Origin: an uncultured Fluviicola sp. | Lineage (GTDB): Bacteria; Bacteroidota; Bacteroidia; Flavobacteriales_D; Crocinitomicaceae | Reading direction: 5' to 3' | Assembly: GCF_902168135.1 (NCBI RefSeq) | Contig: NZ_CABHOL010000021.1 | Location: 62,001 to 126,000, forward strand | Length of the DNA stretch: 64,000 nt | In this document: positions 1-64,000 of the stretch, piece by piece | How positions within the stretch are numbered: position 1 is the first letter of the stretch | Layout of the letters: each line of letters opens with the position of its first letter | Translations under genes and position numbers: made by a program | The notes under the pieces: generated by a model | Told to the model about the DNA's origin: nothing | Database searches by the model: none | What the model saw: only the letters and a program-made list of their open reading frames with translations

Positions 1-310
1 TAATAACGGTTTCTTCAATAGCTTTTGAAACGGAAATAACTCCCGGTATTTTGCGCAGGTTATCCAGCTTAACAGTTGTAGAATCAAATGTTTTTCCTTC
101 CAGCGAACGCATGGTGATAGCCGGATCGTAATCCGAATAAAGCTTGGAAACCATTTGCTCAATTCCGTTAAAGGCAGATAAAATAATCACCAGTGCAGCT
201 GTAATAACCGCAATTCCGACAACCGATATACGCGTAATCCAATTAACCAGGTTTCGCTGTTTCCGGGTATATCGAAGATACCTTCTCGCTATGAAAAATG
301 AAACCTTAAT
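1..310 (-). CDS. LolC/LolE-like FtsX-family ABC permease, N-terminal fragment
   Basis: The reverse strand reads through from the end of rbfA to the window edge, about 103 codons with no stop. The product begins IKVSFFIARRYLRYTRKQ, followed by a strongly hydrophobic segment near residues 20-45 (ISVVGIAVITAALVIILSAF) and then a soluble segment. A positively charged cytoplasmic start, one transmembrane helix and a large periplasmic domain are typical of lipoprotein-releasing permeases LolC/LolE (MacB/FtsX superfamily). By family knowledge it would help move lipoproteins from the inner membrane to LolA. No ATG lies near the start. The reading frame is closed by a TGA two codons upstream, so translation probably begins at ATT (308-310), which overlaps the rbfA stop codon. 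The rest of the gene lies outside the window, so LolC and LolE cannot be told apart. Confidence 0.75.
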   Translation of the reverse strand, partial: MKVSFFIARRYLRYTRKQRNLVNWITRISVVGIAVITAALVIILSAFNGIEQMVSKLYSDYDPAITMRSLEGKTFDSTTVKLDNLRKIPGVISVSKAIEETVI

Positions 311-641
311 CTTTCAATAATTTATCGATGGTTTCAGCATAATCCAAAGAATCATCGATGTAGAACAGAAGCTCCGGAATTTTATGCATGTTCTTCAAAC
401 GTTTTCCTACCTCTCCGCGAATTTTTCGTGAATTTTCCTGGATATTTTTTAGTACTTCTTTCTTATCGGGCCCCATGAAAACGGATAAATAAATACGTGC
501 CAAAGAAAGATCGGAAGTTACTCTTACAATCGTCACACTGACCATTGCACCCAAGCAAATCTCACGTGCATTGCGTTGAAAATAAGTCGATAATTCTTCT
601 TGAATTACTCCTTCAACCCGGTTTTGTCTAATTGAACTCAT
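306..641 (-). CDS. rbfA: Ribosome-binding factor A
   Basis: This 111-residue protein has the length and layout of RbfA, a KH-type RNA-binding factor needed for late 30S subunit maturation (16S rRNA 5'-end processing) and cold growth. The start MSSIRQNRVEGVIQEELS matches the usual N-terminus, and the central run VTIVRVTSDLSLARIYLSVF is the family hallmark ('V...V.VS.DL..A.VYVS'). The C-terminal portion has the expected 'R..L......P.L.F..D.S...' pattern (KIPELLFYIDDSLD). It is followed without a gap by a LolC/E-like permease, a pairing I recall from Bacteroidota genomes. A near-perfect -7 promoter box lies only three bases upstream of its ATG. Confidence 0.96.
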   Translation of the reverse strand: MSSIRQNRVEGVIQEELSTYFQRNAREICLGAMVSVTIVRVTSDLSLARIYLSVFMGPDKKEVLKNIQENSRKIRGEVGKRLKNMHKIPELLFYIDDSLDYAETIDKLLKD

Positions 642-644
642 ACT

Positions 645-653
645 GCAAAGTTA
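645..653 (-). promoter_or_regulatory. Bacteroidota -7 promoter box for rbfA
   Basis: On the minus strand the sequence reads TAACTTTGC, a full match to the Bacteroidota sigma-ABfr -7 consensus TAnnTTTGY, followed by AGT and the rbfA ATG. The transcription start would fall at or next to the start codon, which implies a leaderless or almost leaderless mRNA. No clear -33 TTG is seen at the standard spacing. Confidence 0.6.
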
Positions 654-694
654 AGAATTGTAAACTCGTTCATACACAAAGGACAACAAAAACA

Positions 695-703
695 TATCTT
701 TGT
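695..703 (+). promoter_or_regulatory. Bacteroidota -7 promoter box for the MsbA-like gene
   Basis: TATCTTTGT matches TAnnTTTGY and sits six bases upstream of the ATG at 709. It divides a short divergent promoter region shared with rbfA. Because the box covers the TTG at 700, that upstream in-frame codon is unlikely to be the start. Confidence 0.55.
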
Positions 704-708
704 ACTGC

Positions 709-2547
709 ATGAAATCGATATTAGCATTCCACAAATACACTTTTTCGTATAAAGCTCCGGCTATACTTACGATCTTTTACAACTTGCTTTTCGTGATATT
801 CAATCTCATTTCCATGATTTTGTTTATCCCCTTTTTGCAATTGATCTTTAAACCGGATCAGATCACGAATTTACCTGAACCCATTTACAATGGCGGATTT
901 GTTGCGTTTTTTCTTTACTGCAAAGACCTCTTCAATTATACCATGCAGGAAATGGTGAAAGAAGATCCGAAGGAAGCCTTATTATTTGTTTGTTTTGCCG
1001 TATTGATTGCTTTTTTCCTGAAAAATCTCAGCCGTTACGGAGCCATTTGGTATCAGTCACAATTGAGAATGGCGGTTGTTCGTGATGTAAAAGACCAGAT
1101 TTTTTCCAAAGCAATGAAGCTTCCGCTTTCTTTTTACACGGAGGAACGCAAAGGAGATCTGATGTCACGAATGAGCAGTGACGTAGGCGAAATTGAAATT
1201 GCGGTGGTAGCTATTTTGGAATTGATTTACCGGGAACCTTTCGCTATTATCATAACCGTTGGCTCTTTGTTATATATCAGCCCGCAACTAACGCTAATCT
1301 CTTTTATTCTTCTTCCGGTTTCCGCATTTGTCATTTCACGCATAGGTAAAAGCCTGAAACGTACCGCCAAACAGGGACAGGAGCAAAACGGGATTGTTTT
1401 TTCGACCATTGAAGAAGCCTTGGGCGGCATTAAAATCATTAAAGCCTTCAATGCTATTCCGTTCATGACCGAGCGTTTTCGTAAGATCAACCTGAGACAT
1501 CAGCAATTAATTACCCGTACATTCCGCAAGAAAGACCTTTCTCCTCCATTGAATGAATTCCTGGGAGCAGCCGTGATGATCTGCCTGGTTTGGTTTGGCG
1601 GTGTGATGATCCTGGATAAGGATGTAAACAGTTTAACCGGAGAAGGTTTCATCACCTTCATCATTGTATTTTCCCAGCTTTTAAGACCTATCCAGGGAAT
1701 TGCAACTGCTGTAGGAAACCTTAATAAAGCAGAAGCTTCCCGTGACCGGATCAATTCCATTTTGGATATGGATGAATCCATTTACGAAGCTGAAAACCCG
1801 AAGAAACTGGAAGGACTGAAGAATGAAATCCGGTTGGAAGGCGTGAGTTTCAAATACAAAGACGAATGGGTTCTGAAAAACATCAACTTTGATCTGAAAC
1901 GCGGTAAGACCATTGCTTTAGTAGGGGAATCGGGAAGCGGTAAATCAACCATTGCCGACCTGCTTCCGCGCTTTTACGACGTGAATGAGGGCGCCATCTA
2001 CATTGACGACATCAACATCAAGGAATACGGACTGGAAGACCTCCACAAAAACATCGGGATTGTTTCCCAGGAATCCATCTTGTTCAACGACACGGTCCGA
2101 AATAACATCGCTTTCGGAAGAGAAGATGTTTCCATGGAATTAATTGTAAAAGCCGCCAAAATTGCACATGCAGACAGCTTCATCGAACAACTGGAAAACG
2201 GTTACGACACGATCATCGGGGAACGGGGGAACAAACTTTCCGGCGGACAAAAACAACGCCTAAGCATCGCAAGAGCAGTTTTGAAAGACCCTTCCATCCT
2301 TATTTTGGACGAAGCAACTTCTGCGCTGGACACTGAAAGCGAACGCATTGTGCAGGGAGCCCTTGATGAATTAATGAAAGACCGCACCTCTTTGATCATT
2401 GCTCACAGAATGAGTACCATCATCAATGCTGATGAAATTTTAGTACTGTCAAAAGGCCAGATTATTGAGCGTGGAAAGCATCAGGATTTAATTGCTTTGG
2501 GAGGAACATACGCGAATCTTTGCGGTCTCCAGGGAATCTTCAATTAA
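709..2547 (+). CDS. MsbA-like ABC exporter (fused permease and ATPase)
   Basis: A half-size ABC exporter of about 612 residues, expected to work as an inner-membrane homodimer. The N-terminal half (about residues 1-330) holds several hydrophobic helices and the exporter coupling region (PLSFYTEERKGDLMSRMSSD). The C-terminal half is the nucleotide-binding domain: Walker A GESGSGKST, signature LSGGQKQR, Walker B ILILDEATSALD and switch IIAHRMST. Such proteins flip lipid A-core or related lipids (MsbA), but closely related exporters move peptides or drugs, so the substrate is not certain. I place the start at ATG 709 (MKSILAFHKYTF), because the upstream TTG lies inside a promoter box. It stands alone, divergent from rbfA, with no recognisable partner. 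Confidence 0.9.
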   Translation: MKSILAFHKYTFSYKAPAILTIFYNLLFVIFNLISMILFIPFLQLIFKPDQITNLPEPIYNGGFVAFFLYCKDLFNYTMQEMVKEDPKEALLFVCFAVLIAFFLKNLSRYGAIWYQSQLRMAVVRDVKDQIFSKAMKLPLSFYTEERKGDLMSRMSSDVGEIEIAVVAILELIYREPFAIIITVGSLLYISPQLTLISFILLPVSAFVISRIGKSLKRTAKQGQEQNGIVFSTIEEALGGIKIIKAFNAIPFMTERFRKINLRHQQLITRTFRKKDLSPPLNEFLGAAVMICLVWFGGVMILDKDVNSLTGEGFITFIIVFSQLLRPIQGIATAVGNLNKAEASRDRINSILDMDESIYEAENPKKLEGLKNEIRLEGVSFKYKDEWVLKNINFDLKRGKTIALVGESGSGKSTIADLLPRFYDVNEGAIYIDDINIKEYGLEDLHKNIGIVSQESILFNDTVRNNIAFGREDVSMELIVKAAKIAHADSFIEQLENGYDTIIGERGNKLSGGQKQRLSIARAVLKDPSILILDEATSALDTESERIVQGALDELMKDRTSLIIAHRMSTIINADEILVLSKGQIIERGKHQDLIALGGTYANLCGLQGIFN

Positions 2548-2666
2548 TTTGTGATTTTTTGACTGATAAATCATTGATTCCTACTGTTTAATCAGTATAT
2601 TTCCATTTTGGTTCGCTTTTTGTATTTGAGCAAACAACTATTCCACTTACGGAACGTTATTTAAGT

Positions 2667-5036
2667 ATGAAGCTGATTTGTCTGATAGCACTTCTTTTAC
2701 CTCTCTCCTTGATGGGCCAATTGGTTACATCAGCTCAAAGTGCTGCATCTTTAGTTCAGAATACGCTTCTTGGTCCTGGGGTTACTGTTTCAAACATTAC
2801 TTATAACGGCGCATCAGGCACAATCGGAAGATTTACGGCAAACGGAACAAACCTGGGAATCAACTCGGGAATTGTTATTACTACCGGAACCATTGCAAAT
2901 AACGGGGACGGTCCGCAGGGACCTAATAATTCGACCAATTCCGGTGTTGATAACAACTACCCCGGCTTTAGTGCTTTAAGCAGTCAGGCAGGAGCACCGA
3001 CTTTCAATGCAGCCATCCTGGAATTTGATTTTGTTCCCTATTCAGATACGGTGCGTTTCAAATACGTTTTCGGATCGGAAGAATACCCGGAATACGTATG
3101 TTCCCAGTTCAATGATGCATTTGCATTCTTTATTTCCGGACCTGGAATAGGTGGAGCAGTGAATATTGCCAGACTGCCTAACGGACAACCCGTTACAATC
3201 AATAACGTGAATGGTGGAAATCCAGGAGGAACAGGAAGCGGAATTCCTGCTTGCTCAGCCACTAATCCTGCATATTATGTAAACAATACAGGCGGTACCA
3301 CCATTCAATATGACGGATTCACCAAAGTGTTGGAGGCAGTATCCAAGGTTCAGTGCGGACAAACCTACCACCTCATCATTGCTATTGCAGATGCCGGTGA
3401 CGGGATTTTTGACTCTGGAATTTTCCTGGAGGCAAACAGCTTAACATCCAAGGCTCCGATCGAGGTTGATTATACTTTGTCATCAGACCCGTTCAACGAC
3501 GGAAAAACGATGGCTGAAGGATGTGTAAATGCAACTGTAACACTTACAAGAACAAAAAATCTATCGCAAACAGTAACTGTTCCTATCCTTGTTTCCGGCA
3601 CTGCTACGGAAGGAGTTGATTATACGAATATCCCCAATTCGGTAACTTTCAATCCGGGGCAAACGACCGTAACATTTAACCTCAGTGCTTTTGCTGACGG
3701 TGCAGCGGAAGGAATAGAAACAATCGATCTCGATTTTCAGCTTATGGATCCCTGCGGAAACCTCAACCCTTACCTGGTGAGTCTTCAGATCGGAGATATT
3801 GAACCCGTAACGGTCACAGTGAACTCTGTAGATAAGCTTTGTCCACAAGATGAGGCTGTGCTTACTGCTGTTCCGGGCGGAGGTTCCGGACCATACACTT
3901 TTCTCTGGAGTACCGGTGAAACAACGCCTACAATTACTGTAAATCCGACAGCGACTCAAAACTATACGATCTCCGTCACTGACAACTGTTTGAATGAAAC
4001 TGCACAGGCTGTTGCAACAGTTACTGTTCCTGTATATCCGCCGATAGCATTGATATCCACACCCGATATCACCGAAATTTGCCCTTACGTTCCGAAGGAA
4101 TTAACTGTGCAGGTAAGCGGTGGTGCAGGAAACTACACATATTCCTGGCATCTTGCCAATGGCAATGTTTTGGGAACAAATGATACATTGGATGTAATTC
4201 CGAGTACAAGTACAATGTATTATATAGAGGTAACGGATCAGTGTGACGTTGCTGCATTGGATAGTGTCTTATATACAATTACGAGTCCGCCATTGGTATT
4301 AACGATGTCACCGGATCAAATCATTTGTCCGGGGGATACCGTTCCAATCAGTGTAAGTGCAACCGGAGGATACGGTCAGTATTTTTACAACTGGCTTCAT
4401 AGCGGAGAAACAACTGCTCAGGTATTTGTTAACCCTTACACAACGACTTCCTACACCGTTTCCGTGTCGGATGAATGTCAAACCTTTACCGTAGAGGGAA
4501 CCACAACCGTAACTGTTATTGAACCTGATGCAGATTTCGTTATTTCAAGTAATACTTTATTTGAAGACTTACCGATTACATTCCAAAACCTTACACTTGG
4601 AGGAAACACTTATGAATGGGAATTCGGTGACGGACAAACATCTACCATGGTCCATCCGAACAATACATATGATGTTCCGGGAACTTATTATGTAACACTT
4701 ATTGCGACGAACTATCTCGGATGCAAGGATACGGTTACAAAACCGATTACTATCCAGGAAGAATACTGGATCTACGTTCCAAACACATTTACGCCGGACG
4801 GAAACCAGTTCAACAATACCTTCAAAGCATCTATGATCAACATCGGTGAAGTAGATGTTACGATCTATGACCGGTGGGGGATTTTAGTATTCGAATCAAA
4901 AAGTATTCGCTGGGAATGGGATGGTACCTACAAAGACAAACCGGTTCCTGACGGAACATATACCTACAAGATTAAATACACCACCAGATCAAGTATCTAC
5001 GGTGAGTTCGTAGGTCACGTGAATGTGTTAAAGTGA
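2667..5036 (+). CDS. Choice-of-anchor-L / Calx-beta / PKD surface protein, T9SS type B
   Basis: A secreted protein of 789 residues. A signal peptide (about 1-18, ending LMGQ) is followed by a choice-of-anchor-L domain (about 20-270). Its signatures are NTLLGPGVTVSNITYNG, ILEFDFVPYSDTVRF, FGSEEYPEYVCSQFNDAFAF and the Asp/Gly-rich IADAGDGIFDSGIFLEA. A Calx-beta-like domain (about 275-385) comes next, then Ig/CHU_C-type repeats and a PKD domain near 625-690 (YEWEFGDGQTSTMVHPNN). The protein ends in the gliding-motility-associated T9SS type B sorting domain (about 700-789: YVPNTFTPDGN, YDRWG, WDGTYKDKPVPDGTY). By family knowledge it is exported through T9SS, probably as an adhesin; its ligand is unknown. 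Its stop codon overlaps the 3' end of the convergent SDR gene by nine bases. The same anchor-L design recurs at 34501-36762. Confidence 0.9.
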   Translation: MKLICLIALLLPLSLMGQLVTSAQSAASLVQNTLLGPGVTVSNITYNGASGTIGRFTANGTNLGINSGIVITTGTIANNGDGPQGPNNSTNSGVDNNYPGFSALSSQAGAPTFNAAILEFDFVPYSDTVRFKYVFGSEEYPEYVCSQFNDAFAFFISGPGIGGAVNIARLPNGQPVTINNVNGGNPGGTGSGIPACSATNPAYYVNNTGGTTIQYDGFTKVLEAVSKVQCGQTYHLIIAIADAGDGIFDSGIFLEANSLTSKAPIEVDYTLSSDPFNDGKTMAEGCVNATVTLTRTKNLSQTVTVPILVSGTATEGVDYTNIPNSVTFNPGQTTVTFNLSAFADGAAEGIETIDLDFQLMDPCGNLNPYLVSLQIGDIEPVTVTVNSVDKLCPQDEAVLTAVPGGGSGPYTFLWSTGETTPTITVNPTATQNYTISVTDNCLNETAQAVATVTVPVYPPIALISTPDITEICPYVPKELTVQVSGGAGNYTYSWHLANGNVLGTNDTLDVIPSTSTMYYIEVTDQCDVAALDSVLYTITSPPLVLTMSPDQIICPGDTVPISVSATGGYGQYFYNWLHSGETTAQVFVNPYTTTSYTVSVSDECQTFTVEGTTTVTVIEPDADFVISSNTLFEDLPITFQNLTLGGNTYEWEFGDGQTSTMVHPNNTYDVPGTYYVTLIATNYLGCKDTVTKPITIQEEYWIYVPNTFTPDGNQFNNTFKASMINIGEVDVTIYDRWGILVFESKSIRWEWDGTYKDKPVPDGTYTYKIKYTTRSSIYGEFVGHVNVLK

Positions 5037-5813
5037 TTTGGTACGCCCTCCGTCAACAGGGATATTGATCCCATTGATATAGCTAGCCGCAGGAGATGCC
5101 AGGAATGCCACGGCAGCCGCAATCTCTTCAGGCTTAGCAATACGCTTCATCGGTGATTCATCAGCCATTTCTTCAAAGATAACGTCCACGGAATCTCCTG
5201 TTTTGGCAGATTTATTCGAAGCTATTTCCTGGAGTCTTGTAGTATTCGTTGCTCCCGGGAGAACATTGTTTACGGTAATATTGAATTGTCCTAATTCGTT
5301 CGCCAGTGTTTTACTCCAATTACCTACTGCACCACGGATCGTATTTGAGACTCCAAGTCCCGGAAGTGGTTGTTTTACACTGGTAGAGATAATATTTACA
5401 ATCCTTCCCCCGCCAGACTGTTTCATTCCCGGAACAACGGCCTGAACCAAAATATGATTGCAAATCAAATGCTGATTAAATGCATCCAGGAATTCTGAAA
5501 TATCAGCATCGATGATCGGACCGGCTTTCGGTCCTCCGGTATTATTGATCAAAATATCAATCGATCTTCCATTTGCAAGAAAATCTGCAATCCTGGTTTT
5601 CAGATCAGAAGGATTTGTAAAGTCACCTACCAGGTATTCATGAGTCTGACCTGCTTCTTGCGGAAGTTCTTCCTTCACCTGCTTCAACTTTTCTTCATTT
5701 CGCGCCAACAAAACAATATCAGCACCCATATCAGCTAATTTTAAAGCAACTGCTTTTCCGATACCCTGTGTACTTCCAGCAACCAGAGCAACTTTACCTT
5801 TCAAATCTTTCAT
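5028..5813 (-). CDS. SDR-family oxidoreductase with atypical active site
   Basis: A 261-residue cytoplasmic Rossmann-fold protein. The nucleotide-binding glycine motif is GSTQGIG at residues 13-19, followed by the structural NNTGG (in place of NNAG) and a C-terminal FLASPAASYINGINIPVDGG typical of FabG-like reductases. The classical catalytic YxxxK is missing. When the conserved TLANEL helix is aligned, the tyrosine position is Ser and the lysine position is Arg (SNTIRGAV). A subset of SDRs is known to carry this type of replacement, so the gene need not be broken, but FabG-like chemistry cannot be assumed. It stands alone, convergent with the anchor-L gene with a nine-base overlap. The substrate is unknown. 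Confidence 0.88.
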   Translation of the reverse strand: MKDLKGKVALVAGSTQGIGKAVALKLADMGADIVLLARNEEKLKQVKEELPQEAGQTHEYLVGDFTNPSDLKTRIADFLANGRSIDILINNTGGPKAGPIIDADISEFLDAFNQHLICNHILVQAVVPGMKQSGGGRIVNIISTSVKQPLPGLGVSNTIRGAVGNWSKTLANELGQFNITVNNVLPGATNTTRLQEIASNKSAKTGDSVDVIFEEMADESPMKRIAKPEEIAAAVAFLASPAASYINGINIPVDGGRTKSL

Positions 5814-6179
5814 CGGGAGTAAAATTAATCATTCTATACTTTAAACAGTACTTTTGATCTGTTGATTTAAGTGTTGCAGCCCTGGCAGAGCTTCACTTCT
5901 CTTTTTTAATTAGACACGGCATTTCTAATTCAATTAAAAATGTTAATAATTGATAAGTCAAGATGTTTTTTGTTATAAATTACACATGTTAATAAAAAAT
6001 TCATTATCTGTTAATTATTAAATTGTTAAACGAAACATAATAAATATTCGTTCGGAAACTTGAAATACAAAATATTCACTTTTTACAACAATTTAATTAA
6101 CTCTCTACCCACTTAGTTGAAACTATAAACTTCATTTTTCAAGCGTGGTTTTAACATATTTTTGTGAAAACTGAAGATT
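5814..6179. other. AT-rich intergenic region upstream of the adhesin array
   Basis: This 366-base gap separates the divergent SDR gene from adhesin 1. It is very AT-rich, with many runs of TTAATAA and TTGTTAA, and contains no credible gene. The only recognised element is the -7 box at 6157-6165. The length and base composition would suit regulator binding, but no clear operator repeat was found. Confidence 0.5.
6157..6165 (+). promoter_or_regulatory. -7 promoter box for adhesin 1
   Basis: TATTTTTGT fits TAnnTTTGY and lies 14 bases before the ATG at 6180, giving a predicted 5' leader of only a few bases. No strong -33 TTG is seen at the usual distance. Confidence 0.5.
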
Positions 6180-9100
6180 ATGACTAAAAAATTACTCTGG
6201 CTGGGTTTATTCTGCCTGTTTGGCTCATATATATATGGGCAGACGGTGATAAATACCACCCATCCTAACAACAACGGAAACGGCTCCGTTACGTTCAATG
6301 TTCAAAACACCAATGCATTCGATATTATTATTACCGATATCCAATGTCATTTAGGTTCTACTGCAACGAACAACATTGAACTACTTTATCGTACGACCCC
6401 TTTTATAGACAATGCGGCCCCATGGGATTTCGGTACCGTTGGATCAGGTCAAAACGGATGGATTTCCGCAGGTACCGGAGTTGTCTCCAATTCAAACACT
6501 GCAAACGGGATTGTTCCCTGTTTGACTTCTTTGTCACTAACAATTCCTGCTGGAGCAACTTATCAGCTTGGTTTGTCAGCAACTACCATGCAGTATTCCA
6601 CATTAACAAACGGTGCCGGAACAAACACATTCAGTGGCGGCGGTGTTAACATCCTTACAGGTGACGGAATTTCCTGGGGAGGTACGGTTTACCCGTCCAC
6701 TCCGGCAAATTATCCGCGCGGTCTTATCGGAGGAATTACCTTTATTCCGGCAGTTCCTTGTACTTCACCACCAACTGCAGGAACGGTTTCGGCTGCAAAC
6801 AACCCTATTTGTCCTTCTGTAAACAATACACTTTCTATTTTAGGCGGAACCGGGGGAACAGGACAAACTTATCAATGGCAGAGCTCATTGACAGGTGCTG
6901 TTGGTTCCTTCACTGATATTCCCGGTGCAACAAACAGCACTTATATTTCGAACCAAACTGCAGACACTTATTACCGTGTTTACATGACTTGTGGAGGCCT
7001 TACTGACACCAGTGCGGCACTACTTGTTAATACCAGCAATTTTATCAACTGTTATTGTAACAGCAACGCTACCAGCACTGGAGACGAAGAAATTCTCAAT
7101 GTAAGTATCGGGACCTTGAATAACAGCTCAACTTGTGCAACAACGGGAGGAGCAGGATCTATACAGAACCAGTATTCCAATTACACTTCCCTGCCTGCGA
7201 CCAATCTTGCTCAAACAGTTAGTTATGGATTGAATGTGCAGGTAGGAACCTGTGGTGGTAGCTATAGTAATATGACGAAAGTATATATTGACTATAACCA
7301 CAACGGATTATTTTCCGATCCGGGGGAAGAAGTTTATGCCTCTGCAGCTGCTACAGTTGGTCCTCACAATGAAATCGGAACTGTTCTTATTCCACTAACA
7401 GCTACAACAGGAATCACACGCATGCGTGTAATTAACGTAGAAACCACTGTAATCGGGAGTATTACTCCTTGTGGAACTTACACGTGGGGTGAAACAGAAG
7501 ATTACTTTGTAAACATTGTTCCTGCACCGACATGTCCACAACCTACTGCTTTCACAAATCTTGGCGCAACAACTACGGAAATTGAACTTGGATGGACAGC
7601 AGGAGGATCAGAGTTGTCATGGCAGCTGCAATACGGACCTCCGGGATTTGCTCTTGGAACAGGTGATTCTGTAGTTGCAACGACGAATCCGTTCACGCTT
7701 ACGAACTTAACACCAAATTCATTCTACCAGGTTTATGTTATGGGGATTTGTTCTTCTACGGATTCATCTTACTATACCGGACCGATTTCTTTCAATACTT
7801 ATAACCAGGGGCTTTATATGGACTGGTCAACGGATTGTCCTGCTGCAGGATTTATCGATATTTCAACAACAGGAACTGATCTGGTATTGACAGACGATTC
7901 TGAAACCGGTATGACACTTCCATTCCCTATCCTTTACCAGGGAACATTAGTTACTGATTGTACGATCGGTAACAACGGAGGTATGGCACTTGGTACAACA
8001 ACTGCTCAAATCGGTTACGGAGGCAACATGACAACTCAACCGGGAAGCTTTATTTTCCCTTGGGGTGATGATATGGATGATGAAACCGGGAACGTTTACC
8101 ACCAGACAATCGGAACGGCTCCGAACAGAACATTTATTGTTCAGTGGGACAATATTTGTAACTTCTCCGGTTCTCCGACAGCTCCGACGGTTACTTTCCA
8201 GGCACAATTCGATGAGGCTACCGGAAAAATCTGGTTTGTTTATGAAGACGTTGTTTTTGGTGCTCCAAATGCGGGTGATGATTATGCTGCAAATGCTGAC
8301 ATCGGGGTTTCCGGACCTAACCAGGATTTGAACGTATCCAATGATAATGCTTCTTACCTTCAGAACAACAGTTGTGTTGAGTTTTACTATACGGATTGTC
8401 CAAAACCTAAAAACTTTGCAACAACGTTCCTGGGCCCGGATGAAATTCAATTTGGCTGGACTGCGGGATTCTCTAATGAGACAAACTGGATTATCGAATA
8501 TGGTACCGAAGGATTTACTCCTGGTACAGGAACGATTATGAATGAGACAAACACGTTCTCAAGTATTTCCTCATTAATTCAATTAACTGATTACACGATC
8601 TATATTTATGCAAATTGTGCAAACGGTGATACATCTTTAGCATTGGTTCACAATTTCACAACCCTTCCATACTGTTCGAATCCTTCAGGAATCACTGGTG
8701 CAACAGATCCGGATTCATTGGAATTAACCTGGAACTGGACTGAATCAAGCCCGGCTTACCCGGTAACCGGATTCAACATTCAGTACGGTATGACAGGTTT
8801 TACGCTTGGAAGCGGATTTATTGATGATGCTACAGGTATCAACTTTGCAGACACAGTATATAACACTGCATTAATGGGATCTGGTGTTTACCAGGTTTAC
8901 GTTCAGGCAGAATGTGACGGAACAAGCGACACTTCAGGTTGGGTAGGTCCAATTACCGTGATAATGCCGATTACAAATGATGACGTCTGCGAACAGGAAG
9001 CACTACAGTTAGGCGAAACTTATACCTTTAACAATGTAGGTGCAGGAGTTTCCGTGAACGAATCAAACATTGCACCTCCTGCGACTGGTGCTCAGCAAAC

Positions 9101-10172
9101 CGACGGATGGGTTAACTCTACATTGAACGGTACATTATGGTATACGTTTACAGCACCTGCATCGGGTTCGGTTAGAATTAACTCTACAGGACTTCCTTAT
9201 AACGGTCAGGCTGCTGTTTATTCTGCAATTAGCTGTTCAGATTTCAATACATTTATGTTGACGGCAGCAAATGATGATGCTATCGGTGGAACAAGTTTAG
9301 CTCCAAACTTCACAGTTTGTGATCTGACTCCGGGTGCTACCTATTACATTATGTATGATAAATTTGATGGTACTACGGGTAATTTTAGCCTTGCTGTATC
9401 AGCTATCGTTCTTGAAGGTGGATCTGCCGGTCCTTTAACAAGTGTTTGTACGGGAGAAATGGTTGACCTGTTCACTACTATTTCCGGTAATGATAACGGA
9501 GGAAACTGGTCTTCTTCAATTGCAGCAGTAAATGCAAGCATCCAGGATTCTATGTTTAACACTACAGGACTTGCATACCAAACATTTGATCTTGAGTACC
9601 GTGTATCAGATGGTTGTGCTTATGATTCGATTGTTTCGCAAGTTCGTATCTATCCTTTATCCAATGCAGGACAAGACGGTTCAATTACAGCTTGTAAAAA
9701 CGAACCTATTGATTTGTTAGCAGGATTGAACGGAAACGCTGACTTGAATGGTGATTGGTATGATCCATCAGATGTTCTTATACCAAACTCACAAATCATT
9801 ACGGAGAATTTCCCTGGTCAGTATAACTATGATTACATCTCAGGAAACGGTATTTGTCCGAATGACACCGCAAACGTGGTTGTTAACGTAAGTTCGACTT
9901 GTGACTTTTTATCTTTAGATGAGAACGCACTTGAGCAGGTAAACATATACCCGAATCCATCTACAGGAGTTGTATTTATTGAATCAACATTCAGCACTGG
10001 CAACTTCGACTTAGTGGTAACAGATGTAAACGGGCGTACTGTTCAAATCGGTCAGAATACAATTTCTGCCGGAACAAACAGCGTAAATCTAAAAGATGTA
10101 GAACGCGGAACTTACTTCTTTAAACTTTCTACCGAGAACGCTGAAAAAGTGTTCAGAATTGTTATTCAGTAA
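6180..10172 (+). CDS. Giant T9SS type A surface protein with GEVED and FN3 domains (adhesin 1 of tandem array)
   Basis: A 1330-residue secreted protein. The signal peptide is about 1-20 (cut after YIYG). A unique N-terminal region is followed by a GEVED domain (about 290-445, ending TPCGTYTWGETEDYFVNI). Then come an FN3 domain (450-538), a lectin-like jelly-roll region (545-738, with TDDSETGMTLPF and WGDDMDDETGNVY), and two more FN3 domains (739-928). A PPC-like domain follows (930-1075, with NESNIAPPATGAQQTDGWV), then two small beta domains. The last 75 residues are the T9SS type A sorting domain (YPNPSTGVVFIESTFS, VTDVNGR, GTYFFKL). From about residue 450 onward it parallels the genes at 10429 and 15660. 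The likely role is adhesion or matrix attachment at the outer surface; no catalytic motif was seen. A strong hairpin follows the stop. Confidence 0.92.
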   Translation: MTKKLLWLGLFCLFGSYIYGQTVINTTHPNNNGNGSVTFNVQNTNAFDIIITDIQCHLGSTATNNIELLYRTTPFIDNAAPWDFGTVGSGQNGWISAGTGVVSNSNTANGIVPCLTSLSLTIPAGATYQLGLSATTMQYSTLTNGAGTNTFSGGGVNILTGDGISWGGTVYPSTPANYPRGLIGGITFIPAVPCTSPPTAGTVSAANNPICPSVNNTLSILGGTGGTGQTYQWQSSLTGAVGSFTDIPGATNSTYISNQTADTYYRVYMTCGGLTDTSAALLVNTSNFINCYCNSNATSTGDEEILNVSIGTLNNSSTCATTGGAGSIQNQYSNYTSLPATNLAQTVSYGLNVQVGTCGGSYSNMTKVYIDYNHNGLFSDPGEEVYASAAATVGPHNEIGTVLIPLTATTGITRMRVINVETTVIGSITPCGTYTWGETEDYFVNIVPAPTCPQPTAFTNLGATTTEIELGWTAGGSELSWQLQYGPPGFALGTGDSVVATTNPFTLTNLTPNSFYQVYVMGICSSTDSSYYTGPISFNTYNQGLYMDWSTDCPAAGFIDISTTGTDLVLTDDSETGMTLPFPILYQGTLVTDCTIGNNGGMALGTTTAQIGYGGNMTTQPGSFIFPWGDDMDDETGNVYHQTIGTAPNRTFIVQWDNICNFSGSPTAPTVTFQAQFDEATGKIWFVYEDVVFGAPNAGDDYAANADIGVSGPNQDLNVSNDNASYLQNNSCVEFYYTDCPKPKNFATTFLGPDEIQFGWTAGFSNETNWIIEYGTEGFTPGTGTIMNETNTFSSISSLIQLTDYTIYIYANCANGDTSLALVHNFTTLPYCSNPSGITGATDPDSLELTWNWTESSPAYPVTGFNIQYGMTGFTLGSGFIDDATGINFADTVYNTALMGSGVYQVYVQAECDGTSDTSGWVGPITVIMPITNDDVCEQEALQLGETYTFNNVGAGVSVNESNIAPPATGAQQTDGWVNSTLNGTLWYTFTAPASGSVRINSTGLPYNGQAAVYSAISCSDFNTFMLTAANDDAIGGTSLAPNFTVCDLTPGATYYIMYDKFDGTTGNFSLAVSAIVLEGGSAGPLTSVCTGEMVDLFTTISGNDNGGNWSSSIAAVNASIQDSMFNTTGLAYQTFDLEYRVSDGCAYDSIVSQVRIYPLSNAGQDGSITACKNEPIDLLAGLNGNADLNGDWYDPSDVLIPNSQIITENFPGQYNYDYISGNGICPNDTANVVVNVSSTCDFLSLDENALEQVNIYPNPSTGVVFIESTFSTGNFDLVVTDVNGRTVQIGQNTISAGTNSVNLKDVERGTYFFKLSTENAEKVFRIVIQ

Positions 10173-10192
10173 GTTAACAAAACAATAATATC

Positions 10193-10228
10193 CGGTAAAA
10201 CCCTTTCTGAACTGGAAGGGTTTTACCG
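10193..10228 (+). terminator. Hairpin terminator after adhesin 1
   Basis: CGGTAAAACCCTT at 10193-10205 pairs perfectly with AAGGGTTTTACCG at 10216-10228 around a 10-base loop. It begins 20 bases after the stop codon. The T-rich tail is short, but the stem is long and perfect, so the first adhesin probably has its own transcript. Confidence 0.75.
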
Positions 10229-10428
10229 TTTAAAATTTAACTACAAAAATTTGTTTCTTACTCAAAATTATATGAGATTTACAACTATATTTTTAATTGT
10301 TCAAAAACTTGTTACATCTATAAATAAGCGTTATTCTTTTAAAAAAATACAACCATTTACAGATTTATCAATCATTGATATGTAATCAACCCCTCCAAAC
10401 ACATAAATCATTTATTAAAATTTAAATT

Positions 10429-13400
10429 ATGAAAAAAAATTACTATTTGGGATTCTCCTGGCTGATGCTGTGGGCATTTGTCCTCTTTGGAGAAAAGGCT
10501 CAGGCACAAGTCTCGAGTTACCTGTTTAATGAATCAACCGCAACATATACCCCCATCACAGGAGGTACTGTTTACGGGACAACAACAACTGACGATCAGC
10601 GGTTCGTCGATCCTGCAGTTCCTGCCGGAGGTACAGCAGTAACCGGGGTTGGTATTCCGATCGGGTTTAACTTTACTTACAATGGCTCTGTGTTCGACCG
10701 TTTGGCGATTAATGCCAACGGATGGATCTCACTGGGGCAATCTTCACTGACCCCTTCTGTAGACATTACTTCTACGAGTTCATACACTGCATTGTCTACA
10801 GCCGGAGCCACTTCACCTGCAACTTTGCGTAATCGAATTGCAGCAATGGCTAGGAATTTAGTAGCACAGACAGGTGCGGAAATTCGCGTAGAAACAATCG
10901 GTACAGCCCCAAACCGCATTTGTGTCGTTCAATGGTCAGATTACAAGCGAACCGGAACTACCGGAACAGGTGATACACTCAACTTTCAAATTCGTTTATT
11001 TGAAACGGCCAACTATGTACAGATTATGTATGGGAACTGTGTATTTGGCACATCGTCCACCGCATCAACGCATGTAGGTCTTGGAGGAACTACCTCAACA
11101 GATTATAACAACCGTACATCCACTACTTCCTGGTTAGCTACAACTGCTGGTACCGCAAACAGCCAGGGAATTACCATTAGTGGTACAGTAACTCCACCAA
11201 CATCCGGATACTATTTCATTTGGGGCCTTCTCCCAACCGTTCCACCTTCACCTGTTCAAGCAGCAGGAACACCAACTTGTTCGGGAGGAACTCAATTAAG
11301 TATGACAGGATCACCAGTTATTTCAGATGAAATTTGGTATTGGCAAACAACACCAACCGGAACAAGCACCACAGAACCTGCTTCCACTCCGTGGACAGTC
11401 TTTGCCAATGGAACGTATTATGTACGAGCGTTCAATCCAATGCTTAATGCATGGTCAACAGAATCTTCTATTACTGTATCAAACTTCCCGGTTGCAACGA
11501 CACCTCCTGCACCAACAGCTGCAGCAAATCCTGCATGTACTCCGGGAACAACGATTTCCATGCCAGCTGCACCGGCGGGCACTGAGTACTATTGGCAAGG
11601 AACAACCGTTAACGGATCAAGCAATGCCGACCCGGCAACTGCTCCTTTCAACGTAACTGCAACCGGAACTTATACTGTTGCAGCGTACGAAACAGCTACT
11701 CAATGCTGGTCTCCGACAACCAGTTTAACTGTAACTGTAGACAGTCAGATTCCAAACAACCCAACTGTAAGTGCTCCTTATTTGAATATCTGTACAGGAG
11801 AAACTACAGCGATGATATCAGCAACAACAACTTCTAACGCTCCGGGTTCCCTTTCTACAACTTCTGCGGGAGGAAACGGCTGTGGCGGTGGAGCTATGTT
11901 TAATATCACAACGAATTCAAATGCAGTAAACGTGACAAGTTTGGATGTTATTCCAAATGTCGGCGGAGCACAAACTGTTGAAGTGTTCTACAAAACAGGT
12001 ACTTATCTTGGAAGTGAAACAACCGCAGGAGCGTGGACTTCATTGGGAACTTACCCGGTGACTACAACTGCAGGAACACCAGTAAATATTGACATCACAG
12101 ACTTGTTAATTCCTGCATCTTCTCTTTACGCTATTTATGTAAATTACGGTGCACAATATACTACAGTAACAGGAGCAACAAACTACACAAACGCGGACAT
12201 GACGATTACCGCGGGAGCTGGGCTTTGTTCTCTTTTTGGTGGTGTAAATGCTAACAGAGCTTTCAATGGTACTGTTAATTATACTATTCCGATTGCTTCT
12301 TCTGCAACGTGGTTTGATGCTGCTTCCGGTGGGAACGCAGTGGGAACAGGTTCCCCGTTTGAAACAGTGGGTACAACAGTTATGCCAACTGCAACCAACG
12401 GATCTTACAATTTTTACGTGGCATCTACCCTTGGTGGTTGTTACAGTGCAGTACGTGAACTGGTTACCGTTAACGTGAATCCGGTATCTGTTCACTTAAG
12501 TGCAATTGATATTTCATGTAATGGTTTAACAGACGGATCATTTGCTTTAGACAGTGTTGATTGTGGTACAGGTCCTTTCCTTTACTCAGTGGATAATGGT
12601 CCTTTCCAGGCTATTCCGACAAATTTAGCGGCCGGAACTTACTCAATCGTAGCACAAGATGCAACGATGGCATTGAGTGCTCCGAATACAATTGTTATCG
12701 TTGAACCAAGTGCTCCTCAGAACCTGAATGCATTTAATGTGACTTATTTTAATGGTCAATTAACATGGACGCCTCAAGGAAGCGAAACAACATGGAACGT
12801 GGAATATGGACCTGCAGGATTTACTCCGGGTACCGGAATCCCAATGACAGGTGTTACGAATGATACCATTCCAGTTACAGGTTTGACAGAAAATACTGCT
12901 TATGAGTTCTATGTTCAGGCAGGATGTACAACTTCTTCTGATTGGGCAGGTCCTTTTGCATTCTCAACAGATCCTGGATTCCTGGCTTGGGACAATGAGT
13001 GTCCGACCATCGGATTCTTTGATATTTCAGGGACGGGAACTGATTTGAACTTAACGGATGATTCAGAAACAGGAATTACGCTTCCATTTGCTTTCCCATA
13101 CCAGGGAGGTTCCGTTACAGATCTTACTATTGGAAATAACGGTGGAATCCAGTTGAATACTTTAACCGGTAATGTTGGTTATGGCGGAAACATGACTACA
13201 ATCACAGGAGACTACCTATTCGCCTGGGGAGATGATATGGATGATGAAACCGGAAATGTGTATTACCAGGTAACCGGTACTGCTCCGAACCAAATCGCTA
13301 TTTTCCAGTGGAACAATCAGAACAACTTCAGCAATGGTGCCGGATCAGTTACTTTCCAGATCCAAATGTACGAGTCAACAGGAGAGATCTATTATGTCTA

Positions 13401-15345
13401 TGATGATGTAGAATTCGGCGGAACAGAAACTGCGGATGATTATGCAGGAAATGCAGACATCGGTCTGTCAGGTCCTACAACTGATATCAACGTTTCTAAT
13501 AACAACCAGGCATACCTGCAAAATAATTCATGTGTTCATTTCTATTATGCACTGTGTCCTAATGTACAGAACATGACTGTTATTACAGGAACAGATGACG
13601 CACAATTGAACTGGGATGCGGGTCTTTACGGAGAAACAGACTGGACTGTAGTTTACGGTTATGAAGGATTTGATCCGACAATTTCCGGACAGGAACTTGG
13701 AATATTGAGTGTAAATAGTTCAGATGTGAACTTCGGAAACACATTGGAACAATTGACTTGCTATGATGTTTATATTTATTCCGAATGTCAGGCAGATAAT
13801 CTAACTTCTGAAGGCTACCTTGTAAACTTCTGTACGAAACCATACTGTTCTGATATCACTGCACTTGCAGGAACTACAGATATTGATTCTATAGAATTGA
13901 CATGGAACTGGATTGAATCTAGTGTTGCTTACCCGGTTACAGGATTCAATATTCAGTATGGAATGAACGGCTTCACCCTTGGAAGCGGATTTATTGATGA
14001 CGCTACAGGTATCGACTTTGCGGATACCGTATTTAACACTGCACTAATGGCTTCAGGTGTTTACCAGGTATATGTTCAGGCTGAATGCGCGGGTACAACT
14101 GACACTTCTAACTGGGTTGGTCCTATTACTGTGATCATGCCTGCTGCAAATGATATCGTTTGTGAACAGGAAGCGTTGTTATTGGATACCGATTATACTT
14201 TCAACACAACCGGAGCAGGTGTGTCTGTAAACGAGTCAAATATTGCGCCTCCGGCTACCGGAGCTCAAGAAACTGACGGTTGGGTAAACAGTACTTTAAA
14301 TGGTACGCTTTGGTATTCTTTTGTTGCACCTGCAACAGGCCAGGTGCGTATCAATGCAACTGCAATCGGATTCAACACACAGGCAGCTGTTTACTCGGCT
14401 GTAAACTGTGCTGATTTCAATACATTTACATTATTGGCCGCAAATGATGATGCAATCGGTGGGACCAGTTTAGCTCCAAACTTCACGGTTTGTGATCTGA
14501 CTCCGGGTGCTACTTATTACCTGATGGTCGATAAATTCACCGCTACGAACGGAAACTTTGCTATCCGCATCTCTGATATCATTCTAAATGCAGGTATGGC
14601 AAGTCCATTAACAAACGTTTGTACAGGGGATACTGTGAATCTATTTAATACTATCACAGGATATGATACAGACGGAGTTTGGTCTTCATCTATCCCGGCA
14701 GTAAACATCAGTATCGTTGATTCGCTATTGTTGTCAGAAGCTATTTCTTTCAACACGTATAACCTTCAATACCGTGTAACTGACGGATGTGCTTATGACT
14801 CCATCGTTTCACAAGTGAAAATTTTCGCGCCGTCTAATGCAGGAATCGATGGTTCGATTACAGCTTGTAAAAATGAACCTATTGATTTATTGGCCGGATT
14901 GAATGGAACTGCTGACCTGAACGGTGACTGGTATGATCCGTCAGATGTTCTGATGGCAAACTCGCAAATTACGACAGCCAATTTCCCTGGTCAGTATAAC
15001 TATGATTATGTATCAGGAAACGGGGTTTGTCCGGATGATACGGCAAACGTAGTTGTCAATGTACTTTCCAATTGTAACTGGTTATCTGTAGATGAAAACA
15101 CCCTTGAGCTGGTAACGGTTTACCCGAACCCTTCTACAGGTGTTGTGTTTATTGAATCAACATTCAGTACAGGTAGCTTCAACTTAGTGGTAACAGATGT
15201 AAACGGCCGTACAATTCAAACCGGTCAGAATACAATTTCTGCAGGAACAAGTAGTGTCGACTTAAAAGAGGTAGAGCGAGGAATTTACTTCTTCACACTT
15301 TCAAATAACGATGCTCAAAAGGTTTTCAGAATAGTTATCCAATAA
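10429..15345 (+). CDS. Giant T9SS type A surface protein with SprB-like and FN3 domains (adhesin 2 of tandem array)
   Basis: The longest gene of the array, 1638 residues. The signal peptide is about 1-26 (ending EKAQAQ). Domains in order: a jelly-roll-like domain (30-275, with NGWISLGQSSLTP); CHU_C/Ig-like repeats (284-437, each with a YYW(Q) core and closing TVSNFP or SLTVTV); a less conserved region; a SprB-like repeat (about 684-760, DISCNGLTDGSFALD...LAAGTYSIVAQDA); FN3 (764-847); the shared jelly-roll (850-1045); two FN3 domains; the shared PPC-like domain (about 1240-1385); and the shared tail with the type A sorting domain. SprB repeats are named after the flavobacterial gliding adhesin, which supports an adhesion or motility role. 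The 256-base upstream gap shows no perfect -7 box. Confidence 0.92.
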   Translation: MKKNYYLGFSWLMLWAFVLFGEKAQAQVSSYLFNESTATYTPITGGTVYGTTTTDDQRFVDPAVPAGGTAVTGVGIPIGFNFTYNGSVFDRLAINANGWISLGQSSLTPSVDITSTSSYTALSTAGATSPATLRNRIAAMARNLVAQTGAEIRVETIGTAPNRICVVQWSDYKRTGTTGTGDTLNFQIRLFETANYVQIMYGNCVFGTSSTASTHVGLGGTTSTDYNNRTSTTSWLATTAGTANSQGITISGTVTPPTSGYYFIWGLLPTVPPSPVQAAGTPTCSGGTQLSMTGSPVISDEIWYWQTTPTGTSTTEPASTPWTVFANGTYYVRAFNPMLNAWSTESSITVSNFPVATTPPAPTAAANPACTPGTTISMPAAPAGTEYYWQGTTVNGSSNADPATAPFNVTATGTYTVAAYETATQCWSPTTSLTVTVDSQIPNNPTVSAPYLNICTGETTAMISATTTSNAPGSLSTTSAGGNGCGGGAMFNITTNSNAVNVTSLDVIPNVGGAQTVEVFYKTGTYLGSETTAGAWTSLGTYPVTTTAGTPVNIDITDLLIPASSLYAIYVNYGAQYTTVTGATNYTNADMTITAGAGLCSLFGGVNANRAFNGTVNYTIPIASSATWFDAASGGNAVGTGSPFETVGTTVMPTATNGSYNFYVASTLGGCYSAVRELVTVNVNPVSVHLSAIDISCNGLTDGSFALDSVDCGTGPFLYSVDNGPFQAIPTNLAAGTYSIVAQDATMALSAPNTIVIVEPSAPQNLNAFNVTYFNGQLTWTPQGSETTWNVEYGPAGFTPGTGIPMTGVTNDTIPVTGLTENTAYEFYVQAGCTTSSDWAGPFAFSTDPGFLAWDNECPTIGFFDISGTGTDLNLTDDSETGITLPFAFPYQGGSVTDLTIGNNGGIQLNTLTGNVGYGGNMTTITGDYLFAWGDDMDDETGNVYYQVTGTAPNQIAIFQWNNQNNFSNGAGSVTFQIQMYESTGEIYYVYDDVEFGGTETADDYAGNADIGLSGPTTDINVSNNNQAYLQNNSCVHFYYALCPNVQNMTVITGTDDAQLNWDAGLYGETDWTVVYGYEGFDPTISGQELGILSVNSSDVNFGNTLEQLTCYDVYIYSECQADNLTSEGYLVNFCTKPYCSDITALAGTTDIDSIELTWNWIESSVAYPVTGFNIQYGMNGFTLGSGFIDDATGIDFADTVFNTALMASGVYQVYVQAECAGTTDTSNWVGPITVIMPAANDIVCEQEALLLDTDYTFNTTGAGVSVNESNIAPPATGAQETDGWVNSTLNGTLWYSFVAPATGQVRINATAIGFNTQAAVYSAVNCADFNTFTLLAANDDAIGGTSLAPNFTVCDLTPGATYYLMVDKFTATNGNFAIRISDIILNAGMASPLTNVCTGDTVNLFNTITGYDTDGVWSSSIPAVNISIVDSLLLSEAISFNTYNLQYRVTDGCAYDSIVSQVKIFAPSNAGIDGSITACKNEPIDLLAGLNGTADLNGDWYDPSDVLMANSQITTANFPGQYNYDYVSGNGVCPDDTANVVVNVLSNCNWLSVDENTLELVTVYPNPSTGVVFIESTFSTGSFNLVVTDVNGRTIQTGQNTISAGTSSVDLKEVERGIYFFTLSNNDAQKVFRIVIQ

Positions 15346-15366
15346 CAGACTTAAAATCTTCACTTT

Positions 15367-15403
15367 AAAAAAAAGGTCCTTATGTTTCATAAGGGCCTTT
15401 TTT
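15367..15403 (+). terminator. Rho-independent terminator after adhesin 2
   Basis: An A-run and AAGGTCCTTATG pair with CATAAGGGCCTT (one G-T wobble) across a TTT loop, followed by a T run. It starts 22 bases after the stop codon. This is the most canonical intrinsic terminator in the array. Confidence 0.85.
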
Positions 15404-15659
15404 GTTGATTAATCAATTATTGAAACAATTGTTGATGTGAAAATTAACACATCAATTGTTAGGTCATATAAATTCATTGGTTTGAAAACATCATTTTAAC
15501 CTCCTTTGTATCAGCGAATACGATTCGTTAAAGCAATTTGCCATCTAAACTTCACATATAAGAAACTCATAACGTATTTAGAATAAAAAGTAAAAGAAAA
15601 TATTATTAATGAACCGTTAATTCTTTACATTTGTCCTGAACGTAAATAAATTATACTTT
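15404..15659. other. Intergenic region between adhesins 2 and 3, with inverted repeats
   Basis: After the terminator this gap holds the palindrome TTGATTAATCAA (15405-15416) and a second perfect hairpin, TTGATGTG at 15432-15439 with CACATCAA at 15448-15455. It is otherwise AT-rich without a gene. The -7 box for adhesin 3 is at 15626-15634. The inverted repeats could bind a regulator or be decayed terminator sequence; the sequence alone does not decide. Confidence 0.45.
15626..15634 (+). promoter_or_regulatory. -7 promoter box for adhesin 3
   Basis: TACATTTGT fits TAnnTTTGY and lies 25 bases before the ATG at 15660. Together with the strong terminator upstream, it suggests that the third adhesin is transcribed separately. 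Confidence 0.55.
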
Positions 15660-18600
15660 ATGAAGAAAAAATTACTACTCGGTCTGGTAGGACTGTTAGT
15701 GGGAATTCAATCTGCTTTTGCGACTACCTGTCCATCGGCTATTGCACTTCCTGCTACCCCTACCTTACCTTACACAGATCCCTCGATAGTCTGTGGAGGA
15801 GCTAATGACATTGATCTTGTATCAGATTATGACGACGGCTTTGAAGCCCTTTATTCATGGACTCCAACATCGAATTACGCAAACGTTACAGTTGCTTATT
15901 CCGGACAAAACTGGGTAGGTATCTTTATCTATGAGGGCTGTCCTACTTCAGGCGGAACACTTGTTACAAGCCAAACCACTTCAGGTTCGTCTTTAACTAC
16001 AGCTCCTTTTAACCTGACTGCAGGAGTGACGTATTACATCATGTTTGATACCTGGCCTTCACCGCCGAGTCCTTGTACCGGTACGTTTACATTAGACGGA
16101 ACTATTGTATCTACGCCGGCAGCACCGGTTCAGGATCCTACTGTACCTACTTGTGCAACAGGCTCATCTTTAACAGTTCCCGGAACTCCGGAGGCAAACA
16201 CTACCTGGTACTGGCAGACATCTGCAACAGGAACCAGTACTGCAACGCCTTATTCAGGTGCTTATGCTATTTCAGCTAACGGAACTTACTATATCCGATC
16301 TTTAAATACAACTTACAATCAGTGGTCTGTTGCATCATCGATTACGGTATCGAACTTCCCAACAGCTGCAGCTCCTCCGGCTCCAACTGCCGGTGCAAAC
16401 CCAGCTTGTATGAACACTACTTTAACAGCTGCCGCACCTCCAATGGGTACAACTTATTACTGGCAAACTATTGTGAACGGTGTAAGTACTGCAAACGACG
16501 CAAGTACTCCGCTTAACGTTACAAGCTCAGGAACATATTACATTTCAGCTTTTGAAGCTGGTACTTCTTGTTGGTCAAACACCACTGCTTTACCGGTAGT
16601 TATCAGTACATATACTCCTGATCAACCGGTTTCTTCAACAAACCCACTTAACATTTGTACAGGAGCATCTTCTGCAATTGTTAGTGTATCGGCTGCTGCA
16701 ACTTCTGCAATTGACACGATCATGCTTGCTTCTAATTTTGTATTGACTCCCGGATCATCTGCAGCATTAAACGGAACTTTGAACATTCCTGGTGGTGCAA
16801 CAATTACAAGCTCTATTATCAGCTTTAATAATGTTACAACAGTTGGTGGAACATGGCCTTCAGATCTTTCTGTTGATATCACGGGTGCCGTAACACTGGG
16901 TTCAACTGTCGTTGCGAATGTAATCGGCGGAGTAACTAATGCAGGTCCTTATACGAACAACGTAACAATCGGAAGTAATGGTGCTTTTACAGTAAACGTA
17001 GACCACAATTACAGCTTTGGTGGAAACGCAAGTGCAGGATCAGTTATGTTGATCGTGGCTTATACGGTACCTCCTGTAACTTTTGAATGGTTCGATGCAC
17101 CTGTTGCAGGAAATTCACTTGGAACAAACAGCACGCTTGAGACTATCGGAACATCTGTATTACCAACTGCAACTGCCGGAACTTATACATTTTATGCACA
17201 AGCCGTTAACGGTGGATGTGTAAGTCCTACAAGACTACCGGTTGTGGTTAACGTTAACCCGGTTCTTGTAACTCTAAATCCAATCGATATTTCTTGTAAT
17301 GGTTTGACAGACGGATCATTCAGCCTTGGAACTGTATCTTGTGGAACTGCTCCATTTGAATATTCTTTGGATAACGGTGTGACTTTTGGACCAATCCCTA
17401 CCAACTTAGGAGCTGGAAACTACGACATCATTGTTCGTGACGCTTCTATGGGAACTTCTGCTATAGTTCCTATCACAATTACTGAGCCTTCTGCTCCAAC
17501 TGCATTGAACGCATTCAACGTAACTTTCTTCAACGGAATGTTGACTTGGACTCCTCAAGGAAGCGAAACAACCTGGAATGTAGAATACGGACCGGCTGGA
17601 TTTACTCCGGGTACAGGATTCCCAATGACAGGTGTAACAAATGATACAGTTCCTGTTTCAGGATTAACTGAGGATACAGATTATGAATTCTATGTTCAGG
17701 CAGGATGCATTGCATCTTCTGACTGGGCCGGACCTTTCGCGTTCTCTACATATGTACCTTTCTCTGCATGGGATAGCGAGTGTGGCCCTGGATTTACTCC
17801 AATCCATACAACAGGAACAGCATTGAACCTAACGGATGATGCTTCAACTCCAATTACATTGACTAACCCTGTTTCTTTCCAGGGAGTTAGTTCAAATACA
17901 CTTACAGTAAGCAACAACGGAAATGTTTCATTCGGTGCAGTAACTTTAAATCCATGGCAAACTGACCTGGATGATGAAGAAGGAAACGTATACTGGCAAG
18001 AAACAACTATCGGTGGTGATAACTACGTGATCGTTGAATGGTATAACAGACCTAGATTCTCCGGAGTTATCGGGCAGAATGTAACGTTTGAGATTGCTTT
18101 CAATCAAACTACAGGTGAGATCTTCTACTTGTATGAGGATAAAGTATTCGGTGGTACTCAAAGTTCTTCTGACTACGCCGGAAACTTTGCTACTATTTCA
18201 GCTATTGGACCTATGTCTACAGTAGCTATCTCTTACAATAGCCAGACTTATTTGCAAAACAACTCTTGTGTGAGACTTTACACAGCGCTTTGTCCGAACG
18301 TAACCAACAACGTTACAATTACAACTACAACAGATGCTCAATTGAACTGGGATGCTGGTTTATATGGAGAAACAAACTGGACAGTAGTCTACGGTTATGA
18401 TGGATTTGATCCAAGCGTTGCTTCTGAAGTATTGGGAACATTACCTACAGCAACTTCTGATGTATTTATCGGTGGATTACTCCAATTGACTTGTTACGAT
18501 GCTTACATTTATTCAGACTGTGCGGCTGACGCATTAACTTCTGATGGTTTCTTGGTAAACTTCTGTACTAAGCCAAATTGTTCTGACATCACAGGTCTTG

Positions 18601-20069
18601 CAGGAACAACAGATCCGGATTCATTGGAATTGACATGGAACTGGGTTGAAACAAGCCCTGCTTACCCTGTAACAGGATTCAACATTGAGTACGGAATGAC
18701 CGGTTTCCAATTAGGATCAGGAATGACGGCAACTGCAACAGGTATCGACTTCGCAGACACTGTATATAACACTGCATTAATGGGATCTGGTGTTTACCAG
18801 GTTTATGTTCAGGCTGAATGTGCCGGTACAAACGACACTTCTAACTGGGTAGGTCCAATTACGGTCGTAATGCCGGTAACAAACGATATCGTTTGTTCAC
18901 AGGAAGCTATTCAACTGGATCAGACTTATACATTTAACAACGCAGGTGCGGGTGTTTCAGTAAACGAATCCAGCATTGCTCCTCCGGCTACCGGAGCTCA
19001 GGAAACAGACGGATGGATTAACTCTACATTGAACGGAACATTATGGTATACATTCGTAGCGCCTCCTTCCGGTTCTGTGAGAATTAACTCAACTGCACTT
19101 GCATACAACGGTCAGGCTGCTGTATACTCCGCAATTAACTGTGCTGACTTTAATACATTTGACCTGCAGGCAGCAAACGATAATGCAATCGGTGGAACGA
19201 GCTTAGCTCCGAACTTCACAGTTTGTGATTTAACTCCGGGTGCTACTTATTACATTATGTATGACAGATTTGATGGTACTTCAGGTAACTTTAGCCTGAA
19301 TGTAACGGAGATCGTATTGGAAGCAGGAACTGCAGCCGCATTAACTGAAGTTTGTTATGGTACAAATGTGGACCTTACAACAACTATCAATAATGAAGAT
19401 TTAGGAGGTGTTTGGTCTTCTGACATCCCTTCTGTTAATGCAAGTATCACAGGTTCTGATTTCGAATCAAATGGTTTGGCTTACCAGACATTTGACTTCC
19501 AGTACCGTGTAACTGACGGATGTGCTTACGATTCTATCATATCTCAAGTGAAGGTTTACGCTCCTTCTAACGCCGGAGAAGACGGTACAATTGACGCTTG
19601 TAGAAACGAGCACATCGATTTGTTGGCAGGATTAAACGGAAATGCAGATCTAAATGGTAACTGGTATGATCCATCGGATGTTGCTTTACCAAATTCTCAA
19701 ATCGTTACTGCAAACTTCCCTGGTCAATATAACTACGACTATATTTCCGGAAACGGAGTTTGTCCTGATGATACTGCAAACGTTGTTGTAACTGTATTGT
19801 CATGTAACGCGCTTTCTGTTGAAGAAAATGCGTTGGAAGAAGTATCTCTTTATCCAAACCCTTCTACAGGTGTTGTGTTTATTGAATCAACATTTACAGG
19901 AAACTTTGATTTAGTGGTTACTGATATCAACGGTCGTACAATTCAAACCGGAACGAATGTTACTGCGGGAACAAATACAGTGAACTTGAAAGAAGTTGAA
20001 AGAGGTACTTACTTCTTTAAACTTTCTACAGAGAACGCTGAAAAAGTATTCCGTGTAGTTATTCAATAA
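15660..20069 (+). CDS. Giant T9SS type A surface protein with PPC, CHU_C and SprB-like domains (adhesin 3 of tandem array)
   Basis: A 1469-residue secreted protein. The signal peptide is about 1-21 (ending SAFA). A PPC-like domain (22-155) replaces the N-terminal domain of adhesin 2. It is followed by CHU_C/Ig-like repeats (155-320), a variable region, a SprB-like repeat (about 533-610, DISCNGLTDGSFSLG), FN3 (610-695), a diverged jelly-roll (700-880, with TDLDDEEGNVYW) and two FN3 domains (880-1075). The shared PPC-like domain (about 1075-1220) and tail follow, ending in the type A sorting domain (YPNPSTGVVFIESTF, VTDINGR, GTYFFKL). Near its end it shares long nearly identical nucleotide stretches with adhesin 2, pointing to recent duplication or gene conversion. 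Adhesion is inferred; no catalytic motif was seen. Confidence 0.92.
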   Translation: MKKKLLLGLVGLLVGIQSAFATTCPSAIALPATPTLPYTDPSIVCGGANDIDLVSDYDDGFEALYSWTPTSNYANVTVAYSGQNWVGIFIYEGCPTSGGTLVTSQTTSGSSLTTAPFNLTAGVTYYIMFDTWPSPPSPCTGTFTLDGTIVSTPAAPVQDPTVPTCATGSSLTVPGTPEANTTWYWQTSATGTSTATPYSGAYAISANGTYYIRSLNTTYNQWSVASSITVSNFPTAAAPPAPTAGANPACMNTTLTAAAPPMGTTYYWQTIVNGVSTANDASTPLNVTSSGTYYISAFEAGTSCWSNTTALPVVISTYTPDQPVSSTNPLNICTGASSAIVSVSAAATSAIDTIMLASNFVLTPGSSAALNGTLNIPGGATITSSIISFNNVTTVGGTWPSDLSVDITGAVTLGSTVVANVIGGVTNAGPYTNNVTIGSNGAFTVNVDHNYSFGGNASAGSVMLIVAYTVPPVTFEWFDAPVAGNSLGTNSTLETIGTSVLPTATAGTYTFYAQAVNGGCVSPTRLPVVVNVNPVLVTLNPIDISCNGLTDGSFSLGTVSCGTAPFEYSLDNGVTFGPIPTNLGAGNYDIIVRDASMGTSAIVPITITEPSAPTALNAFNVTFFNGMLTWTPQGSETTWNVEYGPAGFTPGTGFPMTGVTNDTVPVSGLTEDTDYEFYVQAGCIASSDWAGPFAFSTYVPFSAWDSECGPGFTPIHTTGTALNLTDDASTPITLTNPVSFQGVSSNTLTVSNNGNVSFGAVTLNPWQTDLDDEEGNVYWQETTIGGDNYVIVEWYNRPRFSGVIGQNVTFEIAFNQTTGEIFYLYEDKVFGGTQSSSDYAGNFATISAIGPMSTVAISYNSQTYLQNNSCVRLYTALCPNVTNNVTITTTTDAQLNWDAGLYGETNWTVVYGYDGFDPSVASEVLGTLPTATSDVFIGGLLQLTCYDAYIYSDCAADALTSDGFLVNFCTKPNCSDITGLAGTTDPDSLELTWNWVETSPAYPVTGFNIEYGMTGFQLGSGMTATATGIDFADTVYNTALMGSGVYQVYVQAECAGTNDTSNWVGPITVVMPVTNDIVCSQEAIQLDQTYTFNNAGAGVSVNESSIAPPATGAQETDGWINSTLNGTLWYTFVAPPSGSVRINSTALAYNGQAAVYSAINCADFNTFDLQAANDNAIGGTSLAPNFTVCDLTPGATYYIMYDRFDGTSGNFSLNVTEIVLEAGTAAALTEVCYGTNVDLTTTINNEDLGGVWSSDIPSVNASITGSDFESNGLAYQTFDFQYRVTDGCAYDSIISQVKVYAPSNAGEDGTIDACRNEHIDLLAGLNGNADLNGNWYDPSDVALPNSQIVTANFPGQYNYDYISGNGVCPDDTANVVVTVLSCNALSVEENALEEVSLYPNPSTGVVFIESTFTGNFDLVVTDINGRTIQTGTNVTAGTNTVNLKEVERGTYFFKLSTENAEKVFRVVIQ

Positions 20070-20148
20070 GAGAAAGTATCGCTTTCGATGAAATACAAGC
20101 GTTAGCGCAGTAATGAAGCATTGCTTTCGAAAACGCTAACGAAATAAT

Positions 20149-20189
20149 AAAACCCTGAAGTAGATGTTCTCATCACTTCAGGGTTTTTT
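20149..20189 (+). terminator. Rho-independent terminator after adhesin 3
   Basis: AAAACCCTGAAGT (20149-20161) pairs perfectly with ACTTCAGGGTTTT (20174-20186) and runs into further T residues. Just upstream, a separate inverted repeat CGTTAGCG (20100-20107) with CGCTAACG (20134-20141) may form a second hairpin. Confidence 0.85.
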
Positions 20190-20224
20190 ATGCGTTTTAT
20201 ATTGCAAATAGGCCATTCATTTGG

Positions 20225-20232
20225 TACTTTTG
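20225..20232 (+). promoter_or_regulatory. -7 promoter box for 3-hydroxyanthranilate dioxygenase
   Basis: TACTTTTG fits TAnnTTTG and lies 15 bases before the ATG at 20248. It overlaps the upstream in-frame TTG at 20221, which argues against that codon being the start. Confidence 0.5.
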
Positions 20233-20247
20233 ATAAAAACGCAGGAT

Positions 20248-20772
20248 ATGTTAATGCCATTTAATTTACATCAGTGGATCGAAGAAAACAGGGAGTTATT
20301 GAAACCTCCTGTAGGGAATAAAAACCTTTATAAGGAAGCAGGTGATTTCATCGTAATGATCGTTGGAGGTCCAAATGCCCGGAAGGATTATCACTTCAAT
20401 GAGAGTGAAGAACTTTTTTATCAGATCGAAGGTGACATCACGGTAGGTATCCAGCACGAAGGTAAGGCAAAGGATATCGTGATCAAAGAAGGCGAGATGT
20501 TCTTACTTCCTGCACGTATTCCGCATAATCCGCGTCGTGGACCAAACACGGTTGGTTTGGTAATTGAACGTGTTCGGAAGAATACAGACATGCAGGATGG
20601 TCTGTTTTGGTTCTGCGAAAAATGCAATCATGAATTGAAACATTACCGCTTCAAACTGGATAATATCGAAAAGGATTTTCTTCCGCGATTCAAGGAGTTT
20701 TACAATTCGGAGGAAATGAGGACTTGTTCGGTTTGCGGTCATCAAATGGAAGCTGATCCAAAATTCATTTAA
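20248..20772 (+). CDS. nbaC: 3-hydroxyanthranilate 3,4-dioxygenase
   Basis: A cupin-fold protein of about 174 residues that opens the ring of 3-hydroxyanthranilate to give 2-amino-3-carboxymuconate semialdehyde, the precursor of quinolinate (NAD synthesis from tryptophan). The start region MPFNLHQWIEENRELLKPPVGN is characteristic. Iron ligands are expected at the His and Glu of YHFNESEELFYQ and at the His of IPHNPRRGPNT. A C-terminal rubredoxin-like metal site of bacterial enzymes is visible as CEKC and CSVCG. Two close in-frame ATGs (20248, 20254) are possible starts. No other kynurenine-pathway gene is in the window, so it is a stand-alone gene here, between the adhesin array and an unknown membrane protein. 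Confidence 0.95.
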   Translation: MLMPFNLHQWIEENRELLKPPVGNKNLYKEAGDFIVMIVGGPNARKDYHFNESEELFYQIEGDITVGIQHEGKAKDIVIKEGEMFLLPARIPHNPRRGPNTVGLVIERVRKNTDMQDGLFWFCEKCNHELKHYRFKLDNIEKDFLPRFKEFYNSEEMRTCSVCGHQMEADPKFI

Positions 20773-20824
20773 CCGGAATTGTTACTTTTACCAAAAAACG
20801 AATTTACCCAGAAAAATAACTTGT

Positions 20825-21358
20825 ATGCACTTTTTTGCTTCTATCATCTTTCCTGTACTGATTTCAATAATTTCCGGCGGCGGAGTATTACTAATGGCTT
20901 ATCTCTTTCTGAAAAAAACAGGAGATCGTGAGGTTAGGGCCGCACAAATTGAATTAAAAAAGGAGCGTCAGAAACACTTTCTTCCGATGCGCGTGGAAGC
21001 TTATCAACGTGCTGCACTTTTAATGGAACGAATCCATCCGGGAAGTTTGGTTATGCGCCTTCACAATCCGGGACTTCCGGCAAGAAAACTTCAAACAGAC
21101 TTATTACAGGCTATTCGTGAAGAATACGATCACAATGTATCCCAGCAGATGTTTATTTCTCCGCAGGCCTGGGAAATGGTCCGGAATTCAAAAGAAGAAA
21201 CTATTAAGATCATCAATCTAGCCGGACAACAGATGGATGCAACAGCACTTTCAACAGATATGGCTGCAAAAATATTTGAAATTGTAGCGGAGGTCGGGAA
21301 ACTTCCTACGGAAATTACAGTGGAATACCTGAGAAAAGAATTGCAGGAGCTATTCTAG
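20825..21358 (+). CDS. Single-pass membrane protein of unknown function
   Basis: A 177-residue protein with one strong N-terminal transmembrane helix (about 5-28, FPVLISIISGGGVLLMAYLF). A charged, probably cytoplasmic coiled segment (about 30-60, rich in Lys, Arg and Glu) follows, then a helical soluble domain. It resembles a conserved Bacteroidota family that I believe is catalogued as DUF7935, but this could not be checked. No catalytic motif is visible. The topology suggests an inner-membrane-anchored scaffold or regulator. It follows the dioxygenase by 52 bases on the same strand and could be co-transcribed. A GTTCAAA/TTTGAACA repeat element begins three bases after its stop codon. Confidence 0.8.
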   Translation: MHFFASIIFPVLISIISGGGVLLMAYLFLKKTGDREVRAAQIELKKERQKHFLPMRVEAYQRAALLMERIHPGSLVMRLHNPGLPARKLQTDLLQAIREEYDHNVSQQMFISPQAWEMVRNSKEETIKIINLAGQQMDATALSTDMAAKIFEIVAEVGKLPTEITVEYLRKELQELF

Positions 21359-21361
21359 AAG

Positions 21362-21462
21362 GTTCAAAAGAGTTCAAAGACGTTCAAAAAGTTTCAAGTG
21401 TTTAAGTGGTTCTATTTGAACATTTGAACATTTGAACATTTGAACATTTGAACATTTGAACT
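21362..21462. repeat. GTTCAAA / TTTGAACA repeat element, copy 1
   Basis: The left arm has three GTTCAAA units (21362, 21372, 21382) and a variant GTTTCAA. After a short spacer the right arm has six consecutive 8-base units: five TTTGAACA and a closing TTTGAACT (21415-21462). The arms are complementary, so many registers of one long hairpin can form. It fills the gap between convergent genes and just reaches the S4-gene stop codon. A shorter copy with the same order and orientation lies at 61232-61298. Confidence 0.85.
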
Positions 21463-21676
21463 ATTTCAAAACAATCCGAACCTCATCTCCTACTTCAATG
21501 ATATCACCGGGAACCAACTTTGCTCGTTTCCTTATCTCCAACTCCCCGTTCCTAAAAACTTCCTCGTCTTCCACAATCATTTTTGCGTGACCACCGGTTT
21601 GAGCTATTCCTGTGGCTTTCAACAAACCCAGCAATTCAATAAATTCCCCGTTGATGGTAAACTCGATCTTTTCCAT
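21461..21676 (-). CDS. Small S4-domain RNA-binding protein
   Basis: A 71-residue protein made almost entirely of an S4 domain of the YaaA/YbcJ type. It contains the short helix-turn-helix-like first half (FIELLGLLKATGIAQTGGHA), then the basic strand region VFRNGELEIRKRAKLVPGD and the closing 'GDEVRIVL'. Proteins of this type bind RNA, probably rRNA or tRNA; their exact target is not well defined. A perfect -7 promoter box lies directly before its ATG. It reads away from meaB and cdd upstream on the same strand, but because of that own promoter it is probably a separate unit. Confidence 0.9.
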   Translation of the reverse strand: MEKIEFTINGEFIELLGLLKATGIAQTGGHAKMIVEDEEVFRNGELEIRKRAKLVPGDIIEVGDEVRIVLK

Positions 21677-21679
21677 GCC

Positions 21680-21688
21680 ACAAAGTTA
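21680..21688 (-). promoter_or_regulatory. -7 promoter box for the S4-domain gene
   Basis: On the minus strand TAACTTTGT fits TAnnTTTGY perfectly, followed by GGC and the ATG. As with rbfA, only three bases separate the box from the start codon, so the mRNA should be leaderless or nearly so. Confidence 0.6.
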
Positions 21689-21728
21689 ATCAATCCGATT
21701 ACTATTCGGAGCAAAAGAAACAACACTA

Positions 21729-22766
21729 TTAATCGATGTTTTTTCTATAGCGCTTATAGATTTCTTCGGCAGCTTCAAAAGCGGAAATAGTTCCATTCTC
21801 CACTTCTGCCTCTTTAGCTTCGATATAGGCTCTTGTTTTTTCTTTTCCCCATAAACCCTGAACCAACAAATCTTTTAAAGTTTCATGCATCCAGTTCAAA
21901 TCCTGGTGCTTTCGCTTCGAACCAAAACTTCCGTTCAGTTTGGTATGCCGCTCGAAACGCTCGATCATTTCCCAAACGGTACCGATATTATTATTTTCCA
22001 GGGAGCTGCAGGTCTTTACTTCCGGAATCCAGCCATTTGAAGTCGGCGGGAACAAATGAATCGCATTTTTCAATTCCCTGGAAGCCAGTTTTGCTTTATT
22101 CACATTGTCACCATCGGATTTTGTAACGGCCAAACCATCTGCCATTTCCATAATTCCCCGCTTAATCCCCTGGAGCTCATCACCGGCCCCGGCTAAGAGT
22201 AGCAGCAGGAAAAAATCGACCATGGAATGGACCATGATTTCCGATTGTCCTACTCCAACCGTTTCAATCAACAGCACATCAAAGCCAGCAGCTTCACAAA
22301 GAATAATCGTTTCACGGGTTTTCCGCGCAACACCACCTAAGGTGTTCCCCGCAGCTGATGGACGAATAAATACCCGTGGGTTTTGCGACAAGGTTTCCAT
22401 GCGCGTTTTGTCACCCAAAATACTCCCGCCCGTCCGTTCACTGCTCGGATCAATGGCCAAAACAGCAACCTTACGGCGATTCTCTAAAATAGTCTGCCCG
22501 AATTTTTCAATAAACGAACTTTTACCAACTCCCGGAACTCCTGTAACCCCGATCCGCAATGAGTTCCCTGAAAACGGAAGACACAAACGGATCAACTCTT
22601 TAGCCGTTTCCTGGTCCTCTTCACGCGTACTTTCAAGTAAAGTAATAGCACCGCTCAAAGCAATAGCATCTCCCAGGCGAATGGCCTCAAACAATTTCTC
22701 TGCCGTACGGTTCTCACGCATTTTCTTCCGGGAAGAAAACCATTCTTCAAGGCGTTTTTCGTTCAT
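21729..22766 (-). CDS. meaB: Methylmalonyl-CoA mutase-associated GTPase MeaB
   Basis: A 345-residue G3E-family P-loop GTPase that protects and reactivates the B12 enzyme methylmalonyl-CoA mutase. The Walker A motif GVPGVGKSS is at about residues 75-83. The Mg-binding acidic and switch regions follow (AIDPSSERTGGSILGDKTRM, IETVGVGQSE), and the base-recognition motif appears as VTKSDGDN in place of NKxD. Length and motif order match the family. It begins two bases after the stop of cdd on the same strand, so the two are probably co-transcribed. The mutase itself is not in the window. Confidence 0.95.
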   Translation of the reverse strand: MNEKRLEEWFSSRKKMRENRTAEKLFEAIRLGDAIALSGAITLLESTREEDQETAKELIRLCLPFSGNSLRIGVTGVPGVGKSSFIEKFGQTILENRRKVAVLAIDPSSERTGGSILGDKTRMETLSQNPRVFIRPSAAGNTLGGVARKTRETIILCEAAGFDVLLIETVGVGQSEIMVHSMVDFFLLLLLAGAGDELQGIKRGIMEMADGLAVTKSDGDNVNKAKLASRELKNAIHLFPPTSNGWIPEVKTCSSLENNNIGTVWEMIERFERHTKLNGSFGSKRKHQDLNWMHETLKDLLVQGLWGKEKTRAYIEAKEAEVENGTISAFEAAEEIYKRYRKNID

Positions 22767-22768
22767 TT

Positions 22769-23242
22769 TTACTTTACTCCAAAAGGAAATACTAAAATAT
22801 CTTTTACACTATCAAAAACCCAGGTTTTCCCATCGCGGGAAACCAAAATAATCCGGATTGGTATTTCCTGGCGTGATTCCGATTCTGCCATAACCTGCCT
22901 GCATGATCCACAGGGAGAAACACATTCGTCTTCTGCGATCAAATCACCCTCAGCTACAACCACAATTGTTTTTACTGCTGTTCCGGGATAAGTTGCTCCG
23001 GCATAGAACAAGGCCACTCGTTCGGCGCACAAACCACTCGGATAAGCAATGTTTTCCTGGTTATTTCCTTTCACAATTGTTCCGTCTGCCAACAAAAGGG
23101 CTGCTCCAACCTTAAAATCGCTGTATGGAGCGTATGCTTTTTGCGCTGCTTCATGCGCTTTATCAATCAAAACATGTTCGGATTCAGGAAGTTCTTTCCA
23201 GTGCTCCAGCCATTCATAATGGATCGTCAGTTGCTTTTTCAT
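22769..23242 (-). CDS. cdd: Cytidine deaminase
   Basis: A 157-residue zinc enzyme of pyrimidine salvage that converts cytidine or deoxycytidine to uridine or deoxyuridine. The zinc and catalytic motifs are visible: CAERVALF (Cys ligand and catalytic Glu) and PCGSCRQ (two Cys ligands). The substrate region APYSDFKVGAALL matches the family. It is the first gene of a two-gene unit with meaB, and a perfect -7 promoter box lies 17 bases upstream. The functional link with MeaB is not obvious and may be only positional. Confidence 0.96.
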   Translation of the reverse strand: MKKQLTIHYEWLEHWKELPESEHVLIDKAHEAAQKAYAPYSDFKVGAALLLADGTIVKGNNQENIAYPSGLCAERVALFYAGATYPGTAVKTIVVVAEGDLIAEDECVSPCGSCRQVMAESESRQEIPIRIILVSRDGKTWVFDSVKDILVFPFGVK

Positions 23243-23258
23243 GCTAGTCTATAGTCTA

Positions 23259-23267
23259 ACAAATATA
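23259..23267 (-). promoter_or_regulatory. -7 promoter box for cdd-meaB
   Basis: On the minus strand TATATTTGT fits TAnnTTTGY, 16-17 bases before the cdd ATG. It forms a divergent pair with the mtaB promoter at 23290-23319. Confidence 0.6.
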
Positions 23268-23289
23268 ACGATTAGTTGAACGGGGATTT

Positions 23290-23319
23290 TTGTACAGACT
23301 TGAAAATGTCTATCTTTGT
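23290..23319 (+). promoter_or_regulatory. Complete -33/-7 promoter for mtaB
   Basis: A -33 TTG within a T-run (23290-23292), an 18-base spacer and the -7 box TATCTTTGT (23311-23319) give one of the two full Bacteroidota promoters recognisable here. The gene starts 21 bases after the box. Confidence 0.7.
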
Positions 23320-23339
23320 AGCCTCAATTCTGCAAAAAA

Positions 23340-24668
23340 ATGCAACAGTTTAAGAAAGTCGCTTTTTATACCCTCGGATGCAAACTGAATTTTTCAGAGA
23401 CATCTACTATTTCCAGGCTTTTTGAAAACGCAGGCTTTGCAAAAGTTGATTTTGAAGAAACACCTGACATACTGGTGATTAACACCTGTTCGGTAACTGA
23501 GAATGCAGACAAAAAATGCAAGCAGCTGGTCAGACGTGCCAAAAAAATCAATCCGGAGGTTTACGTAGCAATCATTGGGTGTTATGCACAATTGAAACCT
23601 ACTGAAATTGCTCAAATTCCGGGAGTTTCTCTCGTTCTGGGTGCCAATGAGAAGTTCAATATCGTGGAACACCTGGATGCATTGGAGAATGAGAAACAGA
23701 AAGAGCATGAGGAACAAACACAGGAAGCTATTGTGAAGTTTGAGAATATCAAGCAGACAACCAGTTTTATTCCTTCTCATTCCATGGGAGACCGCACCCG
23801 ATCTTTCCTGAAAGTCCAGGATGGTTGTGATTACTTCTGCACGTTTTGCACCATTCCTTTGGCACGTGGAAAAAGCAGGAATGCCAGTATCTCCGAAACC
23901 GTTTCAGAAGCACAAAAAATTGCCGATACACAAATCAAAGAAGTGGTTCTTACCGGTGTAAACATTGGCGATTTCGGTCAGGGATCAGATGAAAACTTTT
24001 TCGAACTGGTGAAAGCCCTCGACGAGGTAAACGGAATTGACCGCTACCGCATTTCTTCCATCGAACCGAACTTATTGAGTGATGAGATCATTCAATTTAC
24101 ATTGGAGGATTCAAAACGCTTTGTTCCGCATTTCCATATTCCGCTTCAATCCGGTAGCAACCGGTTGTTAAAAGCAATGCGCAGGAAATACCTGCGCGAG
24201 TTGTATGTAGAACGCGTAGAACATATTAAGAAATTACGTCCGGACTGTGCAATCGGTGTGGATGTAATCGTAGGCTTCCCAGGTGAAACAGATGAAGAAT
24301 TCCTGGAAACAGTTGATTTTCTGAAAGACCTGGATGTTTCCTACTTACATGTATTTACCTATTCCGAACGGGCAAATACCACTGCCGTGAAATTGGGAGA
24401 TCCGGTTCCGAACCAAGTCAGAGCTCAGAGAAGCAAACAGCTTCATATTCTTTCCGACAAGAAGAAACGTGCCTTTTACGAATCACAGGTTGGCTCTAAA
24501 AGAACGGTCTTGTTTGAAGCAGAAGAAGATGAAGGGATCATGTATGGTTTTACGGAGAATTACGTAAAAGTTAAAACCCCTTTCAACCCGGATTTAGTGA
24601 ATCGAATGCAACACGTTCAGCTCACTGAAATTGACCGGGACGGTGTTCTGAAATGTGAATTCATCTAA
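23340..24668 (+). CDS. mtaB: tRNA t6A37 methylthiotransferase MtaB
   Basis: A 442-residue radical-SAM enzyme that adds a methylthio group to t6A at position 37 of ANN-decoding tRNAs. The N-terminal UPF0004 domain supplies three cysteines for the auxiliary Fe-S cluster (LGCKLNFSET, NTCSVTENADKKC, IIGCYAQ). The radical-SAM cluster motif CDYFCTFC is at about residues 162-169. A TRAM domain closes the protein (about 380-442). GCKLN rather than GCQMN at the start separates MtaB from MiaB. The next gene begins one base after its stop, so the two are likely co-transcribed. Confidence 0.95.
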   Translation: MQQFKKVAFYTLGCKLNFSETSTISRLFENAGFAKVDFEETPDILVINTCSVTENADKKCKQLVRRAKKINPEVYVAIIGCYAQLKPTEIAQIPGVSLVLGANEKFNIVEHLDALENEKQKEHEEQTQEAIVKFENIKQTTSFIPSHSMGDRTRSFLKVQDGCDYFCTFCTIPLARGKSRNASISETVSEAQKIADTQIKEVVLTGVNIGDFGQGSDENFFELVKALDEVNGIDRYRISSIEPNLLSDEIIQFTLEDSKRFVPHFHIPLQSGSNRLLKAMRRKYLRELYVERVEHIKKLRPDCAIGVDVIVGFPGETDEEFLETVDFLKDLDVSYLHVFTYSERANTTAVKLGDPVPNQVRAQRSKQLHILSDKKKRAFYESQVGSKRTVLFEAEEDEGIMYGFTENYVKVKTPFNPDLVNRMQHVQLTEIDRDGVLKCEFI

Positions 24669-24669
24669 G

Positions 24670-26049
24670 ATGAACCGTACAACCAAAATAATCTACTACC
24701 TCTGCCTCTTCTTTGCATTCAGCTATGTTTTGATCCGCGGATTTACCGTGGGAATGACTCACGATGAAGCATTGACTTATAAAATTATCCAGGGAGATGA
24801 AGTTTTAAAAGGAACCGCTAATCATCACTGGCTGAATACACATTTGAGCGCACTTAGTTCCCATCTTTTCGGAGCTAAGGAATTTGCGCTTCGGCTTCCG
24901 AATATCCTTTCATTCGGGATTTTTTGGTTTTTTCTTTTTCGCATTGCGAAGACTTTTTTAAAGTCCTCAGCAACCCAGCTCGCATTACTCCTGCTCCTTT
25001 GCGGGAATCCGTTTATCCTGGATTTTTTCTCCCTGTGCCGCGGATATGGTCTCTCTATTGCTTTTGTAACGGCATCCTTGTTCTATGTTTTCAGAATGGC
25101 TGCTCTCAGGAAAGATTCAAAACCTATTCACTATTTCTGCGGGTTTATTTTTGCTGTTTTAGCTTTAAGTGCCAATCTGAATACACTCAATTATTTTTTG
25201 ATCGCCCTGGCCCTAATGGTATTCAGTCTGCTTGTATTTAAGCCTAAAAACCGAATTGTCCTTTTAGCGGTTTTACTTTTCCTAAGTGGAATTATCCTGT
25301 ATTTTTCCCTAAACCAGTTGTTCTTTCTCAGAGACAAAAATGAACTTTATTTCGGAACCGATAATATCCACACAACCATTGACAACTTAATTTGCTCGGG
25401 ATTTTATTCAAGATTCGGTTTTAAGCATGTTGATATTTTGCGTTATTTGCTTTATGGATTAATCCTTCTTGCAGGTTTCCGAATGGTCAGAAAGAGACTT
25501 TTTTTCACCCCCGGTACTTTCGCATTTATAATCTTAATCGGCATTTTTACAGCTCTTATAGCTGAACACCTGCTCTTTGAATCGCTCTATCCGATCAACC
25601 GTTCTTCGCTTTATTTGTATCCGGTTATGCTCCTTGCTTTCCTGATGAATATCGAACCTCTGAAATTCAAAGTCATCCGAGTACTGATAATTGTATGTTC
25701 AGTCTCGTTTATCCTGGTGAATATCCCCTTTTACAATTTTAAAACGACCATGACGTGGTCGGAAGACCAGGATCTAAAAGCAGCCATGCTTTCGATCAGA
25801 GATGACATTCAGGATACATCTATTCATATAGCGGAGTGTACCTGGCTCTATGAGCCTGTTATCAATTATTATCGCCTGGAATACGAGGTTCCTATCCAGC
25901 AGGTTTTCAGGGAAGATATTAAATTCGAAGGGGAATATATTTTGTTCCAAACAGTTCTCGTTCAAATCAAAGATTACTCCATTTTAAAGGATTACTCCCG
26001 AAATAGCAGTTTAGTAGTTTACAAACGAAAGCTTAACGCAGCAAATTAA
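24670..26049 (+). CDS. GT-C / GT39-like membrane glycosyltransferase
   Basis: A polytopic membrane protein of about 459 residues with roughly ten hydrophobic segments. After the first helix, the extracytoplasmic loop carries an acidic pair in MTHDEALTYKI, the position of the catalytic Asp-Glu in GT-C lipid-sugar-dependent transferases (ArnT/PMT type). FGAKEFALRLPNILSF is the family's usual second-loop motif. By family knowledge it would transfer a sugar from a polyprenyl phosphate to a surface lipid, glycan or protein; donor and acceptor are unknown. I prefer ATG 24670, one base after the mtaB stop, over the overlapping GTG at 24655. Its 3' end overlaps the convergent giant SBBP gene by 17 bases. 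A similar gene begins at 63271. Confidence 0.82.
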   Translation: MNRTTKIIYYLCLFFAFSYVLIRGFTVGMTHDEALTYKIIQGDEVLKGTANHHWLNTHLSALSSHLFGAKEFALRLPNILSFGIFWFFLFRIAKTFLKSSATQLALLLLLCGNPFILDFFSLCRGYGLSIAFVTASLFYVFRMAALRKDSKPIHYFCGFIFAVLALSANLNTLNYFLIALALMVFSLLVFKPKNRIVLLAVLLFLSGIILYFSLNQLFFLRDKNELYFGTDNIHTTIDNLICSGFYSRFGFKHVDILRYLLYGLILLAGFRMVRKRLFFTPGTFAFIILIGIFTALIAEHLLFESLYPINRSSLYLYPVMLLAFLMNIEPLKFKVIRVLIIVCSVSFILVNIPFYNFKTTMTWSEDQDLKAAMLSIRDDIQDTSIHIAECTWLYEPVINYYRLEYEVPIQQVFREDIKFEGEYILFQTVLVQIKDYSILKDYSRNSSLVVYKRKLNAAN

Positions 26050-29000
26050 CATGCCCCACGATCTGGTGTCTTTCACCCGTCAGGATTTCACCGTATTCGA
26101 TTTTCCAGGTATAAACCCCGTCAGGTGAAGGCATCCCCGCATAAGTCCCGTCCCACATTTGAGCCAATGCATCTCCCGAGTAAATAAGTTCTCCCCAACG
26201 GTTGAAGATCTCCAGGCGGAAATCCTTGATATTAACACCCAATGCGAAAAATGTTTCATTCGTACCATTGTTGTCAGGTGTAAAAGTATTCGGAACATAG
26301 ATGATCGCATTGTAGAAAATATGTACTACATCCGAAGCTGAACAACCATTGATATCATAAATCGTAACGGTAAATGTCATCGGCTTGTCTGGCGTTGTAA
26401 CCGGACTCTGACAAACATTACAGGATAAGTATTCGGCAGGGCTCCAAACATAACTTACCGCAGTTGATGAAACCGCATTTAACTGGACCTCTTCTCCAAA
26501 AATGGCATATACATCCGGGTTTGTCTGAACGAACGGTGATGGGAATAAATTAACGCGCACATCTGCTGTATCTTTACATCCGTATTCATCTGTTCCGACA
26601 ACTACATAAGTTGTGGATACTGTTGGTTTCACCAAAACAAGTGATCCGTTCGACTGAAGGTATCCATACGGACTCGGTGACCAGCTGTAGGAAACTCCCC
26701 CTGAAGCGTGAATGGGTGTTGTTTCTCCCGGACAGATCGTCGTATCATTTCCGGCAAGAATTGTTGCATCATTTACCCGGACAAAAATACTATCCCGTGC
26801 AACACCGCATGCATTTAAAAAATCACAGTAATAATACCTGCTGGTTTGTGTACTGATGGTTACCTGCGGCCCGGTAACAGGAGTAATATCCGTTTGCGGT
26901 GACCAATCATAAGTAGTAGCACCCGAAACCGTAACTGTTCCGGAAGATCCCAAACAGTAGACGAGGGAATCCTGCATGACAGGTTGCGGCATAGTTGTAT
27001 CGACATGAATTTGAACCGTTGCTGTTAATTGACAGCCATCCGGAGTTGTTCCGGATGCGGTATAAGTAATGGATTGCAACGGTGTTGAAGTCGGCGTTAA
27101 ACTGGAAGGATCATCCAAATAAGTCGCCGGACTCCAGGTAATTTGAGAAACACCGGAAGCAAATAAATTAACGGAATTACCAATACATATAGCAGTATCA
27201 TTGGAAATATCCAGTGCTCCGTTCAACACACTGACTTGAGCATATACCGTATCAATTCCGCAACTATCCGAAACAATGCAAAAAATGGAAATGTCCTGGT
27301 CCGTAGTTACCATCGGGTTCGATATGTTCGGATTATTAAAGTACTGAACCGGTTCCCAGTGGTAAACTGTTCCTCCGAAAGCTTCCACTTGCACCGGAAC
27401 ATTTACACAAGTCTGCACGGTAGGATTTACGATTCCTCCGTTAAAATCACCGATATTGACGACAAACTGGACCGTATCGGGTGCATAGCACTGAGCTGTA
27501 TCGCGAACAATCAAAGTAACCGTATATTGGCCCGGTCCGCTGTAAACATGTGATGGATTTACCTGGTTAGAAGTCTGTCCGTCACCGAAATTCCATTCAA
27601 ATTGGTTCCCATTGGCACTATTATTATTGAAAACAACCGGGTCAGGTAAACAAACCAGTGGATCCGGTGCTGCTACAACCGCTTCAATGGAGTTCAGTTC
27701 GAATTTAAACGCTGCAAGATTACAATTCACACTTAAATTTTCAGGCCCTATTACTCCCGGAGTTGTAGTAAATCCAAAATTATTCCCACCACAAGCTCCA
27801 CAAACAGCATGATAAATATTCCCGTTCTTATCAAAACGACTGGTTCCACCATCTACATGATTGAATGACGAACTGGTACCACCGATGTATGTAGCATACT
27901 TCAATGTGGCTGCATTTTCACTTAAAACAGCAATCCAGAAATTACTTCCGTTCGTGGTCGGTTGAAACGCATCCGCGCTAACCGGGAAATTGTTCGAGGA
28001 ACTGGTCGTTGCCTGGCTGTTCGATGAATTTACGTTACCACCCCAACCCGAGAGGTAAATATCTTTGCAATTCGAGATCAAAAATGCAGTCGGGGAAATC
28101 TCAATATTCCCGGAACCTGCACCAATGGTTGTAACCCAAAGTTGGGAGGTCAGTGTGGGATTAAATTTCATAATAAACTGTCCTGAGTTCACGTTCCCGT
28201 AACAGCCCGGAGAAATAGTCCAGTTGCCGGCTGTCTGCCCCAAAACATAAACGTCGTCATCGTCATCAAGCTGTACGAAATAACTCTGATCGTAATCCCC
28301 GGTTCCGATGTAACTACCGGTCATTACTGCTCCTGTCAATGCATTAAAACGGGTCACAAAACCATCTCTTCCCGAATTATAACTTGCATCCCATCCTCCC
28401 GTGCCTAAATTAAGGTTCGTAGAACTGGTTCCACCGGTAACATACAGGCTTCCGTTTCCGGAAAGTGCAATCCCATTTCCTGTTTCATCCACCGCACCTC
28501 CGTAATAGGTCGACCAGACAACCGTTGCAAGGTTCTTGGTCATTTTCACCACAACGGCATCCTGTGCACCGTTGAGTGATGCCTGACTTGGAATAACGGT
28601 TGGGAAATCCGCGGATTGAGTAACACTGGAGAAATAAACAAAATTCTGATCCACAATGATCTCACCTCTGAAATTATCCCCATAATTGTACTGAAGCGTT
28701 CCGAAGCTGATCCCGTCATTCCCGGTTCCTCCCAAATAAGTAGAAGCCATAAGTGAAGTTCCGGTTGGATTTAATTCCAGTACATAAATGTCCGAGCCGT
28801 TGAATTTCAGGTTATCCGGACTTACGGTTACCCCGCCATTGAAATTAGACTGGTAACACAATGCCGATGTTGGAAAATTGGCAGAAGAGGTCACACCAAG
28901 TAAATACATATTTCCCAGATCATCCGAAACTATAGAATGCGGGGTTTCATTGCCGGCACCTCCGATATAGGTTGAAAAAATAAAAGCCGTACCTAAACCG

Positions 29001-29926
29001 TTGAATTTGGATATCCCAACATCAAATCCTTTACTTAACGGGCTGGTTACCGGTGCTCCGTCGGTAGGAGTACCGCCGTTAAATGTCTCACTCACAACTC
29101 CGGTTGTTACCGGGTATCCGCTTCCAAAAACAATTCCGCCTGCATACATATTCCCATTTGGGTCGGGTGCAGCAGTGAATCCCCAATTATCTCCAAGTGA
29201 ACCGGTAAAGGAGGAAAATGTGAGTGACGGATCTATGACGATCGTATCCGAATCGGTATAAGATCCGTTCAACGCAAAAGAAAAGATACCATCCTGCGAC
29301 TGATAGCTCACTTTTAAAGGTACTTTCCTCCCCTGTTTTAACTTCCAGGCAATTGGTTTTCCTTCTATGAAATATCCCAGGCCATGTTCCACTCTCAATT
29401 CTCCTGAAGGAAGCAGACTGGTTTCTTTTGCACCGTCGTATTTCCATTGAATATCGCTGGAGTTTCCGCCAGGCAAGATGATCCAGGAATATTTGGCTTG
29501 TTCTCCCTCTGTTGAGATCAATAGATCAATTTCCGGGTATTTGTTGGCATATCTGACTTCCCGTACATCATGAATCTCTGATTTCCAATTGGATTTGTCA
29601 GATCCCAGGAAGTAATTGCGGTAATAACTCTGTTTTTTGGATTCAATAATTGAAGCCGATTTTTTCGCATTCAAAAAGTGGGATTTAACACAATATCCCT
29701 TCATTTCTTCATCCTGGTGCTCAGTATCGTGGTCGTGCCCGTTGAACTGATAAAAAAAGTAAGTAAATCCGGTTTGTTCCAGGTACATGTTCCCTCCCTG
29801 GAGCCCAATTAGATAATCAATTCTTGAGTCCCATTGACCGCGGTTGGGGCGCATGGTCACAGACGATTCCTGCGCCATAACGGCACACGAAATCAGGAGC
29901 AGGAACACCAACATCAGTCTGAACAT
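26033..29926 (-). CDS. Giant SBBP-repeat / PKD secreted protein, T9SS type B
   Basis: A 1297-residue exported protein. The signal peptide is about 1-18 (ending AVMA), followed by a DUF7948-type N-terminal domain (about 25-235, starting with the typical RPNRGQWDSRIDY). SBBP beta-propeller repeats follow (about 240-725, units such as STYIGGAGNETPHSI, STYLGGTGNDGISF and STYYGGAVDETGNGI). A PKD domain lies at about 745-825 (FEWNFGDGQTSNQVNPSHVY), then several CHU_C/Ig-like repeats (VSYSWSPSPYG, and similar). The gliding-motility-associated type B sorting domain closes it (about 1205-1297: YVPNTFTPDNN, FNRWGELIY, WDGTYAGMPSPDGVY). The layout is common in Bacteroidota surface proteins; function is inferred as adhesion or matrix. 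It is a single-gene unit, convergent with the GT-C gene. Confidence 0.92.
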   Translation of the reverse strand: MFRLMLVFLLLISCAVMAQESSVTMRPNRGQWDSRIDYLIGLQGGNMYLEQTGFTYFFYQFNGHDHDTEHQDEEMKGYCVKSHFLNAKKSASIIESKKQSYYRNYFLGSDKSNWKSEIHDVREVRYANKYPEIDLLISTEGEQAKYSWIILPGGNSSDIQWKYDGAKETSLLPSGELRVEHGLGYFIEGKPIAWKLKQGRKVPLKVSYQSQDGIFSFALNGSYTDSDTIVIDPSLTFSSFTGSLGDNWGFTAAPDPNGNMYAGGIVFGSGYPVTTGVVSETFNGGTPTDGAPVTSPLSKGFDVGISKFNGLGTAFIFSTYIGGAGNETPHSIVSDDLGNMYLLGVTSSANFPTSALCYQSNFNGGVTVSPDNLKFNGSDIYVLELNPTGTSLMASTYLGGTGNDGISFGTLQYNYGDNFRGEIIVDQNFVYFSSVTQSADFPTVIPSQASLNGAQDAVVVKMTKNLATVVWSTYYGGAVDETGNGIALSGNGSLYVTGGTSSTNLNLGTGGWDASYNSGRDGFVTRFNALTGAVMTGSYIGTGDYDQSYFVQLDDDDDVYVLGQTAGNWTISPGCYGNVNSGQFIMKFNPTLTSQLWVTTIGAGSGNIEISPTAFLISNCKDIYLSGWGGNVNSSNSQATTSSSNNFPVSADAFQPTTNGSNFWIAVLSENAATLKYATYIGGTSSSFNHVDGGTSRFDKNGNIYHAVCGACGGNNFGFTTTPGVIGPENLSVNCNLAAFKFELNSIEAVVAAPDPLVCLPDPVVFNNNSANGNQFEWNFGDGQTSNQVNPSHVYSGPGQYTVTLIVRDTAQCYAPDTVQFVVNIGDFNGGIVNPTVQTCVNVPVQVEAFGGTVYHWEPVQYFNNPNISNPMVTTDQDISIFCIVSDSCGIDTVYAQVSVLNGALDISNDTAICIGNSVNLFASGVSQITWSPATYLDDPSSLTPTSTPLQSITYTASGTTPDGCQLTATVQIHVDTTMPQPVMQDSLVYCLGSSGTVTVSGATTYDWSPQTDITPVTGPQVTISTQTSRYYYCDFLNACGVARDSIFVRVNDATILAGNDTTICPGETTPIHASGGVSYSWSPSPYGYLQSNGSLVLVKPTVSTTYVVVGTDEYGCKDTADVRVNLFPSPFVQTNPDVYAIFGEEVQLNAVSSTAVSYVWSPAEYLSCNVCQSPVTTPDKPMTFTVTIYDINGCSASDVVHIFYNAIIYVPNTFTPDNNGTNETFFALGVNIKDFRLEIFNRWGELIYSGDALAQMWDGTYAGMPSPDGVYTWKIEYGEILTGERHQIVGHVNLLR

Positions 29927-30070
29927 ATATCTAATTTACAAAAAAGCTTACACCTAAGTTAAAAGAAGCTAAAACTGCAAGTAATCAGCCTTCTATACAA
30001 TAAGACTAAGATATCAATAAAAAGTTGTTTTTTGGTTGAACATTTCTTACCTGAATCGATTTAGAATCCG

Positions 30071-30079
30071 TAACTTTGC
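30071..30079 (+). promoter_or_regulatory. -7 promoter box for the purF operon
   Basis: TAACTTTGC is a perfect TAnnTTTGY box 12 bases before the ATG at 30092. No -33 TTG is evident at standard spacing. The upstream gap (29927-30070) holds nothing else recognised; no PurR-type operator or purine riboswitch was seen. Confidence 0.6.
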
Positions 30080-30091
30080 ACCTCATTTTTG

Positions 30092-31999
30092 ATGCCCATG
30101 AGCGATGCAATTAAACATGAATGCGGGATCGCACTCATTCGATTAAAAAAGCCATTACACTATTATGTTGATAAATATGGAACGGCTTTTTATGGTTTAA
30201 ACAAGCTTCATCTTTTAATGGAAAAGCAGCACAACCGAGGACAAGACGGTGCCGGAGTTGCAAACATTAAATTGGACATGGAACCCGGGGAGCGTTATAT
30301 TTCACGCTACAGAAGCATCGATCCGAAACCCATACAGGATATTTTTGACCATATCAACAGGCGCTTTTACGAAATCGGGGAAGAAAACCCGGAGCTGCTG
30401 AAAGATGTTGACTACTTAAAGAAAAATGCAGGGTTCACAGGAGAATTGTTCCTGGGACATTTGAGATACGGAACCTTTGGTAGGAATTCAATCGAGAGCT
30501 GTCATCCGTTCTTACGTCAAAATAACTGGATTACCAGAAACCTGGTCGTAGCAGGAAACTTTAACCTGACAAACGTAGACGAACTATTCGATGTGTTATT
30601 GGAAATCGGACAGCATCCTAAGGAAAAATCAGATACGGTAACCGTATTGGAAAAGATCGGTCACTTCCTGGATGTCGAAAACGATGAGATGGTCAGCAAA
30701 TACCAATCTCTCGGTTACAACAGCCACCAAATTTACGACAAGATTGCCGAGAATATCGATATTGAGCAGATTCTGAAAAGAGCTTCCGAAGTTTGGGACG
30801 GCGGATATGCAATGGCCGGATTACTTGGTCATGGAGATGCATTCGTATTGAGAGATCCGAACGGTATCAGGCCGGCATTTTATTTCGAAGATGAAGAAGT
30901 TTGTGTGGTAGCATCGGAAAGACCCGTTATCCAGACAGCTTTCAATCTAAAATACAACGATATCAAAGAACTGACCCCGGGACATGCTTTGATTATCAAG
31001 AAAAACGGTACTGTTTCCGAAGTGGAGATCAACGCACCGAAAGCTCCTGCAAAATGTTCTTTCGAGCGTATTTATTTCTCCCGCGGAAATGATTATGATA
31101 TTTACTCCGAGCGCAAAAATTTAGGGCGCTTCGTGGTTCCGAATGTATTGAAGACTATCGATTATGATTTGGATAATTCTGTCTTCTCCTTTATCCCGAA
31201 TACAGCTGAAAGCAGTTTCTATGGAATGATCAAAGGACTGGAAGATTATCTGAACGAACAGAAATACGAACAGTTATCTGCCATTGAAGGGAAACCCAGC
31301 CCGGAACAGTTGAAAGAAATCCTGAACCGCAGGGCCCGTATTGAAAAAATTGCCATCAAAGATGCCAAAGCACGTACATTCATCACACAGGATGATGCCC
31401 GTGATGACATGGTTGCACAGGTTTACGATATTACTTACGGATCTGTCGTTCGCGGAAAAGACAATCTGGTGGTTATTGATGACAGTATTGTTAGAGGTAC
31501 CACATTAAAACAGTCCATTTTGCGCATTTTAGACCGTTTGGACCCGAAACGCATTTTGGTTGTTTCTTCTGCTCCTCAGATCCGCTATCCGGACTGTTAC
31601 GGGATTGACATGGCCAAGATGGGTGATTTCATTGCTTTCGATGCTGCCATTACTTTGTTAAAAGAATCAGGTCGACAACATATCATTGACGAATGTTACC
31701 GCAAATCAAAAGAGCAGGAAAAATTACCCAAAGAGCAGATTGTCAATTACGTAAAAGAAATTTACGCCCCTTTTACAGCTGAAGAGATCTCTGCTCAAAT
31801 AGCGAAAATGCTTACTCCTGAAAACATCAAAGCAGAGGTAAATATTGTTTACCAGACGGTGGAAGACCTTCACAGAGCTTGTCCCGGAAATACCGGAGAT
31901 TGGTATTTTACAGGAAATTACCCGACTCCGGGAGGAAATAAAGTGGTGAACAAGGCATTTATTAACTATATTGAGGGTAAAAACGAACGCGCTTACTAA
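30092..31999 (+). CDS. purF: Amidophosphoribosyltransferase (long Bacteroidota form)
   Basis: About 635 residues, catalysing the first step of purine synthesis (glutamine plus PRPP to phosphoribosylamine). The N-terminal Ntn-hydrolase nucleophile Cys is in ECGIALIRLKK, preceded by about 11 residues that should be removed to free it. The glutaminase core (residues about 12-290) shows NRGQDGAGVA, LGHLRYGTFG and RDPNGIRPA. The phosphoribosyltransferase domain carries the PRPP loop VVIDDSIVRGTT. Length is well above the roughly 470-505 residues usual for PurF, with extra sequence around 60-110, 360-420 and at the C-terminus. Start candidates are ATG 30092 and ATG 30098. It leads an operon with a histidine kinase and gpmI. 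Confidence 0.95.
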   Translation: MPMSDAIKHECGIALIRLKKPLHYYVDKYGTAFYGLNKLHLLMEKQHNRGQDGAGVANIKLDMEPGERYISRYRSIDPKPIQDIFDHINRRFYEIGEENPELLKDVDYLKKNAGFTGELFLGHLRYGTFGRNSIESCHPFLRQNNWITRNLVVAGNFNLTNVDELFDVLLEIGQHPKEKSDTVTVLEKIGHFLDVENDEMVSKYQSLGYNSHQIYDKIAENIDIEQILKRASEVWDGGYAMAGLLGHGDAFVLRDPNGIRPAFYFEDEEVCVVASERPVIQTAFNLKYNDIKELTPGHALIIKKNGTVSEVEINAPKAPAKCSFERIYFSRGNDYDIYSERKNLGRFVVPNVLKTIDYDLDNSVFSFIPNTAESSFYGMIKGLEDYLNEQKYEQLSAIEGKPSPEQLKEILNRRARIEKIAIKDAKARTFITQDDARDDMVAQVYDITYGSVVRGKDNLVVIDDSIVRGTTLKQSILRILDRLDPKRILVVSSAPQIRYPDCYGIDMAKMGDFIAFDAAITLLKESGRQHIIDECYRKSKEQEKLPKEQIVNYVKEIYAPFTAEEISAQIAKMLTPENIKAEVNIVYQTVEDLHRACPGNTGDWYFTGNYPTPGGNKVVNKAFINYIEGKNERAY

Positions 32000-32007
32000 G
32001 AGAAGAA

Positions 32008-32913
32008 ATGCTTAAAAAACCCACAACTGTTTTTGTATACTTGCTGGGTGCTTACGTACTGATCCAGTTCCTTTGGTGGGGCTATCACCTTATTGATCTA
32101 ACCCGGGCATCGCAGCATACCGATGAACTGATTACCAAACGTATTGTTATGATCATCGGTGAAGGTTCGGTTTTCCTGGTATTGCTGCTTTTCGGATTGT
32201 GGAAAATCAAACGTTCCATCAAGAAAGAAATCCAAATGGCACGCCAGCAGAATAATTTCATGCTGTCTGTTACCCATGAATTAAAAACTCCGCTTGCAGC
32301 AACCAAATTATACCTGCAAACAATCCAAAAGCACAAGTTAAGCGAAGAGAAGCAGGTCGAACTGATCCAAAAAGCGCTGGATGAGTCAAGCAGGCTTGAA
32401 ACATTGGTAGAACAGATCCTGACGGCTTCCCGCCTCGAGCAGCAGGCAATGCCCCGCTTAATGACTTCCATCTCTTTGAAGGATTTCCTAACTCATTTAA
32501 TCAGTATTCAGGAAAAGCGATTCAACAGCGCTATCCGTCTGAATGACTTTGAAGATATCCAATTAGAGACAGACCCCCTGATATTTACCAATATTCTCAA
32601 TAATCTCATTGAGAATGGCTTCAAGTACGGGCATTCTGAAAAAGGCCTGGATTTGACTGTTCACAAAGAGAATGATTACTCTGTTTCGATCGATGTAAGG
32701 GATTATGGAAAAGGAATCCCGCTGGAACAACAAGACCTTTTATTTAAAAAATTCAATCGTTTAGAAAACGAGGAAACACGCACCACCAAAGGAACAGGAC
32801 TTGGTTTGTTTATAGCCAGGGAATGTGCACGTACTTTAGGCGGAAACCTTCGTCTGATTAAAGTCGACGGGCCGGGAGCATGTTTCCAAATACAAATGCC
32901 TTATGATGAATAA
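32008..32913 (+). CDS. Orphan membrane sensor histidine kinase
   Basis: A 301-residue HisKA/HATPase_c kinase. Two transmembrane helices (about 8-26 and 46-64) enclose a very short periplasmic loop, with no recognised sensor or HAMP domain. The H-box is SVTHELKTPLAATKLYL (phosphorylated His near residue 90). ATP-binding boxes are N (NLIENGFKYG), G1 (VRDYGKGIP) and G2 (GTGLGLFIA). No response regulator gene is next to it. It lies eight bases after purF, and its end overlaps gpmI by 11 bases, so it should be translated from the same message as these two metabolic genes. The small sensor region suggests detection within the membrane or through a partner protein; the signal is unknown. Confidence 0.9.
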   Translation: MLKKPTTVFVYLLGAYVLIQFLWWGYHLIDLTRASQHTDELITKRIVMIIGEGSVFLVLLLFGLWKIKRSIKKEIQMARQQNNFMLSVTHELKTPLAATKLYLQTIQKHKLSEEKQVELIQKALDESSRLETLVEQILTASRLEQQAMPRLMTSISLKDFLTHLISIQEKRFNSAIRLNDFEDIQLETDPLIFTNILNNLIENGFKYGHSEKGLDLTVHKENDYSVSIDVRDYGKGIPLEQQDLLFKKFNRLENEETRTTKGTGLGLFIARECARTLGGNLRLIKVDGPGACFQIQMPYDE

Positions 32914-34429
32914 TCAAAAAGTCGGTTTAATCATTTTGGATGGCTGGGGATTGGGCGACCAATCAAAAGCAGATGCCATTTTCAATGCGAAAACTCCTGT
33001 AATGGACTCATTGCTTGAGAAATATCCCCATAGTACTTTGACTGCCAGCGGAGAAGCCGTGGGGCTTCCTGACGGACAAATGGGAAATTCCGAAGTGGGT
33101 CATTTGAACATTGGTGCCGGGCGCATTGTTTACCAGGAACTGACGCGTATCAACAAATCCATTCGTGAAGGTGAGTTTTTCAAAAACCCGGTATTAACAA
33201 GCTGCTTTGAGAAAGCCAAACAGAATGGAAAAAAAGTGCATTTCATAGGTCTTGTTTCTAACGGCGGTGTACACAGTTCTCAGGAACATTTACATGCTTT
33301 GCTGGACATGGCAAAAAGCTATGAGCTGACTGATGTCTGGGTTCATGCATTTACTGACGGACGTGATTGTGACCCGAAAAGCGGACTTGGCTTTATTCAA
33401 AAACTGGAGGGCCACATGAAGCTGTCTACCGGCAAAATCGGATCTATTGTAGGCCGTTATTATGCCATGGACCGTGATAATCGTTGGGAACGTGTGCGGG
33501 TTGCCTACGATGCAATGGTAAAAGGAATCGGAACACCCTTTTCCGACGCCGTAAAAGCAATCGAAGCAAGCTACGAAGATGGTATTACAGATGAATTTAT
33601 CCTTCCGCTGGTAACCAATTCCGGCGATGGATTGATCCATGATGGTGATACCGTCATCTGTTTCAATTTCAGAACGGACCGTCCTCGGGAAATTAGTCAG
33701 GCATTAACTCAGCAAGCTTTTCCGGAATACGGAATGAAGCCTTTGCACATTGATTATTACACGATGACACGATACGATGCCAAATTCAAAAATGTGCATG
33801 TCATCTTTGAAAAAGATAATCTCCACAATACATTGGGTGAAATTCTCAGCAAGATGGACCGGACCCAGGTCCGTATCGCGGAAACCGAGAAATACCCGCA
33901 TGTCACTTTCTTCTTTAACGGAGGACGCGAAAAAGAATTTAAGGGAGAGTCGCGGATCCTGGTAAAATCTCCAAAGGTAGCCACTTATGACCTGCAGCCC
34001 GAAATGAGCGCTCCGGAAGTAAAAGAGCGGATTCTTGAAGAATTAAGAACGGATGAACCGGATTTTTTCTGTTTGAATTTTGCCAATCCGGATATGGTCG
34101 GGCATACCGGGGTTTACGATGCAATTGTAAAAGCCGTTGAAACAGTTGATTCCTGTCTGGGTGAAATTGTAAACCTGAGCATTCAATTAAACTACGAACT
34201 AATCATCATCGCCGATCATGGAAATGCAGATGTGGCATTCAATCCGGACGGATCCCCAAACACGGCACACTCATTAAACCCGGTCCCAGTAATCCTGGTA
34301 ACGCAAAAAGAGGACATCCATTTAAACCCGGGAATTCTTGCAGATGTTGCTCCCACTATCCTTGACCGGATGCGCATTGCCGCTCCACTGGAAATGCAGG
34401 GAAAAACACTGGTAGGATTAAATCATTAG
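32903..34429 (+). CDS. gpmI: 2,3-bisphosphoglycerate-independent phosphoglycerate mutase
   Basis: A 508-residue, Mn-dependent cytoplasmic enzyme of glycolysis and gluconeogenesis that interconverts 3- and 2-phosphoglycerate. The metal and start motif ILDGWGLGD, the phosphorylated Ser in GQMGNSEVGHLNIGAGR, the RYYAMDRDNRW motif and the C-terminal metal site IIADHGNAD are all present. Length matches the family. The start ATG lies within the last codons of the kinase gene (11-base overlap), which indicates translational coupling. A bidirectional terminator follows. Confidence 0.97.
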   Translation: MMNNQKVGLIILDGWGLGDQSKADAIFNAKTPVMDSLLEKYPHSTLTASGEAVGLPDGQMGNSEVGHLNIGAGRIVYQELTRINKSIREGEFFKNPVLTSCFEKAKQNGKKVHFIGLVSNGGVHSSQEHLHALLDMAKSYELTDVWVHAFTDGRDCDPKSGLGFIQKLEGHMKLSTGKIGSIVGRYYAMDRDNRWERVRVAYDAMVKGIGTPFSDAVKAIEASYEDGITDEFILPLVTNSGDGLIHDGDTVICFNFRTDRPREISQALTQQAFPEYGMKPLHIDYYTMTRYDAKFKNVHVIFEKDNLHNTLGEILSKMDRTQVRIAETEKYPHVTFFFNGGREKEFKGESRILVKSPKVATYDLQPEMSAPEVKERILEELRTDEPDFFCLNFANPDMVGHTGVYDAIVKAVETVDSCLGEIVNLSIQLNYELIIIADHGNADVAFNPDGSPNTAHSLNPVPVILVTQKEDIHLNPGILADVAPTILDRMRIAAPLEMQGKTLVGLNH

Positions 34430-34449
34430 AACCATCCAAAAAATACGAA

Positions 34450-34482
34450 GGGCGTCTCGGTTAAACCGAGACGCCCCTTTTG
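34450..34482. terminator. Bidirectional terminator between gpmI and the convergent anchor-L gene
   Basis: GGGCGTCTCGG pairs with CCGAGACGCCC around a small TTAAA loop, followed by CTTTTGTTT on the plus strand. It lies 20 bases after the gpmI stop and 19 bases after the stop of the minus-strand gene. Confidence 0.85.
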
Positions 34483-34500
34483 TTTATAATAGAATTAATA

Positions 34501-36762
34501 TTATCTGATCAACTGCAGGAATCCCTGACCGGTAATTTCATCCCCCATTACTCCTCTTACCGTGTATTGAACGAAATATACTCCGTCCGGTGCAAGAACC
34601 CCGTCGATTTTTCCATCCCAGGAAGCGTCTAATCCCGTACCTGTGTATACATTGGTTCCCCAACGGTTATTGATCATAATTTCGACCTCAGTTGCATTAA
34701 CGGTTGTTAATTTAAATACATCATTATTCTTATCGCCATTCGGTGTAAAAATGTTCGGAACGATCACGCTTGGCTGAGGGAATATACAAGAACCATCATT
34801 TTGTTGTGCATTCGGATTGTAGTTTGTTGCCAGCGGGTCCGTACATCCACATTCTACGATCAACACAGAAGCAAATGCTGTATCTCTGCAAGGTCCGTTA
34901 ATGGCGATCAGAGCTATTTCATCCGCAGAGGATGTAAATGTTTGTGTTTGAGAACTCAGATCATTTACCGTAACATTGTTTCCATTGTCAAAATACCACT
35001 CATAAGTAGTTGCATTCTGACTGTTATTTGTAAATGTCACAGTCAACGGATTACATCCGGAAACATCATTTAAAGTCATATCTGCGATCGGTCCCGGTGC
35101 ACTGGTCAAAAGAACGGAATCTGTTACCGAACATACATTATCACTAACCGTAAACACATACCATCCCGGTGAAAGGTTCTGCATAACAGACGCATTAATC
35201 TGGCTTGGTCCACCCGTATTCGGACCTTCCCAATGGTATTGCTGAAGACCTGTAAATCCGGATGCATATCCGCTGACAGCACCATCCGGTGTACATGCAG
35301 ATGCCGGATAAGTCAGCATGGAATCAATTGTCAAAGTCTGGTCCATTGTAACCATCACACTGTCTGTAATAGTACCCAGACAGGCATCAGTCATTGTTAC
35401 AGGGAAATAATATACTCCATTCTGTCCAACAAATACGTCAGCCGAATTGGTTATAGAAGGTGAATCTTCCCAATCAAATGTATAAGTTCCGGAACCACCA
35501 CTGGCCTGAACAACCACCAGGGTACTGTCATTGTTACACTTCAGTGTTTGGTCCACCGGATTCAAAACCAAAGGCTGAATATCCGACAAGAAAAACGTTC
35601 CCGTACTTGTTTGGGGGTTACCATATTGGTCTACATAATCAATAGTCACTGTAATGGATTCTGTTCCTTCAGGAAGGCCGTCTGCGAAAGTCGTTAAGTC
35701 CATTACCAACGTATCCTCACCTGCTGCCATGAACAAAGGGCTGGTTTGAGGAATGGAATAATCCGTACCGCTGGTTGCAGTACCTGTCAAAGTGAAGTTA
35801 ATAGACAAATCTGTCAAAGACTGGCATAAACTTCTGGTGAACAAAAAGCTTGCATCCGTACACGCTTCAATGATATCGTTCCCTCCCGAACCACTTGCAT
35901 TTTCCAATGAAAGGTTAATCGGAGGCGATGTAAATGACCCTGCTTCCAGGAAAACTGCTGAAGACAGTGATCCATCCTGCATATCAGCAAGAGCAAATTT
36001 AAAATGATATGTTTCCCCACATATTACAGGAAATGAAATGTTGATAGGAACTGTATACGCGTTCAACGCAATAGAAGTTTGACTCATATTATCGACATAA
36101 TATTGAGGATTCAAACCTGCCGGATCTCCATTAAATGTACCTGCCGGATAAATTGTTGAGATTGTAATAGGAAGATTCGTCCCGGGAACTAATGCCAAGT
36201 TTGCCGAACCGTTCGGAAAGCCTGCAGGGGCACTAAATGGTCCGCTTATACCTGGTCCGCTTACAAAGAACCCAAAGGCATCATTATACTGGGAATTGAT
36301 CCACTGTGTATACTCATTTGACCCGAAAATAAAATTAAATGAAACCAGGTCAGACTGCGGAACGAAATCAAATTCCAGGATACCCTGGTCATGAATTTCA
36401 TCAATACTACCTGCATTTGGATTACTTGTAACCGATTGCGCAACCGTAATCAAGTCACCTGTAGTTTGAAACGTGAAAAAATCATCATTCAACGCTGGAG
36501 CACCCGGTACCAAACTGGCCACTTCTCCTGAAGAAATAACTGTTCCGTCCATAAAACCAAAACCTGCTGCGGTCCCGTTGAAAGACCCAATCTGGGCATT
36601 GTTACCTGTAAATGTAATATTCGAAGCAGTTACACCTAAACCCAATAAATGGTTATTTACGTAATCTGCAATTGGCTGCCCGGTCTGAACAGATATCTGG
36701 GCATTTGCATTTAAACTTACTGACATTAATAAAATAGACAGTATTGTAGTAATTTTCTTCAT
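34501..36762 (-). CDS. Choice-of-anchor-L / Calx-beta surface protein, T9SS type B
   Basis: About 753 residues from the preferred start MKKITTILSILL, where a clear signal peptide begins (cut after NANA). An upstream in-frame ATG at 36795 would add 11 charged residues ahead of it. The choice-of-anchor-L domain (about 20-280) shows NNHLLGLGVTASNITFTG, ILEFDFVPQSDLVSF, FGSNEYTQWINSQYNDAFGF and ADMQDGSLSSAVFLEAG. A Calx-beta-like domain follows (about 285-395), then Ig-like repeats and a PKD-like stretch. A short GCTDPLATNYNPNA...DGSC motif, seen in many secreted marine bacterial proteins, precedes the type B sorting domain (VPNIFTPNGDKNNDVF, NNRWG, APDGVYF). It parallels the protein at 2667-5036. 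Adhesion is inferred. Confidence 0.9.
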   Translation of the reverse strand: MKKITTILSILLMSVSLNANAQISVQTGQPIADYVNNHLLGLGVTASNITFTGNNAQIGSFNGTAAGFGFMDGTVISSGEVASLVPGAPALNDDFFTFQTTGDLITVAQSVTSNPNAGSIDEIHDQGILEFDFVPQSDLVSFNFIFGSNEYTQWINSQYNDAFGFFVSGPGISGPFSAPAGFPNGSANLALVPGTNLPITISTIYPAGTFNGDPAGLNPQYYVDNMSQTSIALNAYTVPINISFPVICGETYHFKFALADMQDGSLSSAVFLEAGSFTSPPINLSLENASGSGGNDIIEACTDASFLFTRSLCQSLTDLSINFTLTGTATSGTDYSIPQTSPLFMAAGEDTLVMDLTTFADGLPEGTESITVTIDYVDQYGNPQTSTGTFFLSDIQPLVLNPVDQTLKCNNDSTLVVVQASGGSGTYTFDWEDSPSITNSADVFVGQNGVYYFPVTMTDACLGTITDSVMVTMDQTLTIDSMLTYPASACTPDGAVSGYASGFTGLQQYHWEGPNTGGPSQINASVMQNLSPGWYVFTVSDNVCSVTDSVLLTSAPGPIADMTLNDVSGCNPLTVTFTNNSQNATTYEWYFDNGNNVTVNDLSSQTQTFTSSADEIALIAINGPCRDTAFASVLIVECGCTDPLATNYNPNAQQNDGSCIFPQPSVIVPNIFTPNGDKNNDVFKLTTVNATEVEIMINNRWGTNVYTGTGLDASWDGKIDGVLAPDGVYFVQYTVRGVMGDEITGQGFLQLIR

Positions 36763-36922
36763 AGTCCTATAATCTCGTACTTCCTTTAGACTCAAATAAT
36801 TTGTTAAAGGTTGCGTTTAGATGTCAATAATATTAATTTTTGTTTAATTGTTAAATTTTAATCACAATTATTCGATTAAAAACGTTCCGATTTAACCAAT
36901 TTTGTCCCAGAAATTAATTTTT

Positions 36923-38311
36923 ATGCAAAATACTCAAAAATATATACAAGACTCAAAAGACAAGTTCCTGGAAGAACTCATTGAACTATTGAAAATTCCA
37001 ACAGTATCTGCTGACAGCGCTTATGCAAAAGAGGTGATTCGCGGTGCTGAAAAAGTAGCGGAATTTCTGAAAGAAGCAGGTGCTGAAAGTGTTGAAATTT
37101 GCCAAACTGCCGGACATCCGATTGTTTACGGTGAAAAGATCATCGATGCAGCATTGCCTACAGTATTGGTTTACGGACATTATGATGTTCAGCCGGCAGA
37201 CCCGATCGATTTATGGACTTCTCCTCCATTTGAGCCGGTAGTTAAAAAAACGGAAATCCATCCGGAAGGAGCCATTTTTGCACGCGGAGCTTGTGACGAT
37301 AAAGGCCAGTTTTTTATGCATGTGAAAGCCTTTGAAGCGATGATGAAAGCGAATGAACTTCCATGCAATGTGAAATTCATGATTGAAGGCGAGGAAGAGG
37401 TTGGTTCTGTTAACCTGGGTGTGTTCATCAAAGAAAATAAAGCGCGTCTGAAAGCGGATATCATCCTGGTTTCCGATACGGGAATGCTGGGCAACGATAC
37501 GCCTTCTATCACAACCGGATTGCGGGGATTGAGTTATGTAGAAGTAGAAGTTACCGGACCGAATCGCGATCTGCATTCGGGTCTTTATGGCGGCTGTGTG
37601 GCAAACCCGATCAATATACTTACCAAAATGATTGCTTCATTGCATGATGAAAACAATCACATTACAATTCCCGGTTTCTATGCCGATGTGGTTGAGTTAA
37701 GCCTGGAAGAACGTGCTGAAATGGCAAAAGCTCCTTACAATGAGGACAATTATAAAAAAGCATTGGATATCGATGCCGTTTACGGTGAAAAAGGATATAC
37801 AACTCCGGAAAGAGGTTCTATTCGTCCGACCCTGGATGTAAACGGAATTTGGGGCGGGTATACCGGAGAAGGAGCAAAAACAGTTATTGCTTCCAAGGCT
37901 TATGCTAAAATTTCCATGCGTTTGGTACCAAACCAGGAACCGGATAAAATCACGGAATTGTTTGCCAAGCATTTCGAGTCCATTGCTCCGGCAGGAGTAA
38001 AAGTGGTTGTAAATCCACATCACGGCGGTGAACCGGTAGTTACACCTATCGATTCTATAGCATACAAAAGTGCGGCGAAGGCATATGAAAAAACATTTGG
38101 TAAGACTCCAATTCCGGTAAGAAGCGGCGGAAGTATTCCGATCATTGCATTATTCGAAAAGGAACTGGGATTAAAAACAGTTATGATGGGCTTTGGTCTG
38201 GATTCCGATGCGATCCATTCACCGAATGAACATTACGGTTTATTCAATTTTTACAAAGGAATTGAAACCATTCCGTATTTCTTCCATTATTTCAATGAAG
38301 CAATGAAGTAA
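36923..38311 (+). CDS. M20-family dipeptidase
   Basis: About 462 residues; a zinc metallopeptidase of the M20 (CNDP/PepV-like) group that cleaves dipeptides in the cytoplasm. Metal-binding motifs are visible: VLVYGHYDVQPAD (His ligand and Asp), FARGACDDKGQ (bridging Asp), MIEGEEEVGS (catalytic Glu and Glu ligand) and a late His in DAIHSPNEHYG. The lid/dimer domain carries GPNRDLHSGLYGG. No signal peptide is seen from the ATG at 36923, which I prefer over the upstream TTG at 36902. It is followed four bases later by a small lipoprotein gene on the same strand. Confidence 0.93.
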   Translation: MQNTQKYIQDSKDKFLEELIELLKIPTVSADSAYAKEVIRGAEKVAEFLKEAGAESVEICQTAGHPIVYGEKIIDAALPTVLVYGHYDVQPADPIDLWTSPPFEPVVKKTEIHPEGAIFARGACDDKGQFFMHVKAFEAMMKANELPCNVKFMIEGEEEVGSVNLGVFIKENKARLKADIILVSDTGMLGNDTPSITTGLRGLSYVEVEVTGPNRDLHSGLYGGCVANPINILTKMIASLHDENNHITIPGFYADVVELSLEERAEMAKAPYNEDNYKKALDIDAVYGEKGYTTPERGSIRPTLDVNGIWGGYTGEGAKTVIASKAYAKISMRLVPNQEPDKITELFAKHFESIAPAGVKVVVNPHHGGEPVVTPIDSIAYKSAAKAYEKTFGKTPIPVRSGGSIPIIALFEKELGLKTVMMGFGLDSDAIHSPNEHYGLFNFYKGIETIPYFFHYFNEAMK

Positions 38312-38315
38312 AACT

Positions 38316-38822
38316 ATGAGGAAGGTCTTTTTTTTAAGTACGTGTGCGTTCCTGCTTGCAATTTCAGTGTCGAGCTGTGATTTCGAGGAACCGGTGGTTT
38401 CGGGATATTCCAATTTCAAATTTGGGAAGCTGGAAGGAAAAACCCTGAATGTGAGTTTCGACGCAACGGTTGACAATGACAATGGTTACGGCTTTAAGAT
38501 TAAGAAAGGCGAATTAACCCTTTCCATCAATAACCTGGAGATCGGAGATATTGATTTGAATAAGAAGATCAAGATCAAACGAAAATCCGAGCATGTTTAC
38601 ACCGTTCCTTTACAGCTTAGTTTAAGCGACGGTGCTTTGTTCCGCATTGCAAAACTGGTAAGCGCCGATAAATTCGAATTGAAACTGGATGGGAAAGTTC
38701 GCGGCAGTGTGATGGGATTCGGAAAAACCTTCGATGTGCACGAAACACACAACTTATCAAGCGGAGATATTAAATTTGACGGATTGCTCCAGGGAATTAT
38801 GAAGGGAGCAGCAAGAGAATAA
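38316..38822 (+). CDS. LEA14-like lipoprotein
   Basis: A 168-residue lipoprotein: a hydrophobic signal segment followed by lipobox ISVSSC with Cys at about residue 21. The mature part (about 30-160) resembles the LEA type 2 / WHy beta-sandwich: FGKLEGKTLNVSFDATVDNDNGYGFKIKKGELTLSINN has the usual 'N.N.....' alternation. No catalytic residues are expected; these domains are linked to stress protection or protein contacts. It probably shares a transcript with the M20 peptidase, four bases upstream, and is followed by a strong terminator. Confidence 0.78.
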   Translation: MRKVFFLSTCAFLLAISVSSCDFEEPVVSGYSNFKFGKLEGKTLNVSFDATVDNDNGYGFKIKKGELTLSINNLEIGDIDLNKKIKIKRKSEHVYTVPLQLSLSDGALFRIAKLVSADKFELKLDGKVRGSVMGFGKTFDVHETHNLSSGDIKFDGLLQGIMKGAARE

Positions 38823-38842
38823 GTATTCAATAAGCCAAAGCT

Positions 38843-38878
38843 AAAAGCCCCGATACAAATAAAGTATCGGGGCTTTTT
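38843..38878. terminator. Bidirectional terminator between the LEA14-like gene and glyS
   Basis: AAAAGCCCCGATAC (38843-38856) pairs with GTATCGGGGCTTTT (38864-38877) around a 7-base loop, with a T-run on one side and an A-run on the other. It serves the convergent plus-strand lipoprotein and minus-strand glyS. Confidence 0.9.
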
Positions 38879-38936
38879 ATATCTCAGAATTTTATTTATC
38901 CGGATAAGTGTACTCTTATCTTTTTTTCACGATTTA

Positions 38937-40475
38937 CTACTTCGCAAGCAGGTTTCTCCAACTCACTTTCTCATCGATTTTTGCTCTCAATTCGGAAATA
39001 GCTACACGCTCCTGCTCCATCGTATCACGATCGCGGATTGTTACCGTATTATCCTCCAAAGTCTGATGATCCACCATCACACAATATGGTGTTCCGATTG
39101 CGTCTTGTCGGCGGTAACGTTTCCCCGGAGAATCTTTCTCATCGTATTGGCAATTAAAGTCGAAACGCAGGTCATTCAGGATTTCTGTCGCTTTTTCCGG
39201 CAAACCGTCTTTCTTCGTCAGTGGCATAACCGCTACTTTATAAGGAGCAAGCTGCGCAGGAAGGCTCAATACAACGCGTTCCGAACCATCTTCCAATTTC
39301 TCATTCTTATAAGAAGCGCTCATCACGGCCAGGAACATACGATCCAAACCAACGGATGTCTCCACCACATAAGGCACATAGTTCTGGTTCAGTTCCGGAT
39401 CGAAATACTGCAGCTTTTTCCCTGAAAATTGTTCGTGCTGTTTTAGGTCGAAATCTGTTCTGGAGTGGATTCCTTCCAATTCTTTGAATCCCATCGGGAA
39501 ATCGAATTCAATATCACAAGCCGCATTCGCGTAATGAGCTAACTTGATATGATCGTGCTCGCGGTAATAGTTTTCACCCAAACCAAGCGCTTTGTGCCAT
39601 TTCAAACGGGCATCTTTCCAATGGTTGTACCACTGCATTTCCTCACCCGGACGCACAAAGAACTGCATTTCCATTTGTTCGAATTCACGCATGCGGAAAA
39701 TGAACTGGCGCGCCACGATCTCATTTCTGAAAGCCTTACCAATCTGAGCAATTCCAAAAGGAATCTTCATACGACCGCTTTTCTGTACATTCAGGAAGTT
39801 CACGAAAATACCCTGAGCAGTTTCCGGGCGCAGGTAAATCGTAGCAGCATCTCCGGCCACCGAACCCAATTCGGTAGAGAACATCAGGTTGAACTGACGC
39901 ACTTCAGTCCAGTTACGGGACCCACTGATCGGACAAACGATTTCCAGGTCTTCGATCAGTTTTTTGACACCTTCCAGGTCATTGTTTTCCAAAGTCACTC
40001 GCATCCGGTCTTCGATCTCTTTGATCTTTTCCTCGTTGCGCAATACATTCGGGTTCGTAGAACGGAACTGAGCTTCGTCGAAAGCATCTGCAAATTTCTT
40101 CGCTGCTTTCTCTACCTCTTTATTGATCTTTTGACGGATTTTTTCGATATGCTCTTCGATCAATACATCCGCACGGTATCTCTTCTTGGAATCTTTGTTA
40201 TCAATCAACGGATCATTGAATGCATCTACGTGCCCGGAAGCTTTCCAGGTTGTTGGATGCATGAAGATTGCGGCATCAATTCCCACGATATTATCATTCA
40301 TCTGTACCATGGATTTCCACCAGTACTGTTTGATATTATTCTTCAATTCAGAGCCTAGCTGACCATAATCGTAAGTTGCAGCCAAACCATCGTAAATTTC
40401 AGATGAAGGGAAAACGAATCCGTATTCCTTCGCGTGAGAAATAACTTCCTTTAATAAATCTTCTTTCTGTTCCAT
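38937..40475 (-). CDS. glyS: Glycyl-tRNA synthetase, alpha2 type
   Basis: A 512-residue class II synthetase of the homodimeric (archaeal/eukaryotic-like) type, which charges tRNA-Gly with glycine. The N-terminal motif YGFVFPSSEIYDG...YDYGQLGSELKNN and the class II motifs are present. Motif 2 lies near QIGKAFRNE...QFIFRMREFEQMEMQFF, motif 3 near ETSVGLDRMFLAVM. The anticodon-binding domain (about 410-512) includes APYKVAVMPLTKKDGLP. A perfect -7 promoter box lies directly upstream. A palindromic element separates it from the MBL-rhodanese gene upstream. Confidence 0.97.
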   Translation of the reverse strand: MEQKEDLLKEVISHAKEYGFVFPSSEIYDGLAATYDYGQLGSELKNNIKQYWWKSMVQMNDNIVGIDAAIFMHPTTWKASGHVDAFNDPLIDNKDSKKRYRADVLIEEHIEKIRQKINKEVEKAAKKFADAFDEAQFRSTNPNVLRNEEKIKEIEDRMRVTLENNDLEGVKKLIEDLEIVCPISGSRNWTEVRQFNLMFSTELGSVAGDAATIYLRPETAQGIFVNFLNVQKSGRMKIPFGIAQIGKAFRNEIVARQFIFRMREFEQMEMQFFVRPGEEMQWYNHWKDARLKWHKALGLGENYYREHDHIKLAHYANAACDIEFDFPMGFKELEGIHSRTDFDLKQHEQFSGKKLQYFDPELNQNYVPYVVETSVGLDRMFLAVMSASYKNEKLEDGSERVVLSLPAQLAPYKVAVMPLTKKDGLPEKATEILNDLRFDFNCQYDEKDSPGKRYRRQDAIGTPYCVMVDHQTLEDNTVTIRDRDTMEQERVAISELRAKIDEKVSWRNLLAK

Positions 40476-40478
40476 GGC

Positions 40479-40487
40479 GCAAATTTA
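40479..40487 (-). promoter_or_regulatory. -7 promoter box for glyS
   Basis: On the minus strand TAAATTTGC fits TAnnTTTGY and is separated from the ATG by only GCC. This is a third case, with rbfA and the S4 gene, of a box placed three bases before the start codon. Confidence 0.6.
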
Positions 40488-40524
40488 GTCGAAATATCTT
40501 TTTAATTGCGAATTGCGGGTCCTA

Positions 40525-40564
40525 AAAACAGTAGGGGCGCGATTAATCGCGCCCCTACTGTTTT
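40525..40564. repeat. 40-base perfect palindrome with GTAGGGGCG arms, copy 1
   Basis: Bases 40525-40564 are perfectly self-complementary. The arms contain GTAGGGGCG and CGCCCCTAC, the core is CGATTAATCG, and A and T runs flank it. It lies 13 bases after the stop codon of the MBL-rhodanese gene, where it can act as a terminator. The same arms with a different self-complementary core recur at 56582-56615, so it is a dispersed element and not only a terminator. Confidence 0.9.
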
Positions 40565-40577
40565 CATTCTATTTCTT

Positions 40578-41975
40578 TTACTTTTTCGAACTGCAAACGA
40601 AATCCGTTGTTGGGATTCCTGCTTTTTTAATTGCTCCGAATCCTCCGGCGATATCGATCAGGTTCTTAAATCCTTTTTGTTTCAACAATGAAATGGCGAT
40701 GACGCTTCGATAACCTCCTGCGCAATGCACATAATATGGATTATTCGGCTTCAAATCTCCCAAATCGTCCAACATGAAATCCAGCGCTACATGCTCTGCA
40801 TGTTCCAAATGCTCTGCCTCATATTCTCCCGGTTTACGAACATCCAGGACCGGAAGGGTGTCAATTTTGTCAGCGATGCTCTCAGCGGTTACCGATTCGA
40901 TCGTTTCAATAGGCTCACCGGCAGCAATCCATGATTTCATACCTCCATCCAGGTAGCCGACACAATTGTCGTAACCAACACGTGCTAAACGCATAACGGT
41001 TTCTTCTTCTTTTCCTTCCGGAACAATCAATACAATAGGCTGATTGATGTCTTCGATCAGTGCTCCGACCCACATGGCAAATGTTCCGTTCAATCCGATA
41101 AACAAACTGTTCGGAATAGCTCCCTTGATGTATTCATCCTGGCTACGGACATCCAGAACCAATACGTTCTCGCTGATCAATCTTTTTACTTCATCCACAC
41201 TCAATGCAGTTTTCCCTTTCGAGATCACTTCATCGATGGACTCGTAGCCATTTTTATTCATCATGGCGTTTTTCGGGAAGTATTGAGGCGGAGGCAAAAT
41301 ACCTTCTGTTACTTCTTTAATAAATTCCTCACGTGTCATATCTGCACGCAACGCATAATTGGTTTGTTTCTGCTCACCCAAAGTACCTACAGTTTCGGAA
41401 CTCATGTTCTTTCCGCAGGAACTTCCGGCACCGTGTCCGGGATAAACCGTCAAGGAATCAGGCAATACCATAATGCGGTTTCTAAGGGAATCAAATAACA
41501 TCCCTGCAAGATCTTCCTGGGTAAGATCTCCTTTAATGGCCAGGTCAGGTCTTCCCACATCTCCTAAGAATAATGTATCTCCCGTAAAGATCGCGGTCTC
41601 TTTTCCTTCTTCATCAATCAATAAATAAGTTACTGATTCTGGAGTATGGCCAGGTGTGTGAAGCACTTTGATCGTTGCTTTTCCAACTTTGAATTCCTGG
41701 TTATCCTCTGCAATAATGCTTTCGAAATTTGTTTTTGCAGTCGGGCCGTAAACGATCTTAGCCCCGGTACGTTTTGCAAGGTCCACATGCCCGGAAACGA
41801 AATCCGCGTGAAAATGCGTTTCAAAGATGTATTTGATGGACCCGTTCCATTCTTTTGCCAAATCCAGGTAAGGCTGTACTTCTCTCAAGGGATCAATAAC
41901 AGCAATCTCTCCTTCGCTTTCAATGAAATATGCCGCTTCGGCTAAACATTTGGTATATAATTGTTCAATGCGCAT
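40578..41975 (-). CDS. MBL-fold hydrolase fused to two rhodanese domains
   Basis: About 465 residues. The N-terminal metallo-beta-lactamase domain (1-245) resembles persulfide dioxygenase (ETHE1-type): metal ligands in ETHFHADFVSGH, HTPGHTPES and YPGHGAGS, and the Asp in FTGDTLFLGDVGRPD. Two rhodanese domains follow (about 265-360 and 375-462). The first lacks a catalytic cysteine (loop IVPEGKEEE), while the second keeps it (VHCAGGYRS). By family knowledge such fusions handle glutathione- or protein-persulfides and sulfide-derived sulfur. The start MRIEQLYTK is preferred over an upstream ATG that adds seven residues. It is probably a single-gene unit, ended by the palindrome at 40525-40564. 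Confidence 0.9.
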   Translation of the reverse strand: MRIEQLYTKCLAEAAYFIESEGEIAVIDPLREVQPYLDLAKEWNGSIKYIFETHFHADFVSGHVDLAKRTGAKIVYGPTAKTNFESIIAEDNQEFKVGKATIKVLHTPGHTPESVTYLLIDEEGKETAIFTGDTLFLGDVGRPDLAIKGDLTQEDLAGMLFDSLRNRIMVLPDSLTVYPGHGAGSSCGKNMSSETVGTLGEQKQTNYALRADMTREEFIKEVTEGILPPPQYFPKNAMMNKNGYESIDEVISKGKTALSVDEVKRLISENVLVLDVRSQDEYIKGAIPNSLFIGLNGTFAMWVGALIEDINQPIVLIVPEGKEEETVMRLARVGYDNCVGYLDGGMKSWIAAGEPIETIESVTAESIADKIDTLPVLDVRKPGEYEAEHLEHAEHVALDFMLDDLGDLKPNNPYYVHCAGGYRSVIAISLLKQKGFKNLIDIAGGFGAIKKAGIPTTDFVCSSKK

Positions 41976-42359
41976 GTCTGTAATTTTGTAACACAAATTT
42001 CGGCAATTTTTCGACGCAAAAAATGACTTTGCTCATAAGAAACGTCAAATATGGTCTCTTCCTGTTATTCCTACTTTCATTTCTCAACAAAAGAGAATGT
42101 TGTCGGGTTATCAAAAGTTAACCGCAACGCTTGCGCCTTAGCTCTTGCCTACGCATAGCTTCAGCAAAGCAAGGACAGCGAAGGCGCAAAGAGTGCAAGA
42201 ACGCAAAGAGAAAATCTTTAAAAACGTTTCATCTTAGTTTTCTTAGTGGTTAAATCCATCTGAGTCGTGTGTATCAATTTATGAACTTTTGGACTGATTT
42301 TTGATTTTTCGGATGCAGTTCGCAAAATTGCGCTATTTTTAAACCCAAATAAATTGAAT
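41976..42359. other. Intergenic region with a long imperfect hairpin
   Basis: This 384-base divergent gap contains no credible gene. Its notable feature is a structured segment at 42131-42189: TTGCGCCTT (42131-42139) and AAGGCGCAA (42181-42189) pair perfectly. Further pairing continues inside (GCT with AGC, CTTGC with GCAAG). It is followed by a purine-rich stretch with GCAAAGAG and CGCAAAGAG direct repeats (42186-42211). It may be a remnant of a mobile or repeat element or a structured RNA. Confidence 0.5.
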
Positions 42360-43511
42360 ATGAAAAAAGGACTTAAGTACATTTCAGCGTTGGTGCTTTT
42401 ATGTATTACTACCACTTCTCTTTTAGCACAAAAAGTTGAATTGCCGAAAGATTCGGAGCCGGGTATTTACGCTGCTTTTGTTACCACAAAGGGAAACATT
42501 ATCGTAAAACTGGAAGCTGAAAAAACGCCTATGACCGTTGCCAATTTTGTTGGTTTGGCTGAAGGGAATATCACACTTTTTGATTCTATCAAAATTACAA
42601 AACCATTTTACGACGGGTTGAAATTTCACCGTGTGATCAAAGATTTCATGATCCAGGGTGGAGATCCACAAGGAACAGGAATGGGTGGACCGGGATATAA
42701 ATTCTACGATGAGACAAGACCTGATCTGACTCACAGCGGACCTGGTATCCTTTCCATGGCAAACAGCGGACCGGCAACAAACGGAAGCCAGTTTTTCATT
42801 ACACACAAAGAAACTCCGTGGTTGAATGGCAAGCACACTGTTTTCGGACATGTGGTTGAAGGACAGGACGTGGTGAATAAGATCGAGCAAAACGATGTAA
42901 TGACCAAAGTGATCATTATCCGTAACGGGAAAGAATACAAATCCTGGAATGCCACAAACATATTCAAGGTTTCTTATACAACAGCAAAAGCTGCAGAGGA
43001 AGTAAAGAAAGCTGAGCAGGCTAAATTAGATGCCCTTGAAAAAGAGCGTATCGATAAAGTTTCCAAAATGTCCGAAGCAGAGTACCGTGTATATTTATTG
43101 GAAGAAATCCGTAAGACCTACCCAACTGCGCAGCAAACAGAATCCGGATTGGTTTATGTGATCCAAACAGAAGGAAACGGTGAAAAAGCGAAAAAAGGAG
43201 ACCAGGTTTCTACGCATTACATCGGGACTTTCCTGAACGGAACAAAATTCGATGCTTCCCGCGACCGCAACCAGCCGTTGGATTTCACACACAACGTAGG
43301 ACAAATGATTGCCGGTTATGACGAAGCAGTTGCCCTGTTAAGCAAAGGTGCAAGAGGTATTTTCGTAATTCCTTATTTCAAAGCATACGGTGCAGCCGGA
43401 AGACCGGGAGCAATTCCTCCTTATTCGGACCTGAAGTTTGATATTGAGTTATTGAACATCATTCCGGGACCGGACCCGATGAAAAAAGAAGTAGAAAGTC
43501 CTCAAAAGTAA
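42360..43511 (+). CDS. Secreted dual peptidyl-prolyl isomerase: cyclophilin plus FKBP fusion
   Basis: About 383 residues with an N-terminal signal peptide (about 1-22, ending SLLA). The cyclophilin domain (about 35-205) shows the active-site run [15 protein letters not shown], then [17 protein letters not shown] and [16 protein letters not shown] charged helical linker (about 205-265, rich in Lys, Glu and Ala) connects it to a C-terminal FKBP domain (about 265-375), with [21 protein letters not shown] and the [23 protein letters not shown] motif. Both catalytic units look intact. It should fold proline-containing proteins in the periplasm or at the outer membrane. The start ATG 42360 is preferred to the TTG at 42354. 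Confidence 0.93.
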
Positions 43512-43530
43512 TTTCTTCTCCATGATATTT

Positions 43531-43564
43531 AAAGGAGCGTTTCTGTGAATCGCTCCTTTTTTGT
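43531..43564. terminator. Bidirectional terminator after the PPIase fusion
   Basis: AAAGGAGCG (43531-43539) pairs with CGCTCCTTT (43551-43559) around an 11-base loop, followed by further T residues. It lies between the convergent PPIase and outer-membrane protein genes. Confidence 0.85.
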
Positions 43565-43627
43565 TACGCGGATTTATCTGCTAAATTGATCTTATTCAAC
43601 AAACAATTACATTCGGGAAAACTCTAT

Positions 43628-44287
43628 TTAAGGATGAAGCGGTTCAATTTTGATCACTCCACTTTTTGTTGTCTGTTTTCGGATTTTTGGTTTCAGATGG
43701 ATTCCAGCACAAAAACGCACATAACCATACCATGTTTCAAATGCTCTGTCACTGAGGTCAAACTCGGTCATTGTCAATGCGAACTCTGGTTTCAAAATTA
43801 GATCTATACGCTCTGAAAGCGGAAACCTTCCTCCCAAACCAGCGGCTGGCGTAATAACTACACCCGGAAAATAACTTTCGTAGCGTTGGGAAACTGAAGA
43901 TAAGCCATAAGTACCCTTAACATTTCCCGGAGCCTCTTTCTGTCCGTATCCAATTCCCAGATAAACTCCTGCTTCCGCAAAAAACTTCACTGATTTTTTA
44001 GATGAAAAACGCACCATTGCAGGAACTGATAAAACCCCATAGTGACAGTCACCCTTCGAACCGCCATAACTCTTTTCAGCCCAGGTATGAAAATAATCGA
44101 GTTCCAAACCGGTTTTGAAATTGACGGTCTTATTTTCTCCAAAAAGAATATTAGTTGCAATACCTGCCCCGGGGAAGGCGGTCTCTCCGGTTACGGGATA
44201 ATTTACAGAAGCATGAAATTCCCAACCGGGAGCTTGTGTCCAGGCAGCAAAAGGGATTAAACTAATTATGATAAAGATGGTTTTCAT
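43628..44287 (-). CDS. Outer-membrane beta-barrel protein (paralogue A)
   Basis: A 219-residue protein with a signal peptide (about 1-17) and a mature part of alternating strands with aromatic girdles. This is consistent with a small eight-stranded porin-like (OmpW/OMP_b-brl) barrel. Sequence cues are FKTGLELDYFHTW, FFAEAGVYLGIGYG and the penultimate strand FALTMTEFDL. Unlike its two relatives, it continues about 17 basic residues beyond the last strand (IRKQTTKSGVIKIEPLHP). It is the last gene of the minus-strand GH16 cluster, 24 bases after the first GH16 gene. No specific substrate can be assigned. Confidence 0.75.
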   Translation of the reverse strand: MKTIFIIISLIPFAAWTQAPGWEFHASVNYPVTGETAFPGAGIATNILFGENKTVNFKTGLELDYFHTWAEKSYGGSKGDCHYGVLSVPAMVRFSSKKSVKFFAEAGVYLGIGYGQKEAPGNVKGTYGLSSVSQRYESYFPGVVITPAAGLGGRFPLSERIDLILKPEFALTMTEFDLSDRAFETWYGYVRFCAGIHLKPKIRKQTTKSGVIKIEPLHP

Positions 44288-44311
44288 ATTGTTAAGATTA
44301 ATTTATCGAAG

Positions 44312-45358
44312 CTATTCTTTAGCAGGTCCTTTCTTGTAATAACGGAAATAATCTACTTCCATTGCCTGCGGAAAGTTATCGCTTTCATTGGGATCGTTGT
44401 TGTTTCCATGCTGAACACCCAGGTTGAATCGCACTTGCATTTGTTCGGTGAAGGGCCAGGATTCATTGACTTTGTACTCCAATCCTTCCTGAATCGTATT
44501 GCAATCAGTTGGGTTTCCGTTCTTTGAACTATAGCGGTATAAAACATGTACCTGTTTCCCGTCGATGTACCACACGATCTTGTAATAATCCCATTCCAGG
44601 GTGTAAATGTGATAATCATCGCTGTAATCTGTTTTGGAATTGCCCCAGTTTCCGTAACAAGGATATTGATCATCCGCGCACTGCGAACTGCTGCGATTGA
44701 TACTGTCGCCGTGAATGGTGAAATGCGGATTCTTCGACAGGCGGTTCTTCTTATACCTTCCCATGCAGGTATATTCGTTCCAGAACTCAAAAATATCTAT
44801 TTCGTAATTGTGTTTTCCGTTCTCACCGTTGAACAACCAGAAAGCCGGCCACAACCCTTTCCCCTTCGGGATTTTGATACGCGCTTCGTATTTCCCGTAC
44901 CCAAACATCCGCTGGGATTCGATCCAGGCAGAAGAATACAGGAACGAAGAAGAATCTCTTCCGGGAGGAGTTTTCGACCAGTCCACTACATAGCTCCCCT
45001 TGATTGGATTCGCCTCTTTCCGGGCAATCATCTTCAGGATTCCATTCTCCGTAACAATGTTGTTGGAAATCGGAATTTTGGGATTCGTATTCGTATTGGC
45101 GTACCACACTTTGGAACCGTTCCTTTCAAAATCGAATCCGGCCAAAACTCCCTGGTAAGGAAGTATCCATTCTTTGGATTTTAGTTCTTTTCCGTCAAAG
45201 TTATCTTCAAACTCCAGCACCCACTGCTGATCGTTGCAGGAAACCAGTTCCTTTTGGGTGATTTTAGCATAGGTATTATCGAAACATTGGGAAAAAGCAG
45301 TGTTTCCGCTTACCAAAGCAGACAATGCAAGAACAGCCATCGGTTGAAGCAGTTTCAT
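44312..45358 (-). CDS. Secreted glycoside hydrolase family 16 (laminarinase-like), catalytic domain only
   Basis: A 348-residue secreted enzyme. The signal peptide ends near TAFS, and the rest is a single GH16 beta-jelly-roll. The catalytic motif ExDxxE is seen as EIDIFEFW. Family motifs EDNFDGKELKSKEWI at the start, AWIESQRMFGYGKYEARIKIP and GLWPAFWLFNGE, and LEWDYYKIVWYIDG support the call. GH16 enzymes cut beta-1,3/1,4-glucans or galactans such as laminarin; the exact polymer cannot be read from the sequence. It has no T9SS sorting domain, unlike its neighbour at 46871, so it may stay in the periplasm. Confidence 0.92.
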   Translation of the reverse strand: MKLLQPMAVLALSALVSGNTAFSQCFDNTYAKITQKELVSCNDQQWVLEFEDNFDGKELKSKEWILPYQGVLAGFDFERNGSKVWYANTNTNPKIPISNNIVTENGILKMIARKEANPIKGSYVVDWSKTPPGRDSSSFLYSSAWIESQRMFGYGKYEARIKIPKGKGLWPAFWLFNGENGKHNYEIDIFEFWNEYTCMGRYKKNRLSKNPHFTIHGDSINRSSSQCADDQYPCYGNWGNSKTDYSDDYHIYTLEWDYYKIVWYIDGKQVHVLYRYSSKNGNPTDCNTIQEGLEYKVNESWPFTEQMQVRFNLGVQHGNNNDPNESDNFPQAMEVDYFRYYKKGPAKE

Positions 45359-45527
45359 TCTTTCAGTTTAATTCTATGCTATGAAGATAAAACGAATTAT
45401 TGAATCATTCCGGTTGATCATGCGGTGAAGCGAAAAAGGTTGGATCACAGGATATTCAACCTAACATTTTTTTAGGAGTAATTACCACATAACTTTCAGG
45501 TCTGCACTCACATACATTCTTTTTACC

Positions 45528-46172
45528 TTATTTTAAACGAACACCTACACACAAACGCCCATACGGATAAATGCGTTCATGTGTATCCATAAAAAACAAG
45601 TTCGCTCCAAAATCCGGATGGATAACCAGGTCTAATTTTTCATTCAGTGAAAGTGTTGTTCCGATTCCGGAATTCAAACCAACAGTTCCCAATCCCACGG
45701 GAGCTTTAGTGGTTTTCGTGTGTTGAAAATAAGGTTCGTTATCGGACCCGGTTTCCAGGATATCCGCTGTGTAATATCCAAAAACAACAAATCCTAATCT
45801 TCCCCCTAATTCCAGGAAGATATTCTTCTTTTCGCCAAAATTGATTCTAAGATCTAGAGGAATGGTCAAAGATGTCAGGTAAAAATGCTGATTACTTCTT
45901 GCTTTATCACTTTCGGGAGGAACTACATTATAATCTGTTACGTGAAAACATTCCAACTCAAGACCTGTCCTTGCACCTACCGTTCTGTCCGCCCGGAACA
46001 CATGACTCATTCCTAATCCGCCGCCAAAAAACGCCCGGTCATTTGCACTCAATGGAACACCATGGTTCACTGAAATGTGGAATTCGTTGAAATAATCCTT
46101 GAATGTTTTTTTCTCCTGCGCAAAACAAGAAGTGAAAGAACCAATTAAAGTAATTAAAAGTAACTGTTTCAT
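45528..46172 (-). CDS. Outer-membrane beta-barrel protein (paralogue B)
   Basis: A 214-residue signal-peptide-bearing protein (cut near CFAQ) of predicted small beta-barrel fold. It shares with the next gene upstream the opening DYFNEFHISVNHG / LFNEFHASVNHG, and an almost identical C-terminal segment around LNEKLDLVIHPDFGANLFF and YGRLCVGVRLK. The last strand ends in the expected hydrophobic residue pattern. It begins 10 bases after the stop of paralogue C, so the two are probably co-transcribed. A 169-base gap separates it from the downstream GH16 gene and includes a weak hairpin (45437-45442 with 45457-45462). Function is unknown beyond outer-membrane location. Confidence 0.75.
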   Translation of the reverse strand: MKQLLLITLIGSFTSCFAQEKKTFKDYFNEFHISVNHGVPLSANDRAFFGGGLGMSHVFRADRTVGARTGLELECFHVTDYNVVPPESDKARSNQHFYLTSLTIPLDLRINFGEKKNIFLELGGRLGFVVFGYYTADILETGSDNEPYFQHTKTTKAPVGLGTVGLNSGIGTTLSLNEKLDLVIHPDFGANLFFMDTHERIYPYGRLCVGVRLK

Positions 46173-46182
46173 ATCTATTCGG

Positions 46183-46785
46183 TTATTTCAAATGAATTCC
46201 TAAGCACAAACGTCCATAAAGATTCCCAAACTCCCGATCCAAAGAGATACTTGCTCCCACATCCGGGTGGATTAACAAATCCAGCTTTTCAGTGAGTGGG
46301 ATGCGAGTTCCTATTCCCAATACCGGACCTACAGAGAATCCTGGATTCCAGGAATCCTTAGTAGTTGTTTCCTTCAAAGGCTGAGAATAATCCTTGAGAA
46401 TTCCTCTCTTTTGACCGGCTATCCCTGCCACCAAATTCCCTCCCAATTCAATAAACACCCATTTGATATTGATTCGCATAATGAATGGAATGGTCAAATC
46501 CACATACGAGCAATAATAGTCATAGGGAGAACCAAAATGAGAAGGAGGGTTTGAATACGTCTGATTACTAAAAAACTGGAAATCCAATCCTGTTCTGAAT
46601 GAAATTACTTTATCCGGATGAAAAACATGATTTACTCCGAATCCACCGCCAAAAGAACCATCACCGATTCCATGATTGACGGAAGCGTGAAATTCGTTAA
46701 AGAGCTTATTTAAAGGTTGTTCTTTTTCCTGAGCGTAAGCATCTTGAAAAGTCACCACTAAAAAAATGAATAGTACGATTCTCAT
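46183..46785 (-). CDS. Outer-membrane beta-barrel protein (paralogue C)
   Basis: A 200-residue protein with a signal peptide ending near DAYA, and the same mature layout as paralogue B. Its FRTGLDFQFF, FIELGGNLVAG and LTEKLDLLIHPDVGAS segments each have a counterpart there. The last strand is YGRLCLGIHLK. It is the shortest of the three and precedes paralogue B by 10 bases. The hairpin at 46831-46857 separates it from the upstream GH16-T9SS gene, so it may start a new transcript. Confidence 0.75.
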   Translation of the reverse strand: MRIVLFIFLVVTFQDAYAQEKEQPLNKLFNEFHASVNHGIGDGSFGGGFGVNHVFHPDKVISFRTGLDFQFFSNQTYSNPPSHFGSPYDYYCSYVDLTIPFIMRINIKWVFIELGGNLVAGIAGQKRGILKDYSQPLKETTTKDSWNPGFSVGPVLGIGTRIPLTEKLDLLIHPDVGASISLDREFGNLYGRLCLGIHLK

Positions 46786-46830
46786 AACACAAAATTTAAG
46801 CTCTATTTTTAAAATGATCCTATAACTAGA

Positions 46831-46857
46831 AAAGGTTGGGAAAAATTCCCAACCTTT
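46831..46857 (-). terminator. Hairpin terminator after the GH16-T9SS gene
   Basis: A perfect 12-base stem, AAAGGTTGGGAA (46831-46842) with TTCCCAACCTTT (46846-46857), closes on a 3-base loop 13 bases after the stop codon. No strong U tract follows on the minus strand, so it may be a partial terminator or an mRNA-stabilising hairpin. Confidence 0.65.
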
Positions 46858-46870
46858 AATCTAATTCATA

Positions 46871-48499
46871 TTATTTATTTTTTGTGAATCGTTCCAAATA
46901 AACTTTTCCGCTTTGCTTATTCAAAATTTTAATAAAGTAAGTTCCGGGTGAAAAACTGCTTACATCCAGGTTCATTGCTTCATTCAATTCTCTCGAATCA
47001 CTTAACAAAGATCTACCCTGGCTATCCGTTATTTCAATGGAATTTATACCTCCGGAAGTCAATTCAATCATCAAATGATCGGAAGTTGGATTGGGGTAAA
47101 CTTTTAAAACATCTGAATCGGCTGATAAATCATTCACATCCAAAGAACTATTTTCCTGGATTGCATTTTCGCTAAAGTTATCTGCAATTCTTTCCTGGTT
47201 TTCAGAGTTAACCACTAAAGCCGGGGTCGTATTACAAATGTTCGGATTAATATGAGCCAGAAAATAAGATCCATTCACCGCTTCAAATCCCGGATTTAAC
47301 ACTACTGACGTAGTTGTTGTGATGTCTACTACATAATTACTAGGGACCACCTGATTTGTAACAGTGATGTTTTGATTAACAAAATTATGATACATTTCTT
47401 GATCCAGAGGGAATGAACTTAAAGTTCCATTGGCTATACACGGGCCATTTTGTTTATAATATCTGAAATAATCAATTTCAAATGCTGAAGGAAATGGTGT
47501 AGTTGCATCCGGAGCGTTATTAAACCCTATATTTTGGTTCTTTGGATTTGAGTTACCGTATTGCATTGCAAAATTAAAACGTACCTGCATTCGGTCGGTT
47601 TTAGGCCAGGATTCATTTGCCCAGTAAGATACATCTTCTTCAGCCGTATTACAACCTACTGGTTGAGTTTGCCCACCCAGTAAATCTATTGTGTTATATC
47701 GATACATTGTATGAACCAGCGCACCGTCTATATACCAATTTATCCTGTAAAACCCCCATTCTAAAGCAAATACGTGATAATCCGAACTATAATCTACTCC
47801 TCCATTTGACGCACATCCATATAAGTCATAACCACATGAATTAGTATTTCCACCCGGATTCAAGTGATTTGAATGAATGGTAAAGTGAGGATTCTTAGCA
47901 AGCATTGATGGATTATAAGAACCAAAAACACACGTGCTTTCATTCCAAAACTCAAAAACATCTATCTCAGATCTCACCCCACTATGTTCGTCGAAAAGCC
48001 AAAATGAAGGCCAAAACCCTCTGCCTTTTGGTATTTTACAACGAATCTCATACCAACCATATCCAAATTCTTTTTTGGATTCTATCCAACCGGATGAATA
48101 GTCAAATGATGAAGTTGTAAGGGCCCCGCCATTACTCCAATTTTGATAGGTACCGGAAATAGGTGTGCTTTCTTTTCTGGCTATTATTTTAAGATTTCCA
48201 TTTTCAACAACTACATTATCAGAAATGGGTTTTGACGGAGTTGTTCCGGTATTGGCATACCAGTTTTTCCAACCATTAAAATCATAGCCTCCGACAACGC
48301 CCTGATAGGGAAGTATCCATTTTGATGGATCTAAAGAGGATCCATCAAAATTATCTTCAAAATACAATTTCCAATCCATTTCGTTACAAGGAACCGGTGT
48401 AATATTTAAAGTTTCAATATTACTTCCAAAACATTGTGCAAAAAGATTGTTTGAAACGCTTACAAAAAACGTTAACAAAAAAAGCATTAATACTTTCAT
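46871..48499 (-). CDS. GH16 glycoside hydrolase with T9SS type A sorting domain
   Basis: A 542-residue exported enzyme. After a signal peptide (ending NLFA), the GH16 domain (about 25-350) is a close relative of the protein at 44312. It has EDNFDGSSLDPSKWILPYQG, SEIDVFEFWNE as catalytic ExDxxE, GFWPSFWLFDE and LEWGFYRINWYIDG. A linker region (about 355-460) has the NPGFEAVNGSYFLAHI motif often seen before Bacteroidota sorting domains. The C-terminal 80 residues form the type A signal (VYPNPTSDHLMIEL, ITDSQGRSLL, GTYFIKI). It should act at or beyond the cell surface on beta-glucans or galactans. It starts five bases after the tail-fibre-like gene and shares its transcript. Confidence 0.94.
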   Translation of the reverse strand: MKVLMLFLLTFFVSVSNNLFAQCFGSNIETLNITPVPCNEMDWKLYFEDNFDGSSLDPSKWILPYQGVVGGYDFNGWKNWYANTGTTPSKPISDNVVVENGNLKIIARKESTPISGTYQNWSNGGALTTSSFDYSSGWIESKKEFGYGWYEIRCKIPKGRGFWPSFWLFDEHSGVRSEIDVFEFWNESTCVFGSYNPSMLAKNPHFTIHSNHLNPGGNTNSCGYDLYGCASNGGVDYSSDYHVFALEWGFYRINWYIDGALVHTMYRYNTIDLLGGQTQPVGCNTAEEDVSYWANESWPKTDRMQVRFNFAMQYGNSNPKNQNIGFNNAPDATTPFPSAFEIDYFRYYKQNGPCIANGTLSSFPLDQEMYHNFVNQNITVTNQVVPSNYVVDITTTTSVVLNPGFEAVNGSYFLAHINPNICNTTPALVVNSENQERIADNFSENAIQENSSLDVNDLSADSDVLKVYPNPTSDHLMIELTSGGINSIEITDSQGRSLLSDSRELNEAMNLDVSSFSPGTYFIKILNKQSGKVYLERFTKNK

Positions 48500-48504
48500 A
48501 CTCT

Positions 48505-49380
48505 CTACTTTTGCTTCATTTCCTCAATAACTGCCTGCTGCTGTTTCACCTGCTCCTGCAATTGGATCACGTACAAAGTCAATTCTTCAACCTTACGCAG
48601 CAACAAATCATCCATTTGACCTAAAGAGTATCCATTTTCTGCAAATTCTTTGGCTGAAGGAATTTCCGGTAAATGCTTGTTCTCATTGACATAGGATTTC
48701 AACTCTTCCAAAGGCATTAACTTGTAATCCGTTTTGAAAACGTGATCCGAATTTGGTACATCTGCAATTACTTTGACCTTTTCGCAAAGAATTCCTCCGT
48801 TGACCATCAATTTATGGCCTTGGGTATTGACAACGGTACCATCGTATCTTTCAGCAACGCCCATGGTAATTGTTCCGTCGTTTTGAAGAGCGAACATCGC
48901 ACCCTGGTTTCCGCCGCCGTTGGTAAATCGTCTGAAGTAAACATTACCAACAAAATCCATAAAGGTACCTGCACAACAACTTGCTTTGTACATAGTGAAA
49001 ACAGCGTCTGTTGGATTCTCTGCTCCAAATTTAAGTCGGAAATCACTTGGAATAAATACGTCTCCTGCCACATGCAATTTCCCTTGAGGAGCAGTAGTTC
49101 CGATTCCAACATTCCCTGATGTAGGGTCAATGTACATTCGTGTTGCACCGTTTGTCTTTAACGAAAGACCGATTCCGGAGTAGGAATTATAGCCACCTGT
49201 CAGCGAATAAATGTCTTTGTTGAACAAAAACTTAGAGCGATCTGTGTAAATGTGGCCCCAATTTGCATCAGCCGGACCGAGCTGAATGTTTCCATAAGTG
49301 GTTGTAAATGTATTCCATGTTTGAGAACTTGAGAATAAGGCTACTAAACATGGAATCAGTGTTAAAATGGTTTTTTTCAT
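48505..49380 (-). CDS. Secreted tail-fibre-like protein with C-terminal coiled coil
   Basis: A 291-residue exported protein (signal peptide ending about SSSQ). It contains the GNVGIGTTAPQGKLHVAGDVF motif typical of tail-fibre or shaft-like beta-helical surface proteins in Bacteroidota. The C-terminal module has YKLMPLEELKSYV, then KHLPEIPSAKEFAENG and a trimerising coiled coil (about 255-291, LTLYVIQLQEQVKQQQ). No S74 self-cleaving endosialidase motif is visible, though the last module occupies the same place. It is the first gene of the GH16 cluster, five bases upstream of the GH16-T9SS gene. A 12-base inverted repeat sits directly before its start codon. The role may be to display or anchor at the surface; this is inference. 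Confidence 0.8.
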   Translation of the reverse strand: MKKTILTLIPCLVALFSSSQTWNTFTTTYGNIQLGPADANWGHIYTDRSKFLFNKDIYSLTGGYNSYSGIGLSLKTNGATRMYIDPTSGNVGIGTTAPQGKLHVAGDVFIPSDFRLKFGAENPTDAVFTMYKASCCAGTFMDFVGNVYFRRFTNGGGNQGAMFALQNDGTITMGVAERYDGTVVNTQGHKLMVNGGILCEKVKVIADVPNSDHVFKTDYKLMPLEELKSYVNENKHLPEIPSAKEFAENGYSLGQMDDLLLRKVEELTLYVIQLQEQVKQQQAVIEEMKQK

Positions 49381-49419
49381 AGTGATTGTTTTTTTCTAAA
49401 AATAAGTAAAACAATCACT
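49381..49419 (-). promoter_or_regulatory. Inverted repeat abutting the start codon of the GH16-cluster lead gene
   Basis: AGTGATTGTTTT (49381-49392) and AAAACAATCACT (49408-49419) are perfect inverted copies 15 bases apart; the inner arm touches the ATG of the gene at 48505-49380. In the mRNA the hairpin would cover the ribosome-binding region; in DNA it could be an operator. No -7 box is recognised nearby. Confidence 0.6.
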
Positions 49420-49561
49420 CAAACTTGCTTTTCACACACTGATATTGACAATTTAACATTTTGAAAACATTATAACTAAACAGGTAATTTTAGTTAGAAA
49501 AAGATTAATTATTCAGTTAAAGAGCAAACTATGAAATCAAATCAACCAATCCAAACTACAC

Positions 49562-50650
49562 CTATAGTTTATCCCTTAGATCCGTAATCGGTTTTTCATA
49601 AAACTTGTAAATCAATGTTGAAATGAAAAGCGTGAAAAACCAAAACAGTGAATAATAGAGAGCATTTTCCAAGCGTCTGTCAGGTATAAAGTTTTTAGCA
49701 AACACACTAGCAACCAGAGATAAATTCACCAAATACATAGCATAAGAAATGACTGAAATGTAAGTAACAAACCTTCCAATTGCCTGAAATCTAAAGTTCT
49801 TAATGGAATCTGCTTTAGCCAGAAGCAGCGAGGCCCCAAAAGAGGTTACGCAGAAATAAAATGTTTTACTGTAAAAGTCATTCGGCTGCTTCGGTAAATA
49901 GATGTTTAGATAAATCAACGCCAATCCTAATAGAAACAGCCAATTTCTTGCTTTAGAGAAAAACGATCCATGATAGAATTTAACGTATGCCATTAATACT
50001 CCATAACCAATCGCATCCAATCTTGTCAATACTACTTTCCTGAAGTGGACGTCCCACCAAAAACCGTCTACTTCCTGTTCTGAGATCGAAATCCGATAAA
50101 TCACAGGAACAATTAGAAGTAATAAAATGCTCAAAAGGATGGCTGTTCTTTTAGGAATGAATCGCAGAAATATAAAAAGGAATACCGGCAAGAAAATATA
50201 AAACCATTCTTCAATCGATAAGCTCCAGCTTTCCCAGAAAAAATCAGTAAACCCAGTGGCAAAATTCTGAAGAAAAAATAGGAATTCCCAGGTACATTGT
50301 TTCAAATCACCTGAGATAATAGCAAACTTGACAAGCAATACATTTACTCCCAGGATCAGGTAGTAATTCGGCAAGGTCCGAAACCATCTTCTTTTCAGGA
50401 AAGTAAACAACTCTGAGATTCCAAATTTCTCAGTCTTCTCAATATTCTTAATTAGCATTGAACCTATCAGGAATCCGCTAAGAACAAAAAATAATTCTAC
50501 TCCATCGATCAATGGTATTGAAGGAAGAAAGCTGAAGAGATTGCCAGCTAAAAATGATCCGTGTCCTAATACAACAAGAATAATGGCTGTTGCCCGGAAA
50601 AAATCCAGGCCGTAAACGCGGTTGGAATAATCTACCTGTATGAGTTTCAT
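49562..50650 (-). CDS. Acyltransferase-3 family membrane protein
   Basis: About 362 residues with roughly ten transmembrane helices. The first cytoplasmic/membrane segment carries the family motif YGLDFFRATAIILVVLGHGSF, with the conserved Arg and His, and the next loop has VELFFVLSGFLIGSML. WSLSIEEWFYIFLPVFL is a further hallmark. Such proteins O-acetylate or otherwise acylate surface polysaccharides, LPS or peptidoglycan; the acceptor is unknown. I prefer ATG 50650 (MKLIQVDYS) over the ATG at 50716, which adds 22 hydrophilic residues. It lies downstream of ppiD on the same strand, with 76 bases between. Confidence 0.9.
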   Translation of the reverse strand: MKLIQVDYSNRVYGLDFFRATAIILVVLGHGSFLAGNLFSFLPSIPLIDGVELFFVLSGFLIGSMLIKNIEKTEKFGISELFTFLKRRWFRTLPNYYLILGVNVLLVKFAIISGDLKQCTWEFLFFLQNFATGFTDFFWESWSLSIEEWFYIFLPVFLFIFLRFIPKRTAILLSILLLLIVPVIYRISISEQEVDGFWWDVHFRKVVLTRLDAIGYGVLMAYVKFYHGSFFSKARNWLFLLGLALIYLNIYLPKQPNDFYSKTFYFCVTSFGASLLLAKADSIKNFRFQAIGRFVTYISVISYAMYLVNLSLVASVFAKNFIPDRRLENALYYSLFWFFTLFISTLIYKFYEKPITDLRDKL

Positions 50651-50726
50651 GAATTCGAAGGTACGAAAAGGATCCAAAAAAAGGCTGTCATTTCTGACAA
50701 CCTTTCCTTTTTTCACTATAAATCGA

Positions 50727-52937
50727 TTAGCGAATTATTCCAGCTTCCAATAAAGCTCTGTTATCGCGTACGTTCAGTTTTTTCTGTAAAGCCTGACGGG
50801 AAGAGTTTGCAATGCTTCCTTTGATCTGGCCCAACATCTGTAATTTCTCAGCATCGTAGTTTTTCGCTGCCGGAGCTTTTACTGTTTTGTTCACACGGAA
50901 CACGTATACTCCCGACTGACCAACTGATGCCTTAGAAGACATTTTATCCTTGATCTTACCGGAGAACAACGCTCCGACCAATTCCGGTTCGTAACCACCA
51001 CCCTGGATGCTTGGAGATGCAAATGTTACTTCTGCCTGCTTCACGTCTGTTTTCAATTTCTTAGCCAAAACTTCCAAATTCGTAACAGATCCCATTTTCT
51101 TCAAAAGGTAGTTTGCTTTCTTCTCGTTCAAAGCATCTGTTGTCATTCTTTCGTAAACATCAACCAGTGCAGGAACTCCTTTTTCACGGATCGAAGAAAC
51201 GATCGCGATGATCAAACGGTTGTCGTCCTGGATAGGAGAAGAACACAAGTCCCCAACTTCCGCTTCATCGTTGTAAGCCAATTCCAAAATAGACTGAGCA
51301 GCCATTTTAGTGGTAAATCCTTGTACTCTCGGAGACTCATCGAACATGCGTACCGGTCTGGAGTAATATCCTTCTCTGCGTGCAATCGTATCGAACAAGA
51401 TGATCTTATCTGTAATATCCGATTTTTTGTTCAACTCACGGTCCATTTTTGACAATAGGTTGTATGCTTTGTCTTTCAGACTCATTTTTGTCTCTTCAGA
51501 CGGAAGCAATGTTTTTTGAACCACTGCTAAAACCGGGAATCTTGCATCACTTTTTCTGTCCAATACTTCCATGATGTGGAATCCGAAATCTGTTTGAACC
51601 ACTCCGATTGAACCAACCGGCTTGCTCTTTGCAAAATCCGAGAACGGCGTTACCATTTCGTAATCCATGAAGTCTTCGTAAACACCTCCTTTGTCTTTTG
51701 ATCCCGGATCTTCTGAGTACTTCTTCACGAATTCTTCGAAGTTTGCAGCGTTAACTACTTTCACCAAACTGTCAGCCAACTTCTTAGCAGAAGCAATCTT
51801 CTTAGTATCTCCTTTTTGAGCGCTGATCAAAATGTGACGCACTTTCATCACGTTTGAGTTGAAATCCATCACTTTCGCGATACGTGTTGTTCCGTTCTCA
51901 TTGTATGGCCCTACAATCTGACCGATAGCTGCTGTTTTGAAAACTGTATCCATAGCAGCAGGGTAAGTCATTCCCTGGCGTGCTTTCGGGTCACCTTCCG
52001 GACGGAAAGTCATCATGTGGCCTGAGGCATATAATCTTGGCAATTCTGAGTTACTCAGAATGAATAAAGAATCGTTTGTAGAAGCTGCGAATCCTTTCTT
52101 GATAACTGCCATTTCTTTGTTGAATACTGCAGAATCTTTTTTGGAAGGAACGATTGTTACATCAAAGTACTTCACATCGCGTCCTGCCATTACCTGGTAT
52201 TTAGGCTTCTCTTTGTTCTTTTCGTAGAATGCACGAATTTCTTTATCGGAAACCTTCATTTGGTTTTCTGTGATATCGCGGTACGCACCCATTACAAAAG
52301 AAATAGACTTCGATTCGTTTTTCGCCAAATATTCGTTCTTAGCTTCCAATTTTGTAACGTAAGCTCCCTGACCCAGGTACTGGAAGTATTTTTCCTGCAT
52401 ACGCTGCGTGCGAATTGCTTCTTTGGTTCTTTTCCAACCTTCGATCGCATTCGGGTCAGTCGATTTCTCCTGGTCCTGGATGTATTTTTCCAATTGAGCA
52501 GCGTTGAATTGTCCTGTAGCAGGATCTGTAAATGCCTGTTGGATTTCCGGCAATAAAGTAAATCCTTCTTCTCCGTAAAGGAAAGAAGTAAATTCTTTTT
52601 CCGAAACCGCTAATCCAAGCGCTTCGTACTCACCTTTCAAGATGATCTCATCAACTGAAGCTGACCACGCTTTATCCGCAGACTGTTCCGCATCTCTATC
52701 CGTATACTCTTTTTGCTGCTGTTGGAACTGCTGTCTGTCAGACATTTCGAACTGGCGCAATTTAGAATAATAAACCGCCGTATCAACTTCATTTCCGTCG
52801 ATTGTACCTAATGTTCCTCTATCTACCGAGGAGCCGATTTTATCAAATAATCCGGTAAGGATAAAAGTTAAAAGAGCTAAACCTGTGATACCTACAAGCA
52901 GGTAACGCATGTTTCTGATTCTACCGATGATTGCCAT
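50727..52937 (-). CDS. ppiD: PpiD-like membrane-anchored peptidyl-prolyl isomerase / chaperone
   Basis: A 736-residue inner-membrane chaperone facing the periplasm. One N-terminal transmembrane helix (about 11-31, YLLVGITGLALLTFILTGLF) is followed by a SurA-like N-domain (about 40-240). A PPIC-type parvulin domain lies around 365-465, with VRHILISAQKGD, YSEDPGSKDKGGVYEDF and DFGFHIMEVLDR. A second, degenerate repeat and a C-terminal helical part follow. PpiD assists folding of exported proteins at the Sec translocon, which fits a cell exporting many large T9SS proteins. The start MAIIGRIRNMR is standard for the Bacteroidota family. Confidence 0.93.
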   Translation of the reverse strand: MAIIGRIRNMRYLLVGITGLALLTFILTGLFDKIGSSVDRGTLGTIDGNEVDTAVYYSKLRQFEMSDRQQFQQQQKEYTDRDAEQSADKAWSASVDEIILKGEYEALGLAVSEKEFTSFLYGEEGFTLLPEIQQAFTDPATGQFNAAQLEKYIQDQEKSTDPNAIEGWKRTKEAIRTQRMQEKYFQYLGQGAYVTKLEAKNEYLAKNESKSISFVMGAYRDITENQMKVSDKEIRAFYEKNKEKPKYQVMAGRDVKYFDVTIVPSKKDSAVFNKEMAVIKKGFAASTNDSLFILSNSELPRLYASGHMMTFRPEGDPKARQGMTYPAAMDTVFKTAAIGQIVGPYNENGTTRIAKVMDFNSNVMKVRHILISAQKGDTKKIASAKKLADSLVKVVNAANFEEFVKKYSEDPGSKDKGGVYEDFMDYEMVTPFSDFAKSKPVGSIGVVQTDFGFHIMEVLDRKSDARFPVLAVVQKTLLPSEETKMSLKDKAYNLLSKMDRELNKKSDITDKIILFDTIARREGYYSRPVRMFDESPRVQGFTTKMAAQSILELAYNDEAEVGDLCSSPIQDDNRLIIAIVSSIREKGVPALVDVYERMTTDALNEKKANYLLKKMGSVTNLEVLAKKLKTDVKQAEVTFASPSIQGGGYEPELVGALFSGKIKDKMSSKASVGQSGVYVFRVNKTVKAPAAKNYDAEKLQMLGQIKGSIANSSRQALQKKLNVRDNRALLEAGIIR

Positions 52938-53248
52938 TCTATATTTTCTTTTAAGGGTGCGAATATAATGAGTTGAACCGACTTTTTAAACCTTTCTACT
53001 TTTTTTTGTTGTTTCTGGCTCAATTATTTGTCTAATTTAAATTCGCGGAACTTTAAATTAAAGATGAAATATTTTGGCTCGCTGATTTCTCAGATAGCGC
53101 AGATTTTGATTATTCAAATTCATGCTCACACTTCGTCAGAGCTCTTTATAGTTCAGATGAATTGAGAACTTCAAACTTAATAAAGGTTAAAATCAGGTAG
53201 GAATAAAACCGGAAAGGAAAGTCTGTCGTAACTTGTAAAAAATTATCC
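52938..53248. other. Divergent intergenic region between ppiD and msrA
   Basis: This 311-base gap contains no credible gene. It has a perfect AT-rich inverted repeat, TAATTTAAA (53033-53041) with TTTAAATTA (53052-53060). A degenerate promoter-like TAACTTGT lies shortly before msrA. Nothing else is recognised. Confidence 0.4.
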
Positions 53249-53896
53249 ATGAAACATATTATTTTCTCCTTAATTGTTACGCTGATCTCGGTTAGTGCGT
53301 GTGGTCAGAAAACCAAATCTGCCGAAATTGACAAGACTTCAAAAACTCCGGCCCAATTATCCAAATACCAGGTTGCTTACTTCGGAAGCGGTTGTTTTTG
53401 GTGTGTCGAAGCGATTTATGAATCGGTGAAAGGAGTGGCCGAAGTAGAAAGCGGGTATTCGGGCGGACATGTGGAGAACCCGACTTACGAGGAAGTATGC
53501 ACAGGAACAACCGGACATGCCGAAACGGTGAAAATCTATTACGATTCTACGGTTATTTCCTACGATGATTTGTTGAAAGTCTTTTACGATTCCCACGATC
53601 CGACTACTTTGAACCGCCAGGGACCGGATGCAGGAACACAGTACCGTTCGGCTATCTTCTACCGGAACAATTACGAGCGCGATCATGCAAAAGCGTATAT
53701 CGATGAATTATTGAAAGAGCAAAAATTCCCGAGAATCACTACTGAAGTGGTTAAATACACGGCTTTTTACAAAGCAGAAGAATACCATCAAAACTTCGAG
53801 TGCCGCAATCCGAACAACGGGTATGTGCAGGCGGTTTCACAACCAAGACTGGAGCAGTTTAAAATTAAGGCTCCGGAGATGTTGAAAACAAAATAA
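53249..53896 (+). CDS. msrA: Peptide-methionine (S)-S-oxide reductase, lipoprotein form
   Basis: A 215-residue MsrA that reduces S-methionine sulfoxide in proteins. The catalytic motif GSGCFWCVEAIYES is at about residues 47-60, followed by GYSGGHVENPTYEEVCTGTTGHAE and YRSAIFY. An N-terminal lipoprotein signal (lipobox ISVSAC, Cys near residue 18) predicts periplasmic or outer-membrane location, so it probably repairs oxidised envelope proteins; cytoplasmic MsrA lacks this. The resolving cysteine is likely the one in FECRNP near the C-terminus. It is a single-gene unit. Confidence 0.95.
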   Translation: MKHIIFSLIVTLISVSACGQKTKSAEIDKTSKTPAQLSKYQVAYFGSGCFWCVEAIYESVKGVAEVESGYSGGHVENPTYEEVCTGTTGHAETVKIYYDSTVISYDDLLKVFYDSHDPTTLNRQGPDAGTQYRSAIFYRNNYERDHAKAYIDELLKEQKFPRITTEVVKYTAFYKAEEYHQNFECRNPNNGYVQAVSQPRLEQFKIKAPEMLKTK

Positions 53897-53994
53897 TTGT
53901 GAATTGCGAATGCCGAATTACTATTGGAGTTCGGTATCTGCAGGTAATGATTTTCGCAGTATATTTTGAATTTGAACTATGATTATTGTTCTTT

Positions 53995-54579
53995 TTACGG
54001 TCTATACTTGCTCATGAAAAAGTATCTTCTGGACTCCCCATCTGCTTTCTCTAAATACAAAAATCCTATACGGGAATCCGGGTAATTCTTTCGGTATTCT
54101 GACACAATTCTCAGATTCTGAATTTTACTCCAGCCAAATTCCAATTCTTCGGGTAAGTTAGATCCAAAAATAAAATCAATTCTAGAAGTATCCAATGAAA
54201 CATTGTAAACAGCGTGTTCATCTAATTCTTCTCCCGGGACAGAATCAACGAGGTGATAACCATAAAAATTAATAAATTCCATCGCATAAAAAGATGGCAC
54301 TTCCATTCTATAATGTGTTATTGGTCCTACACCGTAAGCATCAATAAACATATCATAATATGTTATTCCCGTCGTTCCATTAAACACTGACGAAGTATTT
54401 AGAGGAGATTCATTTAAAGATAGAAATTCATTTGCTTCATATTCTACTGCATATTCTACAGAATCAGAAACAACTACAGCAAGAAAAACTCCTTTTGAGA
54501 CTGATATTGGGGTATGATTGATGTCTTTCTTTTTACAAGAAACTGCAACAATGATGATTAAAGGCAGTAAATATTTCAT
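53995..54579 (-). CDS. Lipoprotein of unknown function
   Basis: A 194-residue protein with a short lipoprotein signal and lipobox VAVSC (Cys near residue 15), followed by a Lys-rich stretch (CKKKDINHT) typical of Bacteroidota surface lipoproteins. No known domain is recognised. The mature part is rich in aromatic and acidic residues. It lies 22 bases after the DUF255 gene on the same strand. Co-transcription is possible, but a shared function is not evident. Confidence 0.7.
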   Translation of the reverse strand: MKYLLPLIIIVAVSCKKKDINHTPISVSKGVFLAVVVSDSVEYAVEYEANEFLSLNESPLNTSSVFNGTTGITYYDMFIDAYGVGPITHYRMEVPSFYAMEFINFYGYHLVDSVPGEELDEHAVYNVSLDTSRIDFIFGSNLPEELEFGWSKIQNLRIVSEYRKNYPDSRIGFLYLEKADGESRRYFFMSKYRP

Positions 54580-54601
54580 TTGGTTAAAATTTTAATCAAA
54601 A

Positions 54602-56560
54602 CTAATTCAAATTCTCCAAATAATCTTCTACTTCCCTCGCATGTACCATCGGGATGGAACACAAACCGGCCGCACAGACTGTAGCTTCGGAATCCTCGGT
54701 ATAGCGCACCAGTAAGAATGGAGAACTCTGCTTTCTGAAGGTATTCCAGTCTGCGGTTTTTGGAATGGTCAATAAACGCACTTCTTTTTGGAAACGCAGC
54801 AACAACAGCGCCCAATTCGAATAACCTGAACCGTATTGCTCCATTCCGTCGATTACGTTTTGAAGCAATTGTTTCGATTTCGCTTCGTAATCGAGGTTGT
54901 CCGTCAGCAAGGAAAGTGTCAGCAGGTTATTGGCCATGATACTGTTCGTAGCCGGAATCACATTGTCGTTAATTTCCATTTTCCGGGCAATCAGGTCGTG
55001 GTCATCTGCCGTGAAATAGAACATGCCTGAAACCTCATCGTAAAAATGCTCCAATGTGTAGCTGCATAATTCGCTGGCAAAATTCAAATCTTCTTTATCG
55101 GCAGTGAGTTGGTAAAGCGTCAAAAATGCCTGGATAGTAGTTGCATAATCATCGAGGAACCCGGTGATGAACGAACGTCCGTTCTGGCGGGTGTGAAACA
55201 ATTGGAAATCGGCTGTTGTTTGGTAGTTCCGCACCCATTTCGCGATTTGCAAAGCCAGCTTCAGGTATGCATGATCTTCCGTTGCTTTGAATGCCTCCAA
55301 TAAGCCTGTAATCGTCAGTGCGTTCCATGCGGTTAAGCATTTCGTATCCGTAACCGGGGCAATGCGTTTTTTCCGGATGTGTAATAAGGTATCCAACTGC
55401 GACTGGATTTTTGCCGGATCAATCTCCGGGTTGTTTTTGCAGAACTCTTCCCAGGTTTCATTTCTCAATAAAACCCATTGCTGATGTTCCCAATAACCTT
55501 TATTCCCCGGATTGTAAAATTTCCAGAACCAGGAAGCATTTTCACCTAAAGCGGCTTCAATCTCTTCCTTTGTCCAAACGTAGTATTTTCCTTCTACCCC
55601 TTCCGAATCTGCATCCTGGGCAGCAAACAATCCGCCCTCTTCACTCTGCATTTCACGTTCCAGCCAACCCAGTGTTTGATCCAGCACCAGTTTGTATTCC
55701 GGTATTTTTGTTGTCGTGTAAGCCTGAGCATAGACACTTAATAACTGTCCATTGTCGTAAAGCATCTTCTCAAAATGCGGGATTTTCCACAACATATCAA
55801 CTGAATATCGCGAAAAACCACCGCCAACCTGGTCGTAAATTCCACCCAATGCCATTTTGTGCAAAGTCAGGTTGACATATTTTTGAATCTCTTCGTTCTT
55901 TTGCAAAATCCCGTAATACAATAAGAATTCCAGGTTACTCGGAAGCGGGAATTTTGGTGCTGAAGTGGGACCGCCTTCTACCATATCCATGCGCTGCTGC
56001 CACCTGCGCACCAGCTCCCACAATTTATCCTCCGGAAAAGGCTTCACGGGTTCTGCAACCGCAATCAAATCCGACTGCTGTACGCCATCAGCCAGTTCTT
56101 TGGCATATTCCAGCACTTTTGCAGGTTCTGCTGTGTAAGTATGGTTCAAAGATTTCAACACGTGCATCCACTGTTCCTTTGGGAAATATGTTCCCCCGTA
56201 AATCGGCTGTCCGTTCGGAATGGTGAAACAATTTAGAGGCCATCCTCCTCTTTGGGTCATTAACTGAACAGCAGTCATGTAAACCTGGTCCACATCCGGG
56301 CGTTCTTCCCGGTCGACCTTGATGCAGATAAAATGTTTGTTCATTAACGCTGCAACTTCTTCGTCTTCGAAACATTCGTGTTCCATGACATGGCACCAGT
56401 GACAAGCTGAATATCCTACGGAAACAAGTACCAACTTTCCTTCCTTTTCAGCTTTTTCAAAGGCTTCCTTCGACCATGGAACCCAGTTTACCGGATTGTG
56501 TGCATGCTGCTGCAGGTAAAGACTGCTTTCGTGAATGAGATCGTTTGTGTATTGTTCCAT
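54602..56560 (-). CDS. DUF255 thioredoxin-like protein (YyaL / SPATA20 family)
   Basis: A 652-residue cytoplasmic protein. The N-terminal thioredoxin-like domain (about 1-165) opens with [21 protein letters not shown] and carries the redox motif [16 protein letters not shown], then [19 protein letters not shown]. The rest is an alpha/alpha-toroid resembling N-acylglucosamine 2-epimerase or GH76-like barrels ([43 protein letters not shown]). The family is widespread but biochemically poorly defined. The CHWC site looks intact. It is divergent from the SGNH operon, with a perfect 34-base palindrome in the shared upstream region. Confidence 0.93.
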
Positions 56561-56581
56561 GGATTAAAGGTACGAAATCCA

Positions 56582-56615
56582 CCAGTAGGGGCGTAAAATT
56601 TTACGCCCCTACTGG
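56582..56615. repeat. 34-base perfect palindrome with GTAGGGGCG arms, copy 2
   Basis: Bases 56582-56615 are perfectly self-complementary: CCA-GTAGGGGCG, the core TAAAATTTTA, and CGCCCCTAC-TGG. The arms equal those of 40525-40564, but the core differs and is still self-complementary. Here the element lies between divergent genes, where no terminator is expected. Confidence 0.9.
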
Positions 56616-56655
56616 CCAAATAATATCCATTTCCCTGCATATAATAAACAATGAC

Positions 56656-56685
56656 TTGTCTTTTCCTTAAATGGATTAATTTTGT
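56656..56685 (+). promoter_or_regulatory. Complete -33/-7 promoter for the SGNH-SGNH-MBOAT operon
   Basis: TTG at 56656-56658, an 18-base spacer and TAATTTTGT at 56677-56685 match the Bacteroidota promoter layout. The GTG start codon at 56705 is 19 bases after the box. Confidence 0.65.
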
Positions 56686-56704
56686 AGCTCAATTTTAAAT
56701 AGAA

Positions 56705-58180
56705 GTGAAGCAATTACAACCTTTTCATGTGCTGATGTACCTTGCCGGAATCCTGGTATTACTGACCGGTATTAGTTTTTTAGTTAAAGGCGATACGATT
56801 GATTTGTTTGGAACAGATGTGCGTTTTTTGACCTTCAATGACGCATTGACTCCTCCGAAACCGGTTGAAAAAAAGGATATTACCAATATTGTAAAGGTAG
56901 ATACCGTGAATATTGAAAACGTATCCGCTGATACCACGATCAAAAACACTTTCGAATCGGATGGAAAAATGGGAGCTCCGACAGGCGGAACGCTGTCTGC
57001 TGAAGCTGCTACAAGTCTTCAATTCAATGAAAAAGGCCAAAAAGCACTTCATGACTTCTTTGAAAAACTGGAAGGTGCGGCAAAAGGAAAAAAAGTGCGC
57101 ATCCTGCATTACGGAGATTCGCAAATTGAAGGAGACCGCATGACTTCTTACATCCGTCAGCGCCTGCAGACACAGTTCGGCGGATTCGGCCCCGGAACCA
57201 TTCCTGCAAAGAACGAATACAACACGATTACTTTCAAACAAACCTGTTCGCCCAACTTTACCCGTTATACAGCTTTCGGTGGTGCCCGTTTGAAATCCAA
57301 AAAATACGGATCCATGAACACCGCTGCACGCTTCACTCCTGAAATGGATAGTGCACAAATGGCCCTTTCAACCACTATTAAAGAAGCATTCATAGAAATT
57401 GAGCCTACAAAAACAGCTTATTCACGTGCAAGAACATACAATCATGCTAGAATGTTCTACACCAGCTGCATCAAACCCTGTAAAATAAAAGTCTATAACG
57501 GAACGACCCTCATTCACGAAGACAGCCTGGAAAACGACGGGAAGTATCACGTTCTTTCGCTTGAATTCCCAAATACTCCGGGAAAATTACGGTATGAATT
57601 CGCATCTTCAGTGAGTCCTACCATTATCGGTTTCTCATTGGAAAGTGATTACGGAGTGTTAGTCGACAATATTGGTATGCGTGGCTCAAGCGGAACTTTC
57701 TTCGGTAAAATCGACCACAATACGGCATCCAAAATGTATTCGGACCTGAATGTGGAAATGGTTATCATGCAATTCGGAGGGAACGGTGTTCCATATATGA
57801 ATGATTCTTCATCAGTTCGACATTATGCAAAGCAGTTCAAAGGGCAATTATACACTTTGAAAAAGCTGCGACCTTCTGCATCCATCATCGTAATCGGACC
57901 AAGCGACATGTCTATGCAGGGTGCGGCAGGAAGAGTCACTTACAAAATGCTTCCGTTCCTGGTACAGGAAATGACCCGGGTATCCAAAGAAGTCGGTGCA
58001 TGTTATTGGGACCTTTTCAGCGCAATGGGCGGAGAAAACTCGATGCCGAGCTGGGTCGAAAAAGGATTGGCCGGAAATGATTATATCCATTTCACCAACC
58101 GGGGCGCAAGTATTGCATCGCAGCTCTTCTTCGATGCATTCGCCGCAGAGTATGTCAAATGGAAACAAGGAGCTCAATAA
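56705..58180 (+). CDS. Membrane-anchored SGNH/GDSL hydrolase (first of pair)
   Basis: A 491-residue protein with an uncleaved-looking N-terminal helix (about 8-28) and a long Thr/Lys-rich linker (about 50-115). The SGNH domain (about 125-485) shows block I ILHYGDSQIEGDRM with the Ser nucleophile, block III-like QFGGNGVP and block V GNDYIHFT with the catalytic Asp/His pair. Its closest functional parallels are the AlgJ/AlgX or PatB-type enzymes that pair with MBOAT proteins to move acetyl groups onto extracytoplasmic polymers. The start codon appears to be GTG 56705. It leads a tight operon with a second SGNH protein (seven bases later) and an MBOAT protein. Confidence 0.85.
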   Translation: MKQLQPFHVLMYLAGILVLLTGISFLVKGDTIDLFGTDVRFLTFNDALTPPKPVEKKDITNIVKVDTVNIENVSADTTIKNTFESDGKMGAPTGGTLSAEAATSLQFNEKGQKALHDFFEKLEGAAKGKKVRILHYGDSQIEGDRMTSYIRQRLQTQFGGFGPGTIPAKNEYNTITFKQTCSPNFTRYTAFGGARLKSKKYGSMNTAARFTPEMDSAQMALSTTIKEAFIEIEPTKTAYSRARTYNHARMFYTSCIKPCKIKVYNGTTLIHEDSLENDGKYHVLSLEFPNTPGKLRYEFASSVSPTIIGFSLESDYGVLVDNIGMRGSSGTFFGKIDHNTASKMYSDLNVEMVIMQFGGNGVPYMNDSSSVRHYAKQFKGQLYTLKKLRPSASIIVIGPSDMSMQGAAGRVTYKMLPFLVQEMTRVSKEVGACYWDLFSAMGGENSMPSWVEKGLAGNDYIHFTNRGASIASQLFFDAFAAEYVKWKQGAQ

Positions 58181-58187
58181 AAACGGC

Positions 58188-59537
58188 ATGTTCGTTGCTC
58201 AAATCAAATATTGGATGAAATTTAGTTTGTATACCGCATTAGTCATTGCTTCTCTGATTGCCTGCACAGGCAGGTCACAGGTTGCGGTTATGCGTGATAA
58301 AACACCCCTGGACACTTACACTTATCCTCTTTTCCATCACCTGGACACAAACCTGAAACATCAATATCCTTTCATCAATTTTGAGAACAACTGCTTTCGT
58401 TTTTATAGTCCGAAAAGTGCCAACTGGGAACGTCTTTTCGAGGACTTCCGGAATATGACTACGGACAAGAACTGCAAATTGAATTTTTACCACATCGGAG
58501 GTTCGCATTTACAGGCAGATGTCTATACACATGATATCCGTACCTACCTGCAGACACACTGGCTGAACCTTCCGGGTGAACGCGGACTGATCTTTCCGTT
58601 CGACCTGGCAAAGACCAATAATCCCTGGAATTACGAATTCCATTCCAAAAATCACTGGATTGCGCATCGAAGCGTGAATTTTAACCGTCCGGAAGGACTC
58701 GATTTCGGTCTGCTTGGTGCCATTGTCGAATGCCCGGACTCCATTATTGAGATCCGGTTCAATTACGATAAAACGGATGTCAAGCCCGGATTTACACGTT
58801 TACGGGTTTATCACAACAAGGGAGCTTTCCCCTATGAGCTGAATTTCGGACCTGACGAGATCCTGATCGTTAACAAATTCCGGAATGAAACCCTGGGATA
58901 CACAGAAACAGTATTTACAGATCCGGTGGATACTTTCAACCTGCAGTTCACACGATTGATTGCCGGACCTTATCGCTTACAGCTGAATGCTTTCCAATTG
59001 AGCAACGCCTTTCCGGGTGTTTCATACACCGCAATCGGGATCAACGGAGCAGGATTGTATACCTACCTTGCCAACGCAAATTTTGAAGAGCAGTTGAAAG
59101 AATCACCCCCTGATTTCTTTGCATTCTCAGTAGGAACAAATGACGCAAATGTTCCTTATGCTTCCTTCAACCCGGAGGTTTATAAGAGCAACCTGGAAAA
59201 AATGATGATCAAAGTTTTAACGGCAAATCCGGAATGTGCCATTTTGCTCACTGTTCCGAATGATGCCGGTTATAAGAGGAAATATCTCAACAAAAATGTA
59301 GCCCGCGAGCGTGAAGTTATTATTGAACTGGCCCGGAAATACGAATGCCCCGTATGGGATTTCTACGGCATCATGGGGGAATTGGGCTCTTCCAGGACAT
59401 GGAATGCTAAAGGGTTGATGCGTGGAGATTTGATTCACTTTACGGCAACAGGATATCATTTAAAAGCTGATTTATTCATGGATGCCTTTGAGAAGTGGCT
59501 TCAGCAAATGGAAAAAAGAAAATACATAATCAATTAA
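58188..59537 (+). CDS. SGNH/GDSL-like lipoprotein (second of pair)
   Basis: About 449 residues from ATG 58188, or 440 from ATG 58215 (MKFSLYTAL). Either start gives a lipoprotein signal with lipobox LIAC. The SGNH-like fold shows a block I variant IGGSHLQADVY (GGSH in place of GDS, Ser kept), block III VGTNDANVP and block V RGDLIHFTATGYH with Asp and His. It is clearly related in layout to the first SGNH protein but much diverged. Its outer- or inner-membrane lipid anchor suggests that it hands acetyl groups to a surface polymer or binds it. The MBOAT gene follows after 21 bases. Confidence 0.8.
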   Translation: MFVAQIKYWMKFSLYTALVIASLIACTGRSQVAVMRDKTPLDTYTYPLFHHLDTNLKHQYPFINFENNCFRFYSPKSANWERLFEDFRNMTTDKNCKLNFYHIGGSHLQADVYTHDIRTYLQTHWLNLPGERGLIFPFDLAKTNNPWNYEFHSKNHWIAHRSVNFNRPEGLDFGLLGAIVECPDSIIEIRFNYDKTDVKPGFTRLRVYHNKGAFPYELNFGPDEILIVNKFRNETLGYTETVFTDPVDTFNLQFTRLIAGPYRLQLNAFQLSNAFPGVSYTAIGINGAGLYTYLANANFEEQLKESPPDFFAFSVGTNDANVPYASFNPEVYKSNLEKMMIKVLTANPECAILLTVPNDAGYKRKYLNKNVAREREVIIELARKYECPVWDFYGIMGELGSSRTWNAKGLMRGDLIHFTATGYHLKADLFMDAFEKWLQQMEKRKYIIN

Positions 59538-59558
59538 AATACCTCTTTAAAAACCTTT

Positions 59559-61226
59559 ATGGAATCATTGCACCGCATTTTTAGTTTCACTCCCATGTCA
59601 GCAAATGACCTGGCATTTAACAGACTGGATTTCTGGATTTTCTTCCTGGCGTTCATGGTGCTTTTTAGTTTCCTGCACAAACATCAGCTGGTACGCAGTA
59701 TGTTTATTACAGTGGCAAGTTTGTTCCTGTATTTCAAAACTTCCGGATTCTTTGTAACACTTTTGGCACTTTCGGTGGTTGTCAATTTCTTGCTTGGGAA
59801 ATGGATTTTCAAGGTCGAAAGCAAGGCGGGGCGTAAATGGATTATTGCATTTTCCGCAACTTTCAATCTATTTTTCCTGGGTTATTTCAAATATGCCCAC
59901 TTCTTCACGGAATCCTTCAACAAAATGTTCCATACGGATTTTGAGATCTTCAACTCTTTCGCGCAATGGGGCAACGGGTTCTTCGGTGACGGGACTTTTG
60001 AAACAATGATCCTGATGCCGGCCGGAATCAGCTTCTTTACATTCCAGTCCATCAGTTATGTTGTCGACATTTACCGCAAGGAAATTGCACCGGTAAAGAA
60101 CTTTTGGGATTACGCGTTCTATGTAACTTATTTCCCACATGTACTTATGGGACCAATCGTTCGTGCACGCGATTTCATTCCGCAAATCTACCAGAAATTC
60201 AAACTTACCCAGAAAGAATTCAGCGAATCGGTGTTCCTGATTATGAAAGGACTTTTCAAAAAGATCGTACTGGCCGATTTCATTGCAACCCATTTTATTG
60301 ATGCGATTGTAGACAATCCGGAGGTTTATCCGGGATATTGGAGCATCATTGCCATGTGGGGATATTCCCTTCAGATTTACGGTGATTTCTCCGGTTATAC
60401 GGACATTGCTATTGGGATTTCCAAATTGATGGGCTTCGAGCTTTTGCCGAATTTCAATTCTCCGTACAAAGCCAACAGTGTGGCTGATTTCTGGAGAAGG
60501 TGGCACAAATCCCTTGGTTCCTGGCTAAAAGATTACCTCTACATTCCGCTGGGCGGAAACAAAAAAGGATCCATCGGTACCTTCATAGCAATCATTGTCA
60601 TTTTCATTTTCCTGATCTTCATTACCGGCTGGTATGAATTAATCTTTGTCTATGTCGGTTTAATGAGCTTGTACGGAATTGCCATTCTCATCAGTCCGAA
60701 AGTGAAAACATTTATGTACCGCGACCTGAACCTCCTGATTACAATGGTCCTGGGGGGATTGTGGCACGGAGCTTCCCAAAACTTTGTAATCTGGGGAGCC
60801 ATGAACGGATTGGCTTTGGTGATCTACAACCACTGGAAAAAAGTTTCTCCTTACGAAAAAAGTTCCTGGTGGATCGTTCATTTCTGGAAGATCCTTCTGA
60901 CCTTCAACTTCATCACTTTTACCCGTATCTGGTTCCGACTGAAAACGGAAGGTGCTCCGACCAAAATGCTGGACCGTATCTTCAATCATTTCGATTACAA
61001 ATGGGAAACGTTCCAAAAACTAATTGACACTTATTCTCCTGCGCTTTTGATAATGCTGTTAGGATTTTTCCTGCACTGGATGCCTCAAAAATGGAAAGAT
61101 TTCATGGTGGGAAGTTTCGTGAAAACGCATTATGCGGTGCAAATGTTAATCATTGCTATTTTCGTGGTGATTCTGTACCAGGCCGCTTCCAATTCCTTCC
61201 ATCCTTTCGTATATTTGGAATTCTAA
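59559..61226 (+). CDS. MBOAT-family O-acyltransferase (AlgI/DltB-like)
   Basis: A 555-residue polytopic membrane protein. The MBOAT core shows MPAGISFFTFQSISYVVDIYR, MGPIVRARDFIPQI, YGDFSGYTDIAIGISKLMGF, FWRRWHKSLGSWLKDYLYIPLGG and the catalytic His in GGLWHGASQNFVIWGAMNG. AlgI and DltB-type proteins move an acyl group across the inner membrane for transfer to an extracytoplasmic polymer by a partner SGNH protein; both candidate partners lie immediately upstream. The polymer and the acyl group cannot be read from the sequence. A GTTCAAA/TTTGAACA repeat element follows six bases after the stop. Confidence 0.94.
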   Translation: MESLHRIFSFTPMSANDLAFNRLDFWIFFLAFMVLFSFLHKHQLVRSMFITVASLFLYFKTSGFFVTLLALSVVVNFLLGKWIFKVESKAGRKWIIAFSATFNLFFLGYFKYAHFFTESFNKMFHTDFEIFNSFAQWGNGFFGDGTFETMILMPAGISFFTFQSISYVVDIYRKEIAPVKNFWDYAFYVTYFPHVLMGPIVRARDFIPQIYQKFKLTQKEFSESVFLIMKGLFKKIVLADFIATHFIDAIVDNPEVYPGYWSIIAMWGYSLQIYGDFSGYTDIAIGISKLMGFELLPNFNSPYKANSVADFWRRWHKSLGSWLKDYLYIPLGGNKKGSIGTFIAIIVIFIFLIFITGWYELIFVYVGLMSLYGIAILISPKVKTFMYRDLNLLITMVLGGLWHGASQNFVIWGAMNGLALVIYNHWKKVSPYEKSSWWIVHFWKILLTFNFITFTRIWFRLKTEGAPTKMLDRIFNHFDYKWETFQKLIDTYSPALLIMLLGFFLHWMPQKWKDFMVGSFVKTHYAVQMLIIAIFVVILYQAASNSFHPFVYLEF

Positions 61227-61231
61227 AAACA

Positions 61232-61298
61232 GGTTCAAAAGAGTTGAAAAGGTTCAAAAAGTTAACCCATTCAATTTAAACATTTGAACATTTGAACT
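61232..61298. repeat. GTTCAAA / TTTGAACA repeat element, copy 2
   Basis: The left arm has GTTCAAA (61233), GTTGAAA (61243) and GTTCAAA (61252); the right arm has TTTAAACA (61275), TTTGAACA (61283) and TTTGAACT (61291). Order, orientation and both end sequences match copy 1 at 21362-21462. As there, the element begins only a few bases after a plus-strand stop codon, here that of the MBOAT gene. Confidence 0.85.
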
Positions 61299-61317
61299 AT
61301 TAAACTAACAAAGAAAC

Positions 61318-62016
61318 ATGTTACCAAAGGTTCACTTTCAGGATTTGGGACTGATCGATTACCAGGAGGCCTGGGATTACCAGGAGAAACTCTTCGGGGA
61401 AACAATTGCCTTAAAAATCGAACGCAGGAATGAGACCAGCACAGAGGAAACCAGGAACCATCTATTGTTCTGCGAACATCCGCATGTTTTTACTTTAGGG
61501 AAAAGCGGTACGGAAGATCATTTACTCCTGAACGAAACCGGTTTGGAGGAACACGATGCCAAGTTCTACAAGATCAACCGCGGAGGCGATATTACCTATC
61601 ACGGTCCCGGCCAATTGGTGGCTTACCCGCTTTTTGACCTCGATTATTTTTTCACCGACATTCACAAATACATGCGTTACCTGGAAGAAGCCGTCATTCA
61701 GGTATTGGCACATTATGGGATCAAAGGTGAACGTTCCCAGGGCTTCACCGGTGTATGGATCGATCCTGAAAAGCCGACAGCACGTAAAATCTGTGCTATG
61801 GGAGTCAAATCTTCCCGCTGGGTAACCATGCACGGAATCGGTTTCAACATAAATTCAAATCTTTCCTATTTTTCTCACATTGTACCTTGCGGAATTGAAG
61901 ATAAATCTGTAACTTCCTTGCAACTGGAACTTGGTAGAGCTGTTGATATGCAGGAAGTAAAAGACCTCCTAAAGGAAAAATTAGCCTCCCAATTCGGATT
62001 CACTTACGCACAATAG
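61318..62016 (+). CDS. lipB: Lipoyl(octanoyl) transferase
   Basis: A 232-residue cytoplasmic enzyme that moves octanoate from acyl carrier protein to lipoyl domains of 2-oxoacid dehydrogenases. Motifs include HPHVFTLGKSG-like EHPHVFTLGKSG, the substrate run NRGGDITYHGPGQLVAYPL, the conserved Lys in ARKICAMGVKSSRWVTMHG and the catalytic Cys in HIVPCGIEDKSVTS. Length matches the family. It follows the repeat element and precedes a serine hydrolase gene by two bases; the two may share a transcript. Confidence 0.96.
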   Translation: MLPKVHFQDLGLIDYQEAWDYQEKLFGETIALKIERRNETSTEETRNHLLFCEHPHVFTLGKSGTEDHLLLNETGLEEHDAKFYKINRGGDITYHGPGQLVAYPLFDLDYFFTDIHKYMRYLEEAVIQVLAHYGIKGERSQGFTGVWIDPEKPTARKICAMGVKSSRWVTMHGIGFNINSNLSYFSHIVPCGIEDKSVTSLQLELGRAVDMQEVKDLLKEKLASQFGFTYAQ

Positions 62017-62018
62017 TC

Positions 62019-63248
62019 ATGAAACGCACCCTGCTCAAATGGTTAAAACGAATCGGATGGTTTGTCTTAATCCTCTTTTTATCCGTCAATATTTTTATTC
62101 TTTTAAGCGGTCGTTTCTACCTCTACAAAGGAATTTATTACACGTATTTGCAGGGAGAAACTTCGCCAACGATCTATGACCTGAACAAGTTTTACAACTC
62201 AACGGTGAAAGCCCCTCGAAAAAGTGAAGCCTGGGATTTCAAGCTGCTCAAAAATGAAGTGCTTGACCAGGAAGATCTGAAATACATGGAAACCTGGCGA
62301 ACTTCGTCTTTTTTGGTCGTGAAAAATAACCAGGTAATCTACGAGCATTACTGGGATGAACACCATCCGGAAACCGTTTCCAATTCTTTTTCTGCTGCGA
62401 AAACCGTGGTCAGTATACTGATAGGAATTGCACATGAAGAAGGCGCTATCAAAAGCCTGGATGAACCGGTTTACAAATACATTCCGGAATTTACGGGGAA
62501 AGGGAAAGAAAAAATCACCATCCGGCATTTGCTGGCCATGGCTTCGGGGCTGGATTGGACAGAAAGCGGTAAAAATCCCTTATCTGAAAATGCTGAATCC
62601 TATTATGGGTGGGATTTGAGAGGGTTGGTAACCCGCCAGCATGTGGAACGTGCTCCCGGACAGGAATTCATTTATCAAAGTGGTAATTCGCAGCTGCTTG
62701 CTTTTATTCTTGAAAAAGCTACGGGGAAAGACCTTTCGCAGTATGCTTCCGAAAAATTGTGGCAGCCAATCGGTGCAGAATCAGATGCATTTTGGAGCCT
62801 GGACAAGAAAAGCGGCGATGAAAAAGCATTTTGCTGTTTGTACAGCACCACACGTGATTTTGCGCGCATTGGAAAGGTATTGGCCAATCACGGAAAATGG
62901 AACGATAAACAGGTCATTCCGGCTTCTTATTTCGATGAAATGGTCAAAAACCCGGTCATGACAACAGAAGAAGGCGTTCCGAATACGCGTTATGGTCTTC
63001 ATATCTGGACTTATGTAAGTAACGGCCACCCGGTTTATTACTGCCGCGGGATAAAGGGCCAGTACATCATTGCCATTCCGGATGAACAGTTAATCGTTGT
63101 AAGAACCGGTCACAAACGCGCTCCGGACACAGATCCTAAAATCCTGGAAAAAACAAATACCAAAGCAAACCAGGAGAAAATCGGTCATCCATCCGATTTG
63201 TTTGAATATATCCGCATGGGAAGAACAATAGCAGCTGCCAACAAATGA
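62019..63248 (+). CDS. Serine hydrolase of the beta-lactamase class C / NylB-like superfamily
   Basis: A 409-residue protein with an N-terminal transmembrane helix (about 14-33), so probably anchored in the inner membrane and facing the periplasm. The catalytic SxxK is SAAK in FSAAKTVVSILIGIA. The second motif is the Tyr of FIYQSGNSQLLAFILE (Y-x-S type as in NylB-like hydrolases, not the YxN of true class C beta-lactamases). The third motif region is CRGIKGQYIIAIP. The pattern points to an amidase or esterase rather than a beta-lactamase. The substrate is unknown. It begins two bases after lipB. Confidence 0.88.
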   Translation: MKRTLLKWLKRIGWFVLILFLSVNIFILLSGRFYLYKGIYYTYLQGETSPTIYDLNKFYNSTVKAPRKSEAWDFKLLKNEVLDQEDLKYMETWRTSSFLVVKNNQVIYEHYWDEHHPETVSNSFSAAKTVVSILIGIAHEEGAIKSLDEPVYKYIPEFTGKGKEKITIRHLLAMASGLDWTESGKNPLSENAESYYGWDLRGLVTRQHVERAPGQEFIYQSGNSQLLAFILEKATGKDLSQYASEKLWQPIGAESDAFWSLDKKSGDEKAFCCLYSTTRDFARIGKVLANHGKWNDKQVIPASYFDEMVKNPVMTTEEGVPNTRYGLHIWTYVSNGHPVYYCRGIKGQYIIAIPDEQLIVVRTGHKRAPDTDPKILEKTNTKANQEKIGHPSDLFEYIRMGRTIAAANK

Positions 63249-63270
63249 TTACTTTCATGCTCACAAACAA

Positions 63271-64000
63271 ATGAGCATTGTAAAAATAATGGAACGCAGG
63301 GATTACGCTAAAGTTTACCTACCTCTCTTTTTTATTCTCCTGGGCTTCGTGCTTAAGGGACTTTTCCTGGGCTCTAATTCACTGGGGGGAGACGAACCAT
63401 TCAGTGTATACCATTCGCAACAGTCGCTGGATCATTTATTCGGCATTTTCCAACATGAAAATAATCCGCCGCTGCATTTTTTGCTGCTGCATTACTGGAT
63501 CAAATTTTTCGGTATTTCTGAAATCGCGGTGCGGATACCTTCCCTTATTTTCAGCGCTTTCACTGTGCTTTTCATTTACCGGATCGGTTTACGGTTCTTC
63601 AACCTGCGTGTAGCGGTTATCGCTTCCGTTCTATTCACTTTTTCGACTTACCAGGTCTTATACGCACATGAAGCCAGAGCTTACGCATTGATGGGGTTTC
63701 TGACTGCTGTTTCCATGTTCTATTACCTGGAGATTATTCATCAAAAAAACAGGAATAACTGGAAACTATTCTGGTTTCTATTGGCAAACACTTTGTTGAT
63801 CTATACGCACTTCTTCGGATTTTTCGTCCTGTTCATCCAATTCTTCTTCATCCTGTTCCAGCGAAAACTATTGAAAGTACATTACCGCTTCCTGATTCTT
63901 TTTGTGCTTGTCATGCTGATTACCTATTCGCCTTATTTATGGCTGATTTTGAACCGGTTCTCAAGCGCTGCGGGAGGAACCTGGGTAACACCTCCAAGCG
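63271..64000 (+). CDS. GT-C / GT39-like glycosyltransferase, N-terminal part
   Basis: An open frame from ATG 63271 to the window edge, about 243 codons, cut by the window. The product starts MSIVKIMERRDYAKVY, followed by hydrophobic helices. The first loop has GSNSLGGDEPFSVYH, with the acidic pair expected for GT-C catalysis. HENNPPLHFLLLHYWIKFFG and SEIAVRIPSLIFSAF are motifs of the GT39/ArnT-like family. The gene at 24670 has the same order of motifs but is clearly not a close copy. It follows the serine hydrolase by 22 bases. Donor lipid sugar and acceptor are unknown. Confidence 0.85.
   Translation, partial: MSIVKIMERRDYAKVYLPLFFILLGFVLKGLFLGSNSLGGDEPFSVYHSQQSLDHLFGIFQHENNPPLHFLLLHYWIKFFGISEIAVRIPSLIFSAFTVLFIYRIGLRFFNLRVAVIASVLFTFSTYQVLYAHEARAYALMGFLTAVSMFYYLEIIHQKNRNNWKLFWFLLANTLLIYTHFFGFFVLFIQFFFILFQRKLLKVHYRFLILFVLVMLITYSPYLWLILNRFSSAAGGTWVTPPS

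Follow-up and report, generated by a model that had tools for sequence, protein, structure and literature searches.

Double-foot REP-like palindromes with variable cores and mirror-symmetric flanks in an uncultured Fluviicola sp.

Within the 64,000-nucleotide stretch of an uncultured Fluviicola sp. genome analyzed here (the window, on contig C21), two perfect palindromes are each likely to be a copy of a double-foot REP, mobilized in trans by a TnpA-REP like those of subclass 2.4 and retained as a 3'-end hairpin. The assembly comprises 4.38 Mb in 56 contigs and is 99.87% complete. Read from either strand, the 28-nt unit, GTRG-(10 nt)-(its complement)-CYAC, would give an identical hairpin with a GTAG foot. 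Its spread in trans would be due to a TnpA-REP (RAYT) resembling those of subclass 2.4; genes of this type were detected in relatives but not in the assembly studied here. Such an enzyme, a single-strand HUH endonuclease, would read the GTAG foot and the hairpin, not the full sequence. Copies behind stop codons may serve as RNA 3'-end hairpins, often as bidirectional intrinsic terminators. A change on one side alone would damage the hairpin, on which mobility and 3'-end function both depend, and symmetry would persist for that reason; new cores may enter an old site by exchange between arm-sharing copies or by renewed insertion.

Palindromes of the window and their copies in the genome

The preliminary description of this DNA reported a perfect 40-base palindrome at 40525-40564 and a second one at 56582-56615, with differing yet self-complementary cores. 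Both palindromes are exact, the second spanning 34 bases, and the cores, CGATTAATCG in element 1 and TAAAATTTTA in element 2, are each self-complementary. The pattern GTAGGGGCG N{0,30} CGCCCCTAC matched twice in the window and not once in 100 shuffles, and chance is ruled out for both. Element 1 (40525..40564, unstranded), annotated as a double-foot REP copy, contains its 28-bp unit at 40531-40558, bordered by 6-bp mirror flanks (AAAACA/TGTTTT). The stop codon of a gene with metallo-beta-lactamase and rhodanese domains (40578..41996, strand -) lies 19 bp before the unit, and a gene with a class II tRNA synthetase core and an anticodon-binding domain (38937..40475, strand -) is found downstream. 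The minus-strand RNA folds at -35.7 kcal/mol (z -8.95), and a run of U closes the stem in that transcript (CUACUGUUUUUAGG). A terminator-like site was also detected on the plus strand at element 1; the window has 8 such sites in total against 7.0 in shuffles, so that they are not commoner than in shuffled sequence.

Element 2 (56582..56615, unstranded), annotated likewise, has its 28-bp unit at 56585-56612 between 3-bp mirror flanks (CCA/TGG). It is placed between divergent genes, a DUF255/Thioredox_DsbH gene (54602..56560, strand -) and a gene (56705..58180, strand +) for which Pfam and PHROG searches at E 0.001 returned no match. Because element 2 has no U-run, its reading as a terminator was given up. 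A third related hairpin, of the long-core class (34448..34478, unstranded; AGGGGCGTCTCGGTTTAACCGAGACGCCCTT on the minus strand), has convergent genes on both sides and a core class common to loci L013 and L067. Its long core, TCTCGG..CCGAGA, stands within GGGGCG arms; long cores such as this one look like a second REP type placed at the apex of the first. An Rfam search of the window gave no match above the gathering score. The window also encodes a CHU_C type IX secretion domain, a feature indicative of Bacteroidota.

The genome-wide search for the arms that had been proposed alongside these claims returned 39 strict copies (pattern GTAGGGGC N{4,34} GCCCCTAC) rather than only the two of the window, with none for the reversed-pattern control. 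The unit was 28 bp long in 34 of the 39 and had a longer core in the other five, which does not support a MITE in the strict sense, an element of 70-300 bp with the terminal inverted repeats of a DNA transposon. Direct target duplication is typical of MITEs. The strict-copy cores were of the types CGATTAATCG, A, G or T followed by AAAATTTT and the complement, AATAATTATT, and longer TCTCGGTTTAACCGAGA or TCCCGCACATGCGGGA forms; as anticipated from the window pair, they were self-complementary, exceptions being limited to some of the long cores and to occasional wobble or loop changes. A relaxed pattern, GTRG NNN C N12 G NNN CYAC, recovered 94 genome copies versus 9 for its control. The double feet, 5' GT[AG]G and 3' C[TC]AC on a long hairpin, are selected by this pattern, yet the excess of 94 over 9 attests to them. 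Among 14 genomes of the genus, the genome studied here had the most strict copies. Draft assemblies probably underestimate the number of copies because runs of N occur at or beside such palindromes (L039, L098, L110 (G002), L385 and L457 (G008)); at L110, the N run is located where element 2 would stand.

Variation of the relaxed unit was assessed on 50 of the 94 copies, comprising 36 distinct 28-mers. Perfect palindromes made up 27 of the 50 and perfect 12-pair stems 36 of the 50, with mismatches in some of the older units among the relaxed copies. The arms had been described as fixed, but their bases vary in matched pairs too, for example GTAGTGGCG/CGCCACTAC and GTGGGCACG/CGTGCCCAC; they appeared fixed because of the way the window pair was spotted. 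For the distinct 28-mers, 8 of the 12 stem pairs showed changes on both sides, and each of the four invariant pairs (G1-C28, T2-A27, G4-C25 and C8-G21) is set by the search pattern. Stem cells were paired in 96.8% of cases compared with 81.4% after shuffling, and 72 cells carried two-sided changes compared with 17.9, although these cells do not equal independent events because the copies are related. Covariation reached 0.442 versus 0.022-0.128 in slid structures. For all five stem measures, the observed value was attained by 0 of 500 shuffles and every slid control was lower.

Gene context, mirror flanks and orthologous sites

Based on gene positions from a simple longest-ORF call, the 39 strict copies were distributed between codirectional (22), convergent (15) and divergent (2) genes, and none fell within a gene, as is the case for a multicopy, mostly intergenic double-foot REP. 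The codirectional copies were close to the stop-codon side (median 22 bp, IQR 19-24) and further from the start side (61 bp). Beyond the stem, T amounted to about 4.4-5 per 8 nt versus 3.2 further out, a modest rise. With regard to intrinsic-terminator features, the position fits and the stems are very stable; U-tracts are modest, and element 2 is without one. From the orientation counts and the stop-codon distance, most copies probably act as RNA 3'-end hairpins, many of them as putative terminators.

Bases outside the unit were specific to each locus yet mirror-symmetric, with at least 3 bp of symmetry in 38 of the 39 strict copies. The first three flank positions were complementary in 39, 39 and 38 of the 39 copies, versus expected fractions of 0.50, 0.45 and 0.41; beyond them the flanks are A/T-rich, raising the expected complementarity to 0.6-0.8. 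The mean symmetric run was 5.6, compared with 1.2 when right flanks were re-dealt. At 13 further loci from 13 relatives, the run was 3 or more in nine (up to 13) and 0-2 in four, one of these within the genus. Across 121 copies from other phyla, the mean run was 0.70 versus 0.39 in shuffles (highest of 500, 0.61) and reached 3 or more in 12, a small excess there compared with the strong one in the own genome. Fifteen in-gene palindromes were found in 53 transposase genes. Eight had a mirror flank of 4 or more (4-8 bp), including copies with GAAG/CTTC (L280) and GTCG/CGAC (L293) feet, and six had none (L271, L273, L274, L299, L302 and the second of L475); the first of L475, with 3 bp and lacking a GTAG foot, was counted in neither group. 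Since these flanks lie inside transposase genes, terminator function is not their reason there.

We compared orthologous sites by searching for joined flanks without an element for 25 own copies in relatives G002, G007, G008 and G012; both window sites were compared in more relatives than the others. At site 1, G012 had the same core as element 1 with a matched foot change (GAAG/CTTC), G008 had the core AAAAATTTTT, G007 had GAAAATTTTC with one arm mismatch, and G002 had a AAAAATTTT half followed by an assembly gap. Four other relatives (G003, G006, G011 and G013) showed, by eye, different terminator-like hairpins (A-run/stem/T-run); the two that were compared with shuffles gave p 0.049 (G003) and p 0.475 (G006). 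At site 2, the unit was absent from the 8 relatives compared, G002 being gapped there and 4 further genus genomes lying outside the comparison. The presence of the element hence differs between species, and relatives without it often carry another hairpin at the stop-codon position.

Core switching was clearest against G002, a relative with matches of mostly 91-98% to the window. At L057 and L058, both near flanks are equal, with a short core in the own genome and a long one in G002, and L057 has a matched foot change (GTAG/GCAG) as well. At L007, L010 and contig C47, the core differs in G002; the right flank is unchanged, and the left flank diverges either near the unit or at a greater distance. 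On C47 (L066/L427), the own genome has AGAAAATTTTCT and G002 has GCGATTAATTGC. The core was kept in G002 at L011, L003, L065, L015, L049 (differing in the loop only), L056 and L053 (mutated arms), and G002 was without such a unit at L002, L054 and L060. A dispersed inverted repeat around ATCAATTAT..TTGATAATT fills some of the same spacers in relatives (L349, L352, L353, L361, L336 and L362).

From 87 orthologous comparisons, 81 were testable, and the spacer hairpin exceeded 60 mononucleotide shuffles (p 0.05) in 63 of them. This was the case for all 41 spacers flagged as carrying the same kind of unit by a coarse pattern, which overlooks some, and for 22 of the remaining 40; at the two window sites, it held for 4 of 12 tested relatives only. 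Pair changes were counted in 36 of the 81 comparisons, those in which the own copy is a 28-bp unit and the hairpin is strong, with 11 or more of the 14 centre pairs. The stem had 54 two-sided paired changes, 8 one-sided mismatches, 2 wobbles and 4 others, the 3 bp beyond it had 24, 12, 0 and 3, respectively, and the next base out had 3 two-sided versus 11 one-sided changes. These ratios are a description and not a rate because surviving hairpins are favoured and a core switch counts several times. No clean empty site was found for the 25 own copies (up to four relatives each), the window sites (more relatives) or 14 G002 copies (13 of which gave at least one comparison), because these spacers change quickly and are frequently occupied by a different hairpin. 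Likewise, no transposition event was seen in the comparisons of relatives.

Transposase genes of relatives and occurrence in other phyla

An alignment of 11 transposase proteins of relatives served as profile A1, which matched one solved chain, the TnpA-REP 4er8. Genes of the A1 type were present in 27 of 59 genomes. Motifs resembling those of subclass 2.4, loosely read as [ND]HxH..W[QH]..YIxxN and often with DHxH, were recognized at 28 of 30 transposase loci and not at the other two; the HUH match of L298 is doubtful. The motifs given for subclass 2.4 are NH[IFV]H, WQ and YIxNNP (PMC6006769). In relatives, RAYT-like genes are flanked by such palindromes and contain them in frame, although GTRG/CYAC feet are not universal, which supports the REP/RAYT-type reading of the preliminary description. 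Its suggested check for a RAYT-like transposase was therefore positive in relatives and negative for a resident cognate gene, as the A1 profile had 0 matches in the own genome (56 contigs, 99.87% complete), where loss in an assembly gap is possible. A cognate transposase in the same genome, a feature of double-foot REPs, was thus not found even though strict copies are most numerous here, which speaks against the preferred reading.

In 13 of 27 intact genes, the stretch separating the HUH and W motifs contains a palindrome that surpassed all shuffles, and 20 of the 27 had a palindrome with arms of at least 8 in their flanks, a count made without a shuffle control. Several cores were common to transposase-gene palindromes and dispersed copies (GATTAATC, AAAAATTTTT, GAAAATTTTC and AATAATTATT), and two G012 transposase genes contain GTAGGGGCGAAAAATTTTTCGCCCCTAC in frame, translated as VGAKNFSPL. 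In-frame REPs within subclass 2.4 genes are already published (PMC6006769) and ours are thus evidence of membership, not a discovery. In the transposase genes of L269 and L274, short tandem codon repeats (NAS, GAATKD) adjoin the in-gene palindromes, which suggests that insertions of several types can be taken up by the loop following the HUH motif.

The A1-type transposase was found in 13 of 16 genomes with the strict element versus 14 of 43 without it (Fisher p 0.001, ignoring kinship). The association was not significant outside the genus (4/6 vs 11/39, p 0.16) or inside it (9/10 vs 3/4, p 0.51). Other candidate partners were rejected. Matches over the cut-off of a curated RAYT model showed no co-occurrence with the element (5/16 vs 12/43, p 1.0). 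Pfam Y1_Tnp detected two genes in the own genome, L016, scoring 100.2 bits with the curated model (cut-off 80), and L017, below cut-off at 49.8. The 3.2-kb locus of L016 is without GTAGGGGC and has other inverted repeats near; L017 encodes a more distant protein, has a different in-frame palindrome and lacks GTAGGGGC in its near flanks. Relaxed units occur at distances of about 1.9 kb (L016) and 0.8 kb (L017). The palindrome in this distant RAYT-like gene (CAAGGGGATTAATCCCCTTG, 20 bp, L017 1476-1495, G000:C36) reads KGINPLD and is kept in two relatives (L283 and L284).

Scanning contigs by the arms yielded at least 117 stretches with 122 elements. About twenty phylum-level names were counted by eye among 80 listed stretches, many of which are metagenome bins with possible contamination. 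The core was exactly 10 nt in 82 of the 122 elements (48 distinct cores). These ten-nt cores were perfectly symmetric in 58 of 82 cases and symmetric at the outer three pairs in 78. For the 62 ten-nt cores of the 80 listed loci, symmetry was 98, 97, 100, 82 and 84% from the outside in, versus 27-42% expected. The scan chose arms only, so this core symmetry was not built into it.

Known repeats, rival explanations and significance

This kind of repeat is already known (PMC6006769; PMC3733652). Double-foot REPs belong to TnpA-REP (RAYT) subclass 2.4, or Bertels group 4, and Quentin et al. (2018, PMC6006769) report them from Cyanobacteria, Bacteroidetes and further phyla. Like the copies described here, they form a long hairpin that starts with GT[AG]G and finishes with C[TC]AC. 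Compared with that account, as far as it was accessible, our copies add matched-pair turnover, core switching and locus-specific mirror flanks at orthologous copies, in a genome where no cognate gene was found. The GTAG REP families (Di Nocera et al., 2013, PMC3733652) also have a GTAG tag, complementary stem changes and a location mostly between codirectional or convergent genes, and members of a few families occur within palindromes. However, the sections available to us describe a GTAG that is unpaired at one end, whereas here it pairs with CTAC, and surrounding palindromes that fit a consensus, whereas here they differ per locus; Bacteroidetes are not among the hosts listed there. The E. 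coli REPs, terminators or mRNA stabilisers, are similarly hairpins behind genes (PMC6006769, PMC13289151), but unlike the double-foot unit they are imperfect palindromes behind one GTAG (PMC8266576). According to these sources, REPs can cause termination (PMC6006769) or stabilise 3' ends without terminating (PMC13289151), single-stranded REP hairpins are cleaved and rejoined by TnpA-REP in vitro, and REP dissemination is described as poorly understood (PMC8266576). Locus-specific mirror flanks and orthologous core switching were not reported in the accessible parts of PMC6006769 and PMC3733652 or in the titles and abstract starts surveyed, subscription journals being mostly outside coverage. 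Among the matches listed by a literature text search for GTAGGGGC, all were unrelated by title. Very small mobile palindromic repeats were reportedly described by Elhai in 2008 among the small dispersed repeats of cyanobacteria, and Higgins is said to have proposed gene conversion between REPs in 1988.

The copies could instead be ordinary host terminators or 3'-end hairpins, converged or homogenised to a common sequence with no mobile element involved. We consider this quite improbable, since 28-nt units of this form, with symmetric cores that vary, recur under about twenty phylum-level names in the listed records, mostly with asymmetric flanks, and palindromes stand in frame inside transposase genes, where a terminator is senseless. 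What speaks for host hairpins is the short distance to the preceding stop codon (median 22 bp, 22 codirectional copies), the other hairpins seen by eye at site 1 in relatives without the unit (G003, G006, G011 and G013) and the hairpins exceeding shuffles in 22 of the 40 unflagged spacers. Operators bound by a dimeric protein, whose own symmetry would maintain that of the DNA, would share the perfect dyad symmetry and the constant outer arms of the strict class (selected by the search). A dimer reading sequence would hardly allow matched-pair variation at 8 of 12 stem positions, for which this explanation was dropped, and it sits badly with placement behind genes, divergent genes being found in 2 of 39 cases; its probability is minimal.

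A third alternative is that symmetry comes from mutation, hairpin-templated repair or template switching (quasi-palindrome correction) copying arms and extending into the flanks. The excess of two-sided over one-sided changes (54 vs 10 for the stem and 24 vs 12 for the adjoining 3 bp) and the locus-specific mirror flanks in 38 of 39 copies, some inside coding sequence of relatives, agree with it; the same stem pattern, however, is expected from selection for a hairpin. Little flank symmetry was seen in other phyla (mean run 0.70, shuffled 0.39, highest of 500 0.61), and central loop mismatches were left uncorrected in L049 and its G002 orthologue. On balance this process seems somewhat unlikely. 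A related proposal, which we make tentatively and regard as doubtful, is that the element duplicates adjacent host sequence in inverted orientation (an inverted target duplication), either on insertion or by later fold-back synthesis from the hairpin 3' end, and that this self-templating also copies arm onto arm. If true, a self-made mirror would explain the locus-specific flanks, their presence in coding sequence and the matched core changes in one step. In six of the eight mirror-flanked in-gene copies, the flank length n makes 28+n divisible by 3 (p 0.02, chance 1/3 each), a hint because this is expected if the flank is added with the unit. The argument is weak, six further in-gene copies being without any mirror flank, and the calculation was conceived after six of the eight cases had been seen.

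On the preferred reading of double-foot REPs spread in trans, a repeat of mobile kin would take, and turn over, the 3'-end hairpin position of many genes. The mirror flanks are a possible footprint of insertion. With different versions of a 28-nt hairpin at many orthologous sites, this genus makes the spread of REPs testable by strain comparison.
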